The position numbers and the translations under genes were made by a program. Shown here piece by piece: positions 1 through 64,000 of a DNA stretch of 64,000 nucleotides (positions are counted from its first letter, which is position 1; every line of letters begins with the position of its first letter). The stretch is from Hydrogenimonas cancrithermarum (lineage in GTDB: Bacteria; Campylobacterota; Campylobacteria; Campylobacterales; Hydrogenimonadaceae). The notes beneath the pieces were generated by a model. The model searched no databases. It was not told where the DNA came from and saw only the letters and a list, made by a program, of their open reading frames with translations. The DNA lies in the NCBI RefSeq assembly GCF_030296055.1, contig NZ_AP027370.1, forward strand, positions 496,001-560,000, given 5' to 3'.

Positions 1-1
1 C

Positions 2-244
2 GAAAAAGCGGGATTGTCCAAAAAAGATACCGAAGCGGTACTCAACGCTGCACTCGAAACTATCACGGAAGCGCTTGCAGAAGGTAAAAGTGTGAGTTTC
101 ATCGGATTCGGTACATTTACGACCGCCGAGCGTGCGGCACGCAAAGCGAAAGTCCCGGGTACAGACCGCATCGTGGAAGTTCCTGCAACACGCGCTGTCA
201 AATTCAAAGTCGGCAAGCAACTCAAAGAGGCTGTCGCAAAATAG
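2..244 (+). CDS. hup: HU-family DNA-binding protein, 5'-truncated by window edge
   Basis: Small basic histone-like protein that bends DNA and compacts the nucleoid as a dimer. The reading frame is open from base 2, so the gene begins left of the window; about 80 residues remain of a family usually near 90-100, so roughly 10-15 N-terminal residues are missing. The helix-turn-helix dimerisation part ends in the family signature SFIGFGTF, followed by the beta-arm segment ERAARKAK...VPATR and the C-terminal helix GKQLKEAVA. An internal TTG at 14 is not the real start because homology (EKAGLSKKD) continues upstream of it. A hairpin at 258-282 follows the stop. Confidence 0.95.
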   Translation, partial: EKAGLSKKDTEAVLNAALETITEALAEGKSVSFIGFGTFTTAERAARKAKVPGTDRIVEVPATRAVKFKVGKQLKEAVAK

Positions 245-257
245 CTTCAGAATCGAG

Positions 258-282
258 ATGCCGATTATTTTTTAATCGGCAT
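258..282 (+). terminator. Probable terminator after HU gene
   Basis: A perfect 10-bp inverted repeat, ATGCCGATTA / TAATCGGCAT, is separated by a five-T loop and lies 13 bases after the HU stop codon. No long T-run follows, so termination efficiency is uncertain. It separates the HU gene from the tRNA pair. Confidence 0.65.
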
Positions 283-333
283 TTAAGCTCTGTCTCACTA
301 AAATTCCGCCAGTGATACAAAAAGGTGCCAGAA

Positions 334-420
334 GCCGGGGTGGTGAAACTGGTAGACACGCCAGACTCAAAATCTGGTGGGCATTAGCCCGTGCCGGTTC
401 GAGTCCGGCCCTCGGTACCA
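334..420 (+). tRNA. tRNA-Leu(CAA)
   Basis: An 87-base class II tRNA. The acceptor stem GCCGGGG pairs with CCTCGGT (two G-U pairs). The anticodon arm is CCAGA-CT-CAA-AA-TCTGG, giving anticodon CAA. There is a long variable arm, then a T arm GCCGG-TTCGAGT-CCGGC, and the 3' CCA is encoded. Size, variable arm and anticodon agree on leucine. Confidence 0.97.
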
Positions 421-444
421 TTCTGTTATCTGCAACATTTCGAA

Positions 445-519
445 GCGGGAGTAGCTCAGTGGTAGAGCACAACCTTGCCAAGGTTGGGGTCGCGGGTTCG
501 ACCCCCGTCTCCCGCTCCA
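445..519 (+). tRNA. tRNA-Gly(GCC)
   Basis: A 75-base class I tRNA. The acceptor stem GCGGGAG pairs exactly with CTCCCGC. The anticodon arm CAACC-TT-GCC-AA-GGTTG gives anticodon GCC. The T arm is GCGGG-TTCGACC-CCCGT, with one G-T pair, and the CCA end is encoded. The final A of CCA (519) is also the first base of the most likely flgA start codon. Confidence 0.97.
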
Positions 520-1391
520 TTCTCTTTTTTTCTTTTTTCCTATTTTTCGTTATCCCTCTTCATTCAGAAACACCAAAGCTTGAAAAACATTATCTCATAC
601 ACTCAAACTGTATCACGCTTCAGGCGCTCGGAATCGGCGACGACCCCGGATGTCTCATCGAACTACCGAAAACACGCTACAAATGGCGTGTTCCCGCCTT
701 CAAACTCAAAGCTGCCCTCGCAGAAAAAGGGATCGACGATATCGAAATCACTTCGAGTATGATCACATTCGAACGGCATCTTGGAAAAAGCTATCCAGCG
801 CTTCAGAAAATCGTTGAAAAACGCTATCTTGACGCCTATCCCACCCTTCGAATCCACTCGCTCATCATCAAACCCACAAGTATGAAAATCGACGATTTCA
901 CACTCTCTCCTTCCTGCGACATCTCTCTTCCGAAACGGGCATTGCGAAAGAAAAAAGGAACCTTCGTCGTCAAATGCGGAAAATCCCGCCACTTTTTCCA
1001 ATATAGTCTTGACGGCGTAATCGGTGTCTATAAAGCCAATCATCAAATAAAAAAAGATAAAATAATCGATTCATCGGATGTGACTGTGACGCAGGTGCCT
1101 TTTGAAAAGTTCTACGCTCCGCCTGTTACCCATATCGGTACGGGTGAGATGATCGCCAGACAGCATATTCCCAAAGGGAAAGTGATTATCGAGTCGATGG
1201 TTGCGGAAGTTCCGGCCGTTTTCAAACATCAGCGCGTACGCTGTTTCTACAAAGAGGGGGCGGTGCGTATCGAATTCGAGGGAACTGCCATGCAAAACGG
1301 CTCAATCGGAGAGACGATCTTGATCAAGAAATCGGACGGCAAAGCGCTTCGCGGCAAAGTGATAGAGAAAAAAACTGTGGAGATTCAATGA
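519..1391 (+). CDS. flgA: FlgA, flagellar P-ring assembly chaperone; start codon unconventional
   Basis: Periplasmic chaperone for assembly of the flagellar P ring around the rod. The frame encodes a hydrophobic, Phe-rich signal segment ([16 protein letters not shown]), then the FlgA body, with the SAF-like C-terminal domain in about the last 120 residues ([17 protein letters not shown]... and ...[17 protein letters not shown]). No in-frame ATG, GTG or TTG lies between the tRNA-Gly gene and the signal segment. The first plausible initiator is ATT at 519, giving about 290 residues; a GTG inside the tRNA gene is the alternative. No Shine-Dalgarno sequence is visible. The stop overlaps the ubiX start by four bases (ATGA). 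Product call is firm, start is not. Confidence 0.8.
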
Positions 1392-1915
1392 GAGTGGTGA
1401 CAGCCATAACCGGTGCCAGCAGTGTGCAGATCGGACTGAAAATGATCGAAAAGTTTCCCTCCGATGTCACGCCCTATCTCATCATCTCCGACAATGCTGA
1501 AGAGGTGATCAAGCACGAATCGGTCCGGTTCTACCGCAACAGCGACATCGCCGCACCGATCGCTTCAGGATCTTTTCCGAGCGAGGCGATGATCATAGCC
1601 CCCTGCAGCATGAACACTCTCGCCAAGATCGCCTGCGGTATCGCCGACAATCTCGTCACCCGTACGGCGGCCGTGATGATCAAAGAGAACCGTCCGCTTC
1701 TTCTAGCACCCCGCGAAATACCGCTGAGTGCCATCGCACTGGAGAATATGTTGAAGCTTTCACGCCTTGGGGTCATCATCGCCCCGCCGATCATGGGGTA
1801 CTACAGCGACCACGAAACGGTCGACGAGATGGAAAACTTCATCATCGGCAAATGGTTCGACCTGCTGGGCATCAACCACAATCTCTACAAACGCTGGAAA
1901 ATCGAGGAAGCATGA
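1388..1915 (+). CDS. ubiX: UbiX-type flavin prenyltransferase
   Basis: Cytosolic enzyme that attaches a dimethylallyl group to FMN, making the prenylated flavin used by UbiD-type decarboxylases in quinone synthesis. The 175-residue product has normal family length, the N-terminal flavin motif TAITGASSVQIG, the segment APCSMNTLAKIACGIADNL and the C-terminal LLLAPREIPLS region typical of UbiX/Pad1. It overlaps flgA upstream and coaD downstream by ATGA, which points to translational coupling in one operon. Campylobacterota usually make menaquinone, so the partner is probably a menaquinone-pathway decarboxylase rather than a ubiquinone one; that last step is inference. Confidence 0.93.
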   Translation: MRVVTAITGASSVQIGLKMIEKFPSDVTPYLIISDNAEEVIKHESVRFYRNSDIAAPIASGSFPSEAMIIAPCSMNTLAKIACGIADNLVTRTAAVMIKENRPLLLAPREIPLSAIALENMLKLSRLGVIIAPPIMGYYSDHETVDEMENFIIGKWFDLLGINHNLYKRWKIEEA

Positions 1916-2397
1916 AACGCGTTATTTACCCCGGGACTTTCGACCCCATAACCAACGGCCATATGGATATCATCATCCGTGCGACGCACCTTTTCGACGA
2001 AATCATCGTCGCCGTCGCCAAATCGAGTGAAAAAGGTCCGATGTTTTCACACGCTCAGCGCATCGCGATGGCGAAAGCGGCCTGCAAGTCGCTCGACAAC
2101 GTCAAGGTGGAAGGGTTTTCGAACCTACTGGTCGACTTCTGCCGCCAGATGGAATCCACTATCATCATTCGCGGCCTGCGTGCCGTAAGCGATTTCGAGT
2201 ATGAACTCCAGATGGGATACGCAAACGCATCGCTCGCGCCGGAGATCGAAACGGTCTATCTGATGCCGAGTCTCGAGAACGCCTTCATCAGTTCGTCGGT
2301 CGTCCGCTCCATCCTGAAACACGACGCTTCCTGTGCCCATCTGCTCCCACCGCAGGTCAACGCGATAATCGAAACGTCGATCAAATGCAAAGAGTAG
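1912..2397 (+). CDS. coaD: Phosphopantetheine adenylyltransferase
   Basis: Catalyses the penultimate step of coenzyme A synthesis, transferring AMP from ATP to 4'-phosphopantetheine. The start was set at ATG 1912, which overlaps the ubiX stop as ATGA and places the nucleotidyltransferase signature PGTFDPITNGHMDII right at the N-terminus as the family requires. A second signature, FISSSVVRSI, lies near the C-terminus. The 161-residue length is normal. A longer in-frame start at 1852 would add an unrelated 20-residue extension and was rejected. Confidence 0.96.
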   Translation: MKRVIYPGTFDPITNGHMDIIIRATHLFDEIIVAVAKSSEKGPMFSHAQRIAMAKAACKSLDNVKVEGFSNLLVDFCRQMESTIIIRGLRAVSDFEYELQMGYANASLAPEIETVYLMPSLENAFISSSVVRSILKHDASCAHLLPPQVNAIIETSIKCKE

Positions 2398-2401
2398 TTC
2401 C

Positions 2402-2980
2402 ATGTATATAGCCTTCGAGGGAATCGACACCGTCGGGAAAAGCACCCAGATCGAACGTCTTGCGAAACACTTTCCCGACGTGCTCGTCACCAGAGAACCA
2501 GGTGGAACCGAACTCGGGAAAAAGATCCGGACGATTCTGCTGGAAGAGGGAAACATCTCGGCCAGGAGCGAAATCCTTCTCTTCCTCGCCGACAGGGCCG
2601 AACATACCGAAACGCTCATCCGTCCCAATCTTGAGCGAATGATCTTCAGCGACCGATCGTTTCTTTCCGGTATCGCCTACGCCCATGTCCACGAGGGAGT
2701 CGCCGTCGACATCCTTCTGCAGCTCAACCGGTTCGCCACCGACAACCTCTTTCCGGACCGCATCATCCTCTTCACGATCGATGAAGGGAGCCTCCGGAGC
2801 CGCCTCGGCGGCAAAACGGGCGATGCCATCGAAATGCGTGGAATCCGCTACATGATGGAGGTACAAAAAACGATGGAAGAGCTCGTCGACCTTCTCGGTA
2901 TCGAGTATATTCTCGTCGACGCCACGGCCCCTGTGGACACCATCACCCGACAACTTATCGACTATATCAATCAAGGATAG
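2402..2980 (+). CDS. tmk: Thymidylate kinase
   Basis: Phosphorylates dTMP to dTDP for DNA synthesis. The 192-residue product opens with the P-loop GIDTVGKST, carries the dTMP-binding segment TREPGGTELG and a DRS motif (FSDRSFLSG) in the expected places. It starts four bases after the coaD stop and ends seven bases before hisS, so it belongs to the same transcription unit. Slightly shorter than the E. coli enzyme but usual for Campylobacterota. Confidence 0.95.
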   Translation: MYIAFEGIDTVGKSTQIERLAKHFPDVLVTREPGGTELGKKIRTILLEEGNISARSEILLFLADRAEHTETLIRPNLERMIFSDRSFLSGIAYAHVHEGVAVDILLQLNRFATDNLFPDRIILFTIDEGSLRSRLGGKTGDAIEMRGIRYMMEVQKTMEELVDLLGIEYILVDATAPVDTITRQLIDYINQG

Positions 2981-2986
2981 CCAGAC

Positions 2987-4201
2987 ATGATTCAAGCGCT
3001 TCGCGGAATGAAAGATATCTTACCTTCGGATAATGAACGGTTCATTTACATTATCGAAACGGCGAGCCGTATCGCCAAGCGGTATGGATACGACTACATC
3101 GAGACGCCGCTGTTGGAAGAGACGTCGCTTTTCAAAAGAAGCGTCGGTGAGAGCAGCGACATCGTCGGAAAAGAGATGTACCAGTTCATCGACAAAGGCG
3201 GGCATGACGTCTGCTTGCGCCCAGAAGGGACGGCCGGCGTCGTCCGCGCCTTCATCCAGAACAAACTGGACAAAAAAGGGGGCATCCACCGTTTCTACTA
3301 CCACGGCCCGATGTTCCGCTACGAACGGCCCCAAAAAGGGAGACTGCGAGAATTTCACCAGTTCGGCTGCGAAAGTTTCGGCGAACCGAGTGTCTTTGAG
3401 GATTTCACGATGATCTTGATGATCAAAGATATCTTCGACACTCTCGGCATCGGTTATACGATCAAGATCAACTCCCTCGGCTGCCCCGAGTGTATGCCGG
3501 GCTACAGGGAAAAACTGATCGAACATCTACACGATATCCGAGACGGTCTGTGCGAAGACTGCCAGCGGCGAATCGAGACCAATCCGATCCGTGTGCTCGA
3601 CTGCAAAGTCGACAGCTGCCAGGCCCTTTTGAAAGTGTCGCCGGTCATCGTAGAGAACCTCTGCGAATCGTGCGACAGCGACTTCAACACGCTGATCGGG
3701 CTGATGAAATCGCACAAACTCCCCTTCGAGCTCGACCCCAAACTGGTCCGCGGACTCGACTACTATACGCGAACCGCATTCGAGTTTGTCAGCAGCGAAA
3801 TCGGTGCACAGAGCGCCATCGCCGGCGGCGGCCGCTATAATCGTCTCGTCGAATTCCTGGGTGGCAAGCCGACACCGGCCGTCGGCTTCGCACTGGGAAT
3901 CGAGCGCATCATGGAGCTCGTCGAAATGCCGGAAAAAGGTCGCCAAGGCCTCTATCTCGGCTTCATGGAACCCGAAGCGATCGGAACCATCCTCGAACTG
4001 GCACACAGAAAACGCCAAAGCGAAACGGTCCATACCGAGTACGGCAAAAAGTCGCTTAAAGCGCATCTCAAAGCTGCCGATAGACTTGGTGCGAAACGGA
4101 TTGGCATCATCGGAGAGGATGAAATGAAAGCGGGTGAAATATGGATCAAAGACCTCGAAACGAAAGAGGAGAAACGTATTGCCATCGACCAATTTGACTG
4201 A
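2987..4201 (+). CDS. hisS: Histidyl-tRNA synthetase
   Basis: Class II aminoacyl-tRNA synthetase charging tRNA-His. All expected blocks are visible: motif 2 (FRYERPQKGRLREFHQ), the histidine-binding loop GLDYYTRTAFEF, and motif 3 (AVGFALGIER). Residues about 165-230 form a cysteine-rich insertion with pairs CPEC, CEDC and CESC. This is seen in many bacterial HisRS proteins and probably binds or once bound zinc. The 404-residue length is normal. The 3' end overlaps the start chosen for speA by 23 bases. Confidence 0.97.
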   Translation: MIQALRGMKDILPSDNERFIYIIETASRIAKRYGYDYIETPLLEETSLFKRSVGESSDIVGKEMYQFIDKGGHDVCLRPEGTAGVVRAFIQNKLDKKGGIHRFYYHGPMFRYERPQKGRLREFHQFGCESFGEPSVFEDFTMILMIKDIFDTLGIGYTIKINSLGCPECMPGYREKLIEHLHDIRDGLCEDCQRRIETNPIRVLDCKVDSCQALLKVSPVIVENLCESCDSDFNTLIGLMKSHKLPFELDPKLVRGLDYYTRTAFEFVSSEIGAQSAIAGGGRYNRLVEFLGGKPTPAVGFALGIERIMELVEMPEKGRQGLYLGFMEPEAIGTILELAHRKRQSETVHTEYGKKSLKAHLKAADRLGAKRIGIIGEDEMKAGEIWIKDLETKEEKRIAIDQFD

Positions 4202-6053
4202 TCCCAGACGCAGCTACGGCATCCACCTATGGGGTGAAGAGAATTTCATCGTCGAAGAGGGTGTGATCAAGGTGAACCATGGCCGAAAACCCTCTTTGGT
4301 CGAGCTGACCAGAACGATGCGCGAAGAGGGATACAAAGGTCCTCTCTTTTTCCGGTTCCCCCACCTTGCCGCCCAGAATGTACGAATGCTCTTCGACCAT
4401 TTCGAGCGGGCCAAGCGCGAGTTCGCCTACCAAGGAAAATTCAAAGCGGTGTTTCCACTGAAGGTCAACCAGTTTCCGGGATTTGTCATACCGCTGATGG
4501 AGGCAACTTCGGATCTTGAGTACGGTCTCGAAGCAGGCAGCAAGGCCGAGCTGATTCTCGCGATGACCTACACCAATCTCGGAAAACCGATCACCGTCAA
4601 CGGCTTCAAGGACCGGGAGATGATCAGTATAGGTTTTCTCGCCGCCAAGATGGGCCATAACATCACCCTTACGATCGAAGGAATCAACGAGCTCGAACTG
4701 ATTATCAAAGAGGCCAAACGGCTTGGATCTCCAATGCCGAAAATCGGCCTTCGTATCCGACTCCATACGGGAGGTATCGGCATCTGGGCCAAAAGTGGCG
4801 GATACGGCTCTAAATTCGGCCTCACCTCCACCGAACTGCTCGAAGCGATGGAGTTGCTCAAAAAGCACGGGCTGACCGAACGTCTCTCGATGATCCATTT
4901 CCATATCGGATCACAGATGAATCATATCTCTCCGCTTAAAAAAGCGATTCGCGAGGCGGGCAACATCTATGCGGAACTCAGAAAGATGGGAGCGGACAAT
5001 CTCCATGCCATCAATATCGGTGGAGGGCTTGCCGTCGAGTACAGCCAACAGGAGGGGCGGTCATCCAGAAACTATACCATCGAAGAGTTCACCAACGACG
5101 TCGTCTTTCTACTCAAAGAGATCGCCGATGCCAAAGGGGTACGGGAACCGACAATCTTTACCGAATCGGGACGCTACGTCGCCGCCAATCATGCCGTACT
5201 CGTCGCTCCGGTACTGGAACTCTTCAGCCAGGAGTACAGTGAGAAAACGCTGCATCTGAAAGAGAAGAACCCCCCTTTGGTCCAGGAGCTTTACGACCTC
5301 TACCGCTCCATTTCGACGAAAAACGCACGGGAGTATCTCCATGACGCACTCGACCATATGGAATCTCTGCTCACGCTATTCGATCTGGGCTACATCGACC
5401 TGACCGATCGTGCCAACACCGAGACACTTGTCCACCTCATCATCAAAAAGGCGCTGGGGCTTTTGCGCAGCAAACCCTCCCAGGAGATCAAAGCGATCCT
5501 CGACCGGGTGCAGGAGCGCTACCTCGTCAACTTCTCGCTCTTCCAGTCGCTTCCTGACTACTGGGGGCTCGGTCAGAACTTCCCCGTCATGCCTCTCGAC
5601 CGGCTCGACCAGGCACCGACACGCTCCGCCAGTCTTTGGGACATCACCTGCGACAGTGACGGCGAGATCGCTTTCAATATCGACAATCCCCTCTACCTCC
5701 ATGACGTCGATGTCGAAACAGAGGAGTATTTTCTCGGCTTTTTCAAAGTGGGCGCTTACCAGGAAATTCTCGGTATGCGCCATAACCTCTTCACCCACCC
5801 GACCGAAGCGACGATCATTTTCGATGCGGAAGGCGACTATACGATCGAAAATATCATCGAAGCGCAGAATATTCTCGATGTGCTTGACGATATCGACTAT
5901 GATACCCGGGAGATAGAGCGTCGTATCCGTCAGATGATTGAAGAGGCGGAAGCACTCGATGACGATGAACGAAAAGAGATACTTGGAGAACTTTACCTAT
6001 ACTTAAGTGAAAATGGTTATCTTAGAACCATCAACTTTTCGGAAGGAGCATAA
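4179..6053 (+). CDS. speA: Biosynthetic arginine decarboxylase
   Basis: PLP-dependent enzyme converting arginine to agmatine for polyamine synthesis. The TTG at 4179 is chosen because an AGGAG Shine-Dalgarno sequence lies seven bases upstream (4167-4171) inside the end of hisS; a second TTG at 4194 has no such site. This gives 624 residues, normal for SpeA. Visible features are YGIHLWGEENF at the N-terminus, the PLP-lysine motif VFPLKVNQ, the GGGLAVEY segment, and the Cys-containing WDITCDSDGE motif of the second active-site half. The neighbours are hisS and cysE, as in C. jejuni. Confidence 0.95.
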   Translation: MPSTNLTDPRRSYGIHLWGEENFIVEEGVIKVNHGRKPSLVELTRTMREEGYKGPLFFRFPHLAAQNVRMLFDHFERAKREFAYQGKFKAVFPLKVNQFPGFVIPLMEATSDLEYGLEAGSKAELILAMTYTNLGKPITVNGFKDREMISIGFLAAKMGHNITLTIEGINELELIIKEAKRLGSPMPKIGLRIRLHTGGIGIWAKSGGYGSKFGLTSTELLEAMELLKKHGLTERLSMIHFHIGSQMNHISPLKKAIREAGNIYAELRKMGADNLHAINIGGGLAVEYSQQEGRSSRNYTIEEFTNDVVFLLKEIADAKGVREPTIFTESGRYVAANHAVLVAPVLELFSQEYSEKTLHLKEKNPPLVQELYDLYRSISTKNAREYLHDALDHMESLLTLFDLGYIDLTDRANTETLVHLIIKKALGLLRSKPSQEIKAILDRVQERYLVNFSLFQSLPDYWGLGQNFPVMPLDRLDQAPTRSASLWDITCDSDGEIAFNIDNPLYLHDVDVETEEYFLGFFKVGAYQEILGMRHNLFTHPTEATIIFDAEGDYTIENIIEAQNILDVLDDIDYDTREIERRIRQMIEEAEALDDDERKEILGELYLYLSENGYLRTINFSEGA

Positions 6054-6055
6054 CG

Positions 6056-6760
6056 GTGCCTTCTCTCTTTCGACTCATCATCGAAGATATCAACAGCGTC
6101 TACCAGCGTGATCCGGCAATACACTCCCGTGTCGAGATTATGTTCAACTATCCGGGTGTTTGGGCGATCGCGAATTACCGCATCGCAAACTGGTTGCACA
6201 AAAAAGGAATGCGCCTGATCGCACGGATCTGGATGGGAATCTCCCAGCTCTTTACCAATATCGACATCCACCCGGCCGCGACGATCGGAAGGCGCGTCTT
6301 TATCGACCACGGTATCGGTGTCGTGGTCGGTGAAACGACGATTGTCGGTGACGATGTCACGATCTATCAGGGTGTCACGCTCGGTGGTGTTTCACTTGAT
6401 CCCGGGAAACGCCATCCGACGATCGAAAGTGGTGTCGTAATCGGTGCGGGCGCCAAAGTTCTCGGGAACATCACAATCGGTTACAACAGTAAAATCGGTG
6501 CCAACTCGGTCGTCGTCAAATCTGTTCCACCCGAATCGACCGCCATCGGCATTCCCGCCCGAGTCGTAACCAAAGGACGTGATAAAAGTCCGCTCAGCCA
6601 CAACAAACTGCCCGATATCGACAAGGAACTCTTCGAATATCTCCTCAAACGTGTCGCCGTTATCGAACATATTCTCGCTCCCGAACACAAAGAACTTCTC
6701 GAAGAGGATAAAAAACTCGACGAAATCTACGAAGCTTTTTTGAAATCGATGAAACAATAG
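6056..6760 (+). CDS. cysE: Serine O-acetyltransferase
   Basis: Makes O-acetylserine from serine and acetyl-CoA, the first committed step of cysteine synthesis. It starts with GTG at 6056, preceded by an AAGGAG site at the end of speA. An alpha-helical N-terminal part of about 75 residues leads into a left-handed beta-helix of hexapeptide repeats (HPAATIGRRVFIDHGIGVVVGETTIVG...). The catalytic His region and the GVTLGG loop are present. The 234-residue length matches the shorter CysE form. Last gene of the flgA-to-cysE run. Confidence 0.95.
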   Translation: MPSLFRLIIEDINSVYQRDPAIHSRVEIMFNYPGVWAIANYRIANWLHKKGMRLIARIWMGISQLFTNIDIHPAATIGRRVFIDHGIGVVVGETTIVGDDVTIYQGVTLGGVSLDPGKRHPTIESGVVIGAGAKVLGNITIGYNSKIGANSVVVKSVPPESTAIGIPARVVTKGRDKSPLSHNKLPDIDKELFEYLLKRVAVIEHILAPEHKELLEEDKKLDEIYEAFLKSMKQ

Positions 6761-6763
6761 CTT

Positions 6764-7225
6764 CTAATAGAGCACTTTATCTGGGTTCTCGTACCATCGC
6801 TTGAAAAGCCTTTGACACGTCGCATCAGGACGATGTTCAAAAAGCACCGGATCGCTTCGTTTGCCGAGTATAATCTCGGTAATGAACGCATCGTCAAACC
6901 CGATCGCCGCCGCGTCCGCTTTCGTATTGCAATAGACCACCTTTTCGATATGAGCCCAATGGATTGCAGCAAAACACATGGGACACGGCTCACCCGTAAC
7001 GAAAAGCACACACCCTTCGAGATGGAAAGCGTTCAATATTCGTGACGCCCGGCGAATGGCAATGATCTCCGCATGTGCCGTCGGATCGTTGGTTTTGACC
7101 ACTTCGTTATGGCCTTTTGCCACCACCTCGCCATCTTTTACAATGACGGCACCGAACGGCCCGCCCTCACCCGCTTCGATCCCTCTTTTGGCCTCTTCGA
7201 TCGCCATTTTCATAAATTTATCCAT
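6764..7225 (-). CDS. Guanine deaminase-like nucleobase deaminase
   Basis: Zinc-dependent deaminase of the CDA fold, closest in my reading to Bacillus GuaD, which converts guanine to xanthine. The 153-residue protein has the zinc/proton-shuttle motif TAHAE and the second zinc motif PCPMC, plus the GGPFGAVIVKDG opening and an IGFDD loop like GuaD. It is convergent with cysE (three-base gap) and divergent from the aminotransferase gene. Start ATG 7225 is preceded by no Shine-Dalgarno sequence but by a TATAAT only five bases upstream, suggesting a leaderless mRNA. A GTG at 7228 is the alternative start. Substrate is inferred; tRNA adenosine deaminase is less likely because the GuaD C-terminal region is matched. 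Confidence 0.85.
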   Translation of the reverse strand: MDKFMKMAIEEAKRGIEAGEGGPFGAVIVKDGEVVAKGHNEVVKTNDPTAHAEIIAIRRASRILNAFHLEGCVLFVTGEPCPMCFAAIHWAHIEKVVYCNTKADAAAIGFDDAFITEIILGKRSDPVLFEHRPDATCQRLFKRWYENPDKVLY

Positions 7226-7230
7226 CACTT

Positions 7231-7236
7231 ATTATA
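7231..7236 (-). promoter_or_regulatory. -10 element of the deaminase gene, leaderless arrangement
   Basis: A perfect TATAAT on the minus strand ends five bases before the ATG at 7225, so transcription would start at or next to the start codon. The -35 region is weak. The plus-strand gene at 7283 uses the other side of this short divergent spacer. Confidence 0.45.
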
Positions 7237-7282
7237 GCAATTAAACCAAAATTGGATAAAATGAAAAGAAAAAAGGTAATGC

Positions 7283-8455
7283 ATGCTCTCTGACAGAATA
7301 CAAGTCCTCTCCGAATCTTTGACGATGGCGATAACGGCATTGGCCCAGCAGCTTAAACGCGAAGGGAAAGATGTCTTGGGATTTTCTGCCGGTGAACCCG
7401 ATTTCGATACTCCACAGGTTATCAAGGATGCGGCAATCAAAGCGATCGAGGAGGGCTTTACAAAATATACCGCCGTCGACGGTATCCCCGAACTCAAAGA
7501 GGCGATCATAGAAAAACTGAAACGTGACAACGGCCTCGAGTATGGTATGGACCAGGTCATCGCGAGCAATGGAGCGAAGCAATCGCTCTTCAACCTTTTC
7601 CAAGCGACGATCAACCCGGGAGACGAGGTGATCATTCCCGCCCCTTACTGGGTCACCTATCCGGAACTCGTCAAATACAGTGGCGGAATTCCTGTCGTTA
7701 TCGAAACGAGTGACGAAACCGCATTCAAAATCACTCCCAAGCAGCTCAAAACGGCGATCACACCCAAAACGAAGATGCTGATCCTCACATCTCCGTCGAA
7801 CCCGACCGGTGCCGTCTACACCAAAGAGGAGCTGGAATCGATTGCCGAAGTACTCAAAGGGACCGATATCCTGGTCGCCAGTGACGAAATGTACGAAAAA
7901 CTTGTCTACGGCGATACGAAATTCGTCGCCACCGCGTCGATCAGCGACGACATGTTCAACCGTACGGTGACCATCAACGGACTGAGTAAATCGGTCGCGA
8001 TGACAGGATGGCGTTTCGGCTACTGCGCCGCTGCGGACAAAACGCTTGTCAAAGCGATGAAAAAACTCCAGAGCCAAAGTACATCCAATATCAATTCTAT
8101 CACCCAGATCGCTGCCATCAAAGGACTTGACGGAAGTGCCGATGCCGATATCGAGATGATGAGACAGGCGTTCGAGGCACGTTGTGAAGAAGCAACACGG
8201 CTCTTCAACGCGATCGAAGGCCTCTCCGTCGTCCAACCGAAAGGGGCTTTCTATCTTTTCGTCAATCACAAAGCGGTCGAACCGGACTCCATGAAATTTG
8301 CAAAAGCGATGTTGGAAAATGCGGGCATCGCCGTCGTACCAGGAGCGGGTTTCGGCAGTGAAGGCTATTTCCGCTTCAGTTTCGCAACCGATATCGAAAC
8401 GATCCGGAAAGGAATCGACCGTATCAAAGCGTTTGTGGAATCATACGAAAGTTGA
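7283..8455 (+). CDS. aspB: Aspartate aminotransferase, class I PLP enzyme
   Basis: Transfers the amino group between aspartate and 2-oxoglutarate; may also take aromatic amino acids or prephenate. The 390-residue product has the subfamily I-gamma pattern: GFSAGEPDFDTP at the N-terminus, SPSNPTG in the middle, the PLP-lysine motif GLSKSVAMTGWRFG, and the C-terminal arginine block GYFRFSFA. Start ATG 7283 follows an AAAAAGG site. The position next to cysE recalls aspB of C. jejuni. No operon partner downstream: 74 bases separate it from the EAL/HDOD gene. Confidence 0.93.
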   Translation: MLSDRIQVLSESLTMAITALAQQLKREGKDVLGFSAGEPDFDTPQVIKDAAIKAIEEGFTKYTAVDGIPELKEAIIEKLKRDNGLEYGMDQVIASNGAKQSLFNLFQATINPGDEVIIPAPYWVTYPELVKYSGGIPVVIETSDETAFKITPKQLKTAITPKTKMLILTSPSNPTGAVYTKEELESIAEVLKGTDILVASDEMYEKLVYGDTKFVATASISDDMFNRTVTINGLSKSVAMTGWRFGYCAAADKTLVKAMKKLQSQSTSNINSITQIAAIKGLDGSADADIEMMRQAFEARCEEATRLFNAIEGLSVVQPKGAFYLFVNHKAVEPDSMKFAKAMLENAGIAVVPGAGFGSEGYFRFSFATDIETIRKGIDRIKAFVESYES

Positions 8456-8529
8456 TGCCAAAGAACGGAACAGGAAGGGCTCTTCCCTGCCTGAACCGGG
8501 TATATGTGTAACAACAAAAGAGAGAAAAA

Positions 8530-9777
8530 ATGGATTCATTCTATATAGCGAGACAACCGGTCATAGACCGTAAAAACAGAATTTTTGCCTATGAAATTCT
8601 GTTTCGCGGCAACAGACCGGAAGATGATGTAGACCAGGGAACCGTGATGAGCGCGACCACCATCAACAACCTGATCAATGTGATCGGTGTCGAAAACGTC
8701 ATCGGACTCAATTACGGCATCATCAAAATAACACCACTCTTTTTGGAAAGAACGCTGATAGAGGCACTTCCAAAAGAGCATCTCATTTTTGCCGTTTTCG
8801 AAGAAGACCTTCGCGACCCCGCTTTTTTGGAAAGTCTGAAAAAATATAAAAAGCTCGGATACACGTTCGCTCTCAATGATCTGCACAATCCCCAGACGCT
8901 GGAAGAACCTTATCTTCTGGAACTTTTCTCCTATATCAAACTCGACCATGAAGCACTCGATGAAGATCGCATCAAAACGATTATCGGAAATGCGCACAAA
9001 CATGGTATCAAAACGATATGCTCAAAAATCGGAACACGAAAAGATCAACAGAAACTGGCGTCGTTCGGTAGTGACTATTTTCAGGGATTCTTTTTCAGCG
9101 AACCCGAAATCATGGAGGAGTATCCTATCCGTGCAGAGACCGGTTCCATCCTGCTGCTTTGGAACCTTATCCGCAACGATGCTTCAACCGACGAACTCGT
9201 CGAAGCGTTCGAGCGCGAGCACACGATTACACTGCAGCTTTTGCGATTCATCAACTCACCCTTCTTTTCTCTTCGACAGACCGTTACCTCCGTCAGACAT
9301 CTCATAACGCTGCTTGGACGCAACCAGCTCTCCCAGTGGCTGCTTGTCATGCTCTTCGCCAAAGAGAGCCAGAAAGAGAACGGCAACCACCCGCTAGTCC
9401 TGATGGTGATCAACCGTACCGAACTCATGACAGGCCTCCTGAAACTCATTCATCCAGATGCCGAAAAATCAAAACTGGAGACTGCCTATCTCGTGGGAAT
9501 GCTCTCCTTGATCCACCTCATCTTCCATCGGCCGCCACGTGAAATCCTTCACCATCTGCATGTCTCCAAGGAGATCGAAGAGGCACTCTTCGAAGGCAAA
9601 AACGTTTATGGAGAACTCCTCAATATGGTACGTGTCATCGAAAACAACGATATTACGAAATTGGACAGACTCGTCAAAAAACACAATCTCTCACCCAAAG
9701 CGATCAACCAGCTTTCCATCGAAGCGATGAAAAAGGTCAACGCTTTCGACGAAGCGCTGAGAACGATGACGAAGTAG
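8530..9777 (+). CDS. EAL-HDOD domain signalling protein (YuxH/CdgJ type)
   Basis: Two-domain cytosolic signalling protein of 415 residues. Residues about 1-200 form an EAL fold; the catalytic triplet is degenerate (YEILFR instead of EAL) and the later metal-binding residues are not recognisable, so it probably does not hydrolyse c-di-GMP. Residues about 205-400 form an HDOD domain (TLQLLRFINSPFF...HLITLLGRNQL), a non-catalytic relative of HD hydrolases. Proteins with this architecture affect motility and biofilm in other bacteria, through binding rather than catalysis. Start ATG 8530 follows an AGAGAG sequence. It stands alone and converges with metE. Confidence 0.88.
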   Translation: MDSFYIARQPVIDRKNRIFAYEILFRGNRPEDDVDQGTVMSATTINNLINVIGVENVIGLNYGIIKITPLFLERTLIEALPKEHLIFAVFEEDLRDPAFLESLKKYKKLGYTFALNDLHNPQTLEEPYLLELFSYIKLDHEALDEDRIKTIIGNAHKHGIKTICSKIGTRKDQQKLASFGSDYFQGFFFSEPEIMEEYPIRAETGSILLLWNLIRNDASTDELVEAFEREHTITLQLLRFINSPFFSLRQTVTSVRHLITLLGRNQLSQWLLVMLFAKESQKENGNHPLVLMVINRTELMTGLLKLIHPDAEKSKLETAYLVGMLSLIHLIFHRPPREILHHLHVSKEIEEALFEGKNVYGELLNMVRVIENNDITKLDRLVKKHNLSPKAINQLSIEAMKKVNAFDEALRTMTK

Positions 9778-9800
9778 AGAAATTCTCTCTCCATCATGCA

Positions 9801-9815
9801 CGCGGACAAACCGCG
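9801..9815. terminator. Possible bidirectional terminator
   Basis: CGCGG-ACAAA-CCGCG, a five-base-pair hairpin with outer partial pairing (GCACG...CGTGC), sits in the 58-base gap between the convergent EAL/HDOD and metE genes. The plus strand then has a T-rich stretch. Short stem, so only tentative. Confidence 0.4.
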
Positions 9816-9835
9816 CGCAACGTGCTGCTCTTTCT

Positions 9836-12124
9836 TTAAATCGATGTACGCACATTTCTGGTCGCCGTGACCATATTTTGCAGGCTTGGTTTTACCTCTT
9901 CCCAGCGGCGTGTTTTCAAACCGCAGTCAGGATTGATCCAGAGCTGTCGGGCGGGAAGCACTTCGAGCAGTGAGTGAATCTGCTTCTCGATCTCTTCAAC
10001 ACTTGGAACACGCGGTGAATGGATGTCATAAACACCTGGCCCTACCTCTTTCTTGTAGCCGTGCTCTTTGAAGACTTTGAGCAGGATGTTGCCGCTTCGT
10101 GCCGTCTCGATCGAGATAACGTCGGCATCCATCGCTTCGATCGTGTCGATAATATCGTTGAAGTCGCTGTAGCACATGTGGGTATGGATCTGTGTGTCGA
10201 TCTCGGCAACGTTGGTGCTGATCCAGAAGCTCTCGAGCGCGAACTTCTCATAGGCCGGGCGATTGATGTGTCGCAGCGGGTATCCCTCTTTAAATGCCGC
10301 TTCATCGACCTGGATCATCTTGATGCCCGCTTTTTGCAGGTCGTCGACTTCGTCACGAATGGCCAATGCGATCTGGTAACAGGTTTCAGCACGCGGCTGG
10401 TCGTCACGTACGAAAGACCAGTTGAGGATCGTCACCGGACCTGTCAACATCCCTTTCATCGGACGATCGGTCAGGCTCTGCGCGAAAGTGCTCCAGAACA
10501 CCGTTATCGGCTCCGGGCGGCTGACATCACCGTAAATGATCGGCGGTTTGACACAGCGGCTTCCGTAGCTTTGGACCCATCCGTTTTGGCTGAACGCCAC
10601 ACCTTTGAGCTGTTCTCCGAAATATTCGACCATGTCGTTACGTTCGAACTCACCGTGAACCAGAATGTCGAGACCGATACTCTCCTGAAACTCGACGCAC
10701 TCCTTGATAAACCCTTTCATCTTCTCAACATAGGTTGCTTCATCGATGGCGCTATTTTTAAAGTCACGGCGCACGGAACGAACTTCCGGCGTTTGAGGGA
10801 AACTTCCGATCGTCGTGGTCGCAAGCGGCGGATAGTTGAATGTTTCATGCTGCACCTTGATGCGCTCTTCATACGCCACACGCTGTTTTTTCAATTCGTC
10901 GATGGGTTTCATACGGCTTTGAACCGCTTCGTCATGGATCATTGACGAACTCTTGCGGCTGGCATTCGCTTCGCGGTTTTGCGCGAACTTCAGTGCTTCA
11001 TCGCTATTCAGTGCCTCGGCACCTTCGAAGAAGAGTTTCGTAATGAGATGCAACTCATCCAATTTTTCAACACCGTATGCCAGCCAGGATTTGATCTGTG
11101 CATCCAGTTTTTCTTCGTACTTGAGCGTGTAAGGCACATGCAGAAGCGAGCAAGAGGTCGAAACGACAATCCGCTCTTTTGAAACGGTTTGAGCGATTTC
11201 ATTCAAGAAAGCGACCTTCTTCTCGATATCGCTGATCCAGATGTTTCTTCCGTCAACGACACCGGCAATCAATCTCTTGCCGCTTTCAGCGATTTGATCC
11301 AGAACTTCAAAGTTGTCTGTGCCATGCACGAAATCGAGTCCAATCCCTTTGATCGGCGTCTGCAGCAGCTGCGCCACCGCCTCTTTGGCGTGGTCGAAAT
11401 AGGTCACGACATAGAGTTCGAGATTGTCGGCTGCGTTCGCAAGTTTTATATAGGCATCTTTAACCAGAAGTAGAAGTTCAGTCGCTTTGTCGGTTACGAG
11501 GATCGGTTCGTCGATCTGAATCCTCATATGATCGTCAAGTTTCGCTAGCTCTTCGAAAAGTGCGGTATACGCCGGAAGAATTTCGTTATAAAGCCCGATT
11601 GCATCCAGGTCGTTACTATCGACACGTTTGGCATTTCCAAGGAACGTCAACGGTCCGATAATATTGATCTTCGGTGTGAAACCTTCCACCTTGGCTGCCT
11701 GAAATTCGGAAATGATTTTGGAGATATCGATACTGTAGTCCATACCACTGCGAAGCTCCGGTACGATGTAGTGGTAGTTGGTGTTGAACCACTTCGTCAT
11801 CTCCATCGCCGTATGCTCTTTGTCACCACGGGCCATCGCAAAATAGCGTGCCGTTTTGTCACCGATATCTTTGAAACGGTCCGGTGTTAGGCCAAGCATC
11901 TCGATCATATCGAGTGTCTGGTCATAAAGAGAAAAATCGTTGATACCGATCGCTTCAATTCCGGCAACTTTTTGATAGTTCCAGTGGCGACTTTTCAGCA
12001 TGTCGGAAACTTCGATCACTTCGTCGAAAGATGTTTCGCCTTTCCAATATTTTTCGAGTACTTTTTTGAGCTCTCGCTGCTCGCCGATACGCGCAAATCC
12101 TGTTACCCAGTTTTTTACAGACAT
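9836..12124 (-). CDS. metE: Cobalamin-independent methionine synthase
   Basis: Transfers the methyl group of 5-methyltetrahydropteroyltriglutamate to homocysteine without vitamin B12. The 762-residue length is normal. The N-terminal half-barrel begins KNWVTGFARIGEQRELK, and the C-terminal catalytic half has TTIGSFPQTPEVR, HGEFERNDMVEYF and the zinc-ligand segments HTHMCYSDF and NPDCGLKTR. Start ATG 12124 follows an AAAGGGATA site. Its leader (12125-12384) is gene-free and rich in inverted repeats. The next gene upstream is a BtuB-like receptor, suggesting a link to cobalamin status; this is inference. Confidence 0.97.
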   Translation of the reverse strand: MSVKNWVTGFARIGEQRELKKVLEKYWKGETSFDEVIEVSDMLKSRHWNYQKVAGIEAIGINDFSLYDQTLDMIEMLGLTPDRFKDIGDKTARYFAMARGDKEHTAMEMTKWFNTNYHYIVPELRSGMDYSIDISKIISEFQAAKVEGFTPKINIIGPLTFLGNAKRVDSNDLDAIGLYNEILPAYTALFEELAKLDDHMRIQIDEPILVTDKATELLLLVKDAYIKLANAADNLELYVVTYFDHAKEAVAQLLQTPIKGIGLDFVHGTDNFEVLDQIAESGKRLIAGVVDGRNIWISDIEKKVAFLNEIAQTVSKERIVVSTSCSLLHVPYTLKYEEKLDAQIKSWLAYGVEKLDELHLITKLFFEGAEALNSDEALKFAQNREANASRKSSSMIHDEAVQSRMKPIDELKKQRVAYEERIKVQHETFNYPPLATTTIGSFPQTPEVRSVRRDFKNSAIDEATYVEKMKGFIKECVEFQESIGLDILVHGEFERNDMVEYFGEQLKGVAFSQNGWVQSYGSRCVKPPIIYGDVSRPEPITVFWSTFAQSLTDRPMKGMLTGPVTILNWSFVRDDQPRAETCYQIALAIRDEVDDLQKAGIKMIQVDEAAFKEGYPLRHINRPAYEKFALESFWISTNVAEIDTQIHTHMCYSDFNDIIDTIEAMDADVISIETARSGNILLKVFKEHGYKKEVGPGVYDIHSPRVPSVEEIEKQIHSLLEVLPARQLWINPDCGLKTRRWEEVKPSLQNMVTATRNVRTSI

Positions 12125-12384
12125 AGTTATCCCTTTGATAAATTCATTCTTTTAACATTGGATTTTCCCACAGAGAAAATCCCCAATGACTAATGACCAA
12201 TAACAAATGACAAAGGGTATGGAGGAGCCAGTCCCGTTTTCGTTTTGCGGCAGCGGCAAAGTCTGCGCCCAAACAGATTGCTAAGATGCAGAAGAAGCCA
12301 GGCAAGACGCCTGAAATAACAGTTGCAGTGACAGGGTTTTGAGCGGTCCTGTTTGACCGTTTCGGTGCACAAACAGGAGGATGA
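12125..12384 (-). other. Gene-free, repeat-rich leader upstream of metE
   Basis: About 260 bases with no convincing gene. On the minus strand it holds a short hairpin AACAGG/CCTGT, the inverted repeat CAGGC-GTCTT-GCCTG (12298-12312), and near metE a run of near-direct repeats of the form TTGGTCATTAGTCATTGG (12186-12204). The CAGGC/GCCTG element has some likeness to the B12-box of cobalamin riboswitches (CAGG..G.C.TGCCTG), but the GGGAA and GGTG..TCC blocks of that riboswitch are not recognisable. I therefore do not call a riboswitch. Confidence 0.45.
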
Positions 12385-12549
12385 CACTTCGGGCGGGTCG
12401 TCCTCCTGCATATCATTCAAAACGTTGTAGACTACGGCAGCGGAGACAAAGGCATTCTCTCTTGCATGCAACTTCACCGTACTGTTCAGCGCCTGAATCG
12501 CCGCAAGGGTAAAGTAGCGTCCTTTAAATCCGCGTGCCGTTCTCATCAT
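12190..12549 (-). pseudogene. Truncated second copy of a TonB-receptor N-terminus
   Basis: An open frame begins with ATG 12549, whose first base is the last base of the receptor stop codon. It encodes RGFKGRYFTLAAI..LHAREN, then VSAA and QEDDPPEV. This aligns with the first ~55 residues of the neighbouring receptor (KGFKGRYFSLAAI..LHAQN, VSAANTEQEEDD). Similarity ends near 12385; the remainder to 12190 is Cys/Arg-rich and looks non-coding. It covers only signal peptide and TonB-box region, so it cannot make a receptor. Remnant of a tandem duplication is the simplest reading; a short exported peptide cannot be excluded. Confidence 0.65.
12385..12423 (-). repeat. Eight-bp inverted repeat inside the receptor relic
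   Basis: On the minus strand CAGGAGGA and TCCTCCTG form a perfect 8-bp stem around a 19-base loop (about 12376-12410). It lies at the point where similarity between the relic and the full receptor ends, so it may mark the deletion or rearrangement junction. Confidence 0.4.
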
Positions 12550-14444
12550 CAATATTTCGCGCTGATACCTACATAGATAGATCGGCCGGCCGTACCGTAA
12601 CCGTCAACTTCCTGGTAGAAGCGGTCGAAGAGATTGCGCACTTCGATTTCACCCGTAAAGCCCTTGGCGAAGTTGTGGCGAAGTGCAACATTCGTCACGT
12701 TGTACTTACCGGTCTGAACCGGATTGAATGCACTGTCATAGCGTTCACCGACATAATACCCATTTATATCAATAGAATGCGCATCGGTCGGATACCACGT
12801 CAATGCATAACTGAACGAATCTTTTGCACGTCGATAGAGATCGTTGCCCTCGTTGTCTTCGGCTTTGAGCAGATGGGTATATCCGAGATTGACAGAAAGC
12901 AGATCGAAAAACCCTTGCGAATAGTTCGCCTCGATTCCCTCGAATTTAGACGTGCCATCCGCGTTGAAATAGTACCCTGTGTAAGTACTATAATCGTAAT
13001 AAAAGTCGATCAGATCCTCCACCGATTGGCGGAAATAACAGATTTTTATCCCTTTGTAACCGATACTCAGATCATATCCTCTACTCTTTTCGGGCTTTAG
13101 GTTTCGGTTGCCATAAAAACTGTAGAGCTGATAGAGTGACGGAGCGTTGTACCCCGTTCCATAGTTACCACTTATGTACAAATCGGTGCTTATATACTGC
13201 TTCAATCCTATTTTATATGTCAGTTTGTTGTCGAAAGCACTGTAGTTATCGTAGCGCACGGTTTCCGACAGAATGGTTTCGCTGTCGAAGAAACGGTTGT
13301 AATTGGTAGCAAAAAGGTATCGATTGTCATACTTCTTTCCAAGATCGATGCCTGCCGAATCACCTTGATGGAATTTTTGATATCCGATGCCACCTTGCAC
13401 GAAGTCATCTTTCGTATAATCGAACCGATCGCTCAGTCCAAACTCTTTCGTATGCCCGCTATAACCACCATACTGACTGCGGTTGAATGTCGAAACATTG
13501 TAAAATATCCTAGCCTTGTTTCGCTCGTCCGTGCGTTGGTAATTGATATTGAAATAGCGGTTTTTTATGTCGTTGACATACGATGTGGGCCCGTATCCGA
13601 AGGGATCGTCCAGATCTTCCGCATCCACACCGCCGGCTGCATCGAAATGGACCGTCGCATTCAAAATCGTCGCCGATGCTTCGAGGCGGTCGTGTGACGA
13701 AAGATCGTAACCCGTTTTCAGGCTGTACGTCGTATTTTTGTAAGGATCCTCTTCCCAACCCAAGTCATCTCCGCGCTTTCCATAATCGGGAGAACTTCTG
13801 CCCGGTTCTGCAGCGGAAAAACCGTCCGTATCAAAATGGTCGAGTGAAAAGAAAAAATCAAATGCCCCGATTTTGTTTCCAAATGCAAGACTCAGCTGTT
13901 TGGTATTGTACGCACCACCCTTCAAGGCGAATGAAATCGTCTTTTTCTTGGGATATTTGGTGATGATATTGATCACACCCGCACTGGCATCCGCACCCCA
14001 TATACCGCTTTGGGATCCCTTGATCACTTCGATACGTTCGACATTGTCGAGAAGATAGTGTTCAAACTGCGCACCATTGAGTCCGGTGACATCGTTGGCG
14101 CGTATGCCATCGATCAAAACGAGCGTGTTGTTGGAGTTCATTCCTCGAAGATAAAGGGAAGTGGGTTGGCCAAAGCCGCCGTTGGAAGTGAAAGAGATCC
14201 CAGGAACCGATGCGAGCGCATCTTTGAGCGTTTGATAGCCACGCTCCTGAATTTCGTCTGCGGTAATGACCGTTACATCTTCGGTAACGTCATCTTCCTC
14301 TTGTTCCGTATTCGCGGCAGATACGATAATTTTCTCAAGCTGAATCGCCTGGGTATTTTGCGCATGCAGGTGTACGCAACTGACTGTCGCGGCGATGGCA
14401 GCAAGAGAAAAGTATCTGCCTTTGAAACCTTTGGCAAATTTCAT
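12549..14444 (-). CDS. TonB-dependent outer-membrane receptor, BtuB-like
   Basis: Outer-membrane beta-barrel that imports a scarce ligand using energy from TonB. The 631-residue protein has a signal peptide ending near residue 28 (LHA-Q), a TonB-box-like segment QLEKIIVSA, a plug domain of about 130 residues with TLVLIDGIRANDV and GSQSGIWGADASAGVINIITK, and a barrel ending in the expected C-terminal aromatic strand (SIYVGISAKY). The plug resembles BtuB, and the next gene is metE, so cobalamin is a plausible ligand. Siderophore or other ligands remain possible because the barrel loops cannot be read for specificity. No Fur-box was seen in the 48-base gap upstream. Confidence 0.88.
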   Translation of the reverse strand: MKFAKGFKGRYFSLAAIAATVSCVHLHAQNTQAIQLEKIIVSAANTEQEEDDVTEDVTVITADEIQERGYQTLKDALASVPGISFTSNGGFGQPTSLYLRGMNSNNTLVLIDGIRANDVTGLNGAQFEHYLLDNVERIEVIKGSQSGIWGADASAGVINIITKYPKKKTISFALKGGAYNTKQLSLAFGNKIGAFDFFFSLDHFDTDGFSAAEPGRSSPDYGKRGDDLGWEEDPYKNTTYSLKTGYDLSSHDRLEASATILNATVHFDAAGGVDAEDLDDPFGYGPTSYVNDIKNRYFNINYQRTDERNKARIFYNVSTFNRSQYGGYSGHTKEFGLSDRFDYTKDDFVQGGIGYQKFHQGDSAGIDLGKKYDNRYLFATNYNRFFDSETILSETVRYDNYSAFDNKLTYKIGLKQYISTDLYISGNYGTGYNAPSLYQLYSFYGNRNLKPEKSRGYDLSIGYKGIKICYFRQSVEDLIDFYYDYSTYTGYYFNADGTSKFEGIEANYSQGFFDLLSVNLGYTHLLKAEDNEGNDLYRRAKDSFSYALTWYPTDAHSIDINGYYVGERYDSAFNPVQTGKYNVTNVALRHNFAKGFTGEIEVRNLFDRFYQEVDGYGTAGRSIYVGISAKY

Positions 14445-14467
14445 TGCGGTCCTTTTGATGATTTTAA

Positions 14468-14494
14468 AACCGCAATTGTACCAAAAGTGCGGTT
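14468..14494 (-). terminator. Hairpin between small gene and TonB receptor
   Basis: Minus strand AACCGCA and TGCGGTT form a 7-bp stem around a 13-base loop, followed by TTTTAAAA. It begins at the stop codon of the 75-residue gene. It could act as a terminator or a partial attenuator before the receptor gene. Confidence 0.5.
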
Positions 14495-14720
14495 AGAACT
14501 CTTTTTTGGCTTCCTGAAGCGCTTCGATCACTTCATCGAGATTGTCGAGAGGAATGTGAACCTTCCAGTCCGGCTCTTCACTCGTTTTCGAAAGCCAAAT
14601 TCCGAGACTGATGACCGGCGAACTCTTTTCGCCATACGGCTCTTTGACTGTCGCGACCGTTATTGCACCGTCTTTTGTACTCGCCAGCGGAATCTCTTTG
14701 ATTAGTCTTGCTTCTTTCAC
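14493..14720 (-). CDS. Conserved small protein of unknown function
   Basis: A 75-residue acidic, soluble protein with no signal peptide or membrane segment. It has a beta-rich core (ITVATVKEPYGEK, PVISLGIWLSK) and ends in an amphipathic helix (LDNLDEVIEALQEAKKEF). The layout of strands then a C-terminal helix is loosely like the PC4/YdbC-type single-stranded nucleic-acid-binding fold, but I cannot confirm that. It lies 32 bases downstream of lpxD on the same strand. Start ATG 14720 has a good AGGAGA site upstream, supporting a real gene. Confidence 0.6.
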   Translation of the reverse strand: MKEARLIKEIPLASTKDGAITVATVKEPYGEKSSPVISLGIWLSKTSEEPDWKVHIPLDNLDEVIEALQEAKKEF

Positions 14721-14752
14721 CCTCTTCTCCTTGGATTTGATGATTTATTGTA

Positions 14753-15709
14753 TCACGTTTTTTTTTCGAGAAGTCTTGAAAGCGTGGCATTGAGTTTGAG
14801 CCACTTTTTATGCTCCATCAGAGGGAAACCGGCATAGACTTTTCCGCCGGCTATCGACTTGGTCACACCCCCTCTTGCGGCGATCGTGGCAAAGGGGCCG
14901 ATCTCCAGATGGCCCGCTGTACCGCTTTGACCTCCCATCACGACGTTCCGTCCCAGCTTCGTCGAACCGGAAAGTCCTACCTGGCCCGTAATGAGACAAT
15001 ATTCGCCGATTTCGCAGTTGTGCGCTACATGCACAAGGTTGTCGATCTTCGTACCCTCTTTGATCAAGGTCGATTCGAGCGCCCCCCTGTCGATGGCACA
15101 GTTGGCACCGATTTCCACATCGTCTTCGATCACGACATTGCCGAGCTGATAGAGTTTGACATGTTTGCCCGCTTTGGTGTGGGCGAAGCCGTATCCGTCG
15201 CTTCCTATGACGGTTCCGGCATGAACGATACATCGCTTTCCGATTTTGCACTGATGATAGATCGTCACATTGGGATAGATCAGCGTATCGTCACCGATTT
15301 CCACATCGTCACCGACATAGGCACCAGGCATGATCGTCACACGGTCGCCGATAACGACATCTTTTCCGAATGCCACATTTTCCCCGATGATGCACGCTTC
15401 TCCGATTTTCGGCTCGGCACCCTCCTCTTTCATCGGCTTCGGCGCAAAAAAACGGCTCGCCATCGCCAACTTGAGATAGGGTTCTTCATCGATCAGTGCA
15501 ATGGTGCCTTCCGGTACTTTCGAAGCATGCTTGGAAGAGATCAGGACGGCTGCTGCATTGGTGGTTGCAAGGTCTTTGAGATACTTTGGGTTGTCGAGAA
15601 AGCTGATCTGCGAGGGCGTCGCACCGCTTAACGTTCCGATACCGGAAATTTCACGATCCTCACCCGAAAACTCTATTTCGAGTTCACGGGCAAGCTCGCT
15701 CAGTCTCAT
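14753..15709 (-). CDS. lpxD: UDP-3-O-acylglucosamine N-acyltransferase
   Basis: Third enzyme of lipid A synthesis, adding a 3-hydroxyacyl chain to the 2-amino group of UDP-3-O-acylglucosamine. The 318-residue product has a uridine-binding N-terminal domain (FLDNPKYLKDL), then a left-handed beta-helix of hexapeptide repeats (about residues 100-285). The catalytic His region is VHVAHNCEIGEYCLI, and the end is a short helix. It overlaps ilvH by four bases (ATGA). The order ilvB-ilvH-lpxD is conserved in Campylobacter, so lipid A and branched-chain amino acid genes share a transcript here. Confidence 0.95.
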   Translation of the reverse strand: MRLSELARELEIEFSGEDREISGIGTLSGATPSQISFLDNPKYLKDLATTNAAAVLISSKHASKVPEGTIALIDEEPYLKLAMASRFFAPKPMKEEGAEPKIGEACIIGENVAFGKDVVIGDRVTIMPGAYVGDDVEIGDDTLIYPNVTIYHQCKIGKRCIVHAGTVIGSDGYGFAHTKAGKHVKLYQLGNVVIEDDVEIGANCAIDRGALESTLIKEGTKIDNLVHVAHNCEIGEYCLITGQVGLSGSTKLGRNVVMGGQSGTAGHLEIGPFATIAARGGVTKSIAGGKVYAGFPLMEHKKWLKLNATLSRLLEKKT

Positions 15710-16185
15710 TCACGCTCCATCGCAACGACGCCGCCTCTGACGATCTCTACGGGATGAAACCGCTGCGCCGCTTCGATAAAGTGTTTGACACGCTTGGGTT
15801 CGTCGGCGATCATCGTGATGATGTGCTGGCTGCTGACATTCACGATGCCGCCGTTATAGGCTTCGCAAAGCGCCTGAATGTTTGCCAGCGACTCGTTGAT
15901 CGGAAACTTCATCAGCACCATCTCTTTTTCGACCATCTCTTCGTGCTCGATCACTTTGAAGGTGGGAATCAGCTTGTGAAGCTGCTTGATAATCTGTTCG
16001 ATGACCCGGACATTCCCCTTCGTCTCGATCGTCAGCCGCGACATATTGCTGTCGGGAATCGGCGCGACGGTCAACGCTTCGATGTTGTAGCCGCGGGCGG
16101 CGAAAAGACCTGTGATGCGGGCGAGGACACTGTGCTCGTTTTGAACGATTACGGAAATTACTCTTCTTTCGACTTTCATCATCAA
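15706..16185 (-). CDS. ilvH: Acetolactate synthase small (regulatory) subunit
   Basis: Regulatory subunit that gives acetohydroxyacid synthase full activity and valine feedback inhibition. The 159-residue protein starts with an ACT domain (RVISVIVQNEHSVLARITGLFAARGYNIEALTV), with the Gly/Asn positions that form the valine site, followed by the ALS_ss C-terminal domain. It overlaps ilvB upstream and lpxD downstream by ATGA, fitting co-translation in stoichiometric amounts. Confidence 0.96.
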   Translation of the reverse strand: MMMKVERRVISVIVQNEHSVLARITGLFAARGYNIEALTVAPIPDSNMSRLTIETKGNVRVIEQIIKQLHKLIPTFKVIEHEEMVEKEMVLMKFPINESLANIQALCEAYNGGIVNVSSQHIITMIADEPKRVKHFIEAAQRFHPVEIVRGGVVAMERE

Positions 16186-17873
16186 TCCTTATATTCCAGC
16201 ATCATATTGTAAAGCGTTCCGCCGCTCGGAACCATCGGAAGTACGTTTTCGTCACGATCGACGATAACATCGATCATCGCTACGACGCCTTTGTCTACCG
16301 CATCTTTCAACGCCTCGTCGAACTCCTCTTTCGTTTCGACGCGGTAGCCGATACCGCCGCAAGCTTCGGCCAGACGGACGAAGTCGGGCTGGAAACTGAG
16401 ATCGGTCTCGGCATAACGCTTGTCGTAGAAGAAAGTTTGCCACTGGCGCACCATCCCCAGATAGTGGTTGTTCAGGATAATGTTGATGACCGGCAGACGG
16501 CTCTCAACCGCCGTGACAAGCTCCTGGATATTCATCAAAATCGAGCCGTCGCCCGTGAAATTGACACTGATCATATCGGGTCGTGCACGCTTGACACCCA
16601 TCGCCGCCGGAAAACCGAATCCCATCGTTCCCAGCCCTCCGCTCGTGATGAACTGGCGAGGGAAACTAAAAGGATAGAACTGTGCCGTCCACATCTGATG
16701 CTGGCCGACATCGGTAGAGATGACCGCTTTGTCGCCAAGAAGCTGCCCAACACGCTCGATCACCCACTGTGGTTTCAGTACCTTGTCGCTGTCTTCATAG
16801 GTCAACGGATGAATCTCGTTGTAACGCTTCAAAATCTCCCGCCACGCCTGATACTTGTCCGGATCGACGCACTCTTTGACCTTTGGAATCATCACGTCGA
16901 GTACCTCTTTGAGGTCGCCGACGATCGGGTAGTCGACATCGACAAGCTTGCCGATACTGCTCGGGTCGATATCGACATGGATAATCTTCGCATGCTTCCC
17001 GAACTCGCTCAGCTTACCGGTAACACGGTCGTCAAAACGCGGCCCGAGGGCGATCATCAGGTCCGCTTCGCTCATCGCCATATTGGCCTGGTAACTGCCG
17101 TGCATCCCGACCATACCCAGCAGAAGCGGATCGTCATGATCCAAAACGCCGCGTGCCATCAGGGTTTCGACAGCCGGAATCTGCGTCGCCGCGACAAACT
17201 CTCGCACCAGGTCGGCACTGCCGGAGTGAATGATGCCGCCACCCAGATAGAAGACCGGGCGCTTGGCATTGCAGATCGCTTCCGCCGCCTTTTTGATCTG
17301 TCGGACATTGCCTTTGGTTGTCGGTTTGTAGGTCGGTATCTCGACATGGGTCGGATACTCGAACTTCGCCAGTTCCGCCGTGACATCTTTGGGAATATCG
17401 ACATGAACCGGTCCCGGACGTCCGCTGTTGGCGAGATAGAACGCCTCTTTCAGAATGTGTGGAAGCTCCTTGGCGCTTCGTACGAGATAGTTGTGTTTCG
17501 TACAAGAGCGGCTGATACCCGTCGCATCGATCTCCTGAAACGCATCGGTTCCGATCAGCGTGATCGGGACCTGACCGCTGATGACGACAAGGGGAATGGA
17601 ATCCATATAGGCCGTTGCGAGGCCCGTCACCGCATTGGTGAACCCGGGGCCGCTGGTGACGAATGCCACACCGACCTTGCCGGTTGCCCTGGCGTAGCCT
17701 TCCGCTGCATGGACTGCCGCCTGCTCATGGCGTGTCAATATGTGTTTGAAGTCGTTTTGTTTGTAGAGTTCGTCGTAGACGTTCATGATGGCGCCGCCGG
17801 GGTAGCCGAATACCGTATCGACCCCCTCAAGCTTCATCGCTTCGATCACCATCTGTGCACCGGTCATCTCCAT
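16182..17873 (-). CDS. ilvB: Acetolactate synthase large (catalytic) subunit
   Basis: ThDP- and FAD-dependent enzyme making acetolactate or acetohydroxybutyrate, the first shared step of valine, leucine and isoleucine synthesis. The 563-residue length is normal. Visible motifs are VFGYPGGAIMNVYDEL, the catalytic Glu in HEQAAVHAAEGYAR, the central FAD-binding part, and the ThDP motif GDGSILMNIQELVTAVE...NNHYLG. Start ATG 17873 has AGGAG upstream; another ATG two codons later is possible. IlvA, which feeds the isoleucine branch, lies 3 kb upstream on the same strand. Confidence 0.97.
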   Translation of the reverse strand: MEMTGAQMVIEAMKLEGVDTVFGYPGGAIMNVYDELYKQNDFKHILTRHEQAAVHAAEGYARATGKVGVAFVTSGPGFTNAVTGLATAYMDSIPLVVISGQVPITLIGTDAFQEIDATGISRSCTKHNYLVRSAKELPHILKEAFYLANSGRPGPVHVDIPKDVTAELAKFEYPTHVEIPTYKPTTKGNVRQIKKAAEAICNAKRPVFYLGGGIIHSGSADLVREFVAATQIPAVETLMARGVLDHDDPLLLGMVGMHGSYQANMAMSEADLMIALGPRFDDRVTGKLSEFGKHAKIIHVDIDPSSIGKLVDVDYPIVGDLKEVLDVMIPKVKECVDPDKYQAWREILKRYNEIHPLTYEDSDKVLKPQWVIERVGQLLGDKAVISTDVGQHQMWTAQFYPFSFPRQFITSGGLGTMGFGFPAAMGVKRARPDMISVNFTGDGSILMNIQELVTAVESRLPVINIILNNHYLGMVRQWQTFFYDKRYAETDLSFQPDFVRLAEACGGIGYRVETKEEFDEALKDAVDKGVVAMIDVIVDRDENVLPMVPSGGTLYNMMLEYKD

Positions 17874-17904
17874 GGCCGTATCTCCTAAGCTTAGAAATTT
17901 GCCG

Positions 17905-17910
17905 ATTATA
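17905..17910 (-). promoter_or_regulatory. -10 element of the ilvB-ilvH-lpxD unit
   Basis: A perfect TATAAT on the minus strand lies about 32 bases before the ilvB start, in the 49-base gap after ppx/gppA. No good -35 at 17-18 bases was found. The downstream AGGAG is part of a CTAAGCTTAG palindrome. Confidence 0.4.
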
Positions 17911-17922
17911 TCTTAAAATATG

Positions 17923-18843
17923 TTAATCAAATATTTCGTGGATGTTTAATTGCCTGCATTCAGCGATCGCGACGCCCTCGCGCAATCCGTCGTCGATGAC
18001 AACCGCTTCATCGAAACCGAGAATTTCGTAAAGGTGGTCGAAAATCAGAATGCCGGCGGCGATCAGATCTTCCCTGCCGACGCCGACGAGCATCTGCCGC
18101 GCTTTCTCGTCCAAAGCGAGCAGTCTGCAAAGCTGGGTCTTCAACTCTTCGCGCAGAAGCCTGGCCCCGTTGATTCTCTTCGGATCGTAGGTGGCGTAGT
18201 CCATGCCTAGTTTCATCGCAGCGACCGTCGTCGGGGTACCTGCGGTCGGTACGAAACGTTTCGGGTGGTAGCCCGAAGCTTTCGCACGGGCGGCATGTTC
18301 AGCCATCGGTTCCATCAGCGCAGGCAGTGCGGCTTCTATCGCTTCGAGAGAGTCGTATGCCTGTGCCACAGTCACGATACCGACGGGAAAACTCTCGATC
18401 GAAACCTTCCCTGCCTGATAAAAGACGATCTCCGTCGAACCCCCACCGATATCGACCATAACGAAGGCGTCACTCTCAAAACCACTCTTTTCGAGTCTGC
18501 TTTTGACGGCGAGAAGCGTATATTTCGCCTCCTCTTCGCCCGAAATGACACGAAACGAGATACCGGTGCGTCGGGCGATAGCGGCAATGACATCATCGGC
18601 ATTGGAGGCTTTGCGTATCGCTTCGGTCGTCACGGCTACCACCTTTTGCGAAAAATCGAGTCTCATCTTCGCCTCTTCTGCCGCCGAGACGATTCTCTCG
18701 AGAGCCGCATCTGAAATTTCTCCCGTTTCGTGAAGCCGATCGGCCGTTTTGACGATCTTTTCGTACATCCTGACAGGCTCGAGAGTCTCACACGCCATCT
18801 CCACCGCCCGGAATGTATTGGAACCGAGATCGATCGCGATCAT
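17923..18843 (-). CDS. Ppx/GppA-family phosphatase
   Basis: Member of the ASKHA sugar-kinase/Hsp70 fold family that removes phosphate from polyphosphate or from pppGpp. Visible motifs are the first phosphate loop IAIDLGSNTFRA, the second DIGGGSTEI, and the adenosine-type motif TAGTPTTVAAM. At 306 residues it is the short form lacking the C-terminal HD-like domain of E. coli Ppx. Campylobacterota commonly carry short Ppx/GppA forms, and which of the two activities dominates cannot be told from sequence. It overlaps the beta-propeller gene upstream by four bases. Confidence 0.88.
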   Translation of the reverse strand: MIAIDLGSNTFRAVEMACETLEPVRMYEKIVKTADRLHETGEISDAALERIVSAAEEAKMRLDFSQKVVAVTTEAIRKASNADDVIAAIARRTGISFRVISGEEEAKYTLLAVKSRLEKSGFESDAFVMVDIGGGSTEIVFYQAGKVSIESFPVGIVTVAQAYDSLEAIEAALPALMEPMAEHAARAKASGYHPKRFVPTAGTPTTVAAMKLGMDYATYDPKRINGARLLREELKTQLCRLLALDEKARQMLVGVGREDLIAAGILIFDHLYEILGFDEAVVIDDGLREGVAIAECRQLNIHEIFD

Positions 18844-20942
18844 ACGATACTTTCAGGCAGGTTTTTCGGGTTGATCGTACCGACGTCCTTCGGTTCCACA
18901 GCACTCTCGAACATCTCTTTGAGGCCATGTTCCGCCAGCCACGATGCCATTTCATCATCCATTCCGAACAGGTCGATATATCGGTTGATTGCTTCCTCGA
19001 GTGCGGTATCGGAAGAGCGCGCCAATGCGTCGATTTTCTCGATGTACGCCTGTTTGAAAAGCGCGATGATTTTGAAGCGTTTCTGAGGGAAATTCATAAA
19101 AGGCTGAAAAAGCTTTTTCAATGCACCTGCATCCCCTTTAGAGGCACTTACTTCGGCACGCTCGACCACTTTCCGCCATGCCTCTTCTAGATTTCTGACG
19201 ATCTTCGTCTCCTCCAGACAAGGGTGCTGCTCCAGCATGCGGTAGATCGCTTCATAATTCTTCTCCGCAAAATAACGCATGGCGGATGCATAGAGATTGG
19301 CCTGCTCCTGCAGCTTGACGGCGAGTTCCTTGTAACCTGGAAACTCCATTAGTCTCGAAGCAAGACGCGCCGTTTCGGCATAGTTTCCCGCTTCGAGTTC
19401 CATCTGGGCCTTTTGGATAATCGCATCGGCAAGCTTCTCGATCTTCTTGTACTCTTCAAGCTCCATGATGGCAGGATGACGTTTTGCGAGTTCCATTGCG
19501 GCCTTGTAATCTTTTTTCGCGACAAGCTTCATAAAGAGTTTATAAATCTCTTTTTCATTCAAAAGGGCCTGAATCAGCACACTTTTACTGGAAATGCCGC
19601 GAAAAGGCTTGACGAGTTCACGAACCTTCTCCTCTCCGCCGTTTTGAAGGATGATCTTTTTCGCCATGGAAAAGATCTTTTCCCACTCTTTCTCCATCAT
19701 CGCATAATAGCGGCTCTGTTTGAGCATCGGGTGTTGTGCCGCCAGTGAGTAGGCAAGCGGATATTTTCTGTTCAGAACGGCTGTTTTGAATCGCTCGAAC
19801 GCACCATAATCGTTGATGAGCTGCTGCATGAGAAGCCGTTTCGAACTCTCCACGGCAAACGGTTCGAGCACCTTTTTCGCCGCTTCTTTCTCTCCCTTTT
19901 CCAAAAGACGCACCGCCTCTTCGAATGCTTCCTCCCACAAAGCTTCGAGCTTGACGTAGGCATCGCTGTAACGCAAAAGCGGATTCTCTTCCGCCAGCCT
20001 GTAGGCATCGGCAAGATCGGCACTTTCGATAGCCTCTTCCATCATGCCGCTCTCTTTGAGCGGTGCATTGAAAGTCACTTCCCCTGTCTCGAGGCCTACG
20101 ACAAGGTGGTTGCCGCCTTCGACATAGCAGAGTTTTCTAACCGGTTTCATATAGTGAAGATAGCGCAATGCCACCAGCTCGTAACTGTTCAGATCGTAAA
20201 GGGAGACGATACCGCTTCTATCTGCGGCGAAAAGGAATCGGTCGTCAGGTGTTGTGACAAGTGAGGTGACACCATCGAACATCTTTTTGAGGCGTTTCAG
20301 AACTTTCGATTCGAAATAGTCCCATACGACGATTTCGCCCTCTTTATCCGCAGCGACAAGACGGTGCCGGTCTATGAATCGCAGCACCGTTATGGCACTG
20401 TTGTGGCCGATGAGCCTGAACCACTGCGAAAGCGAGGAGATATTGGTGACCAGTATGCGTTTGTCAAAGCTCCCCGTCGCGATCCACTGACCGTTAGGAC
20501 TGAAATCGATGGCGGTAACGAAGTCGGCATGATGGGGGAGCGACGCTACCATCCGCCCTGTCGAAAGGCTCCACAGAAACGTTTTGCCATCCTGCCCGCC
20601 TGTTGCCAGGTAGTTGTTTTTGTCATCGATTTTGAGGCTCTCCACGGCTCCTTCATGGCGTTTGAACCGGTACAGAAGCTGCTTTTTCATTCCATTGAAT
20701 ACCGCGACACCCTCTTTGTTGACGGTAAACGCAACATATTTTCCGTCAGCGGAGATATCAGCCCCCTGCAAGAGCTTCTCACTCTGGGGAAGCGAAGTTT
20801 TGAACCCGTCTTGCAATCTAATGGGATCGAGGCTGAAAAAACGGACCGTGTTCCCACTGTCGACAATCGCCACACGATGGCCGTTCAGTGCTTTGATCGC
20901 CGTTACAGGGTATTGGAACTGCAGTCGTTTTTCAATAATCAT
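18840..20942 (-). CDS. WD40 beta-propeller with C-terminal alpha-helical repeats
   Basis: A 700-residue protein with no signal peptide or membrane segment. Residues about 1-290 carry WD40-type repeats, such as GAVESLKIDDKNNYLATGG..GKTFLWSL, TAIDFSPNGQWIATGSFDKRI and GEIVVWDY. Residues about 300-690 are almost all helical and contain repeated units of the form Y..A..LA..HP....Y and ..ALL..K..Y (seen near residues 325, 395, 485, 560). These are solenoid-like. The combination suggests a scaffold for protein assembly. No enzyme motif is present. It is co-transcribed with ppx/gppA (ATGA overlap). I know of no assigned function. Confidence 0.75.
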   Translation of the reverse strand: MIIEKRLQFQYPVTAIKALNGHRVAIVDSGNTVRFFSLDPIRLQDGFKTSLPQSEKLLQGADISADGKYVAFTVNKEGVAVFNGMKKQLLYRFKRHEGAVESLKIDDKNNYLATGGQDGKTFLWSLSTGRMVASLPHHADFVTAIDFSPNGQWIATGSFDKRILVTNISSLSQWFRLIGHNSAITVLRFIDRHRLVAADKEGEIVVWDYFESKVLKRLKKMFDGVTSLVTTPDDRFLFAADRSGIVSLYDLNSYELVALRYLHYMKPVRKLCYVEGGNHLVVGLETGEVTFNAPLKESGMMEEAIESADLADAYRLAEENPLLRYSDAYVKLEALWEEAFEEAVRLLEKGEKEAAKKVLEPFAVESSKRLLMQQLINDYGAFERFKTAVLNRKYPLAYSLAAQHPMLKQSRYYAMMEKEWEKIFSMAKKIILQNGGEEKVRELVKPFRGISSKSVLIQALLNEKEIYKLFMKLVAKKDYKAAMELAKRHPAIMELEEYKKIEKLADAIIQKAQMELEAGNYAETARLASRLMEFPGYKELAVKLQEQANLYASAMRYFAEKNYEAIYRMLEQHPCLEETKIVRNLEEAWRKVVERAEVSASKGDAGALKKLFQPFMNFPQKRFKIIALFKQAYIEKIDALARSSDTALEEAINRYIDLFGMDDEMASWLAEHGLKEMFESAVEPKDVGTINPKNLPESIV

Positions 20943-20951
20943 GCAGCCTCT

Positions 20952-22163
20952 TTAATGTTCCTCTTCAAATCGGAAACCGTGTTCGAGAAGCGCTTTTTTG
21001 ATCTCTTCCTGATGCGTTTTGCCTTTGGTCTCGAGCCCTATCGAGACATAGGCGTCACCGAATTTCAGGTCGAGCGAAGTGCGGTCATACCCGATGTGGA
21101 CAATATTCGCCTGAGCATCTTTCAAAATTTCGGTCAGATGCATCAGGCTGCCCGGCTTGTCCACGAGCGTGACGACAAGTTTCATCTTTCTGTAAGATTT
21201 CAAGAGCCCTTTTTCGATAATGACCGAAAGCATCGTGACATCGATATTGCCGCCGCTGAGAATCGAGACGACCTTGGCACCTTTAGGCAGACCGAGTTTG
21301 TCGTGAATGAGAGCAGCGACCCCGACAGCACCGGCCCCTTCGACGACGAGCTTCTGCTTTTCGAGGAGGTACAAAATGGCGTTGGCGATCTCCTCGTCGT
21401 CGACAAGCAGCATATCGTCGACATAACGGAGGATATATTCCAGCGTCGTCGGCGACGTATCGCGTACGGCGATTCCGTCGGCGATGGTCCGGACGCTTGT
21501 CGTATCGATCGGCTTTTTGGCATCGAACGAGAGTTTCATCGCAGGGGCACCCGCAGCTGCCACGCCAATCACCTTTGTCGCGGGCGAAATCGCCTTGACC
21601 GCCACCGCGATTCCGCTGATAAGCCCGCCGCCGCCGACGGGGACCAGAATGGCATCGGGCCTTTCGCACTTGTCGAAAATCTCCAAAGCGATCGTCCCCT
21701 GACCCGCAATCACCTGTTCATCGGCGAAAGGATGCACGAATACGCGCCCCTTCTCTTTCGCGAACTTCACCGCATAGGCATAGGCTTCGTCGTAATTGCT
21801 CCCCGAAAGCACCACTTCGGCACCGTACGATTTGACGCCGTCCACTTTCGTCAACGGCGTCGTTTCGGGCATCACGATCGTGGCGGGAATACCGAACTGT
21901 TTCGCCGCCAGCGCAACACCTTGTGCATGGTTGCCGGCACTCGCGGCCACCACCCCTTTCTTGCGCTCTTCATCGCCCAAAGAGGCGATTTTGTTGAAAG
22001 CTCCGCGAATCTTGAACGAGCCGGTCGTCTGAAGATTCTCTTTTTTGAGATAGACTTCGTAACCACTCGCTTCGGAGAGTTTCGGAGCATAGGAAAAGGG
22101 TGTCTTTACGGCGACTTTGAGCACGCGTTCGTGTGCCGCCTTGATATCCTCGAGCCGAATCAT
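20952..22163 (-). CDS. ilvA: Threonine ammonia-lyase
   Basis: PLP enzyme turning threonine into 2-oxobutyrate, the entry point to isoleucine. Start ATG 22163 overlaps the upstream gene as ATGA and gives 403 residues; a longer frame upstream lacks homology. Motifs are the PLP-lysine segment TTGSFKIRGAF, the SAGNHAQGVA loop and PVGGGGLISG. The last ~80 residues form one ACT-like domain (KLVVTLVDKPGSLMHLTEIL). This size is that of the shorter TdcB/IlvA form, so feedback by isoleucine may be weaker than in the two-domain enzyme. Confidence 0.94.
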   Translation of the reverse strand: MIRLEDIKAAHERVLKVAVKTPFSYAPKLSEASGYEVYLKKENLQTTGSFKIRGAFNKIASLGDEERKKGVVAASAGNHAQGVALAAKQFGIPATIVMPETTPLTKVDGVKSYGAEVVLSGSNYDEAYAYAVKFAKEKGRVFVHPFADEQVIAGQGTIALEIFDKCERPDAILVPVGGGGLISGIAVAVKAISPATKVIGVAAAGAPAMKLSFDAKKPIDTTSVRTIADGIAVRDTSPTTLEYILRYVDDMLLVDDEEIANAILYLLEKQKLVVEGAGAVGVAALIHDKLGLPKGAKVVSILSGGNIDVTMLSVIIEKGLLKSYRKMKLVVTLVDKPGSLMHLTEILKDAQANIVHIGYDRTSLDLKFGDAYVSIGLETKGKTHQEEIKKALLEHGFRFEEEH

Positions 22164-22588
22164 GCGAAGTTTCTGTGATCGACCATCGCACAGCGGCTCT
22201 GCACCACTTTCATACCCGCTTTTTTGGCCGCTTCGGCCGCTTCGTTGTTGACGATGCCGGCTTGCAGCCAGACCACCTTCACATCTCCGCGACGTTTGCA
22301 CGCCTCGACGATAGGAGCGACCGCCGCCGGTTTTCTGAAGATGTCGACCATATCGACGTTTCCTGGAATCTCCGCCAACGAACGGTAGACCTTCTCTCCC
22401 AGAATTTCATCCTCTTTCGGGTAGACAGGAATGATTTTGTAACCCACACTCTGCAGATATTTGGCCACGCGGTGGCTGTCTTTCAAAGGATCGGGAGAAA
22501 GGCCGATCACGGCGATCGTTTTAACTTCCGTAAAAATCTCTCTAATCTCATCGGGATTTGCATTGATGGTTGGAAATTCGCACTCCAT
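22160..22588 (-). CDS. CoA-binding domain protein (YccU family)
   Basis: A 142-residue single-domain Rossmann protein. The nucleotide-binding stretch TIAVIGLSPDPLKDSHRVAKYLQ and the segment YRSLAEIP..VDMVDIFRKP match the stand-alone CoA_binding family also found as a domain of succinyl-CoA synthetase. The end, VVQSRCAMVDH, carries the conserved Cys of the family. The role in cells is unknown. It overlaps ilvA by four bases and lies 51 bases from the archaemetzincin gene upstream. Confidence 0.87.
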   Translation of the reverse strand: MECEFPTINANPDEIREIFTEVKTIAVIGLSPDPLKDSHRVAKYLQSVGYKIIPVYPKEDEILGEKVYRSLAEIPGNVDMVDIFRKPAAVAPIVEACKRRGDVKVVWLQAGIVNNEAAEAAKKAGMKVVQSRCAMVDHRNFA

Positions 22589-22639
22589 GGCATACCTTTT
22601 TCAATATTTTTATTCGAGGGAAGTATAGCAAAAGAGGAC

Positions 22640-23197
22640 TTAGCTTTCAGTGTGACAGGATGCGAGCGAGATATCGACTTTCCGGCGACAGTTTGGGCAA
22701 AAGCGGTACCCTTTGTTGTCGGTATCGGCGAGCGAGTTGGAAAAGTGCATGACACAGTGCGGATCGGGACAGTGTTCGAGCCCGAGTGTATGGCCGATTT
22801 CGTGAACCGATTCGGTGACGATTCGGCGGAACAGTAGCCGTTTATCTTCCGCCATATCGTAAAAACGATTGGAAAGCCTTGCGGTCGAGATGACAGCACA
22901 GTGGTAAAAAGCCGATGCAAGACCGAAAACGAAATTGAGTCGGTCTTCGTAGATATCCGCTTCGGTTATTCCAAGAACGATCTGCATCGGGTTCTCTTTT
23001 CGCAGACACGCCGTACGAAGAAGGTCGAAGGCCCGATATTGCGCTCTATTCATGTCGTAACTTTCCAAAGAAAGCGGCTCGGGTGAAGACCAGAAACTCT
23101 CCAGGGAAAAGATCTCGGTCAGTTTCCGTCTCAATGCTTCCGCATAAAACCGTTCTCCTTCGAAAAACGGGACAAGCAGAATCGAGCAAGCACGCAT
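22640..23197 (-). CDS. Archaemetzincin-family zinc metalloprotease
   Basis: Putative small metzincin peptidase of 185 residues. The complete signature is present: HEIGHTLGLEH, then CPDPHC, VM for the Met-turn, and a second zinc site closed by FCPNC. The pattern is HExxHxxGx(3)Cx(4)CxM, about 16 residues, then CxxC. Start ATG 23197 shares a base with the feoB stop codon, so it is probably coupled to feoB; a longer frame runs back into feoB and is rejected. The family is typical of archaea and scattered in bacteria and vertebrates, and its substrate is unknown. Placement in the feo operon is noteworthy. Confidence 0.9.
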   Translation of the reverse strand: MRACSILLVPFFEGERFYAEALRRKLTEIFSLESFWSSPEPLSLESYDMNRAQYRAFDLLRTACLRKENPMQIVLGITEADIYEDRLNFVFGLASAFYHCAVISTARLSNRFYDMAEDKRLLFRRIVTESVHEIGHTLGLEHCPDPHCVMHFSNSLADTDNKGYRFCPNCRRKVDISLASCHTES

Positions 23198-25296
23198 CAG
23201 TACCCCATCAGGTCCAGAAAATTGTAGACGCTGAATGCCGCCAGCCATGCCAGGACGTTCGGATAGACGAGGTAGAACCCTCGCCATGCCCACTGCGGTA
23301 CTTCGGCCCAGAATGTACTCATCGCCGCAATGCACGGCGAATAGATCATGATGATCACGATAAGGGCGATCGCCGCTTTGAAGGAGACATTTTCCCGAAG
23401 TCTCTGGATCAAAGTATTGCTGCGTTCGTCGGCATCCCCCACCGCATAAAGCGTCGCCAGTGTCGAAACGACGACCTCTTTGGCCGCGAGGCCAGCCACG
23501 ACGGCCACCGACATACGCCAGTCGAATCCGATCGGTGCGAAGATCGGTTCGATCGTCTTTCCAATCTCTCCAAGGTAACTCGCCTCGAGTTCTTTGGAGA
23601 CCATTTCGTTCAGAAGTTCCTCTTTTTTGCTTTTATCCTGTACCGCCTCTATCTTCTGCGTATAACTCTGTTCTATCGCCGTATCGTGCGGATAGGAGCT
23701 GAGAAACCAGATGATCATGGAAGCCCCCGCGATGAAGGTGCCCGCTTTCTTCAAGAAAAGCTTCGCTTTGATCCAAAGCTCCATGCCCAGCGCCTTCATC
23801 GAAGGGAAACGGTAAGGCGGCATCTCCATAACGAAGGGCTCGGGCTCTCCCTTGAAAAGGACCGTACGCAGAATCTTCGCGACGATCAACCCCAGTATCG
23901 CACCGCTGATGTAGATAATGAAAAGAATGTTCCCGGCATGCGAAGCCGGGAAAAAAGCACCGATGAGAAGGACATAGACCGGGAGCCGTGCCGAACAGCT
24001 CATGAAGCCGAGTACCAGCATCGTGATGATGCGGTCCGTCGGATTCTTGAGGGTTCGTGCCGCCATATAGGCGGGAACGGTACACCCGAAACCGCTGACC
24101 AGCGGAATGAACGCCTTTCCCTGAAGGCCGAACTTTTTCATGAACCCATCGAGCAAAAAAGCGGTTCGTGCCATATAGCCGGTCTGTTCCAGCAGGTTGA
24201 TCCCCATAAAGAGGATCAGAATATTGGGAAGAAACATGATGATCGACCCGACAGCCGGTATCACCCCGTCGGCAAGCACCGACTGGATCGCCCCTTCAGG
24301 CAACACCGCTTTGACGAGATTGGAGATTTCGGTAAACGCCGCATCGATCCAGTCCATCGGGATCGAACCGATCTCGAAGGTGAGCTGGAAAAGAAGCCAC
24401 ATGAAGAAAAGAAAGATCGGCAAGCCGAAAATCGGATGGATCAGAAGTTTATCGAGGCGGTCGGTCAGCGTGACTTTTTTCGGTGGGCTTTTAAGCGCTT
24501 CCATCACAAGCGCTTTCGAGAGGGCATACCGCTCATCACTCAAAATATCGCTCGTACTCTCCTCATCGAACTCGAGCTCCAGTTCCCGGTAGATTTTTCC
24601 GAGCAGTTCGTGAAGTTCGATGAAAATCGGAAGGTCGTGAATGATTTTATAGATATCCTCATCGCGATCGAGAAGACGTATGGCGATGAAACGCGCATAG
24701 TCTGCATCTTTGAAATGGGGGGACTTATGAAGGATTTTGACGATCTTTTCGATCTGCTCTTCGATCCGCTCGTCATAGTAGAGCTTGTTTTTCGGCTTCG
24801 GCTCTTCATAGGTTGCGATGACCTGGTCGATAATCTGATCGACCCCTCGCTGCTCCTTCGCCGATGTCAAAATGACGGGAATACCGAGCAGCTCTTCGAG
24901 TTTCTCTTTATCGACCTTTCCACCCTGCTTTTCAACTTCATCGATCATGTTGACGACCAAAATCATCTTCTTCTGCATATCCATCAGCTGCATCGTGAAG
25001 ATGAGATTTCGCGAGAGGGTATTGGCATCGACGACGTTGACGATCAGGTCGTAATCCTCTTCGAAGAGAAATTTTTTGGCCACATGCTCTTCCGGGGTGT
25101 AGGCGTTCAGCGAATAGATGCCGGGCAGGTCGACGATCTCGATCTCATACCCCTCTTTTTCGATGAAAACCTCTTTCTTTTCGACTGTGACCCCCGAAAA
25201 GTTTCCGACATGCAGGCGCGCACCTGTCATCGAGTTGATGATGGAAGATTTTCCGACATTGGGCTGGCCGGCCAACGCTACTTTGATCGTTTTCAC
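23197..25296 (-). CDS. feoB: Ferrous iron transporter FeoB
   Basis: Inner-membrane Fe(II) permease. The cytosolic N-terminal G domain (about 1-165) shows G1 GQPNVGKSS, G3 DLPGIYSL, and a NMIDE segment as G4. A helical linker follows, then about eight to ten membrane segments with the two inverted Gate regions, including GFGCTVPAYMAAR and KEVVVSTLATLY. The 699-residue length is slightly short of the E. coli protein. It overlaps feoA by ATGA upstream and the archaemetzincin gene downstream. Confidence 0.97.
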   Translation of the reverse strand: MKTIKVALAGQPNVGKSSIINSMTGARLHVGNFSGVTVEKKEVFIEKEGYEIEIVDLPGIYSLNAYTPEEHVAKKFLFEEDYDLIVNVVDANTLSRNLIFTMQLMDMQKKMILVVNMIDEVEKQGGKVDKEKLEELLGIPVILTSAKEQRGVDQIIDQVIATYEEPKPKNKLYYDERIEEQIEKIVKILHKSPHFKDADYARFIAIRLLDRDEDIYKIIHDLPIFIELHELLGKIYRELELEFDEESTSDILSDERYALSKALVMEALKSPPKKVTLTDRLDKLLIHPIFGLPIFLFFMWLLFQLTFEIGSIPMDWIDAAFTEISNLVKAVLPEGAIQSVLADGVIPAVGSIIMFLPNILILFMGINLLEQTGYMARTAFLLDGFMKKFGLQGKAFIPLVSGFGCTVPAYMAARTLKNPTDRIITMLVLGFMSCSARLPVYVLLIGAFFPASHAGNILFIIYISGAILGLIVAKILRTVLFKGEPEPFVMEMPPYRFPSMKALGMELWIKAKLFLKKAGTFIAGASMIIWFLSSYPHDTAIEQSYTQKIEAVQDKSKKEELLNEMVSKELEASYLGEIGKTIEPIFAPIGFDWRMSVAVVAGLAAKEVVVSTLATLYAVGDADERSNTLIQRLRENVSFKAAIALIVIIMIYSPCIAAMSTFWAEVPQWAWRGFYLVYPNVLAWLAAFSVYNFLDLMGY

Positions 25297-25532
25297 TGCT
25301 TACATTCCTTCGGTTCGATATAGACCGAGGCGGCCTCCTCTTCGCGCAGAGCGATCTTCGTTCCGTCGCTTTCGACTTCCCATGTCTGCTTGGCGAGGGT
25401 ATGGTCGAGCACTTTCAATTCACTCCCTTTCGCAAGCCCCAGTGAGAAGAGCCGCCCTTTGATAGGCTCCTTGGCTCTGATGCGGACAATCGTCCCTTCG
25501 CATCCTATCGGACATTCGGTTATCGGTTTCAT
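25293..25532 (-). CDS. feoA: FeoA, small SH3-like partner of FeoB
   Basis: A 79-residue cytosolic protein with the SH3-like beta-barrel of FeoA (GCEGTIVRIRAKEPIKGRLFSLGLAKGSELKVLD), needed for full FeoB activity. First gene of the feoA-feoB-archaemetzincin unit, preceded by a near-consensus promoter and a Fur-box-like site. Confidence 0.95.
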   Translation of the reverse strand: MKPITECPIGCEGTIVRIRAKEPIKGRLFSLGLAKGSELKVLDHTLAKQTWEVESDGTKIALREEEAASVYIEPKECKQ

Positions 25533-25565
25533 CCTCTTATCCTGCTTCCGTCAATTTTTTGCCAA

Positions 25566-25594
25566 ATTATAGAGCAAAAGCATTTCAAAGTCAA
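25566..25594 (-). promoter_or_regulatory. Sigma-70-type promoter of the feo operon
   Basis: Minus strand TTGACT (25594-25589), a 17-base spacer, and TATAAT (25571-25566). Eleven of twelve consensus positions match, with ideal spacing. Confidence 0.8.
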
Positions 25595-25595
25595 T

Positions 25596-25614
25596 TGTGT
25601 TGATAATCATTTTC
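25596..25614. promoter_or_regulatory. Fur-box-like operator
   Basis: The 19 bases contain TGATAATCATTTTC and match the classical Fur box GATAATGATAATCATTATC at 14 positions. The site abuts the feoA -35 box, where bound Fur-Fe(II) would block transcription. It may also affect the divergent rhodanese gene. Confidence 0.72.
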
Positions 25615-25679
25615 AATCTTCCGAAAAATGGTTCTACGGCGGTTATGGTACAATTGCCCAAATTTTCCGAGGAGAACGC

Positions 25680-26198
25680 ATGAAAAAAAGACTTTTTTTT
25701 CTTCTTTTCCTGATTTCTGCAACCTTGCTTTTCGCAGAAGATATGGAGTATCAAGACGATGTCGATGCGAAAGAGGCCATTGAACTGATCCAAAAAGAGG
25801 GAGCCGTCGTCATCGATGTACGCGACCCGGTCGAATTTCTCTATGCCGGACATGCAGTCGGCTCCATCAACATTCCCGTCTTTTTCGTACGTATCGATCT
25901 TCCGCCGCTCGATACACGTCTCAAAGTCGCAGAAGTCGAGACGAAAAAGAAGAAAGCGGTCCATGTCAAAAAGACCTACCGTCCAATGATGGATGAGAAC
26001 AGGAAGTTTGTCGAAGAGGTCATAAAACTGACCAAAGGCAATACCGAGAAACCGCTGATCATCCTCTGCAGAAGCGGTGAACGCTCCGTTTATGCCGCCA
26101 ACAAACTAGCAAAAAACGGCTTTGAAAATGTCTACAACCTCGAAGGCGGATTCGTTTTCGACTGGAAAGCGGAAGGTCTTCCGGCCGGCGGGGAATAG
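25680..26198 (+). CDS. Periplasmic rhodanese-domain protein
   Basis: A 172-residue exported protein with an N-terminal signal peptide (KKRLFFLLFLISATLLFA-E). The rhodanese fold has the CDC25-like opening VVIDVRDPVEFLYAGHAVGSINIP and the active-site loop LCRSGERS, with the persulfide-forming Cys near residue 138. A Lys-rich insertion of about 30 residues (ETKKKKAVHVKK) divides the domain. Sulfur transfer in the periplasm is the likely role; the acceptor is unknown. It starts at ATG 25680 after GAGGAG, divergent from feoA, and could share iron-responsive control. Confidence 0.9.
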   Translation: MKKRLFFLLFLISATLLFAEDMEYQDDVDAKEAIELIQKEGAVVIDVRDPVEFLYAGHAVGSINIPVFFVRIDLPPLDTRLKVAEVETKKKKAVHVKKTYRPMMDENRKFVEEVIKLTKGNTEKPLIILCRSGERSVYAANKLAKNGFENVYNLEGGFVFDWKAEGLPAGGE

Positions 26199-26214
26199 TC
26201 CGAATCGGAAAAGA

Positions 26215-27327
26215 TCACATCTTCGTCAGCACCACTCCGGCTTCCATATGCGATGTGTAGGGAAACTGGTCGAAGAGTGCCGCATCCTCTACACGGTGTG
26301 TTCTGCACAACTCTTCGAGATCGCGGGCGAGCGTCTGGGGATTGCATGAAATGTAGACGATCGTATCGAATTTCGCGATCAGCTTTCTGGTTCCCTCGTC
26401 AAGCCCGGCTCTCGGCGGATCGACGAGCATCGTACCGATATCGAACGCGTCGAGATCGACCTCTTTTAAACGAGTGAAGGTCCGTTTCCCCTCCAAAGCC
26501 TCGGTAAACTCTTCGCTGCTCATCCGAACGAACGTGATATTCTCCACCCCGTTGAGCCTGCAGTTTTCCAGCGCGGCGTGAATCGAGCGTTTGGAGATTT
26601 CGGTCGCGATCACGTGCGCAAAAAGTGTCGAAAGCGGAATCGTGAAGTTGCCCGCCCCGGCATAGAGCTCGCAAAAATCTCCTCTACCATACCTTCGTGC
26701 CTGTGCCATCGCCCATCCGATCATCTTTTCGTTGACCTTCGGATTGGGCTGAGTAAAACTCTGTTCATAATGGCGGTATCGGTAAGTTTTTCCCTCGATA
26801 CAGAGCGTTTCGGTCACAAACTCTTCACTCAGCACAATTTTCTGTTTGCGGCTTCGTCCTATGATTTTGGCCGAAAGCTCCTCTTCCAGATACCTCGCCT
26901 TTTCGATCCACGCCTCATCGAGCTTTCGATGATAGAGCATCGTCACGAGAACTTCATCGGTCGTCGTGGAGAGAAACTCCACCCCGAAAAGCCGGTTTTC
27001 AAGCGTCTCATCGCCATTGACGAGGTCGAGCAGCCGCCACATCCTCTTTTCGATCGGTTTCGCCACCATCGGGCACTCACCGAGTGTGACGAACGACTTT
27101 TTGTCAAGATGGCGCATCGCATAGTGGCAGCCCTCTTCATCATGGTATATCTTATACTCCGCACGTGCACGATAATGGGCATCTTCGGAAGCGAAAGGCG
27201 TCGTTTCACCGCGATAAAAGGGCTCCAGAAGTTTTGCAAGCTCCTCTTTTTTCTTTTTCAGCTGATCCTCGTAAGGCATCGTGTAGAGCGAACAGCTTCC
27301 ACACGCACCGAAATGTTTACACGTCAT
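26215..27327 (-). CDS. trmA: tRNA (uracil-5-)-methyltransferase TrmA, with N-terminal Cys cluster
   Basis: SAM-dependent methylase making m5U54 in the tRNA T-loop. The C-terminal half has the SAM motif ELYAGAGNFTIPLS, VDPPRAGL, the catalytic-Cys block ISCNPQTLARD, and a tail FDQFPYTSHMEAGVVLTKM close to E. coli TrmA. Start ATG 27327 overlaps the fliP stop as ATGA and gives 370 residues. The N-terminus TCKHFGACGSC has C-x5-C-x2-C, and a fourth Cys in LGECPM follows later. That is like the iron-sulfur cluster of RlmD and is absent from E. coli TrmA. Confidence 0.9.
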   Translation of the reverse strand: MTCKHFGACGSCSLYTMPYEDQLKKKKEELAKLLEPFYRGETTPFASEDAHYRARAEYKIYHDEEGCHYAMRHLDKKSFVTLGECPMVAKPIEKRMWRLLDLVNGDETLENRLFGVEFLSTTTDEVLVTMLYHRKLDEAWIEKARYLEEELSAKIIGRSRKQKIVLSEEFVTETLCIEGKTYRYRHYEQSFTQPNPKVNEKMIGWAMAQARRYGRGDFCELYAGAGNFTIPLSTLFAHVIATEISKRSIHAALENCRLNGVENITFVRMSSEEFTEALEGKRTFTRLKEVDLDAFDIGTMLVDPPRAGLDEGTRKLIAKFDTIVYISCNPQTLARDLEELCRTHRVEDAALFDQFPYTSHMEAGVVLTKM

Positions 27328-28061
27328 TTGAAACTCTCCACAAGATTTCCCACCAAAAGGTGCCATCCGTCGACCAGAACGAATATGAGGATTTTGAACG
27401 GCAATGAAATCATGACCGGTGGCAGCATCATCATACCCATACTCATCAACACCGAACTGACGACCATATCGATGACGAGAAAGGGCAAAAAGATCAAAAA
27501 GCCTATCTCGAATGCCGTTTTGAGCTCACTGATCATAAAAGCCGGCAGCAGTACCGGCAGCGTCACATCGGCTTCGGTCTGCGGGTTGGGCAGATGCCGG
27601 ATACGGTAAAAAAGGGCGAGGTCGGATTCACGCGTATTGCGAAGCATAAAGCTTTTGAACGGTTTGACCGTTTCGTCAAACGCCACTTCATATCCGATCT
27701 TTTTGTCCATATAGGGTTTGATCCCTTTTTCATACGCCTCTTTGCCCATCGGCTCCATAATGAAGAGCGTCAACACAAGTGCCAAAGAGACCAGCAACTG
27801 TGTCGGTGGTGTCTGCTGCGTTCCAAGGGCCTGCCGAAGGAAGGCGAAGACGACGATCAGCCGTATGAAACTCGTCATAACGAGTATCAGCGACGGTGCA
27901 AGGACCAGCAGTGTCAGAACGATGACGATATTCAGGGTATTGACCAGATCTTTCGGTTCGGCGGGCGCACTCAGCGAAAGGTTCACTGTCGGAATATCCA
28001 GGGCGGCCAATGCCGGTATCGCCAGGAGAAGCGGAATCAGTAGAAAAAGTTTTCGCATCAC
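27324..28061 (-). CDS. fliP: Flagellar export gate protein FliP
   Basis: Subunit of the FliPQR export gate of the flagellar type III system, in the inner membrane/periplasm. The 245-residue protein has a cleavable signal peptide (LFLLIPLLLAIPALA), as usual for FliP. It also has LVLAPSLILVMTSFIRLIVVFAFLRQALGTQQ and the C-terminal segment IDMVVSSVLMSMGMMMLPPVMISLPFKI. It overlaps motB by four bases upstream and trmA by four downstream. Co-location with motAB places gate and stator genes on one message. Confidence 0.97.
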   Translation of the reverse strand: MMRKLFLLIPLLLAIPALAALDIPTVNLSLSAPAEPKDLVNTLNIVIVLTLLVLAPSLILVMTSFIRLIVVFAFLRQALGTQQTPPTQLLVSLALVLTLFIMEPMGKEAYEKGIKPYMDKKIGYEVAFDETVKPFKSFMLRNTRESDLALFYRIRHLPNPQTEADVTLPVLLPAFMISELKTAFEIGFLIFLPFLVIDMVVSSVLMSMGMMMLPPVMISLPFKILIFVLVDGWHLLVGNLVESFK

Positions 28062-28897
28062 TGTCCGGCTGCCGGAAGATTGCTATCGAGAATGCTTTTT
28101 CTCGTCTTCCCTTCGGCCTCCGGCTCGTTGGAGAAGAAGTAGAGGTCGACGCGACGGTTCTTGGCCCGCCCTTCCGGTGTCGCATTGGTCGCAATCGGTT
28201 TGAACTCCGCATTGCCGCAAGCCGAAAGCCGCTTGGGGCCCACACCGTCTTTTATCAGCTCTTTGACGACCGAGACGGCACGAGCGGCCGAGAGCTCCCA
28301 GTTGTCACGATAGGGACTGTTGGGGCCGGGAGGGATGTTGTCGGTATGGCCGCGTACATTGACCTGCACCGTGTTGGGCAGTTTGTCGATAATCATCGCG
28401 ATGCGTTTGAGAAACAGCAGTGCATCCATATTGTCTATCTTCGCCTCACCCGGCTTGAAAAGCAGTTCGGCAGGCAAACGGAGGAGGAATCCCTTTTCGG
28501 ACTCCTCCATCGTCACAGGCGTGGCCCCCTGGCTCATCGCGATTTCGTTGATCTCGTTTTTCAAAGAGAGCATCTGCATCCACATTTTGCTAATCTGTTC
28601 CGCCATCTGAGACTGTGCCTGCTGCGACGTCTGAATCTCGGTCGGCGACGTAGCGGCTGCACCGCCGCCCGTTCCACTCTCCATACGCCGCTCTTCGAGT
28701 TCGGAGCGTTCGCCCCCTTCGAGAACACTGAGTGCCCCTGCAAGCGATCCGATCGCCTCTTCGAGTTTTTTCGCGTCCATCGTCGACATCGACAACAGCA
28801 ATACGAAGAAGCACAACAGTAGGCTCATCAAGTCTCCAAATGCCGCCAGCCATCCCGGCATACATTTCGGGCACTCAGGGCACTTCTTTTTCGCCAT
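28058..28897 (-). CDS. motB: Flagellar stator protein MotB
   Basis: Peptidoglycan-anchored stator subunit forming the ion channel with MotA. A short cytosolic N-terminus with CPECPKC precedes the single membrane helix, in which the ion-carrying Asp sits in AAFGDLMSLLL. The plug and linker are Gly/Ala/Thr-rich (about residues 70-110). The OmpA-like domain follows with VNVRGHTDNIPPG and NRRVDLYF. The 279-residue length is normal. Ion choice (H+ or Na+) cannot be decided. Confidence 0.97.
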   Translation of the reverse strand: MAKKKCPECPKCMPGWLAAFGDLMSLLLCFFVLLLSMSTMDAKKLEEAIGSLAGALSVLEGGERSELEERRMESGTGGGAAATSPTEIQTSQQAQSQMAEQISKMWMQMLSLKNEINEIAMSQGATPVTMEESEKGFLLRLPAELLFKPGEAKIDNMDALLFLKRIAMIIDKLPNTVQVNVRGHTDNIPPGPNSPYRDNWELSAARAVSVVKELIKDGVGPKRLSACGNAEFKPIATNATPEGRAKNRRVDLYFFSNEPEAEGKTRKSILDSNLPAAGQ

Positions 28898-28907
28898 TTA
28901 CTTCGGC

Positions 28908-29678
28908 CTACTCAAACTGGCTCACCCGTTCGTTCGGCGGCAGGAAGGACAAAAGTTTCGCTTCGAGCGTTCGAGGGTTGTCTCCCGCCTGAATCGACAT
29001 GATCCCTTCGAGGATAATCGTCTTGACAAGGTTTTCATCGGCATCACGGATATTGAGGATATTGGCGATCGGCGTACCGAAGATGTTTCCGATCATCGCA
29101 CCGTACATCGTCGTCAAAAGCGCAACCGCCATCGAAGGACCGATGGCGCTCGGGTCCGACATATTCAGAAGCATCGCGACCAGGCCGATCAGTGTACCGA
29201 TCATCCCCATCGCACCGGCAAGTCCCGCCCACTGGTCGAAAATCGCGGCATTGGCCTTGTGGCGTTCACTGGTCTGCTCCATCTCGATTTCGAGAAGCTC
29301 CCGGATGGTATCCGGTTCGTTGCCGTCGACCGCCATCGAAAGCCCTTTTTTCAGAAAGTCGTTCTCTTCGTTGTTGGCTGCCGCTTCCAGTGACAAAATA
29401 CCGTCACGCCGTGCCTGTGTGGAGTACTCGACAAGCTTTTTGATCAGTTCGGGAACATTTTCCTGCGGCGGTTTGATGGCGATCATGAAGATTTTGACGA
29501 AATTCTTCATCTGCTCCATCTTGAACGCCACGAGCAACGCCCCGATCGAGCCGCCGATAACGATCAAAACGGAGGGAATATCGATATACGCACCGATACC
29601 GACCCCCATGGCCATCGCACCAAACAGCAGGCCAAGAATCAACACCAAACCGATGACACTACCTAAGTCCATCGACAC
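28908..29678 (-). CDS. motA: Flagellar stator protein MotA
   Basis: Four-helix inner-membrane stator subunit that pushes on FliG. Two N-terminal helices (GSVIGLVLILGLLFGAMAMG, VLIVIGGSIGALLV), a long cytosolic loop with the charged torque helix region, and two C-terminal helices (LAGAMGMIGTLIGLVAML, MAVALLTTMYGAMIGNI) are visible. The 256-residue length is normal. The ATG is preceded by GGAG. First gene of motA-motB-fliP-trmA. Confidence 0.97.
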   Translation of the reverse strand: MSMDLGSVIGLVLILGLLFGAMAMGVGIGAYIDIPSVLIVIGGSIGALLVAFKMEQMKNFVKIFMIAIKPPQENVPELIKKLVEYSTQARRDGILSLEAAANNEENDFLKKGLSMAVDGNEPDTIRELLEIEMEQTSERHKANAAIFDQWAGLAGAMGMIGTLIGLVAMLLNMSDPSAIGPSMAVALLTTMYGAMIGNIFGTPIANILNIRDADENLVKTIILEGIMSIQAGDNPRTLEAKLLSFLPPNERVSQFE

Positions 29679-29842
29679 TCCTGCATTTTTTGAAAATAAA
29701 ATTTCTTCGCTATTTCACGAAATTAACATCGGCAATTTGAAAATAAAGATAAACGATCATCAATGTAACGCCAAAATTTGGAACATTTTAATCTTAATTG
29801 CGTTAAAATCACCTAAAATACACCCTTCAGAGGAATCGACCC

Positions 29843-31138
29843 ATGTCTTTATCTGTCATCATTCTCGCTGCCGGACAGGGCACACGAATGAAATCGAAAC
29901 TCCCAAAAGTCCTGCATCCCATAAGCGGCCTTCCGATGCTTCACTATACCGTCAAAGCCGCCCAGGTCATCAGTGACGACGTCACGCTTGTGCTCTACCA
30001 TCAGGCAGAGCGCATCAAAGAGGAGATCGACGCATCTTTCGACAACATCAAATTCAAAATACAAGATCATGCGAACTACCCCGGTACCGGCGGTGCCGTC
30101 ATGAATATCGAAACGCTCCACGATCGCATCCTCGTCCTCAACGGCGACATGCCCCTCGTTACCCAGGAGGCACTCGAACCGCTTATCCGCTGCGATGCCG
30201 ATATCGTCATGAGTGTCTTCGATCTCGAGGACCCTTCCGGTTACGGCCGTGTCGTCGTCGAAAACGGTGAAGTACAGGGAATCGTGGAGGAGAAAGATTG
30301 TACCGAAGAGCAAAAACGCATCAAAACGGTCAATGCCGGCGTCTATATCTTCAAAAAAGAGGTACTCGACCGCTATTTGCCACTTCTTTCCAACGACAAT
30401 GCGCAGGCGGAATACTACTTGACCGACATTATCAAGATGGCCCACGACGAAGGGCTGCATATCAAGCCGGTATGGGTCGAAGAGGAGGCATTCAAAGGCG
30501 TCAACAGCCGATACGACCTCGCCCATGCCGAAGAAATCATGCAAAACAGGATCAAGGAGAAGTGGATGCGTGCCGGTGTCACGATGCATCTGCCTTCGAC
30601 GATCTACATCGATTCTCGGGCCGTTTTCCACGGCGACTGCACGCTCGACAACGGCGTGACGATTCACGGTGAGACGGTCATCACCGAGAGTCATATAAAA
30701 TCGCACAGCGTCATCGAGGATGCCGACATCAGACACTCGAGCTGCGGCCCAATGGCGAGGGTACGCCCCGGCAGCATTCTGGAGGAGACCCACATCGGCA
30801 ACTTCGTCGAAGTCAAAAAATCACACCTCAAAGGAGTCAAAGCCGGCCATCTAAGCTACCTCGGAGACGCCGAAATCGACGAAGGGACCAATGTGGGTGC
30901 AGGAACCATCACCTGCAATTACGACGGTGTGAGAAAGTACAAGACCAAAATCGGGAAGAATGTCTTCATCGGCTCCGACACCCAGCTCGTCGCACCGGTG
31001 ACGATCGAAGACAATGTCATGATCGCCGCCGGAACGACGGTCACGAAAGATGTTAACGAGGGGGCACTCGCCATCTCCCGCACACCACAGAAGATCGTCG
31101 AACACTTCTTCCACCGCTTCTTCAAAACAGGGAAATAG
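29843..31138 (+). CDS. glmU: Bifunctional GlmU (GlcN-1-P acetyltransferase / uridyltransferase)
   Basis: Makes UDP-N-acetylglucosamine, precursor of peptidoglycan and LPS. The N-terminal uridyltransferase domain (about 1-225) has [20 protein letters not shown] and NGDMPLV. The C-terminal beta-helix acetyltransferase has [44 protein letters not shown], which includes the catalytic His. 431 residues, slightly short but complete. It starts the run glmU to truA, each gene close to or overlapping the next. TAAAAT-type -10 sequences lie upstream of the start. Confidence 0.97.
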
Positions 31139-32404
31139 ATGATTGAGCAAATCAGACTCGACGGCAAGAAGGTTCTCATCGGTGTCACCGGCAGCATCGC
31201 CGCTTACAAGGCGTGTGAACTGGTACGGCTCTACGTCAAAGCGGGGGCACAGGTGCGCGTCGTCATGACCGAAGCGGCAAAACGGTTCGTCTCACCGCTG
31301 ACCTTCGAAGCGCTGAGCTCCGATACCGTCTTGCACGAGAAGACCGAAACATGGAGCGGCGGCCTGAACCATATCGACATCGGCGAGTGGGCCGACCTTT
31401 TCGTCATCGCCCCTGCGACCGCAAACACGATCAACAAACTCGGCAACGGCATCGCCGACAACCTGCTGCTCCAGACCGCCCTCGCCTTTGGGAAAACGAT
31501 GCTGCTCTGTCCGGCCGCCAACACCCGGATGATCGAAAACCCTGTCACCACCGCAAGTATGAAGCTGCTCAAACTTCACCGTATCGAAGTGGTCGAACCG
31601 CAGACGAAACTACTGGCATGCAACACGGTCGGGAACGGAGCGATGGCCGAACCCGAAACGATCTTCGCGACGTCGCTGAAACATCTTTTCGAAGAGGAGT
31701 ATTGGAAAAACCGCCGTGTCGTCGTCACCGGCGGCGGAACGATCGAGAAGATCGACGATGTCCGCTACCTCTCCAACTTCTCCTCCGGAAAGATGGCCGA
31801 AGCATTGGTGACGGCGCTATATGCAAGAGGGGCCGATGTCTGCTACGTTACGACACGTGCACCGCAGAGTATTCCGCCTGTGCATGTCATCAAGGTCGAA
31901 AGTGCCGAAGAGATGCTGGCATTTACGAAAGATGCGCTGCGCGTCGCGAAAAAGGGTGTGCTTACCAAACCGTCGTTCCACTCCGAAACAGGCCGGCCCG
32001 AGCTGATCCAGAAGACGCCGTGGCTCTTCATGGCGGCCGCGGTGAGCGACTATCGTCCTGCCTATCCCCAAAGCGGCAAGCTGAAAAAAGATTCACTGGG
32101 TGAAACGTGGAGACTCGAGCTCGTCAAAAACCCGGACATTCTTGCAACCCTCGACAAAACCGGCATCAAAACGGTCGCCTTCAAAGCGGAGATGAATGCC
32201 GAAACGGCACTTGAAAACGCACAAAAGGCATTGAGAGAGAAAGGAGTCGACGCCGTCGCGCTCAACATCCTCGAAAACAGCCGCAGCTTCGGAAGCGATA
32301 CCAACACCGTGACACTTGTCACCGAAGAGAGAATCGTCGAAATCCCGCAGGCTGCAAAGATCGATATCGCCATGACGATGCTGGAGAACCTCAAAACACT
32401 ATGA
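31139..32404 (+). CDS. coaBC: Bifunctional CoaBC (PPC synthetase / decarboxylase)
   Basis: Converts 4'-phosphopantothenate and cysteine to 4'-phosphopantetheine in two steps. The N-terminal flavoprotein CoaC part has GVTGSIAAYKACELVR, the active-site His in NHIDIGEWADLF, and APATANTINKLGNGIADNLL. The C-terminal CoaB part starts at VVVTGGGTIEKIDDVRYLSNFSSGKMA. 421 residues. With coaD at 1912 the window carries three of the last four CoA steps. The ATG follows the glmU stop directly. Confidence 0.96.
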   Translation: MIEQIRLDGKKVLIGVTGSIAAYKACELVRLYVKAGAQVRVVMTEAAKRFVSPLTFEALSSDTVLHEKTETWSGGLNHIDIGEWADLFVIAPATANTINKLGNGIADNLLLQTALAFGKTMLLCPAANTRMIENPVTTASMKLLKLHRIEVVEPQTKLLACNTVGNGAMAEPETIFATSLKHLFEEEYWKNRRVVVTGGGTIEKIDDVRYLSNFSSGKMAEALVTALYARGADVCYVTTRAPQSIPPVHVIKVESAEEMLAFTKDALRVAKKGVLTKPSFHSETGRPELIQKTPWLFMAAAVSDYRPAYPQSGKLKKDSLGETWRLELVKNPDILATLDKTGIKTVAFKAEMNAETALENAQKALREKGVDAVALNILENSRSFGSDTNTVTLVTEERIVEIPQAAKIDIAMTMLENLKTL

Positions 32405-33159
32405 TCTACGGCCTCACGCCCGTTCAGGCGGCCCAGAAAATAGTGGGGAATCTTGCCAAAATCGAAGTCAACGCCCTCCTGCAGCTCGGTATCGAAGTCC
32501 TGAAAAGGCAGAACGACGGTACGTTCCTCATCAAAATGGGACAACACACCTTCACGACCAAAAGCGAAACGGCGCTCGAACCGGGTCGGGAGTATTGGGT
32601 CGAAATGCAGCAGAGCAAAGAGGGCATCGTCCATCTCAAACGGCCGATGCCCAAACCGCTGCTTTTCAAAGCAGTGAACCATACGGCATTCGAACCCGGA
32701 TTCCTCGAACGGTTAGCCCGGGAAGAAGATCCCGCATCCGCCCTGAAAGAGCAGTTGCTTCAAGCCCTCGCGGCTGCTCCGAGCAAAGAGCAGTTCCAGA
32801 CGCTCACACAGCTGCTTCTTTCGCTTCATCAGGGCATTCTCTCCATTCCTCTTCGCAAAAGCGGGAAAAAGATGCTCCTGCAGATGCGCAAGCGTGGACA
32901 AAACGGGAGTTTAAACCAAAAAAGTGTAGAATTTTATGCAGCGATGAACAATATCGGTCCGCTGAGTGGAACCATTGTTCAAAGAGGTCATCAAAAGGAC
33001 CTTAGACTCGAACTTCACTATCCAAAAAGCGTTCGGCTTCTGAAAGAGCGAAGTGCCTTTTTGAAAGGATTCGAAAACGTCGATATCGGGCTCGCACCGG
33101 CACCCGTGAAGCCTTTTTGGGAAACAGAGCAGCCGGGCCTCCTGGATATCAAAGGATAA
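32401..33159 (+). CDS. Conserved hypothetical protein between coaBC and uppS
   Basis: A 252-residue protein without signal peptide or membrane helix. The N-terminal ~85 residues are beta-rich (IEVLKRQNDGTFLIKMGQHTF..YWVEMQQSKEGIVHLKRP). The middle is helical with many Gln/Leu, and the C-terminal region (LSGTIVQRGHQKDLRLELHYPKSVRLL) is again strand-rich. It overlaps coaBC by ATGA and ends two bases before uppS, so it is firmly in the operon. C. jejuni has an unassigned gene at the same place. The layout faintly recalls flagellar hook-length control (FliK-like) domains, but I cannot support that call. Confidence 0.75.
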   Translation: MIYGLTPVQAAQKIVGNLAKIEVNALLQLGIEVLKRQNDGTFLIKMGQHTFTTKSETALEPGREYWVEMQQSKEGIVHLKRPMPKPLLFKAVNHTAFEPGFLERLAREEDPASALKEQLLQALAAAPSKEQFQTLTQLLLSLHQGILSIPLRKSGKKMLLQMRKRGQNGSLNQKSVEFYAAMNNIGPLSGTIVQRGHQKDLRLELHYPKSVRLLKERSAFLKGFENVDIGLAPAPVKPFWETEQPGLLDIKG

Positions 33160-33161
33160 TT

Positions 33162-33845
33162 ATGAGCAATATCGCCAGACATATCGCCATCATTATGGAC
33201 GGTAACGGCCGCTGGGCAAGCGAACGCGGGCTCAAGCGGGTCAAAGGGCATGAACGCGGTGCCGAAACCGTCAGAACCATCACGACCTACGCCTCCAACC
33301 ATCCCGAAATCGAGGTGCTCACCCTCTACGCATTCAGCACCGAAAACTGGAAACGTCCCAAGATGGAGGTGGAGTTTCTCATGCGCCTTCTAAACAACTA
33401 CCTCAAAAACGAACTGCCCACCTACATCAAACACCAGATCCGTTTCGAGACGATCGGCGATCTCTCACGCTTCTCTCCGACATTGCAAATGCAGATCGCC
33501 AAGATGAAAGAGGAGACCAGACATTTCAAAAAACTTACCCAGGTGCTGGCACTCAACTACGGTTCCCAGGATGAGATCGCAAGAGCCGCGAAAGAGCTGT
33601 GCGAAGCGGAAAAAGAGATCACGGTCGAATCGCTGGAGAGTGCGATCGAAAGTTCAAAGTCCGGGCCGGTCGACATTCTCATCCGAACAGGGGGTGAACA
33701 GCGCCTCTCCAACTTTCTACTCTGGCAGTCGGCCTATGCCGAACTCTTTTTTACCCAGACCCTCTGGCCCGACTTCGCTCCCGAAGAGCTGGAGACGATC
33801 ATCGAAAACTTCAAGAAGCGCCACAGGCGCTTCGGGGGCATCTGA
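33162..33845 (+). CDS. uppS: Undecaprenyl diphosphate synthase
   Basis: Cis-prenyltransferase that makes the C55 lipid carrier for cell-wall and LPS synthesis. Start ATG 33162 places the catalytic motif HIAIIMDGNGRWA at the N-terminus. The other family blocks LTLYAFSTENWKRP and DILIRTGGEQRLSNFLLWQSAYAE are present. 227 residues, normal. An upstream in-frame start inside the previous gene adds unrelated residues and was not used. Confidence 0.97.
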   Translation: MSNIARHIAIIMDGNGRWASERGLKRVKGHERGAETVRTITTYASNHPEIEVLTLYAFSTENWKRPKMEVEFLMRLLNNYLKNELPTYIKHQIRFETIGDLSRFSPTLQMQIAKMKEETRHFKKLTQVLALNYGSQDEIARAAKELCEAEKEITVESLESAIESSKSGPVDILIRTGGEQRLSNFLLWQSAYAELFFTQTLWPDFAPEELETIIENFKKRHRRFGGI

Positions 33846-34630
33846 TGGAGCTTCTCTTCGCCCTCTTTCTCGGACTTGCCATCGGGTCGTTTCTGAATGT
33901 CCTGATCGTCCGTATCCCCAAAGGGGAGAACATCGCCTTTCCTCCATCCCACTGTCCGAAATGCGACAATGCACTTAAATGGTGGCACAACATCCCTCTG
34001 CTTTCGTGGATATTCCTGCAGGGAAAGTGTGCCTACTGCAAAAGCCCCATCAGCAGACTCTATCCGGTCGTCGAACTGTTGACGGGCCTGGTTTTCATGA
34101 CACTGGCGATGAAACTTGGAGTTGGCGTGGAGTGGTTCGTCACAGGGCTCATCTTCTCTCTTCTGCTCGCCCTTTCCATCATCGACTTCAAATATTACGC
34201 CGTGCCCGATTCACTCAATTTCACGGCACTGGCACTGGCGCTGCTAATGCCCATCTTCACCTTCGGAGGGGATTGGATGACGGATGGCGTAAAAGATTTT
34301 TCGCTCTATCAGGATGCCCTGCTGGAGAGCTTTAAAAACGCCGCCATCATGGGAAGCTCTTTTTTTCTGCTCGGACTCGCCGTGAAATTTCTGATCAAAA
34401 AAGATGCCCTCGGCGAAGCCGACATCATCATCGCCGCGACGATGGGTGCGCTGCTGGGGTTTCCACTCGTTCTCATCGCCATCTACGTTTCGGCGTTGCT
34501 GGCGATCGTACCGGCACTCTTCGCCCGCGGGCATATGGTGCCGTTCGTTCCCTTCCTGGCACTTGGCACATGGATCGTTTATATCTTTTCCGATACATTT
34601 TTGAAATGGTGGAATATGCTCTATGCCTAA
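33845..34630 (+). CDS. Prepilin peptidase / N-methyltransferase (PilD/GspO type)
   Basis: Inner-membrane aspartic protease that cleaves and methylates type IV pilin-like precursors. The N-terminal methylase region has GLAIGSFLNVLIVRIPKGE and the zinc tetrad CPKC..CAYC. The two catalytic aspartates are in SIIDFKYYAVPD and GEADIIIAA. About seven membrane segments, 261 residues. It overlaps uppS by one base (TGATG) and lptF by eight. Its presence implies type IV pili, a type II secretion or a competence system elsewhere in the genome; none is in this window. Confidence 0.93.
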   Translation: MELLFALFLGLAIGSFLNVLIVRIPKGENIAFPPSHCPKCDNALKWWHNIPLLSWIFLQGKCAYCKSPISRLYPVVELLTGLVFMTLAMKLGVGVEWFVTGLIFSLLLALSIIDFKYYAVPDSLNFTALALALLMPIFTFGGDWMTDGVKDFSLYQDALLESFKNAAIMGSSFFLLGLAVKFLIKKDALGEADIIIAATMGALLGFPLVLIAIYVSALLAIVPALFARGHMVPFVPFLALGTWIVYIFSDTFLKWWNMLYA

Positions 34631-35645
34631 GACCTCGTCCTATCTTTTAAGAAGCTTCAGCGGACTCTTTTTCTCGATCTTTCTGCCGATCATCGTCATC
34701 GGATCGCTCATTCTCTTCGTACGGATCGCGAAACTGACCGAAGTGACACAGATGAGTGCGGGCGAGATGCTTCTGATGTACGGCTATTCGATGCCGACCA
34801 TTCTCTTTTATACGCTGCCTGTCACCTTTTTCGCCGCTCTCGTTTTGACACTTGCCAAACTCTCCAACGAGTTCGAGAATGTCGTCCTCTTTTCCTTTGG
34901 CATCTCTCCCCACAGACTGGTACGCTTTTTCTATCCGGTCGTCGCGCTCATCGTGGCACTGCTTCTAATGCTCTCTTTGGCACTGATCCCGATCACGAAA
35001 CAGTTGACGAAATCGTTCATCAGCTACAAAAGTATGCATGCCGTTTTGAATATCGAAGCGAGTCAGTTCGGACAGAAGTTCGGCGACTGGCTCGTCTTTC
35101 TGGAATCGAAAGAGAAAAGGAGCAATACGCTTCACAATATCGTACTTTACAACGCCTCGAATCCGTTGGAAGAGCAGATACTTATCGCGAAAACGGGAAG
35201 TTTCTTCAACGAAAACGGCACGCTCGGCCTGATGCTCAATAACGGCCAGGCCTACCGCATCAAAAACGATACGGTCGATCAGGTCAACTATAGCGTGATG
35301 AAAATTTACGATACTCACGAGTACAAACCCTTCAGCTACCAGAATCTCAAAGAGTACTGGTTGCTCGCATTCAAGGACAGAAAACGGCTCAAAGATCTGG
35401 TGATCTTTATCGCCATCAGCTTCTTTCCACTGGTCACCCTCTATTACGCCTTCGCCTACGGCGTCATCCATCCAAGATATCAGAAAAACTATGGATACCT
35501 TACGATTCTTCTGGCAACGGCACTCTACTACGGCATCGTTTCCGCCATCGCGAAGAATTCGGTAACCGGTGCGTTCGGCTTCGCCCTGCTCTTCATGCTG
35601 ACAGGGGTCATCCTTTTCTACATACGGGTTCAAAAGAGGTTCTAA
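34623..35645 (+). CDS. lptF: LPS export permease, LptF/LptG family
   Basis: Membrane subunit of the LptB2FG exporter that lifts LPS from the inner membrane. Three N-terminal helices (FFSIFLPIIVIGSLILFVRIAKL, MPTILFYTLPVTFFAALVLTLAKLSNEFE and the segment after it), a periplasmic beta-jellyroll from about residue 125 to 230, and three C-terminal helices are seen. The coupling segment ELLVL-type region reads NEFENVVLFSFGISPHRL. 340 residues, the YjgP/YjgQ family. Choice of F over G rests on position next to truA in C. jejuni, which is weak evidence. Confidence 0.88.
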   Translation: MPKTSSYLLRSFSGLFFSIFLPIIVIGSLILFVRIAKLTEVTQMSAGEMLLMYGYSMPTILFYTLPVTFFAALVLTLAKLSNEFENVVLFSFGISPHRLVRFFYPVVALIVALLLMLSLALIPITKQLTKSFISYKSMHAVLNIEASQFGQKFGDWLVFLESKEKRSNTLHNIVLYNASNPLEEQILIAKTGSFFNENGTLGLMLNNGQAYRIKNDTVDQVNYSVMKIYDTHEYKPFSYQNLKEYWLLAFKDRKRLKDLVIFIAISFFPLVTLYYAFAYGVIHPRYQKNYGYLTILLATALYYGIVSAIAKNSVTGAFGFALLFMLTGVILFYIRVQKRF

Positions 35646-35648
35646 AAG

Positions 35649-36377
35649 ATGCGGGTTAAAGCGGTCATCGCCTATGACGGGGCGGCTTTCTACGGATTTC
35701 AGGCACAAACGACGACACCCAAGACTGTCTCCGGCGCGCTGAGCAGAGCGGCTGCTAAACTCGGTATCCACGCCCCCATTGTCGGAAGCGGCCGAACCGA
35801 CCGGGGGGTCCATGCGACCGGACAGGTAATCCACTTCGACCTACCTTCTCACTGGCACAACGACTTGGGAAAACTCAAAACCTTCTACAACCGCCTTTTG
35901 TCCCCCCATATCCAGATCAAAACCATCACCCCCGTCGACGATACGTTTCATGCCCGGTTCGATGCCAAACGGCGTATCTACCGCTATCTCTTCAAGTCGA
36001 CACCGCCGACACCGTTTGAGAATCTCTATGCCTGCCACCTGCACCACAGCGATCCTGAAAAACTTCGTATCGCCCTCGAACGCTTTGAAGGTACCCACGA
36101 CTTTTACTATTTTCATAAAAAAGGGAGCGATCCTGGATCGACCGTCCGAACCATCATTCGTACCGATGTCAAAGCCTTTCGCCGCTACATCGTGCTCTAT
36201 ATCGAAGCCAACGGCTTTCTGCGCTCGCAGGTCAGAATGATCGTCGGCGCGGCCACAGCCGTCATGCATGGCACGTTGACACTCGAGCAGATCGATGAAC
36301 AGTTGGCGAAAAAAGCGATCCATACCACGATGTTGGCCCCTCCGCAGGGACTCTACCTGGCACGGGTCATCTACTAA
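35649..36377 (+). CDS. truA: tRNA pseudouridine(38-40) synthase
   Basis: Isomerises uridines 38-40 in the anticodon arm of tRNAs. The catalytic Asp lies in GSGRTDRGVHATGQ. YDGAAFYGFQAQ at the N-terminus and GFLRSQVRMIVGA near the end are diagnostic. 242 residues. Starts three bases after lptF and ends the glmU-to-truA run, converging with the L,D-transpeptidase gene. Confidence 0.96.
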   Translation: MRVKAVIAYDGAAFYGFQAQTTTPKTVSGALSRAAAKLGIHAPIVGSGRTDRGVHATGQVIHFDLPSHWHNDLGKLKTFYNRLLSPHIQIKTITPVDDTFHARFDAKRRIYRYLFKSTPPTPFENLYACHLHHSDPEKLRIALERFEGTHDFYYFHKKGSDPGSTVRTIIRTDVKAFRRYIVLYIEANGFLRSQVRMIVGAATAVMHGTLTLEQIDEQLAKKAIHTTMLAPPQGLYLARVIY

Positions 36378-36398
36378 ACCAACGCAAGCCTACGATCT

Positions 36399-37043
36399 TC
36401 AATCCGAAACAAGGATAAATGGAACCTGTTTCGGATCGAGCCATTGGACCAACTCGACCATCCGATCGCGCTTCATCGCCACACAGCCGGCCGTCGGTTT
36501 GTCACCGCTGGCGATATGCAGAAAAATGCATGACCCCCTGCCGGGTCGGCGCGCTTGGTTATAGCCGACCGTCACCACCACTTCGTAAAGCGCATCGTCT
36601 CGTCTCATCCACTCGAAACTCCGATAATCTTTTTTGACATTCGATGCCTCGACAATGCGGTTGTAGTACCTCGAACGGCTGTCATCCACGCAGATCGTAT
36701 CATTCGTCGAAAGGAAAAAAGGCATGGCGGTTTGAATATCGTGGTAACCGTAGACATCCTCGAGCCCGTAATATCCGGCAGGGGTTTTTCCATCCCCTTC
36801 TCTCTCTTTGCCGATGCCGTTGCGCCCTATTGAAACAGGCCAAGCATCTCCGACTCGATGCCACACGCCATGCACTTTTTCAAAGCGTGCCAACCGTGCG
36901 TGGTACCCTCTGACATCAAACACTTTCACCAACTGCTTCGTTTCGGAAGGAAGCGCTTCGAAATCATCCTTTCCAAAACCAAAAACTGCTAAAATACTCC
37001 ACACAAGGAGTATCATTGCAGGAAAGTTACGGCGTCTATTCAC
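36399..37043 (-). CDS. L,D-transpeptidase (YkuD/ErfK family), exported
   Basis: Periplasmic peptidoglycan-modifying enzyme. The GTG at 37043 is chosen because GGAGG (37053-37049) lies five bases upstream. It gives 214 residues with a basic n-region (MNRRRNF) and a hydrophobic helix (MILLVWSILAVFGFG) as signal or anchor. The ATG at 37016 has no such site. The catalytic block has HIASGDKPTAGCVAM with the active Cys near residue 190, matching the HxxxxxxxxSxGCxxM pattern of the family. The first 28 bases of the gene overlap the start of the divergent nhaC-type gene. Confidence 0.9.
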   Translation of the reverse strand: MNRRRNFPAMILLVWSILAVFGFGKDDFEALPSETKQLVKVFDVRGYHARLARFEKVHGVWHRVGDAWPVSIGRNGIGKEREGDGKTPAGYYGLEDVYGYHDIQTAMPFFLSTNDTICVDDSRSRYYNRIVEASNVKKDYRSFEWMRRDDALYEVVVTVGYNQARRPGRGSCIFLHIASGDKPTAGCVAMKRDRMVELVQWLDPKQVPFILVSD

Positions 37044-38398
37044 TTTTGCCTCCGCTCATTGCGATCGTTCTGGCCATTATATCAAGAAACGTCATCGTCT
37101 CGCTCCTCATCGGTGTGGTGAGCGGCTACTTCATCATGGAACAGAGCATCGTCGGGGCGCTACTCGAAAGTTCGAAAGGGATCGTGTCGCTTTTCGAAAA
37201 GGGGTGGGTCGTCAAGACACTCGTTTTCGCCATCTTCGTCGGATCCATCATAGAACTGATCCAGCGAAGCGGCGGCGTCGACGGCTTCGTCCACTTTCTG
37301 CAAAAAAAGAAAAAGCTCGTCACCAACAAGAAAGAGGCGGAGCTGCTCGCTTTTTTCATCGGCCTGGCCATCTTTATCGAATCCTCGATCACTTCACTCA
37401 TCGCCGGCGCCGTCAGCCGGCCCCTGACCGACAAGAACGGCACATCACGCGAAAAACTGGCCTACATCTGCGACTCAACCGCCGCACCGGTCTGTACGAT
37501 GTTCCCTCTCAACGCATGGGGCGCTTTGCTGCTGGGGCTCATCGGATCGCAAGTGGAAGCGGGAGTCATCACCGGCGAGCCGATCCGATTGCTCGGGAGT
37601 GCGCTGGTTTTCAACTTCTACGCACTTTTTTCGATTCTGCTGGTGCTCTATACGATTCTCGCCGGTATCGATTTTCCGGCTTATACGAAAGTGGAAACGC
37701 CTCATTTGGAGTTTTCCGAAAAAGAGGGTGACATCTTCGCGCTGATCGTACCGATCGCCTCTTTGCTGATTCTCGTTTTCGTTTTCCTTTTTATCACGGG
37801 AGGCGGCGACATGCTGAAAGGAGATGGCTCCACCTCGGTCTTTGCCGCCGTACTGGGGTCCATCGTCATTTCATCGCTCTACTATCTTGTCAAAAAGAGC
37901 ATGCCGGCCGAAGAGATTCTTCCCGCCATCTGGCGCGGTGCAAAAACGATGGTCCCGATCGCGGCGATTCTGATCTTCGCATTCGCCATCGGCGATGTTA
38001 CGGTAAAGATGGGCACAGGCATCTATATGGCCCATTTTGCCAATGCCATTCTCCATCCGGCACTTCTGCCGGCCGGCATTTTCCTGCTTTCAGCCATCAT
38101 CGCCTTTTCGACCGGTACGAGCTGGGGAACCTTCTCCATCATGATGCCGATCGCCATCACAATCGCCACGAACACGGCTACCGGTACCGAAACCCTCTTG
38201 CCGCTCGTCATCGCAGCCGTCATCTCGGGCGGCGTCTTCGGCGACCACGCTTCACCCATTTCGGATACCACCATCATCTCGGCGATGGCGGCCGGATGCG
38301 ACCTCATCGCCCATGTCAAGACCCAGCTGCCCTGGGCGCTGCTGGCGGCATTTTTGTCGATTCTCTTCTTTCTTCTTTTCGGCTATCTGGCACTATAG
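37016..38398 (+). CDS. NhaC-family Na+/H+ antiporter
   Basis: Inner-membrane antiporter of 460 residues with about ten to twelve membrane segments. Family blocks visible are FFIGLAIFIESSITSLIAGAVSRPL, DSTAAPVCTMFPLNAWGA, FSTGTSWGTFSIMMPIA and GGVFGDHASPISDTTIISAMAAG. It starts with TTG at 37016, supported by AAGGAG (37005-37010) with a five-base spacer. Na+/H+ exchange is the family default, but other NhaC relatives exchange malate/lactate. It is divergent from and overlaps the L,D-transpeptidase gene, and its 3' end overlaps the hydrolase gene by six bases. Confidence 0.9.
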   Translation: MQESYGVYSLLPPLIAIVLAIISRNVIVSLLIGVVSGYFIMEQSIVGALLESSKGIVSLFEKGWVVKTLVFAIFVGSIIELIQRSGGVDGFVHFLQKKKKLVTNKKEAELLAFFIGLAIFIESSITSLIAGAVSRPLTDKNGTSREKLAYICDSTAAPVCTMFPLNAWGALLLGLIGSQVEAGVITGEPIRLLGSALVFNFYALFSILLVLYTILAGIDFPAYTKVETPHLEFSEKEGDIFALIVPIASLLILVFVFLFITGGGDMLKGDGSTSVFAAVLGSIVISSLYYLVKKSMPAEEILPAIWRGAKTMVPIAAILIFAFAIGDVTVKMGTGIYMAHFANAILHPALLPAGIFLLSAIIAFSTGTSWGTFSIMMPIAITIATNTATGTETLLPLVIAAVISGGVFGDHASPISDTTIISAMAAGCDLIAHVKTQLPWALLAAFLSILFFLLFGYLAL

Positions 38399-39043
38399 GT
38401 GATCGACGAACCACTCTTTCGCCAGTTCGGCGACCGTTTCGAGCGTTCCGGGCTCTTCGAACAGATGGGTCGCACCCGGAACGATCTTCATCGCTTTTTC
38501 GCACCGCAGTGCGTCGTAAGCCGCTTCGTTGAGCTCGATAACGCCGAAATCGTTGCCCCCGACGATCAGCAGTGTCGGTGCCGTGACACGTTCGAGCACA
38601 TCGGCCGCGAGGTCCGGCCGCCCCCCACGCGAAACGATCGCTCCGATTGGCCGTTTCGCAAGAACACTCGCTTTCAGTGCCGAAGCTGAACCGGTGCTGG
38701 CACCGAAATATCCCACTTTCATCTCCTTCAGAAGCGGTTGTGACCCAACCCATTCGGTCGCCAACAACAGCCGCGATGCAAGAAGATCGATGTCGAAAAC
38801 GTTACGACGGTCCATCGCCTCCTCTTCCATCAACAGATCGAACAGAAGCGTCGCGATACCCGCTTCATGCAGTACACTCGCTACATAGTTGTTGCGCCGG
38901 CTCAAGCGGCTGCTCCCGCTTCCATGTGCGAAGATGACGATCGAAGTCGCCTCTTCCGGAATGGCCAACAGCCCGGGCAGAACCACCTCTTCGGAGGCGA
39001 TAACCACGCCCGCTTGCAGGGCCATGAATCGATCGACCGTCAT
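38393..39043 (-). CDS. Alpha/beta hydrolase, dienelactone-hydrolase-like
   Basis: A 216-residue cytosolic alpha/beta hydrolase. The oxyanion segment IFAHGSGSSR precedes the nucleophile elbow GYFGASTGSASAL (Ser). A later Asp (GGNDFGV) and His (ATHLFEEPG) complete a credible triad. It resembles small dienelactone-hydrolase/phosphoribosyl-transferase-associated hydrolases. It lies three bases after the MEMO gene stop, so it belongs to the radical SAM-MEMO-hydrolase operon. Substrate unknown. Confidence 0.85.
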   Translation of the reverse strand: MTVDRFMALQAGVVIASEEVVLPGLLAIPEEATSIVIFAHGSGSSRLSRRNNYVASVLHEAGIATLLFDLLMEEEAMDRRNVFDIDLLASRLLLATEWVGSQPLLKEMKVGYFGASTGSASALKASVLAKRPIGAIVSRGGRPDLAADVLERVTAPTLLIVGGNDFGVIELNEAAYDALRCEKAMKIVPGATHLFEEPGTLETVAELAKEWFVDHL

Positions 39044-39046
39044 GGT

Positions 39047-39850
39047 TTATCCTTTCAAAAATGCCGCACTCATGTAACCCACCACCTGTGACGTGTCGCC
39101 GCTGGCGTCCGCACTGGTGCGATAGTCGAGCAACATTGGCTCGAGCCCAAGGTTACGCGCCGCGATCAATATCGCTTCGACACCGATTTTTCCACACGCT
39201 TCACACCCTCGATGCAATCCTGCCGGATCGAGCTTGCTCACCGCATCGAGACAGATACTGTCGAGCCGTTTCGCCTTCTCGATATCGTAGTAGTGGCTAA
39301 GGTCCGTACTGATGACGACACCCGTCTGTGGATCGCTCAAAAGCCACTCGATGACGGGGGCGAGGTTTGTCGGGTTTTCATCGCCATAGACCAGTTCGAC
39401 GACGCGTGCATCGGGCAGATAGGTCTTGATGAATGGCATCTGCACTTCGGTACTGTGCTCGTGGTGTGCCTCTGGAACGAAACCGAGACCGAACTTCTGA
39501 ATCAATTCTGTCGCCAGGTTCCTGTCGATCGGCAGATCGCCCAACGGTGTCTCGAATAGATCGTATTCACTGACACTGGTGCCCTGCAGGTAGACCCGAT
39601 GGCTCGGCCCGATCACGACAACACGTTTGACACCACTGTTGCCCAACAGCCGGTGGGCGATGTTGGCCGTAAAGCCCGAATAGACATACCCTGCGTGCGG
39701 TACGATCACCGCCTGCGTCGCCGTCTGCAAAAGCTTCGGATCGCGAACGCTCTCCTCCAGCACCTTGTTGAAATGGTCGATCATCATTTTGATCTCTTCG
39801 GGTGATGCCGGGTAAAACTGTCCAGCCACCGCCGCTTCTCTGATTCGCAT
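39047..39850 (-). CDS. MEMO-family protein (AmmeMemoRadiSam system)
   Basis: A 267-residue protein of the MEMO1 family, a dioxygenase-like fold related to extradiol dioxygenases. Metal-site-like histidines are in VPHAGYVYSG, IGPSHRVY and STDLSHYY. The Cys motif HRGCEACGK is typical. Start ATG 39850 is chosen because AAGGAGG lies eight bases upstream and MRIREAAVAGQFYP is the normal family start; an ATG at 39871 is possible. In many prokaryotes MEMO occurs with AMMECR1 and a radical SAM enzyme. AMMECR1 is not found in this locus. The human homologue binds iron or copper; function in bacteria is unknown. Confidence 0.93.
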   Translation of the reverse strand: MRIREAAVAGQFYPASPEEIKMMIDHFNKVLEESVRDPKLLQTATQAVIVPHAGYVYSGFTANIAHRLLGNSGVKRVVVIGPSHRVYLQGTSVSEYDLFETPLGDLPIDRNLATELIQKFGLGFVPEAHHEHSTEVQMPFIKTYLPDARVVELVYGDENPTNLAPVIEWLLSDPQTGVVISTDLSHYYDIEKAKRLDSICLDAVSKLDPAGLHRGCEACGKIGVEAILIAARNLGLEPMLLDYRTSADASGDTSQVVGYMSAAFLKG

Positions 39851-39867
39851 TTTATTTTCCTCCTTCG

Positions 39868-40860
39868 TCATTTCCAGATTCCCTCGATCGCCCGGTTACA
39901 CTTCGGACAGTGCCCGTCGATCAGTCTGTTCACCGTTACATTATACCCCGTCCGGTCGATCAACAGTTCGCCGCAGTCGGGACAGTGTGTATCGCCATGC
40001 ACGGGAACGTTACCGAGATAGACATAGTGAAGTCCCGCCTTCTTCGCGATCGATTTGGCCCGCATCAACGTGTCGACACCGGTCCATTTGTGGTCTTGCA
40101 TCTTGTAATCGGGATGAAACGCGCTCAAGTGCCAAGGTACATGGCGCCCAAGGTCGTTCGCGATGAACTCGGCCATCTCGGTCAAGTCTTCGTCACTGTC
40201 GTTTTCTCCCTCTATCAGCAGTGTCGTCACCTCGACCCAGATCCCCCCGTCCACCATCATGCGAAGGGTATCCTTGACCGCTTCGAGACCGCCTTTGAGC
40301 ACTTTTTTGTAGTACCCTTCGTCCCAGCTTTTGAGGTCGATGTTCGCCGCATCGAGCCAACTCGGCATATCTTTGACGATCTCCGGACTCTCGAAGCCGT
40401 TGCTGACGAAAATGTTCTTCAGCCCACGCGCTTTGGCGATCACGCCGATATCTTTGGCATACGGATAGAAGATGGTCGGCTCGTTGTAGGTATAGGCGAT
40501 CGACTTCGCACCGTACTCTTCGGCCAGATCGACCATTTTTTCCGGACTGACATAGACCTCTTCGTTGACCTTCGTCTCCTGCGAAATCTGCCAATTTTGA
40601 CAGAAGGGACACTTGAAGTTACACCCTACGGTGCCGAACGAAAGCGCCGTCGTGCCCGGCAGCATATGGTAGATCGGTTTCTTCTCGACCGGATCGACGT
40701 TGAGTGCGCTCGGATGGCCGTAGACCAGCGTCTTCAGCTCACCGCCGACGTTTTTGTTGACCCCGCAGATACCGACCTGCCCCTCTTTCATCTTGCAATA
40801 GTGCCGACAGAGCAGACAAACGATTCGGTTCTTTTCAGGTTCGGTTTTGTAATATCGCAT
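39868..40860 (-). CDS. Radical SAM enzyme of the AmmeMemoRadiSam system
   Basis: A 330-residue radical SAM protein. The SAM-binding cluster motif is CNFKCPFC (C80, C84, C87). Upstream, four cysteines at about 15, 18, 22 and 32 (CLLCRHYC, ICGV) could hold another metal centre. The C-terminus has a zinc-ribbon-like pair CPDC..CPKC. The whole matches the AmmeMemo-associated subfamily related to pyruvate formate-lyase activating enzymes. No glycyl radical partner is present. First gene of its operon, with a strong promoter and a leader able to hide or expose its Shine-Dalgarno sequence. Confidence 0.94.
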   Translation of the reverse strand: MRYYKTEPEKNRIVCLLCRHYCKMKEGQVGICGVNKNVGGELKTLVYGHPSALNVDPVEKKPIYHMLPGTTALSFGTVGCNFKCPFCQNWQISQETKVNEEVYVSPEKMVDLAEEYGAKSIAYTYNEPTIFYPYAKDIGVIAKARGLKNIFVSNGFESPEIVKDMPSWLDAANIDLKSWDEGYYKKVLKGGLEAVKDTLRMMVDGGIWVEVTTLLIEGENDSDEDLTEMAEFIANDLGRHVPWHLSAFHPDYKMQDHKWTGVDTLMRAKSIAKKAGLHYVYLGNVPVHGDTHCPDCGELLIDRTGYNVTVNRLIDGHCPKCNRAIEGIWK

Positions 40861-40905
40861 TTTAGCCTCCTTTTATGAGGCAACTTTATGATCATAGCCT
40901 CAATC
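40861..40905 (-). promoter_or_regulatory. Switch-like mRNA leader of the radical SAM-MEMO operon
   Basis: Minus-strand 5' to 3': TGAGGC (40902-40897), 15 bases, GCCTCA (40881-40876), six bases, then GGAGGC (40870-40865), and four bases later the ATG. The middle GCCTC can pair either with the first GAGGC (6 bp) or with the GAGGC that contains the Shine-Dalgarno sequence (5 bp). Thus two mutually exclusive hairpins exist, one exposing and one hiding the ribosome site. Pairing is read directly; any ligand or temperature response is conjecture. Confidence 0.6.
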
Positions 40906-40912
40906 TGTAGCT

Positions 40913-40941
40913 ATTTTAACTTTTTTTAAGCTTTTTGTCAA
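40913..40941 (-). promoter_or_regulatory. Sigma-70-type promoter of the radical SAM-MEMO-hydrolase operon
   Basis: Minus strand TTGACA (40941-40936), a 17-base A-rich spacer, and TAAAAT (40918-40913). Eleven of twelve consensus bases match. Transcription would begin near 40906, leaving a leader of about 45 bases. Confidence 0.78.
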
Positions 40942-40975
40942 GAAATTTTTAAGGTTCAAAAACTAAAATGGCGTT

Positions 40976-41794
40976 ATGACAAACACGACCGAAGCAGTGA
41001 AAAAAATAGTTCGAGATGCAGATGCCATCCTCGTCACGGCCGGGGCGGGAATGGGCGTCGATTCTGGCCTGCCGGATTTCAGAGGAAACGAAGGGTTTTG
41101 GAATGCCTACCCCGTCGCCAAAAAACTGGGGCTCGGTTTTGTCGAACTCGCCAATCCGCAGTGGTTCGAATCCGACCCCGCGCTCGCCTGGGCTTTCTAT
41201 GGACATCGCCTTCACCTCTATCGCGATACCTTTCCACACGCAGGCTTCTCATTGCTGCTCGATCTGGCGAAAAAGAAAGAGGAGTATTTCGTTTTCACCT
41301 CCAATGTCGACGGCCAATTTCAAAAAGCGGGTTTCGATGAAGAGAAGATCGTCGAATGCCACGGGAGTATCCACCACCTTCAGTGCACACAGTGCAATGC
41401 CGGTATCTGGCGGGCAGACAACGTGACGCTCGATATCGATATGGAAAATTTCAAAGCGGCCGACTGGCCCCATTGCTTTCAATGTGGAGCCACGGCACGC
41501 CCCAACATCCTGATGTTCGGCGACTGGGGATGGGACGGAAGTCGCACACAAGGCCAGGAAGAGCGGTTCGACGACTTTTTGAAACGCATCATCGTCAAAA
41601 AACTGAAACTCGTCATCATTGAAATCGGGGCCGGTACCGCCGTTCCGACGGTTCGGCTGACCGGCGAGGAAATCGCCCGGAAACTCGATGGGAGACTCAT
41701 CCGCATCAATCCCCGCGAATCCGGGATCGATCCCCCTTTTGGCTATGGCTTGCCGGCAGGTGGGCTGGAAGGGATTCGAGCACTCCTCACATAG
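40976..41794 (+). CDS. Sir2-family NAD-dependent deacylase, divergent subgroup
   Basis: A 272-residue sirtuin-like protein. The NAD-binding motif is TAGAGMGVDSGLPDFRG, the TSNVDGQFQKAG block replaces the usual TQNID, and ECHGSIHHLQC holds the catalytic His. Zinc cysteines are CTQC and CFQC. PNILMFGDWGWDGSRT differs from the canonical PxVVxFGE, so substrate preference is uncertain. The gene is divergent from the radical SAM-MEMO operon with 115 bases between starts. Confidence 0.88.
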   Translation: MTNTTEAVKKIVRDADAILVTAGAGMGVDSGLPDFRGNEGFWNAYPVAKKLGLGFVELANPQWFESDPALAWAFYGHRLHLYRDTFPHAGFSLLLDLAKKKEEYFVFTSNVDGQFQKAGFDEEKIVECHGSIHHLQCTQCNAGIWRADNVTLDIDMENFKAADWPHCFQCGATARPNILMFGDWGWDGSRTQGQEERFDDFLKRIIVKKLKLVIIEIGAGTAVPTVRLTGEEIARKLDGRLIRINPRESGIDPPFGYGLPAGGLEGIRALLT

Positions 41795-41849
41795 TTGTCA
41801 CGAAGGCGGCAAGGTGGCGTCGATCGTCGCCGTTTCCATTCGAAAAAGT

Positions 41850-43010
41850 TTACGCACATTTGAAAGTAATGTCGAAAAGAAGCACATGATCTTCGGTGCG
41901 TACTTCGAGTGACCCATCCATTTCTTCGGCGGAGAGGCGGACCAGTGTCATCCCGAGGCCACTGCCTTTTTTCAAAGATCGCAAATCCACCTTTTCTTGC
42001 CCTACCTGCCGATAAAAAAGTTGGCAGCGGCCCTCTTTCTCGACAAGCGTTATTTCGACTTCCGGTTGGCCACTCTGCACCCCATGGGCATGTTTCAATG
42101 TATTTGTATAGAGTTCATTCAATATCATACCGAGCTTGAGCATTGTCTCCAGAGGAAGAGAAATCCCGTCCGCACGGATTTTCGTACTTATGGTTCGTCC
42201 GTACGATTTCTGGATAAGATCGATCAGATTTTCGATATAGCCAGCCGCCTCGACACTTTCAAGATCCGCCGCTTTGTAGAGCGCTTCGTGCACCATCGCC
42301 ATCGTTTGGATACGTAACTTGTTCTTCGTCAGGATCTCCTCGATAGAATCGGCCCGTCCCCTTCGCAGACGGAGTATCTGCAATCCGAGCATCGAAGCGA
42401 TCTTGTTGAGATTGTTTTTGATGCGATGATGGATCTCTTTGATCAAAAGTTCTTTCTGCTTGTTGGCGTGTTCGAGTCTTTTATAGGTCACTTCCGTGGA
42501 GATGTGGTACAAAAAAGCGATAAGGATGACAACCAACGTCGTCGAAACCATATTCATGAGCGGTACAAGATGAAAAACGGGATTGTCGGCATTCTCGTTA
42601 TAGTTGTAAAGCGCAAACGCGATCCAGAAAACGTAGTGCCCGAGCGTAAGCCAGAGCGCTGTACGCAAAGTGAAAAAGAAGAAAAATCCAAAGATCGAAA
42701 AGAAGGGATAGATTGTCACGAAATCGTAAAAATGGCCACCGAACATCGCGGAAACACTTTCGAACTCGATCAAAATCAGAAAAAGCAGAGCAAAAAGAGG
42801 TGTATTGTACGAGTAACGGTATAAAGTGAGCAACAGTGCCATAATAACGGCCAGGGAGAGTTTGGTGTAAAAGATATCGGCATAGCCGACATAAAGCGCC
42901 ACCACTGCAAAAATGGCAAACAGCACGATCGTCGCGACAAAAAGCCCTGTCAGCATGATCATCTTATGATCTCTGCTTTCAAGAATGGTTTTAATGAGAT
43001 TTTCAATCAT
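41850..43010 (-). CDS. Membrane sensor histidine kinase, HisKA_2/HWE-like
   Basis: Inner-membrane kinase of 386 residues from ATG 43010. Five or six hydrophobic helices occupy about residues 17-175 with no large periplasmic domain. The phosphoacceptor block EIHHRIKNNLNKIASMLGLQ is of the HisKA_2 type. The ATPase part has ILNELYTNTLKHAH (N box) and GSGLGMTLV (G box). A longer start at 43058 would place the promoter -10 (TATAAT, 43023-43018) inside the coding sequence, so the shorter start is preferred. It is divergent from a response regulator gene and very likely its partner. The signal is unknown. Confidence 0.87.
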   Translation of the reverse strand: MIENLIKTILESRDHKMIMLTGLFVATIVLFAIFAVVALYVGYADIFYTKLSLAVIMALLLTLYRYSYNTPLFALLFLILIEFESVSAMFGGHFYDFVTIYPFFSIFGFFFFFTLRTALWLTLGHYVFWIAFALYNYNENADNPVFHLVPLMNMVSTTLVVILIAFLYHISTEVTYKRLEHANKQKELLIKEIHHRIKNNLNKIASMLGLQILRLRRGRADSIEEILTKNKLRIQTMAMVHEALYKAADLESVEAAGYIENLIDLIQKSYGRTISTKIRADGISLPLETMLKLGMILNELYTNTLKHAHGVQSGQPEVEITLVEKEGRCQLFYRQVGQEKVDLRSLKKGSGLGMTLVRLSAEEMDGSLEVRTEDHVLLFDITFKCA

Positions 43011-43017
43011 GAAATAT

Positions 43018-43023
43018 ATTATA
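43018..43023 (-). promoter_or_regulatory. -10 element of the histidine kinase gene
   Basis: Perfect TATAAT on the minus strand eight bases before ATG 43010. No clear -35 at normal spacing, which fits a promoter helped by an activator such as the neighbouring response regulator. The mRNA would be nearly leaderless. Confidence 0.4.
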
Positions 43024-43034
43024 GCGTTCGAATG

Positions 43035-43051
43035 TTGCAAAATCGTTGCAA
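43035..43051. promoter_or_regulatory. Paired TTGCAA palindromes between kinase and regulator genes
   Basis: Two TTGCAA hexamers, each self-complementary, at 43035-43040 and 43046-43051. They are 11 bases apart, about one helical turn, in the short divergent spacer. The arrangement looks like a dimer-of-dimers site for the response regulator; this is inference. Confidence 0.42.
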
Positions 43052-43105
43052 CGTTCATAGCGCCTCGTAAGCATCGTTGAAAATAATGAATGTTAGAATA
43101 ATTTC

Positions 43106-43783
43106 ATGAAAAAGAAAAGCATTTTTATCGTGGAAGACGATCTCGTATCCGCCCAGTATCTCAAAGAGGTTCTGGAAGTCGAAGGCTTCGATGTGGTCGG
43201 TATCGCCGACAGTGGGGAGGCTGCGATTTCACATCTCAAAGGGTGTCGAGCGGATATCGTTTTGATGGATATCATTCTGAAAGGATCGATGACCGGATCG
43301 GAAGCTGCTCTTTTCCTCAAACAGATGTATCCGGAGTGTAAAATCATTTTTCTGACCGCCTATGCCGATCAGGAGATGATCGACTACGCCGTCGATGCCA
43401 AGGCGTTTGCCTACCTGATGAAACCCTATCGGGAAAAAGAGATCATCGCCACGATCAAAACGGCATTGGCGAGAGAGAGCGAAGAGACAACAGAGCACTC
43501 GCTGACCATTCCTCTCAAAAACGGTTTTTCGTTCAACAAAGAGAAGCATCGACTCGAAAAGGATGGCAAAGAGATTCCACTCTCGGAAAAAAAACTGAAA
43601 CTCATCGAAATTCTGGCGGCCAACAAGAACAGCATCGTCTCAAACGAGCAACTGAGCATGCATATCTGGAGCGAACCGAAAAGCAACAGCACACTTCGCT
43701 CACTCATCAACCGCTTCCGTACCGCCGTCGGCGACGATATCATTACCAATGTCAATGGTGTCGGATACGCCGTTATCTCCTGA
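43106..43783 (+). CDS. Response regulator with receiver and winged-helix DNA-binding domain
   Basis: A 225-residue transcription factor of the OmpR type. The receiver domain (1-120) has acidic EDD near the N-terminus, phospho-Asp in VLMDIILKG, Thr in FLTAYAD and Lys in LMKPYREKE. The C-terminal winged helix (about 135-225) ends in RFRTAVGDDIITNVNGVGYAV. It is divergent from the HisKA_2-like kinase at 41850-43010. Pairing an OmpR-type output with a HisKA_2 kinase is common in Campylobacterota. Confidence 0.92.
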   Translation: MKKKSIFIVEDDLVSAQYLKEVLEVEGFDVVGIADSGEAAISHLKGCRADIVLMDIILKGSMTGSEAALFLKQMYPECKIIFLTAYADQEMIDYAVDAKAFAYLMKPYREKEIIATIKTALARESEETTEHSLTIPLKNGFSFNKEKHRLEKDGKEIPLSEKKLKLIEILAANKNSIVSNEQLSMHIWSEPKSNSTLRSLINRFRTAVGDDIITNVNGVGYAVIS

Positions 43784-43803
43784 ACTTCATGAAATCGCCG
43801 AAA

Positions 43804-44994
43804 TCATAACACGATGCGTTCTACATCGCCGTAAAGGCTCTTCCCTTCATACGGTGAATTTTCGAAACGCCCACAGCACTCTTTATCCGGATCGAAAAGA
43901 ATCAGGTCGGCATCGTATCCCACTGCTATTTTCCCTTTGTAACGATCGATCCCAACCGTCTCGGCCGGCCTGCAAGCCGTAAGTTTCGAGAGTTCCGGCA
44001 AGTCGATCATTCCCTCTTTCACCAGGAACGTATAGCAAAGCGGCAAGAAAGCGTTCAATCCGTCGATACCGTACTCCGCTTCCGAAAACACGGCATCTTT
44101 CGCACTGCCCGATACCGGCGTATGAAGTGCCGTCAGCATCGAGACGACACCGGATTTGAGGCGCTCGATCATCGCTCGGCGTGAAACCTCATCCCTAAGC
44201 GGAGGCCATATTTTTCCTGCGGTATTGTAGTTGTCGCAGAGAGTATCGGTCAAAAGAAGATGATGAAGCGGTACCTGCGCATGCAGATGAGGATTGGCAC
44301 TGCAAATCTCCAATGTCTGCGGTGTCGAAGCGGCCAGAATCACGACATCGACACCGTAATAGGATGCCAGTTCGCCGATACGGGCCACCTGTGACGATTC
44401 GGCAACGGCCGGCACGCCCCCAAGGCCGAGCCGGCTCGAAACTTCACCCTCATGCATGACACCGTCACCCTGAAGCGCCGGATCGTTGGCATGGCAGAAG
44501 AGCTTGATCCCATGCATCACGGCATATTCCATCAGACGGCGGATAAGATTTCCATCGATACTGCTGTCAAACTCGATCCCGACCGCTCCCTCTTTAAGCA
44601 AAATCGACGCATCGCTCAATTTTTCCTCATCCGTGACACCCGAAAGGAGCGTCAGAATCTTCGTATCACGGCAGAGTTCCGCCTGCGACTTGGCGAATTC
44701 CAGCGTAATTTCATTGTCGATGCGCGGCGTACAGAGTGAAGAGATCACGACGGTTCCAAATCCGTTGACGTAGGCATTGGCCGAGAGTTTTTCGAGCGTT
44801 CCGCCCCGCAATCTACCATCCATGACGCCGACACCGATATCGATCATCGCCGGCATCAGATAGCGGCCGCCGGCATCCAAAGATTCACCGCCTAAAAGGC
44901 CCTCTCCCATCTGCGCAATCTTTCCATTCTCTATCCGGACATCGATCGCTTCGACCCTTTCGGGGGTTACGACCTTCGCATTTGTAATGACCAT
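43804..44994 (-). CDS. Dihydroorotase homologue lacking metal ligands (PyrC'/PyrX-like)
   Basis: A 396-residue amidohydrolase-fold protein aligned over its length with class I dihydroorotases. The zinc motif DxHxH is replaced by MIDIGVGVMDG, and the late catalytic Asp motif (TDHAPH) by TALHTPVSG. FCHANDPAL and HLHAQVPLHHLL remain. The protein is therefore very likely not an active dihydroorotase. In Pseudomonas a similar inactive homologue (PyrC'/PyrX) is a structural partner of aspartate transcarbamoylase, and the same role is a fair guess here. No pyrB is in the window. It stands alone, divergent from a cytochrome c gene. Confidence 0.85.
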   Translation of the reverse strand: MVITNAKVVTPERVEAIDVRIENGKIAQMGEGLLGGESLDAGGRYLMPAMIDIGVGVMDGRLRGGTLEKLSANAYVNGFGTVVISSLCTPRIDNEITLEFAKSQAELCRDTKILTLLSGVTDEEKLSDASILLKEGAVGIEFDSSIDGNLIRRLMEYAVMHGIKLFCHANDPALQGDGVMHEGEVSSRLGLGGVPAVAESSQVARIGELASYYGVDVVILAASTPQTLEICSANPHLHAQVPLHHLLLTDTLCDNYNTAGKIWPPLRDEVSRRAMIERLKSGVVSMLTALHTPVSGSAKDAVFSEAEYGIDGLNAFLPLCYTFLVKEGMIDLPELSKLTACRPAETVGIDRYKGKIAVGYDADLILFDPDKECCGRFENSPYEGKSLYGDVERIVL

Positions 44995-45054
44995 GTCATT
45001 CCTTCAAGCTATTTTGATAAAATTATAGGATATACGAGTTGAAAGAGAGGGAAA

Positions 45055-45402
45055 ATGGGAAAGTTTCTATGGTTTTTTCTGCCGTTTGCACTTCTGGCAC
45101 AGAGCGAAGGCGAAACGATCTATATGACAAAGGGATGCTACGGCTGCCACGGCGTCAAGGGTGAGGGGATCGGAAACTACCCGAAACTGGCCGGCAAACC
45201 TGAAGCTTTTCTCATCGACAGACTCCACAAACTCAAAGAGGGGATCGGCCACACAAGCAAACGTGACATCATGATTCCCTTCGCCAAAGCGCTCAGTGAA
45301 AAAGAGATCCGATCAGTCAGCGGCTATCTCGGCCGAATCGATCCCTCCCGCGATCGGAAAGAAGATGTGGCAGACGAATATCTTGGGGGATTCGGTTCCT
45401 GA
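45055..45402 (+). CDS. Class I monohaem cytochrome c, periplasmic
   Basis: A 115-residue exported protein with signal peptide (FLWFFLPFALLA-Q), one haem-binding motif CYGCH near residue 25, and a methionine ligand in DIMIPFAKAL. The shape matches small soluble electron carriers of the cytochrome c553 type. The gene follows a GAGAGGG site at ATG 45055, and is convergent with the thioredoxin-like gene. Partners could be a terminal oxidase or peroxidase elsewhere. Confidence 0.9.
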   Translation: MGKFLWFFLPFALLAQSEGETIYMTKGCYGCHGVKGEGIGNYPKLAGKPEAFLIDRLHKLKEGIGHTSKRDIMIPFAKALSEKEIRSVSGYLGRIDPSRDRKEDVADEYLGGFGS

Positions 45403-45421
45403 TGCTTTTCTTTAGACACCT

Positions 45422-45826
45422 CTAAAGAGCCCCTCTAAACTTCTTCAGCTCCTCTTTCATCCGCTCCAAAAAAGCATCCGCTTTTGCGGCACCGACGATG
45501 GGACGCGACCTCTTTTTTCCATTTTCATCCACGATGTAAAAGGTCGGAGTACCGTAAGGTTTGAGATAATCCGGCAACGGATCGGACTTCAGGTCGAGTT
45601 CGACGGGTACAAAGTTCTCGTTTAGAAAATCGGCGACTTCTGGCTTCGTGAAGACCTGGCTTTTCATGAACATACAGTAGTTGCAATTTTCCTGGCTTAT
45701 CATGACGAAAACCGGTTTGCCGCTCTCTTTCGACTCCATCAAAGCGTCCTGATAATCCATCGCCCACTCGACTTCCCCAAAAAGAGCCACGATGGCCAAA
45801 AGAAGTGTCAAAAGTATCTTTTTCAT
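45422..45826 (-). CDS. Periplasmic thioredoxin-like protein
   Basis: A 134-residue protein with signal peptide (KKILLTLLLAIVALFG) and a thioredoxin fold with active site NCNYCMF. It also has the cis-Pro region YGTPTFYIVDENG. The helix MKSQVFTKPEVADFLNENFVPVELD is like the SoxW/DUF255 group. It overlaps the end of dsbD by four bases (ATGA), so DsbD is the likely electron donor that keeps it reduced. Confidence 0.9.
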   Translation of the reverse strand: MKKILLTLLLAIVALFGEVEWAMDYQDALMESKESGKPVFVMISQENCNYCMFMKSQVFTKPEVADFLNENFVPVELDLKSDPLPDYLKPYGTPTFYIVDENGKKRSRPIVGAAKADAFLERMKEELKKFRGAL

Positions 45827-47583
45827 CCCTTTTTCCCCTCAACGATCGCTACAAACTCATCCGGAGATTTATAGCCGGAGATCCGTTTCGATTTTATCTC
45901 TTCTCCTTTTTCGAAAAAGAGAATGGCTGGCGGGCCGAAAACACCGAAATGTTTCATCAGCTTTTTCTGTTCGGGCGAATTTTGTGTGACATCGACCTGA
46001 TAGAGATTGTACCCACGCAATGCCCCGATCACACGCGGATCTTTGAAGGTACTCTCTTCGAGCTCCTTGCAGCTGACGCACCAATCCGCTCTGAAATCGA
46101 CCATCACGGGTTTGTCACCCGATTCGATTTTGGCAAGGAGATCATCCAGTGACGATACGGGTTGAAACGGCAGGGAACGTTCGGAAACCGAAGTTCCTGA
46201 GGAGCGTTCTTTGACGACTTTCAGCGGATCGATCGGGCTGGAGGCACCTGTAAAGGTGCCGAAAAGAAGAAAGAGCCCGTAGACCAACATGAGAAATCCG
46301 AGCCCTTTGAAGAGTGCGTTCCAGCTTCGCTTCTCCCCGAGCGGCTCGAGTGCACCCATATAGATGGCACTGACGATAAAGAGTGCGGCCCAAAGTCCCA
46401 TCACTATCGTATCGGGGAGGATTCTTGAAAGCATCCAGATCGCCACACCGAGCATGACGACACCGAAGACTTTGCTCACCGCCATCATCCAGCCACCGGG
46501 TTTTGGCATAAACTTACCTGCACCCGTCCCGATCAACAGCAGTGGCAAGCCCATACCCAGACTCATGACGAAAAGTGCAGCGCCGCCCAGCAGCGCATCT
46601 CCCGTCTGCCCGATATAGATGAGCGCACCGGCAAGCGGCGGTGCGACACAGGGGCCCACGATAAGCGCCGAAAGGAATCCCATGACGGCGACTCCGGCAA
46701 GGCCACCCTTTTTACCCGCTTCATCGCTCGTTCTGCTCAGCTTGCTCTGAATCGTTGCCGGCAGCTGAAGTTCGTAAAAGCCGAACATCGAAAAGGCAAG
46801 TGCGACGAACAAAAGCGCAAAGATGGAAATGACCCAGGGATTCTGAAGTGCCGCCTGGATGTTGGCACCGAAAAGCCCAGCAAGTACACCCGCAATCGTA
46901 TAGGTCAGCGCCATCGAAAGCACATAGATCAAAGAGAGTGCAAATCCACGTTTCGCCGTCATCCCTTCACCCTGAGCCACGATGATGGACGAAAGAATCG
47001 GAATCATCGGAAAGACACACGGCGTAAGTGCCAACAGCAGGCCAAATCCGAAAAAAGTAAACAGTACGATGCCGAAACTTTTGGTTTTGAGCGTCGAAGC
47101 GATCGACTCCTCTTCGGAAAGCCCACCACCTTCGTTGGATGTCGAATGTTGGATGTCGGACGTCGCATTGGATTGTGCCGATGCGACGGTTTGGAGCGAG
47201 AAGGGGTAGCGTTTGGTGACCGGTGGATAACAAACACCCCTATCCGAACATCCCTGATACTCGAGGATGAATGTCACCTCTTTGCTTTTCGGATCTTTCA
47301 AAACGAGCGGGATCGTCACTTCAAACTGTTTGGCATAGACCTCATCGCCGAACTCATCCTTTTCGGACGGCGGGAGCGTGTAGCTGCCGAGCGCGGCCTT
47401 GTTGGACGGTTCGACCGAAAATTTGAGCGCATTTTTCGTTAAATGAATATGGTCCGCGATCTCGATTTTGACATGAAAGGCATCCTCCTTCATCGTGACG
47501 GAGGGTTTGAACGCCTCATCCACACTCAGGAATTCAGCAAAAAGGCTCAGCGCAAAGAAGAGCAACACGATACTTTTTTTCAT
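45823..47583 (-). CDS. dsbD: Thiol:disulfide interchange protein DsbD
   Basis: Carries electrons from cytosolic thioredoxin to periplasmic thiols. Start ATG 47583 follows GGAGAGG with a six-base spacer, giving 586 residues. The N-terminal periplasmic domain (about 20-125) has YQGCSDRGVCYPP. A variable linker follows (about 130-155). Eight membrane helices contain the Cys pair of the transport domain (LTPCVFPMIPIL and VGPCVAPPLAG). The C-terminal thioredoxin-like domain has ADWCVSCKELE. The linker is coded by a 14-bp imperfect tandem repeat. The downstream thioredoxin-like protein overlaps by ATGA. Confidence 0.95.
   Translation of the reverse strand: MKKSIVLLFFALSLFAEFLSVDEAFKPSVTMKEDAFHVKIEIADHIHLTKNALKFSVEPSNKAALGSYTLPPSEKDEFGDEVYAKQFEVTIPLVLKDPKSKEVTFILEYQGCSDRGVCYPPVTKRYPFSLQTVASAQSNATSDIQHSTSNEGGGLSEEESIASTLKTKSFGIVLFTFFGFGLLLALTPCVFPMIPILSSIIVAQGEGMTAKRGFALSLIYVLSMALTYTIAGVLAGLFGANIQAALQNPWVISIFALLFVALAFSMFGFYELQLPATIQSKLSRTSDEAGKKGGLAGVAVMGFLSALIVGPCVAPPLAGALIYIGQTGDALLGGAALFVMSLGMGLPLLLIGTGAGKFMPKPGGWMMAVSKVFGVVMLGVAIWMLSRILPDTIVMGLWAALFIVSAIYMGALEPLGEKRSWNALFKGLGFLMLVYGLFLLFGTFTGASSPIDPLKVVKERSSGTSVSERSLPFQPVSSLDDLLAKIESGDKPVMVDFRADWCVSCKELEESTFKDPRVIGALRGYNLYQVDVTQNSPEQKKLMKHFGVFGPPAILFFEKGEEIKSKRISGYKSPDEFVAIVEGKKG
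47134..47175. repeat. Imperfect 14-bp tandem repeat inside dsbD
   Basis: Two near-identical 14-base units, GTTGGATGTCGAAT and GTTGGATGTCGGAC, followed by a decayed third (GTCGCATTGGATTG). They encode the flexible Ser/Asn/Thr-rich linker between the periplasmic and membrane domains of DsbD. The unit keeps the frame only over multiples of three copies (42 bases). Confidence 0.7.
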
Positions 47584-47724
47584 CAACATCCTCTCCAATC
47601 GAAATTATCCTATTAAACCATACTTTATGTAACAAAAGTGTAAATTTATCGCCGTACACCCGCATATCAACGCTATTTTCGGTGCACCGCCCCCAACGAA
47701 ACCCGAAGAGAGCGTCGGATGGAT

Positions 47725-48066
47725 CTACCCGCAGTTCATCCCGTCGCAGCTTCGAACGACACCCATGTCGCTTCCGTTGTTGCGCAGAAACTTTCCGAGT
47801 GTCTCGAAATTCCGCTTGAAATAGCCGGAATCGATCACTTTTTTGGCTTCCGCATCGACCTCATGAACCTTTTTGAGCTTGGCGGCACGATATTCGAACA
47901 TCTCTTCCCACTCGTCGCTCGTCAGCATCGCGGCACCCTTGAAACCGGAACCGTGGCACTGTTTACAGAGCTTTTTATACGTCACCATTCCCTTTGCCGA
48001 GTAGGCATGGAGCCCAAGCGCCCCCACCATACAGCATATCATCGTCATCAGAAATTTTTTCATCAT
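47725..48066 (-). CDS. Small periplasmic monohaem cytochrome c with C-terminal Cys pair
   Basis: A 113-residue exported protein. Signal peptide (KKFLMTMICCMVGALGLHAYS), haem motif KLCKQCHGSGFKGAAML, an alpha-helical body, and a C-terminal tail VVRSCDGMNCG with two cysteines that could form a disulfide. The ATG at 48066 overlaps the AhpD-like gene stop region and follows AAGGG. It lies between the AhpD-like gene and dsbD. An electron-transfer or thiol-linked role is inferred from this setting. No clear Met ligand, so the distal ligand is uncertain. Confidence 0.85.
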   Translation of the reverse strand: MMKKFLMTMICCMVGALGLHAYSAKGMVTYKKLCKQCHGSGFKGAAMLTSDEWEEMFEYRAAKLKKVHEVDAEAKKVIDSGYFKRNFETLGKFLRNNGSDMGVVRSCDGMNCG

Positions 48067-48067
48067 T

Positions 48068-48604
48068 TCATCCCTTCTCTCCCAGTCCAAATACGTTCGA
48101 CAACGTATTGATATAGTTGAAGTAGCCGGTTATGGCTACCGCCTCGATGATCTCCGTATCGGTGTATCCTTGTGCTTTGATCGCATCGATATCCGCTTTG
48201 GTCATTTTATAGTTCTCCTTTTTCGAGGCGCGGATACAAAAACGCAGCAGCTCCTTTTCACTCTCCGGCACATCCATCGTGTCGATACCTTGAAGAACTT
48301 TTTCGACCTGCTCTTCCGTCATTCCAAGCATTTTAGCGATGTTTTTATGTACATCGATACACATCTTGCAACCATTCTCCTTGGAGATGAGCAACGCGAT
48401 CGCCTCTTTCGTGCGGTAAGGAAGTTCCGTCTCTTTCAACAGATAGTTCTGCACCATCTCATCCGTCGCGAAGTAGATATCTTTTCGCACCGCCAGAAGC
48501 TTGAAAATCTCTCCGAGTGTTCCCGTCTTCTCCAGAATCGGTCGCGCACGCTCCTGAATTTCCGGATCCATCTCTTCGAATTCCGGTAGGTCGATATAGG
48601 CCAT
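48068..48604 (-). CDS. AhpD-like / carboxymuconolactone decarboxylase-family protein
   Basis: A 178-residue, cytosolic all-helical protein. The motif NGCKMCIDVHKN has the CxxC and His of alkylhydroperoxidase AhpD, with Glu in RTKEAIALLISKE upstream acting as relay. The length and C-terminal segment (DTEIIEAVAITGYFNYINTLSNVFGL) fit the uncharacterised peroxidase-related group. A thiol-peroxidase function is a family-level inference. It follows the TetR gene by 49 bases with its own TATAAT, and leads a cluster with cytochrome c and dsbD. Confidence 0.88.
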   Translation of the reverse strand: MAYIDLPEFEEMDPEIQERARPILEKTGTLGEIFKLLAVRKDIYFATDEMVQNYLLKETELPYRTKEAIALLISKENGCKMCIDVHKNIAKMLGMTEEQVEKVLQGIDTMDVPESEKELLRFCIRASKKENYKMTKADIDAIKAQGYTDTEIIEAVAITGYFNYINTLSNVFGLGEKG

Positions 48605-48653
48605 CGTTTCTCCTTTTTTTATTATAAAGATTGTTTGTGGAACGGTTGTGCAA

Positions 48654-49259
48654 TCAGCACGTCGAAAGCTCCGCTTTCGCCATTTCGCTCAGGTAGGGCG
48701 AAAAGAGCCCGAGAATGCGGCCCGTCACCATTCGAACCTCCACTTCACCGACATCATTGCCCAGACTCATCAGATAGGGTGTCCAAAACTGACTGTAGAG
48801 CATGATCGTATCGGCCAGCTGTTCGATGGCATCATCATACGGCAACAGCAAGTACCCATTTTCCCGTAGATGCTCGACCAGTGTCAGAAGCTTCGCATGC
48901 TGCATCCTGTTGTCCCGTGCCACCGCTTCGAAAAGCTCCGGGTCGCGTTGCATCAGGAAAATGAGCTCACGTCGAAAAAAGCGGTATTCCCACCAGACAT
49001 CCGCCACGAAAGTACAATAGCGCTTCATCTCGCACATCGACTCGGGCAGCGCTTTGGCTTCGAAGCCGATCTTCTCTGTCATCTCACGATAAAGCGCACG
49101 GATGATCGCCTCTTTGTTGCGAAAATGGTAATAGAGGTTTCCCGGACTGATGCCAGCCGCTTTGGCGATATGATTGGTCGTCGCACGCTGTGTATCTTCT
49201 TCATTAAAGAGCTTCAGCGCCGCTTCCAGAACCTTCTCCCACGTATCTTTGCGTTCCAT
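48654..49259 (-). CDS. TetR-family transcriptional repressor
   Basis: A 201-residue regulator. The N-terminal helix-turn-helix reads TTNHIAKAAGISPGNLYYHFRNKEAII, and the C-terminal ligand/dimer domain is helical with a YCTFVADVWWEYRFFRRELIFLM segment rich in aromatic residues. It is divergent from the large thioredoxin-domain gene at 49417, and two similar palindromes lie between the starts. It probably represses itself and that gene. Ligand unknown. Confidence 0.93.
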   Translation of the reverse strand: MERKDTWEKVLEAALKLFNEEDTQRATTNHIAKAAGISPGNLYYHFRNKEAIIRALYREMTEKIGFEAKALPESMCEMKRYCTFVADVWWEYRFFRRELIFLMQRDPELFEAVARDNRMQHAKLLTLVEHLRENGYLLLPYDDAIEQLADTIMLYSQFWTPYLMSLGNDVGEVEVRMVTGRILGLFSPYLSEMAKAELSTC

Positions 49260-49270
49260 CTCTTCCCTTT

Positions 49271-49284
49271 AGTGCAATTGCTCT
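49271..49284. promoter_or_regulatory. Operator-like palindrome 1 (TetR regulator)
   Basis: AGTGCAATTGCTCT, six of seven base pairs symmetric around AATT. It sits near the transcription start of the tetR promoter, where a bound repressor would block it. Confidence 0.6.
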
Positions 49285-49287
49285 ACG

Positions 49288-49317
49288 ATTCTATAATAAT
49301 CTTTTTTTATTTGTCAA
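49288..49317 (-). promoter_or_regulatory. tetR promoter
   Basis: Minus strand TTGACA (49317-49312), an 18-base spacer and TAGAAT (49293-49288); TATAGA at 16 bases is an alternative -10. The -35 box overlaps that of the opposite promoter. Confidence 0.6.
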
Positions 49318-49339
49318 GAGTAATTGCTCTAATTTTAAT
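49311..49339 (+). promoter_or_regulatory. Promoter of the thioredoxin-domain gene
   Basis: TTGTCA (49311-49316), 17 bases, TTTAAT (49334-49339), ten of twelve consensus positions. The spacer contains operator-like palindrome 2. Confidence 0.58.
49317..49330. promoter_or_regulatory. Operator-like palindrome 2 (TetR regulator)
   Basis: AGAGTAATTGCTCT, six of seven base pairs symmetric. With palindrome 1 the consensus is AGAGCAATTGCTCT. It fills the spacer of the plus-strand promoter. Confidence 0.6.
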
Positions 49340-49416
49340 CGAACCGATTACTTTGCCAAACATGAAACTTTTTATAAAATAGTCGCTACCATCCTGGTAA
49401 AACCCACAAAGGTAAC

Positions 49417-51345
49417 ATGATGCCCAACCGACTCGACCATGAAGACTCCCCCTATCTGCAGCAACACGCCAACAACCCCGTAGACTGGTACCCATGGTGC
49501 GACGAAGCCTTCGAAAAAGCCAAACGCGAAAACAAGCCGATCTTCCTCTCCATAGGATACAGCAGCTGTCACTGGTGCCACGTGATGGAGCACGAAGTTT
49601 TCGAAAACGAAAAAATCGCCGACTACCTCAACCGCCACTTTGTCTCGATCAAGGTCGATCGCGAAGAGCGGCCCGACATCGACAAGCACTTCCAGGCCGT
49701 GCATCAGTTGCTCAATCAGCGCCCCGGCGGATGGCCCGCATCGATTTTTCTGACCCCTGACCTCAAACCCTTTTTCGCCGGCACCTACATTCCCCCCGAA
49801 CGCAAATACAACATGATGGGCTTTTTGGAGCTGATCACGGTAATACACGAAAAGTGGAGCGAAGCGCCGGAGAGCATCGTCAAAAACGCAGACGAGATCC
49901 AGCGCTACCTCGAGCCCAAAGAGGGTCCCATCAAAGCGACGAAACTCGACCTCTCCCTTATCGACAGGACAATCGAACAGGCGAACGACAGCTTCGACCC
50001 CGTCTGGGGCGGCTTCTCCAAGGCCCCGAAGTTCCCGCATACCTCGACGATCGACCTGCTCTTCGACCTCCATCGGCTGAGCGGCAAAAACGAACCGCTC
50101 GAAATGGCGACGCACACCCTGAAAAACATGGCAAAAGGGGGCATCTACGACCTGGTCGACGGCGGTTTCTGCCGCTACAGCACCGACGATATGTGGCTGG
50201 TGCCGCACTTCGAAAAGATGACCTACGACAACGGACTTCTGTGCGAAAGCTACCTGCGCGCCTACCAAACCACAAAGGATCCTTTCTATCTGAATATGGC
50301 CGAAGACATCATCGATTTCATGAAAGAGAAGATGATGGAAAACAGCCTCTTCTACTCCGCCAGCGACGCGGATACGGAAGGAGAAGAGGGAAAATATTTC
50401 ATCTACACGTATGACGAAATAGTGCATGCGCTGAGAGAGAACGGCTTCGACGAGCCGGAAGCCATGGCAATCTGCAAAGCACTCTCGATTACGCCGCAGG
50501 GAAACTTCGAAGGCAAGAATATCATCCGAAACGAGAGACTTGCCGACTACCCGTGGTGGCCGAAAGTGCGACGCATCCTGCGAATCCTGCGTGCGCCCCG
50601 CACCTACCCCTTCATCGACAAAAAGGTGATCACCTCATGGAACGCGATGATGATCAAATCGCTCTTCATCGCCGCCGACATCGACGACCGACACCTGGGC
50701 GATGCCATAGGCAGCATGAACGCACTGCTGGAACTGATGCAAAAAGGCGATACCCTCTACCACAGCGTCCTGATCCATAAAACCCCGACGATCGAAGCCT
50801 TTCTGGAAGATTACGCCTACCTCTGCGACGCCCTGCTGCAGGCCTACCACACGACACTCGACGAAACATGGCTGCTCAAAGCTCAAAAACTGGCCGAGCA
50901 TGCAGTCGACCGCTTTTACGAAAACGGCGAATGGTACTTCAGCCGCAACGAGTTCCCGACCGTCGCCGATATCTCCGACACCAGCTACCCCAGCAGCGCC
51001 GCGGTAATGACGAAGGTACTGCTCACCCTTGGCAGCCTGCTCGAACCCCGCTACCGTGAGATCGCCTTCAAAACGATGGAATACAACTCCATCAAGATCG
51101 TCAAATACCCGCTCTGGCACGCCACCTTCGTGACGGCCGCGCTGCGTTATATCAAGGAAGATATCGTCGTAAAATCGCTACCCAACCGCCTTATGGATGC
51201 CAAAACGGCGCTGCAGGATATCTCCTACCCCTACATCCTTTTGAAACCGGAGATAGAACCCGACTATATGGTCTGCAACCAGCATAGCTGCTTTGCCAAC
51301 TGCAAAAGTATGGAAGAGTTGAAAGAGGCGTTGAAGAGATTTTGA
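49417..51345 (+). CDS. DUF255 thioredoxin-domain protein (YyaL/SSP411 family)
   Basis: A 642-residue cytosolic protein. The N-terminal thioredoxin-like domain (about 5-165) opens with [17 protein letters not shown] and has the CxxC site [13 protein letters not shown] plus [10 protein letters not shown]. The rest is an (alpha/alpha)6 barrel like that of glycoside hydrolases/N-acylglucosamine epimerases, with [24 protein letters not shown] and [11 protein letters not shown]. The family is widespread from bacteria to SPATA20 in animals, but no reaction is established. Start is ATG 49417 or the next codon; AAAGG lies upstream. Likely controlled by the divergent TetR. Confidence 0.92.
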
Positions 51346-51382
51346 TCGATAGAAGGAGGCCATAGAGTCGATACCGCGTTTT

Positions 51383-53869
51383 TCAGAGCGAACGCACGAA
51401 ACTGTAAAGCCTCTTGGAATCGTACTCCCTGACATACCCTCCGTCGATCAACGCTATGTCGATTCCCGTATTTTCCAGAAGCTCCCTCTTCAGGCTCTCC
51501 GGCAAATCGGAGGGTAGAGGTTTCGATGTCAGAATGATGAAGTCGTCTCCTTGGATACGGAATATTTTCCTATCTTTAAGCGATGATTTGAGTCTGTCGG
51601 CGATTGTTTTCAGCAGAGTGTTCCCTTCGCTCCAGCTTTTTTCACGGTTGTACTGGGTAAATGCCTTGAGTGTCAATGCGTAGATTTTCGTCTTTTTTGG
51701 AACGAGTGTGCTCGAAAGAAGAATGGTAAATTCGAGATAGTTTTGATTGAAAAGATCGGTAAGAGGATCTTTGAAAAAGTAGGCGAAGCGTGCCTCCTCG
51801 AGTTGTGTGGAGGGAAGCTGGGAAATCTCTTCATGGATCTTTGTATCTTTGAGGATATCGACAGCGATCCGGCAAAGCTCGGGGTCAAACCATGTCCCGG
51901 CGAGTTTTTCAAGCTCTTCCAATGCCTCCTCTTTGCTTTTTTTGGGTTTGTAGATGCGGTTCGTCGTCATCGCGTCGAACGTATCGGCGATACTGAGAAT
52001 CTGTGCCAGACGCGGGATCTCCCCTCCTTTGAGCCCCTCCGGGTACCCACTGCCATCATACCGTTCGTGATGGTACCTGATGATCTGCGCCTCCTCTTTG
52101 AAGAAAGCGAGCCGAGACAAAATTTTGTACCCTGTCTCCGGATGCTGTTTGATGATTTCAAACTCTACGGATGTCAAAGGACCCGGTTTGAGCAAAATCG
52201 AGTCGGGGGTCTCTATCTTCCCAATATCGTGTACTTTGGAGGCCTCAAGAAGCTGCTTTGTCTCCTCTTCGCTGCAGCCGCACGCTCGGGCGATCAAAAC
52301 GGCATACTCTCCGACCCTGTTTGAGTGGCCCGCCGTGTAAGGGTCTCTGGCTTCGATCACATCGTTCAGCACCAAAACCGTCTGTTCGAAGTTTTCTATC
52401 CTCTCATGAAGCAGCCTTTCTCTCTCCTCATGCAGTCTCTGAGCATGCAGCATCATCCCCACGTCGCCCGCCATCTCTTCAAGAAGTTGCTGTTCTTTGT
52501 CGGAAAAACCCGCAGGATTGCTGGTATACACGGTAATGACACCGACCGGTTCGCCCTGCAAATGGTAGCGGATCGGCGTAGCCATACAGTAGGTAAATCC
52601 CGCCCGGCGGGCTCTATCTCTCCAGGGTCTGAAGTTCGGATCGTTCTGGGTATCCTGGATGACCGTCCTGTTTTGCAGGTAGGATTGGCCCGAAGGCCCT
52701 TTCGCAAAATCGGACGAGGGATCGGTCGTCGTGAAAAATGTCTCGTCCAGATAGCCGCTCGAATCATTCGAGTGGTATTTCAGATAGAGGGCATGCCCGC
52801 TCTTTTGGGCACACCCGATCCATACAAGCGAATAGAAGCGGTTTTCGACCAGTTCATCGCACACTTTCTGCAATTTTGCATCGATGGATAACGGCTCGAT
52901 AAGAACCTGATTGACCTCTTTGACCGTATTGACGACCCGCCGAAGGTATTCGCTCTGCAACAAATGATTTTCGGCCTCCTCTTTCGCAATCTTGTATGCC
53001 TCTGTCTTTCGTCTCACTTCACGCCTGAAAAGCCAAATCGCCGTGATGGATGCAAGCAGCAGAACCAGCAAAGCGACGATGATTTTGAAAACGTAGGGGG
53101 AAATTTGCTGCAGTGAACCTCGCGCCAGATAGCTGTTCACGACAGTATGATAGACGGTGTTTTGGTCCTGTTTCAGCCGGTGCAGATGGTTTTGTAACGT
53201 CTTCGCGAGAAGGGGGTTGTTTTTCGCAATGGCATAGGTGGCGCCGATGGGGTTGAAATAAAGCGAGGAGGATCGGACGTCGGAATAGTTTTTGCCAAGC
53301 CGCAAAAAGAGAAAACGGTTCGCGATGCCGACATCGGCCTCTCTGTTTTGCAAAGCCCTGAACACCTTTTCGTAGGAGTGGAAATATTTCGTCCGGTACG
53401 ATATACCGAACCGCCGCATTAGCCGCATGAAAGCGCTCGCATGTACGTCGTCCTTGAGCATCGCGACACATTTGTCGGAAAGAGAGAGAAAGGTGTCTGG
53501 GACGAAATCGGATGTGCCGTAGACAACACCCCAGTTCGAGATGACGATTTCATTGGGAAAAATGGCATATTTTTCACGCTCTTTCGTCTTGACGACGGGA
53601 CCGAGCAGATCGATTTTCTCTTCGGAAAGAAGTTTCAAACATCCGTCGAATTCACATGGAACGTAGCTGACGCTCCACCCTTCTTCTTCAGCAACGGATT
53701 GGAGCAGATCGACAAATATCCCTTTTGGATGGTCCGCCGTTCCAAAAGAGAGTGGAGGATTTTGATAGAGCCCCATTCGCAGATTTTGTGATGACTTCTC
53801 CTGGGCTGGAAGCGGAAACAACACCGCATTCATCATCAAAAAAACGCATAATCGAAGCAGATGTTTCAT
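51383..53869 (-). CDS. Multidomain HD-GYP receptor: solute-binding, GAF, HD-GYP, GGDEF-like
   Basis: An 828-residue membrane signalling protein. A signal peptide (1-22) is followed by a periplasmic bacterial solute-binding protein family 3 domain (28-245) and one membrane helix (259-281). A short coil, a GAF domain (310-478) and an HD-GYP domain (500-690) come next. HD-GYP has HDIGK at 548 and HHERYDGSGYPEG at 600-612, both intact, so c-di-GMP hydrolysis is likely. Residues 698-828 look like a GGDEF domain, but its signature is degenerate (IQGDDF), so it probably does not make c-di-GMP. It would sense a periplasmic small molecule. It stands alone, convergent with the DUF255 gene. Confidence 0.9.
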   Translation of the reverse strand: MKHLLRLCVFLMMNAVLFPLPAQEKSSQNLRMGLYQNPPLSFGTADHPKGIFVDLLQSVAEEEGWSVSYVPCEFDGCLKLLSEEKIDLLGPVVKTKEREKYAIFPNEIVISNWGVVYGTSDFVPDTFLSLSDKCVAMLKDDVHASAFMRLMRRFGISYRTKYFHSYEKVFRALQNREADVGIANRFLFLRLGKNYSDVRSSSLYFNPIGATYAIAKNNPLLAKTLQNHLHRLKQDQNTVYHTVVNSYLARGSLQQISPYVFKIIVALLVLLLASITAIWLFRREVRRKTEAYKIAKEEAENHLLQSEYLRRVVNTVKEVNQVLIEPLSIDAKLQKVCDELVENRFYSLVWIGCAQKSGHALYLKYHSNDSSGYLDETFFTTTDPSSDFAKGPSGQSYLQNRTVIQDTQNDPNFRPWRDRARRAGFTYCMATPIRYHLQGEPVGVITVYTSNPAGFSDKEQQLLEEMAGDVGMMLHAQRLHEERERLLHERIENFEQTVLVLNDVIEARDPYTAGHSNRVGEYAVLIARACGCSEEETKQLLEASKVHDIGKIETPDSILLKPGPLTSVEFEIIKQHPETGYKILSRLAFFKEEAQIIRYHHERYDGSGYPEGLKGGEIPRLAQILSIADTFDAMTTNRIYKPKKSKEEALEELEKLAGTWFDPELCRIAVDILKDTKIHEEISQLPSTQLEEARFAYFFKDPLTDLFNQNYLEFTILLSSTLVPKKTKIYALTLKAFTQYNREKSWSEGNTLLKTIADRLKSSLKDRKIFRIQGDDFIILTSKPLPSDLPESLKRELLENTGIDIALIDGGYVREYDSKRLYSFVRSL

Positions 53870-53875
53870 AATGAA

Positions 53876-54403
53876 TTATACCACATCGAACATCTTCCGC
53901 CACACTCGCAACTTCTCTTCAAAGGGCATCGCGGCATAGGCTGGCGATGGAGAGGGAAGCAGATATTGCGGCAATGGATTGTCAGGGAAAAAGCGCTTGA
54001 AAAGTGTCTGCGCCTTCCGTCCCGTGAAAAAAATCATTTTGATATTGGGATAGTCACGCAAAAGCATGTCGATATCGTTGGGTTTGCACGCTTTGAGATT
54101 GCTATCGGCAGAATTGGTTCGTTCACACCCTTTGATGACATCCCACAACGCGATGTGGTTCTTTTTTAAAAGTTTAAGACGCGCCTCGGTCGTATCCGCA
54201 GGCATACCGTAAATTTTTGAAAGGATGGGCCAAAACTGGTTCCTCGGATGGGCATAATAAAAGTTGTTTTCGAATGATTTGAGGCTTGGGAACGATCCGA
54301 GTATGAGGATTTTGGAGTTTTCGTCGACAATAGGGTCGAACGGATGGGAGGCGGGCGATGGACCCGCCTCTTTCAAAGGTGTCGTATTATTCGACTTCGG
54401 CAT
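53876..54403 (-). CDS. DNA glycosylase, hypoxanthine-DNA glycosylase (UDG family 6)-like
   Basis: Base-excision repair enzyme of the uracil-DNA glycosylase superfamily. The opening block [30 protein letters not shown] with GSFPS and the Asn-rich catalytic stretch is typical of the family that removes hypoxanthine (deaminated adenine). [17 protein letters not shown] and LPSPSPAYA near the end match too. ATG 54403 gives 175 residues and overlaps dnaK by 17 bases; TTG 54376 is an alternative. No Shine-Dalgarno sequence is seen, so translation may depend on dnaK. Confidence 0.85.
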
Positions 54404-56279
54404 CGATGACGTCGTCGTCTCCGCCTTTTTTCGCACCACCTTCAGCGCCGCCTGCAGCCTGCTCACCGCCCTGCTCTTTCTTGTACATCGCTTCGGCGAG
54501 TTTGTGGCTCACTTCGGTCAGCGCTTTGACCTTCTCTTCGATCTGCTCTTTGGTCGCATTTTCATCTTTGAGCGTCTCTTTGAGCGCGTCGAGTGCAGCC
54601 TGAACTTTCTCTTTTTCACCCGCTTCAAGACCATCGCCTACTTCGCCCAGGCTCTTTTCGGTCTGATAGACCAGTGCGTCTGCCTGGTTTTTGGTCTCGA
54701 TCAGCTCTTTGCGCTTACGGTCTTCCTCTTTGTGCGCTTCGGCGTCGCGAACCATCTTTTCGATCTCCTCTTCGCTGAGCCCTGAAGATCCTGTGATCTT
54801 GATCTCCTGAGACTTGCCGGTCGCTTTGTCTTTCGCACTAACCGTCAAAATACCGTTCGCGTCGATATCGAAAGTCACCTCGATTTGAGGAACACCGCGC
54901 GGAGCCGGCGGAATGCCTGTCAGCTCGAACTGTCCGAGCGACTTGTTATCCTTGGCCATTTCGCGCTCACCCTGTACGACATGGATCGTAACGGCCGGCT
55001 GATTGTCTTCGGCTGTCGAGAAGACCTGAGACTTCTTCACAGGAATGGTCGTACCCTTCTCGATGATCTTGGTGGTCACGCCGCCGAGTGTCTCGATCCC
55101 GAGGCTGAGCGGTGTGACGTCGAGCAGGAGTACATCTTTGACGTCACCTTTGAGGATTCCGCCCTGAATCGCCGCACCGATCGCAACGACTTCGTCAGGG
55201 TTGACCGATTTGTTCAACTCTTTTCCGAAGAAGTTTTTGACCTTCTCCTGAACCAGCGGAATACGTGTCGATCCACCGACCATGACGATCTCTTTGATCT
55301 CGTTTTTGGTCAGGCCTGCGTCTTTGAGAACCTCTTCGATTTTTGTGATCGTCTCATCGATCAGATCCATAATGAGACTCTCGAACTTCGCACGTGTGAC
55401 CTTCATCACAAGGTGCTTCGGCCCGCTTGCATCCGCCGTGATGAACGGCAGGTTGATTTCAGTTTCTTGCGCAGTCGAAAGCTCTTTTTTGGCATTTTCA
55501 GCCGCCTCTTTCAAACGCTGAAGCGCCATGACGTCGGCTTTGAGATCAATGCCGTTCTCTTTCTTGAACTCATCGGCAACATAATCGATGAGTCGGTTGT
55601 CGAAGTCGTCACCACCGAGGAATGCGTCACCGCCGGTCGCGAGTACTTCGACGACATTGTCACCGGTCTCGAGGACAGTGACGTCAAACGTACCGCCACC
55701 GAGGTCGTAAACGCAGATCTTCTCCGCTTCTTTTTTGTCCAGACCATACGCCAGTGCCGCAGCGGTCGGCTCGTTGATGATACGAAGGACGTTCAGTCCT
55801 GCGATCGTACCCGCCTCTTTGGTCGCTTTACGCTGCGCGTCGTTGAAGTAGGCCGGTACAGTAATGACCGCTTCGGTCACCTCTTCACCCAGATAAGCTT
55901 CCGCATCCTCTTTCAGCTTCATCAAGATTTTCGCAGAGATTTCTTGCGGCGTATAGGTTTTGCCATCGACTTCGATCGCACATGCGCCGTTTTTGTCGAC
56001 AACATGGTATGGCAGGCGTTTCTTCGCTTCCGCCGCCTTCTCTTCGTTACACATCAATCCCATAATACGTTTGACGGAATAGATGGTCCGCTCGGGATTG
56101 GTCACCATCTGGCGTTTCGCCGGGTCACCGACGAGAATCTCGCCCTTGTCGGTAAACGCGACGACGGACGGCGTCGTATTTTTCCCCTCTTTGTTGGCGA
56201 TGATCTTTCCTTCACCGCCTTCGTATACTGCCATCGCAGAGTTGGTTGTTCCCAGGTCGATTCCTAGCACTTTTCCCAT
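54387..56279 (-). CDS. dnaK: Hsp70 chaperone DnaK
   Basis: ATP-dependent protein-folding chaperone. The nucleotide-binding domain (1-380) has [26 protein letters not shown] and [14 protein letters not shown]. The substrate domain and the helical lid follow, with an acidic tail [12 protein letters not shown] after a Gly/Ala-rich segment. 630 residues. A 139-base gap to grpE holds a TATAAT inside a HAIR-like palindrome, so dnaK probably has its own heat-shock promoter besides that of hrcA. Confidence 0.98.
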
Positions 56280-56360
56280 TTACATCTCCTTCTATTTGAT
56301 TGAAACACTATCCACGCCAGGCTCGAAGTGCCTTGACTTTCAAGTGCTTTATTTATTTCT

Positions 56361-56379
56361 TTGAGTCTATTATACTCAA
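56361..56379. promoter_or_regulatory. HAIR-like operator (HspR site) at dnaK promoter
   Basis: TTGAGT-N7-ACTCAA, a perfect 6-bp inverted repeat with a 7-base centre. It matches the HspR consensus CTTGAGT-N7-ACTCAAG except for the outermost base on each side. The minus-strand TATAAT (56374-56369) lies within it. A shorter palindrome CTTGA-CTT-TCAAG lies nearby at 56332-56344. Confidence 0.68.
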
Positions 56380-56418
56380 CTTTAAATCACTCTTCTGCAA
56401 CCTAAGTCGCAAAACCCT

Positions 56419-57000
56419 CTATTTCGCCACGCTCACCATCGCAGGCCGCAGCAACCTATCTTTATACATGTACCCTTTTTGCAGTACCTGGACGATCTGA
56501 CCACTTTTATGCTTGTCGCTTTCCACCTGCATTACCGCATCGTGGAAGTTGGGATCAAACCCTTCAACGATATCCACAACTTTGATATGGTGTTTTTCAA
56601 ACGTCTTGACAAACTGATCGAGTGTCAGCTGCACCCCTTCACGCAATTTCGCAAGATGTTCGTCGCCACCCTCATCGGGTGTCGGGATAGATGCAAGTGC
56701 AAGTTCCAGCGAATCCATCACCGGAAGCAGATCGCGTGCGAACTGCTCCTGGGCATAGGCGACACTTTTCTCTTTCTCGCGTTCCATTCTCTTTTTAATA
56801 TTTTCGAACTCAGCGTGCATGCGAAGATATTTGTCTTCACACGCCTGAAGCTCCTCTTTGCACTTTTTCAGTTCACTCTCCTCTTCCGAAATTTCGGATG
56901 GATTCTCTCCTTCCTCACCCGAAACTTCTTCCTTCTCTTTCATCTCTTCTTGCTCTTCCAGTTTTATCTCATCTTCTCTTCTTCGCTCATTCCCTGCCAT
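56419..57000 (-). CDS. grpE: GrpE, nucleotide exchange factor of DnaK
   Basis: Releases ADP from DnaK. Start ATG 57000 overlaps the hrcA stop and has AAGGAGG at usable distance; 193 residues result. The N-terminal 40 residues are highly charged (Glu/Lys-rich). The long coiled coil (about 45-110) reads YLRMHAEFENIKKRMEREKEK. The C-terminal beta wing has FDPNFHDAVMQVESDKHKSGQIVQVLQKGYMYKDRLLRPAMVSVAK in pieces typical of GrpE. Confidence 0.96.
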   Translation of the reverse strand: MAGNERRREDEIKLEEQEEMKEKEEVSGEEGENPSEISEEESELKKCKEELQACEDKYLRMHAEFENIKKRMEREKEKSVAYAQEQFARDLLPVMDSLELALASIPTPDEGGDEHLAKLREGVQLTLDQFVKTFEKHHIKVVDIVEGFDPNFHDAVMQVESDKHKSGQIVQVLQKGYMYKDRLLRPAMVSVAK

Positions 57001-57785
57001 CATGCCTCCTTGAATATCTTGGTAAAATCGTGGTCGATCGCACCGATGCAAAGCATTTTCGTCGGACGATTCTCGATGACCGCTTCGGTTTTCAGCGCCA
57101 TGAAGCCCTTGGGTAGCAACGGATCGAAGTGCAGCCCCGCCGACAGCTCTTCCACCGCATCACCTTCCAGGAAATGGCGCATATATCGCTTGCCCCAGGC
57201 ACTTTCACGTCCTGCGACCCGAATGATCGCTTCCGGATTGATCGCCGTGATCTCTTCATCGTTTTTTGCCCGCATCTTATGATAGAGTGACATCATGCCT
57301 ACATCTCTCGCAATCTGCTTGACCTCATCGAGTTCATACCCGATCAGATCGTTTAAAAACGTCTCCACCTGATTTTGGTACCGAATGACATATTCATCCG
57401 CATCGAATACCAGAATCAGGTATCGTTCGCCGACACGTTCGACGATACGGAGTCTGTTCTCTTTCAACGGTTTGAGCAGTACGAACAACTCTTCATCTTC
57501 GCTGATACGTGCCAATTCATCCATTGCATGACAGATCACTTCCAAATCGCGCAGATGCTTGCGCCAATACATTTTCATGGTCTGTTCGGTCGGAATCCTG
57601 CCGCTGCTTTTGTGCAGCTGTGCCAGCTCCCCGCGTTCGACCATTTTGTTGAAATAGTAACGGATCGTCGCCGGTGCGATCTCGAACGGAAGTTTCTCTT
57701 TCAACATGGCCGAACCGATCGGTTCGTGTGTCTTCAGAAAGGTTCTGACTACCGTTTCGAGTATCTCTTCATATTTCTTTTTCAT
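57000..57785 (-). CDS. hrcA: Heat-inducible transcription repressor HrcA
   Basis: Represses chaperone genes by binding CIRCE operators, needing GroEL to fold. The 261-residue product has an N-terminal winged helix (FLKTHEPIGSAMLKEKLPFEIAPATIRYYFNKMVERGEL) with the ATIRxxxxxLxxxGxL-type pattern, and the GAF-like body. At 261 residues it is shorter than the ~340 of Gram-positive HrcA, as is usual for Campylobacterota. It starts the hrcA-grpE-dnaK unit. Confidence 0.95.
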   Translation of the reverse strand: MKKKYEEILETVVRTFLKTHEPIGSAMLKEKLPFEIAPATIRYYFNKMVERGELAQLHKSSGRIPTEQTMKMYWRKHLRDLEVICHAMDELARISEDEELFVLLKPLKENRLRIVERVGERYLILVFDADEYVIRYQNQVETFLNDLIGYELDEVKQIARDVGMMSLYHKMRAKNDEEITAINPEAIIRVAGRESAWGKRYMRHFLEGDAVEELSAGLHFDPLLPKGFMALKTEAVIENRPTKMLCIGAIDHDFTKIFKEA

Positions 57786-57794
57786 TTCAACATC

Positions 57795-57820
57795 TTAGCA
57801 CTTATTTTCTGAAATGCCAA
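57795..57820. promoter_or_regulatory. Degenerate CIRCE-like operator upstream of hrcA
   Basis: TTAGCACTT, an 8-base spacer and AAATGCCAA. The two arms match the CIRCE arms TTAGCACTC and GAGTGCTAA at eight and six of nine positions; the spacer is one base short of the usual nine. It covers the likely transcription start of the hrcA promoter. Confidence 0.5.
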
Positions 57821-57824
57821 GAGG

Positions 57825-57854
57825 ATTATACAACATTGAGTGTATAGTTGTCAA
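57825..57854 (-). promoter_or_regulatory. Consensus promoter of hrcA-grpE-dnaK
   Basis: Minus strand TTGACA (57854-57849), an 18-base spacer, and TATAAT (57830-57825): all twelve consensus bases present. Such a strong vegetative promoter needs repression, in line with the flanking operator-like sites. Confidence 0.82.
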
Positions 57855-57855
57855 G
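57835..57855. promoter_or_regulatory. HAIR-like site (HspR) overlapping the hrcA promoter
   Basis: ATTGAGT-N7-TGTCAAG. The arms match the HspR consensus CTTGAGT and ACTCAAG at six and five of seven positions with the exact 7-base centre. The right arm overlaps the -35 box. Confidence 0.5.
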
Positions 57856-58285
57856 TATATTCAACTGAATTACATAAGTACTTCACTGCTTTCAATACAT
57901 ATCATACACTTTCCGCTCGTTCCAGTCTCCCACTGTATCCGGATTTTTCGGATCTTGATTTCGGCTTTGATGGACACATGTATTACACTACAGCGTTTTT
58001 ATCGATAGGAAACGATGGGAGGGTTTTTCTCTTTACGAAAAGAGTGGTAGATGGGAAATTCAGTGTACGCCATTTTCCCATTCGATGGATATCGGCAGTA
58101 TGATACGAGACCACGATCATTGAAAAATATCATATCACACGCGATGTCCGATAGAACAATGCCGAGATTTATGTAGATTTATGTTTAAAAATTCGTAAAG
58201 AGTTTTTCTGGGGATGAAGAAAAGACGGGGAGTGAACGACGACAACCAAAAGACGATCGTCTATTGGTTGTCGTCTATTGGCTAA
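57856..58285. other. Gene-free stretch between hrcA promoter and rpsO
   Basis: About 430 bases in which no credible gene is seen. Short open frames have atypical composition and no ribosome sites. It holds an imperfect inverted repeat GGGAAA/TTTCCC (58050-58078) and a large hairpin at 58239-58274. No tRNA or known RNA was recognised. Confidence 0.6.
58239..58274. repeat. Large perfect hairpin downstream of rpsO
   Basis: Arms ACGACAACCAA (58239-58249) and TTGGTTGTCGT (58264-58274) pair over 11 bp. Inside is the self-complementary AGACGATCGTCT (58251-58262), flanked by an A-A mismatch. The whole can form a nearly closed 36-base stem or a cruciform. On the rpsO strand it lies 12-47 bases after the stop codon, so it may serve as terminator or mRNA 3' protector; no T-run follows. 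Confidence 0.65.
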
Positions 58286-58558
58286 CTATTTGTCTCGAAT
58301 GCCGAGTGCGGAAATCAGCTTCGTATAACTTTCGTAATTCTTTCTTTTCAGATAGCGAAGAAGTCGTTTGCGCTGTCCGACGAGTTTCAAAAGTCCAAGA
58401 CGTGAAGAGTGGTCTTTTTTGTTCTCTTTGAGGTGGTCCGTCAGATATTTGATGCGCTCTGTCAAAAGTGCGACCTGTACTTCCGGAGAACCTGTATCGC
58501 CCTCACCGCGTCCGAATTGTTTGATGATTTCAAGCTTTTTAGCCGAATCCAAAGCCAT
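58286..58558 (-). CDS. rpsO: Ribosomal protein S15
   Basis: A 90-residue small-subunit protein that binds 16S rRNA early in assembly. Motifs [22 protein letters not shown] and [25 protein letters not shown] are diagnostic. Start ATG 58558 follows CAGGAGG. In E. coli S15 represses its own mRNA; no matching fold is evident here. Divergent from rrf2. Confidence 0.98.
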
Positions 58559-58655
58559 TGCTGACCTCCTGATTGGTTTGATTTTCTTCTATGGTTTTCA
58601 TAAAAGATTCGCAATTATACTTAAAAAAGCAAAGATTTACATTAAATAGATTAAA

Positions 58656-58666
58656 ATGAGGCTCAT
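58656..58666. promoter_or_regulatory. ATGAGGCTCAT palindrome, possible Rrf2 site
   Basis: A 5-1-5 inverted repeat 18 bases before the rrf2 start. Nine of its bases (ATGAGGCTC) occur again at 59086-59094, just before flhA, spanning the rrf2 stop codon. May be an autoregulatory site; tentative. Confidence 0.35.
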
Positions 58667-58684
58667 ATATACATAGGGGGGACT

Positions 58685-59089
58685 ATGTTATTAACAAGAG
58701 CAAGCGAATATGCACTGTTGTCACTGGCGCTTATCGGCGAAAGCGGTGAGCCAAAAGATGTCGACACCCTTTCAAAACAGCTCGATATATCGAAAAGTTT
58801 TCTGGCGAAGATTTTGCAAAATCTTGCCAAAAGAGGTATCCTGATCTCGTATAAAGGTGCCAAAGGCGGCTTCGCACTCAACAAAAGATTCGACGAAATC
58901 TCCATTATGGAGGTCATCGAAGCGGCCGAAGGGAAATCGCCCTCGGTTTTCGAGTGTTCACCCGCCCGGGAGTGCTGTCCGAGTGACCGTGCCGGCTCAT
59001 GCATCATCTGGCCCTTTTTGAACCGTCTTCAAAACAAGATCGACGGTTTCTTGGAAAACCTGACGCTCAAAGACATTCTGGACACATGA
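58685..59089 (+). CDS. Rrf2-family transcriptional regulator with three-Cys cluster motif
   Basis: A 134-residue winged-helix regulator. The DNA-binding part (1-75) has SKQLDISKSFLAKILQNLAKRGIL. The C-terminal part has cysteines in ECSPARECCPSDRAGSC with spacing like the iron-sulfur ligands of IscR/NsrR, so cluster-based sensing of redox, NO or iron is likely. An unusual GGGGGG precedes ATG 58685. It lies 11 bases upstream of flhA, the same order as in C. jejuni. Confidence 0.92.
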   Translation: MLLTRASEYALLSLALIGESGEPKDVDTLSKQLDISKSFLAKILQNLAKRGILISYKGAKGGFALNKRFDEISIMEVIEAAEGKSPSVFECSPARECCPSDRAGSCIIWPFLNRLQNKIDGFLENLTLKDILDT

Positions 59090-59100
59090 GGCTCTGTTAA

Positions 59101-61263
59101 TTGGCAAAAGCGACACGCTCACGACTCTTCAAACGTGCCATACCGTTTCTAAATACCATCGCAAGTGCCAAAGATTTGACGATCGTCATGATGATCGTCG
59201 CCATCATGGGGATCATCATCGTCCCGCTGCCGAGCCCGGTTCTCGATTTTTTCCTGACGGTCTCCATCGCACTCTCGGTGCTGATGATCCTCATCTCCGT
59301 TTTCATCGAAAAACCGACCGACTTCACGACCTTTCCGACGATGATCCTACTCATCACGCTCTACCGCCTCTCGCTCAACATCGCGACGACACGTATGATC
59401 CTCTCCAAAGGGCACGAAGGGCCCGATGCGGTCAGCGACATCATCACGAGTTTCGGCGATTTCGTCGTCGGGGGCAACTACGTCATCGGAATCATCGTCT
59501 TTTCGATCATCGTCATCATCAACTTCATCGTCGTCACCAAAGGTGCGACACGCGTCGCGGAAGTGGCCGCACGCTTCACCCTCGATGCGATGCCGGGAAA
59601 ACAGATGGCGATAGACGCCGATCTCAATGCCGGACTCATCGACGAAAACGAAGCCAAAAAACGGCGTGCCGAGATTTTACAGGAAGCGAGTTTCTACGGG
59701 GCGATGGACGGTTCGAGCAAATTCGTCAAGGGTGACGCCGTCGCCGGAATCATCATCACCATCATCAATATCATCGGCGGGTTTCTCATCGGGATGTTCC
59801 AGCACGACATGGCGCTCGCCGACGCCGCACAGACCTTCACGCTCCTCACCATCGGCGACGGTCTCGTATCGCAGATCCCTGCTCTCATTCTCTCCACCGC
59901 CACTGGTATCATCATCACCCGTGCCAGCAAGGATGAGGAGAAGAACTTCGCCGAAGGGGCGATCAACCAGCTGATCAAAGAGTTCAAAACCCTCTTTATC
60001 GTAGGGTTCATCCTCCTGATGTTCGCCCTGGTTCCGGGACTTCCGACTCTGCCGCTCACATTTGTCGGTCTGCTTTTCCTGGGATTGGGATACCTCATCC
60101 GCAAACAGGGAATCGAAGAGTCTCTTCTCTCTGTGGCGGGTGAAATTCCGCCGACAGAAGGGGAAGAGACAGAAAACGTTCCAGGCGCTAGAAAAATACC
60201 CACCAAAGAGGAGGAGGAAGCGGCGCTCGAAGATATCCTCAAAGTGGAGATGCTCGAACTCGACCTCGGCTATCAGCTCATCAAACTGGCCGATACCAGT
60301 CGCGGAGGCGACCTTCTCGAACGTATCCGAAGCATGCGCCGAAAAATCGCAGCCGATTTCGGTTTTCTGATGCCGCAGGTACGTATACGCGACAATCTCC
60401 AGCTGCCACCCAACGTCTACCGCATTCTGCTCAAAGGGGTCGAGATCGGCAGCGGTGAAGTCTACGCCGACAAATTTCTGGCGATGAACAGCGGCATGGC
60501 GACCGAAGAGATCGAAGGTATCCACACCAAAGAGCCCGCTTTCGGACTCGACGCCATTTGGATCGATGCGGATAAAAAAGAGGAAGCGATCATCAAAGGG
60601 TACACCGTCATCGATCCGGCCACCGTCATCTCCACACATATGAGCGAACTGGTCAAGAAACACGCCGAAGAGCTGTTGACGCGCCAGGAAGTACAGGCGC
60701 TTCTCGAGAAGGTCAAAAAAGATTATCCTGTCGTTGTCGACGACGCGCTGAAAGTCGCTACGCTCGGTCTCATCCAACGGGTCCTCAAACAGCTGCTGCA
60801 CGAACAGGTGCCGATCAGGGATATGGTGACCATTTTGGAGACGATCGCCGATGTCGCCGAGTATACAAAAAATGTCGACATTATCGTAGAACAGGTCCGT
60901 GCCCGCCTGTCGAGAGTCATCACGAGCCTCTACAAAGATCAAGATGGTACGATAAAGCTGCTGACACTCAACGCCCCGACCGAGCAGAAGCTTCTCGACC
61001 ATCTCAAAGAGAGCGAAGGGGGGCGCCAGCTGCTGCTCAATGTCGGTCAAATCAACAAGGTTGTCGAAACCCTTAGCGAAGAGGCGCAGAAGGTACTCCA
61101 AAAGGGTATCGCACCTGTCATCCTCATCGTCGACCCGATGCTCAGAAAACCGCTCGCCGAAATCTTCGAACGCTTCGGCCTCGAGATCGTCGTTCTCAGC
61201 CACGCCGAAATCGACCCGAACGCGACGTTCGAAGTTCTCGGAAGCGTGGAGATCGATATTTAG
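59101..61263 (+). CDS. flhA: Flagellar export protein FlhA
   Basis: Major export-gate subunit of the flagellar type III apparatus. The N-terminal half (about 20-325) has eight membrane helices and the FHIPEP signature region ([17 protein letters not shown], the loop [21 protein letters not shown], and [19 protein letters not shown]). The cytosolic half (about 350-720) forms the nonameric ring. 720 residues. Start TTG 59101 is supported by TGAGG at nine bases. Adjacent Rrf2 may link flagellar export to redox state. Confidence 0.96.
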
Positions 61264-61291
61264 TGATGAGCAGTGAACAGTTTTTGTGAAT

Positions 61292-61308
61292 CGATGCCTG
61301 AGGCATCG
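61292..61308 (+). terminator. Hairpin downstream of flhA
   Basis: CGATGCC-TGA-GGCATCG, a perfect 7-bp stem with a 3-base loop, 29 bases after the flhA stop. No T-run follows, so a terminator is only possible. The 125-base gap otherwise holds no gene. Confidence 0.4.
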
Positions 61309-61388
61309 AACAATTATGACAGATAAAATGGAGCGATGCGACCTCCTGAACTTCTCATTGCTCATTAAAATATTAAAAGGATACCATT

Positions 61389-62447
61389 TTGAAAAGACCC
61401 GATTCCGTCTACCATCTCTCACACACCGACCTCGACGGCTACGCATGCCAGTTTCTCACCGCACACTGTTTCGAAAACGTCAAGTTTCAAAACAGCAACT
61501 ATGGCGACGAGATCACCAAGCGTCTCAAAATTTTCTTCGATCAGATGCTTCTCGATCCGGCCAAGACGATCTTGCTGCTCATCACCGACTTGAATCTGAC
61601 GGTGCAGCAGTGTGAATTTATCGAAAAACAGATCGACAAACTTCAAAACTTCAAAAGCGGCATGACCCTGCAGGTTCAGCTGCTCGACCATCACGGCAGC
61701 GGAAAAGATGCGGCCGAAAAGTATGCATGGTACTATCTCGACACTACCCGAAGCGCTACGAAGATCACTTACGACTGGCTCGTCGAAACGATGAAGTGCG
61801 AGGCCGTCAAACCCTACAAAGATCTTGTCGACGCGATAAACGCGATCGACATCTGGCTCACGGAGGAAGAGGGGTTCGAGTTCGGCAAAGTGTTGATGGG
61901 CGCCATCGCCTCGTCTCGGGAAGTGGGACGGGCCCTCTTCGACGACAAGGACCGCGAACACAAGTTTCACCTGATCAAATCGGCCCATGAAATCATCGAT
62001 GAAGAGAACGCCCACATCAGACTCGACAACGAGATGCACGCCATCAAGAAAGCCTTTTTCGCCCGCAACCGGGACGACAATACCCTCGACAACCTCGTTG
62101 CAGACTACCTGACCGATCTGCTCACGGCGAAAAAAGAGGAGCTCAAGATACGCTACAAAGACAAAACGGGCGTTTTGACTTTCGGCATTCCCAACATCTC
62201 CGTCATCGGCAACGCTTTTCTGGTCGCAAATCCGGATATCGACTTCATCCTAAACATTTCCCCGAATGGGTCGATAAGTTTACGAAGCAACAACAAAGCC
62301 GACGTCAGCGAAATCGCGGCGACGCTTGCCGGTGGCGGCGGGCATCCCAACGCGAGCGGCGGACGCATAGGCAATTTTAAAGAGGCTTACAGTTATACGG
62401 ATGTAAAATCGTTCGTCGAATCGTTGATCGACGAAAAAACGAAATAG
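61389..62447 (+). CDS. DHH/DHHA1 family phosphoesterase
   Basis: A 352-residue manganese-type phosphoesterase. The DHH domain has HLSHTDLDGYA and LLDHHGSGKDA, and a third acidic motif in DAINAIDIWL. The DHHA1 domain ends with AGGGGHPNASGGRIG. Members hydrolyse nanoRNA, cyclic dinucleotides or pAp; which one cannot be told. The TTG start at 61389 has AAGGA seven bases upstream. It is followed by the taxis pair at 62483. Confidence 0.9.
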   Translation: MKRPDSVYHLSHTDLDGYACQFLTAHCFENVKFQNSNYGDEITKRLKIFFDQMLLDPAKTILLLITDLNLTVQQCEFIEKQIDKLQNFKSGMTLQVQLLDHHGSGKDAAEKYAWYYLDTTRSATKITYDWLVETMKCEAVKPYKDLVDAINAIDIWLTEEEGFEFGKVLMGAIASSREVGRALFDDKDREHKFHLIKSAHEIIDEENAHIRLDNEMHAIKKAFFARNRDDNTLDNLVADYLTDLLTAKKEELKIRYKDKTGVLTFGIPNISVIGNAFLVANPDIDFILNISPNGSISLRSNNKADVSEIAATLAGGGGHPNASGGRIGNFKEAYSYTDVKSFVESLIDEKTK

Positions 62448-62482
62448 CCACTGCCCTTAAACCAAACAGAACAGGAGTCATT

Positions 62483-62992
62483 ATGAGAAGGCCTGCCCCG
62501 ACGGGAACGGAAAGGTTTTTAAAAGAAGAAGATTTTATCGTCTCGAAAACCGACCTTAAAGGCCGTATCACTTACGGCAACAAAATGTTTATCAAAATTT
62601 CGGGCTACGCGGAGAGTGAACTGCTCGGAGCGCCCCACTCGATTCTACGCCATCCGGATATGCCGAAAATCGTCTTCAAGCTTCTTTGGGAGCGTATACA
62701 GAACAAGCAGGAGATCTTCGCCTATGTCAAAAATCTCTGCAAAGACGGCGGTTTCTACTGGGTCATCGCCAACGTGACCGCGACGATCGCACCCGACGGA
62801 TCGATCCGCGACTACCATTCGGTAAGAAGAAAACCGAGCGACAAAGCGATGGAGGTGATACCGCAGCTCTATTCCAAACTGCTTGCGGCCGAAAGAAGCG
62901 GTGGCGTGGAAGCCTCCGGGCGTATACTCAACGACATTTTGAATGAAAAAGGAGTCACCTATGACGAGTTTGTCCTCGGCCTTCAGCAATAG
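62483..62992 (+). CDS. PAS-domain protein, CetB/Aer-like
   Basis: A 169-residue cytosolic PAS protein. It has the Aer-type pattern [28 protein letters not shown], then [16 protein letters not shown] and [21 protein letters not shown], which in Aer and CetB bind FAD and sense redox state. A short helical C-terminus follows. ATG 62483 has AGGAG. It overlaps the next gene by 32 bases. In C. jejuni CetB (PAS) acts with CetA (chemoreceptor without sensor domain) in energy taxis, and this pair has the same form. Confidence 0.88.
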
Positions 62993-64000
62993 GCAAAGCC
63001 TCGTTTTCCTGATCGCGGCATTGGGTGCCGCTGCCTACCTGCTGGCTACGGGCGGCTACATCGCCGGCGGCATCGTTCTCTTTCTCGCGATTATCGGCCT
63101 CTTCGTCCCTGCGGGTGGTGAAACGGCGTGCGAAAAGATCTTCAACGACCCACTCATCCGCCAGGTGCGCGACGTGCTCATCAAAGCGGGTCGCGGCGAA
63201 CTCTCCGAGCGTATCACGCACATTCCCGAAGAGCATGTCCTCCAGGGAGTCGCATGGGGTATCAACGACATGCTCGACCAGACCGAGCAGATGATGCGTG
63301 ACATCCGCGCCTCCATCGACGCCGCCAACGAAGGGAAATCTTTCCGTATCATTCCCCAACAGGGCTACAAGGGCGACTTCAAAGCCGCCGTACCGGAACT
63401 CAACCAGGCCATCGCCTCGATCGCCGACTCCTACAAGACCAAAATGCGTGGCGAACTGGCCAAAATGTTCGAAAAAACGACCGGCGGTGTCGGTGCTGGC
63501 TTGAAAATCATCCAGGAAGATATCAACCGAAATTCGAACATCATCGAAAAGATCGCGGAAAACACGGAGACGACGGCACAGGATGCCATCGAAAGCGAGC
63601 GGACCGTCAATGCGATCATCAGCAACCTCGACCAGCTTATCCAGCTCATCTCCCATACCAACGAAGCGATCGTTTCGCTCAACGAGCGAACCAACGAGAT
63701 CTCCGCCGTCGTCAACCTCATCAAAGATATCGCCGACCAGACGAACCTTCTCGCCCTCAATGCCGCAATAGAAGCCGCACGGGCAGGCGAACACGGCAGG
63801 GGGTTCGCCGTCGTTGCGGACGAGGTGAGAAAACTCGCCGAACGAACCCAGAAGGCGACACAGGAGATCGCCATTACGATCCAGACACTCCAGCAGGAGG
63901 CCAACGACATTCAGGGCAACTCGGAAGAGATCACGGAAATCGCCACCAATTCGCAAGAAGATGTCAACCGCTTCGAAGAGACGTTGCGACGTTTCGCACA
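62961..64000 (+). CDS. Methyl-accepting chemotaxis protein, CetA-like, 3'-truncated by window edge
   Basis: An open frame to the window end, 346 residues visible. Start ATG 62961 has GGAG six bases upstream, inside the PAS gene. Two hydrophobic helices (about 13-30 and 34-52) have almost no periplasmic loop. A HAMP-like segment follows ([23 protein letters not shown]...), a second helical segment, and the chemoreceptor signalling domain with the hairpin tip [21 protein letters not shown], near residue 257. Lack of an own sensor domain and overlap with the PAS gene support a CetA role. Confidence 0.9.

Follow-up and report, generated by a model that had tools for sequence, protein, structure and literature searches.

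What does the short leader of an AmmeMemoRadiSam operon do for the genes that it precedes? Both bacteria and archaea carry AmmeMemoRadiSam genes, whose human relatives MEMO1 and AMMECR1 are under study in disease; for the system itself, our literature search returned just passing mentions, and found no paper that establishes its function in bacteria. The operon considered here lies in a 64,000-nucleotide stretch (hereafter the window; G000:C1:496001–560000) of the 2.38-Mb genome of Hydrogenimonas cancrithermarum. A preliminary description had read its leader as a minimal riboswitch or thermosensor, in which a middle block pairs with either of two neighbors and thereby frees or hides the Shine–Dalgarno (SD) sequence. 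The features on which the question turns, in window coordinates, are these:

39047–39871, minus strand: MEMO family protein (AmmeMemoRadiSam protein B), by PF01875 and TIGR04336
39868–40860, minus strand: AmmeMemoRadiSam radical SAM enzyme, by TIGR04337 (366 bits against a cut-off of 220)
40866–40870, minus strand: SD sequence GGAGG, within the third block; predicted open in the favored fold (P(unpaired) 0.76)
40876–40881, minus strand: 3′ arm of hairpin 1, GCCUCA; covaries with the 5′ arm, not with the SD region
40884–40889, minus strand: conserved word ATAAAG (order-wide ATMAAG), from orthologue comparison; in the loop of hairpin 1
40897–40902, minus strand: 5′ arm of hairpin 1, UGAGGC, from folds and covariation
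40899–40903, minus strand: conserved word TTGAG (order-wide TTKAG), from orthologue comparison; its TGAG opens the 5′ arm of hairpin 1
40913–40918, minus strand: −10 hexamer TAAAAT, with a 17-nt spacer to the −35
40936–40941, minus strand: −35 hexamer TTGACA, found in nearly all orthologous leaders

The radical SAM gene starts at an ATG at 40860 on the minus strand and overlaps the MEMO gene by 4 bp, with a sirtuin gene divergent to the operon. AMMECR1, the third partner, is located away from the operon in this genome; in G301 it lies directly 3′ of the MEMO gene (AMMECR1 assigned by eye). A dihydroorotase-like gene occupies 43804–44994 (minus strand), ~3 kb upstream of the operon. The same genome carries a second radical SAM paralogue (L345 3422–4447; G000:C1 about 1997421–1998446) that is 49% identical, begins MVADAWLSKEL, and has no such leader.

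The preliminary description placed its sequence features correctly: On the minus strand, GAGGC occurs at 40901–40897, GCCTC at 40881–40877—within the 3′ arm of hairpin 1—and GAGGC again at 40869–40865, together with the SD site and a near-consensus promoter. That promoter matches the consensus at 11 of 12 positions and is the best promoter-like site within 36000–44000. Its architecture of TTGAC, 17-nt spacer, and −10 is kept upstream of the conserved element (below) across the order, with the 17-nt spacer in 45 of 46 leaders under a scan that gave this length a slight preference. Judged from the promoter, transcription would start at ~40906 and yield a leader of ~46 nt. Directly upstream of the −35, AACCTTAAA (40948–40956, minus strand) is found again, at a similar distance, in most orthologues of the genus; it is not visibly present in other families and could be an activator site or UP element. 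A small upstream ORF overlapping the leader in the window was discarded as a candidate feature, because other species lack its ATG.

Folding of the window's own leader bears out the claim that the middle block can pair with either neighbor. Hairpin 1 (first and middle blocks; −8.8 kcal/mol at 37 °C) and hairpin 2 (middle block and SD; −7.8 kcal/mol) are alternatives that use one shared block and lie ~1 kcal/mol apart. An X…X′…X triple of at least 5 bp arises in 0.4–0.6% of dinucleotide shuffles of this leader, a frequency that concerns one leader only, singled out by eye from many. Folded as a whole, the window's leader is not unusual (z about −1). The window sequence alone decides nothing about folding.

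We therefore turn to orthologues, which were sought in the genus and in the order, identified through named relatives as Campylobacterales, and whose upstream regions were extracted for comparison. These regions share an element that the preliminary description had overlooked: TTKAG-N9-ATMAAG, upstream of the radical SAM gene. Within the genus, 13 of the 15 gene-bearing genomes carry TTGAG-N9-ATMAAG with constant spacing, followed by eight bases and the SD; in one of the 13 (L015), the element overlaps the −10 rather than following it. In L011 the first word is TTGAT instead of TTGAG; G016 has its radical SAM gene immediately after pyrC and hence no leader. Several further families of the order have the element before the gene as well, and in 42 of 46 leaders it lies 8–10 nt downstream of the −10 box. 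Because the word pattern served to select the leaders, it accounts for some of the conservation seen in the columns; around the persisting words, most flanking columns are now close to random.

Some lineages depart from this layout. The arrangement of G016, with the radical SAM gene right after pyrC and no leader element, is also found at loci of family f15 (L126, L141, L148, L173, and others). There, a candidate DNA operator upstream of the promoter was rejected, as ATAGTTTAG encodes the C-terminus of pyrC (Ile-Val-stop). Four leaders of the TTTAG type (L122, L295, L296, and L305) have no separate SD and place AUAAAG(G) ~8 nt before the assumed ATG, where it may itself act as the site of ribosome binding. 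The SD and start codon of several f5 g54 leaders (L282, L286, L287, L280, and L284) sit in a small palindrome, e.g., GGAGUCAUAAUGACUU, by which both SD and AUG are predicted to be closed; the window is not arranged in this way.

In a pattern scan of 399 genomes, the combination of promoter and words is in effect confined to a single site per genome, that of this operon; the remaining matches are dispersed, and most have no TTGAC promoter. A regulon was rejected on the same grounds of frequency: Bare TTGAG-N9-ATMAAG occurs 2–8 times per genome in the genus, about the chance level. A covariance-model scan of the window's own genome gave the operon site (31.1 bits) as its sole convincing match. 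The next two, at 25.1 and 24.4 bits, were dismissed as reverse strands of strong promoter-like sites before clpB and hrcA, and another match as a coding stretch. Within window positions 57786–57860 (minus strand), the hrcA promoter itself (TTGACA…TATAAT) is followed by a degenerate CIRCE-like inverted repeat before hrcA (57785–57000). A search of Rfam returned no family match and nothing near a gathering score. Across the orthologues, then, the comparison establishes that the two words are conserved, fixed in position relative to the promoter, and present in effect in one copy per genome.

Whether the flanking segments pair was assessed with a register-free swap test, in which the 5′ half of each leader (through the ninth variable base) was combined in turn with the 3′ half of every other leader. 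Across a set of 32 divergent leaders, the native combinations fold at −6.19 kcal/mol against −3.36 kcal/mol for swapped ones (sd 0.36, z −7.9, 0 of 20,000 permutations), and seven control windows offset by 18–90 nt gave no swap-test signal. The reverse complement folds less well (−3.92 kcal/mol), as expected if G–U pairs in RNA count. The signal is found in the genus alone (z −3.6) and outside it (z −6.4), holds when two of the strongest cases are removed, and persists without seven of them (z −4.2); the longest stems belong to L130, L113, and L009. A duplex version restricted to the 5′ and 3′ arms gave z −8.35. Covariation in the window's fixed register is modest (0.232 against 0.166 ± 0.026; 3 of 500 shuffles; slid versions 0.066–0.164) because pairing registers differ among leaders, and the same drift accounts for RNAalifold finding no consensus fold across leaders. 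This evidence from sequence comparison shows selection on hairpin 1 in leaders of the TTGAG type. Those of the TTTAG type retain both words and give no hairpin signal (n = 9, z −0.27), so the words are not there solely for the hairpin.

We read these results as a 5′-terminal leader hairpin with recognition bases that would act on the transcript and not as an SD-sequestering switch, a reading to which we give an even chance. The mRNA would begin, a few bases past the transcription start, with a conserved element of ~28 nt consisting of UUGAG, nine variable bases, AUMAAG, and eight further bases that close with the 3′ arm. The two halves of the element are predicted, in most lineages, to fold into a 5′-terminal stem-loop that presents AUMAAG in the loop and ends ~5 nt before the SD. 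The hairpin would work at the level of the transcript, where it would most likely protect the 5′ end against decay and leave the SD unpaired; for stabilization, the 5′ stem-loop of vacA in Helicobacter pylori, itself a campylobacterote, offers a precedent. A protein or small ligand may recognize the invariant bases and tune this effect. A more ambitious version, which we put forward tentatively and consider unlikely, is an undescribed, order-wide class of cis-regulatory RNA dedicated to the AmmeMemoRadiSam operon, a 28-nt 5′-terminal hairpin whose UUKAG and AUMAAG bind a ligand or protein of the pathway. If the words do bind a ligand, that ligand would reveal what this widespread system makes or senses. 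More generally, a dedicated order-wide leader, in effect one per genome, provides a handle: The protein, ligand, or stress that acts through it would point to the function of the operon.

The main rival is a DNA operator, in which the RNA hairpin would be secondary and the words would serve as paired half-sites for a dimeric regulator that covers the start site and is probably a repressor. The invariant bases read TTKA-N11-TMAA, an inverted repeat whose two-fold symmetry extends to the K/M degeneracy at matching positions; this symmetry comprises just 4 bp per half, however, so that chance is possible, and its spacing was set by the search pattern. The fixed distance to the promoter and the retention of the words in TTTAG leaders without the hairpin also fit an operator. 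So does L015, where the words are displaced 11 bp, one turn of DNA, toward the −35 and into the −10; TTGAG there would not be transcribed. The inverted repeat, the L015 shift, and the TTTAG leaders keep this rival standing. An operator does not predict, however, that variable segments should be complementary or that the transcript strand should fold better than its complement, and it sits uneasily with one site in effect per genome and an operon of radical SAM and MEMO genes that carries no regulator gene. We regard it as a serious minority possibility.

The reading from which the question arose, a ligand- or temperature-controlled switch whose middle block leaves the SD open when paired with the 5′ block and closes it by pairing with the SD itself, draws on the two nearly equal hairpins of the window and the rarity of the triple in shuffles. 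Hairpin 2, in contrast with hairpin 1, has not been kept by evolution. Compensatory change among orthologues, the test proposed for the switch, thus came out in favor of its open half (z −7.9, with clean control windows) and against its closed half: The 3′ arm, which contains the middle block, does not covary with the SD region over 30 leaders (duplex swap test z −0.62, P = 0.27) or within the TTGAG leaders (z −0.41), and neither the loop nor the 5′ arm does so over all leaders. Complementarity of the 3′ arm to the SD approaches the strength of hairpin 1 only in a few leaders of the window's genus, and strong pairing is limited to leaders whose 5′ arm is the SD-like UUGAGG. The complementarity of the middle block to the SD comes mainly from the SD-like character of TTGAG, the near-invariant word of the 5′ arm; a 3′ arm that complements an SD-like 5′ arm automatically complements the SD, and hairpin 2 is best seen as a by-product. 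On the orthologous leaders, then, SD pairing is not under selection. The thermosensor fares no better in the energy model, in which P(SD unpaired) is 0.76 at 15 °C and 0.80 at 55 °C and hairpin 1 is more stable than hairpin 2 throughout this range; with the SD equally open at both extremes, switch and thermosensor are left without support. A different closed state is conceivable in TTTAG leaders: Between their 5′ arm and the SD region there is weak complementarity (one of six tests; n = 10, z −2.8, P = 0.0013), which we treat as a lead only. Because the SD-hiding hairpin was not retained, the leader probably carries an undescribed element rather than an on/off switch, and we consider the switch quite improbable. 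The case illustrates how comparison can split a plausible single-sequence switch into one half that is real and one that is incidental.

A ligand-binding mini-riboswitch, with UUKAG and AUMAAG as the pocket and an expression platform missed by nearest-neighbor folding, is likewise doubtful. Orphan riboswitch candidates typically combine invariant unpaired bases with a variable stem and precede a single operon, and the present element has this look. It spans only ~28 nt, however, matches no Rfam family, and makes no conserved contact with the SD, and it keeps a fixed distance to the start site, at which aptamers are seldom found. That the leader has no function and is promoter-proximal sequence similar by descent, for which the few lineages without the element (e.g., G016, with the gene directly after pyrC) might speak, deserves hardly any credence: The words persist amid widely diverged surroundings, and the swap test, its control windows, and the subset repeats contradict it.

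Several known systems help to place the hairpin element. Like SD-hiding riboswitches and RNA thermometers, it has a middle arm that, in the window as in a small number of close relatives, can pair with the SD; unlike them, it lacks covariation for that pairing and a temperature response in the model. With the CIRCE operator of HrcA, an inverted repeat with an N9 spacer near the start, it shares inverted words, a 9-nt spacer, and a position between promoter and gene, but it differs in sequence, and the degenerate CIRCE-like site of this genome lies at hrcA. A comparative-genomic survey of 104 candidate cis-regulatory RNA motifs (PMC2864571) makes no mention in its text of a MEMO protein, a radical SAM enzyme, or epsilonproteobacteria. 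Like such orphan motifs, the element has a covarying stem and conserved bases upstream of one gene family, whereas it is smaller than most, drifts in register, and matches nothing in Rfam. The closest parallel is with 5′ UTR stem-loops that stabilize transcripts, as in H. pylori vacA, Escherichia coli ompA, and Acinetobacter baumannii recA (reviewed in PMC7509114). TTGAG leaders likewise have a selected stem-loop in the 5′ UTR—here at the very 5′ end, as the promoter places it—with a free SD downstream; in addition, the loop word and the stem base are conserved across the order, which a purely protective hairpin would not need.
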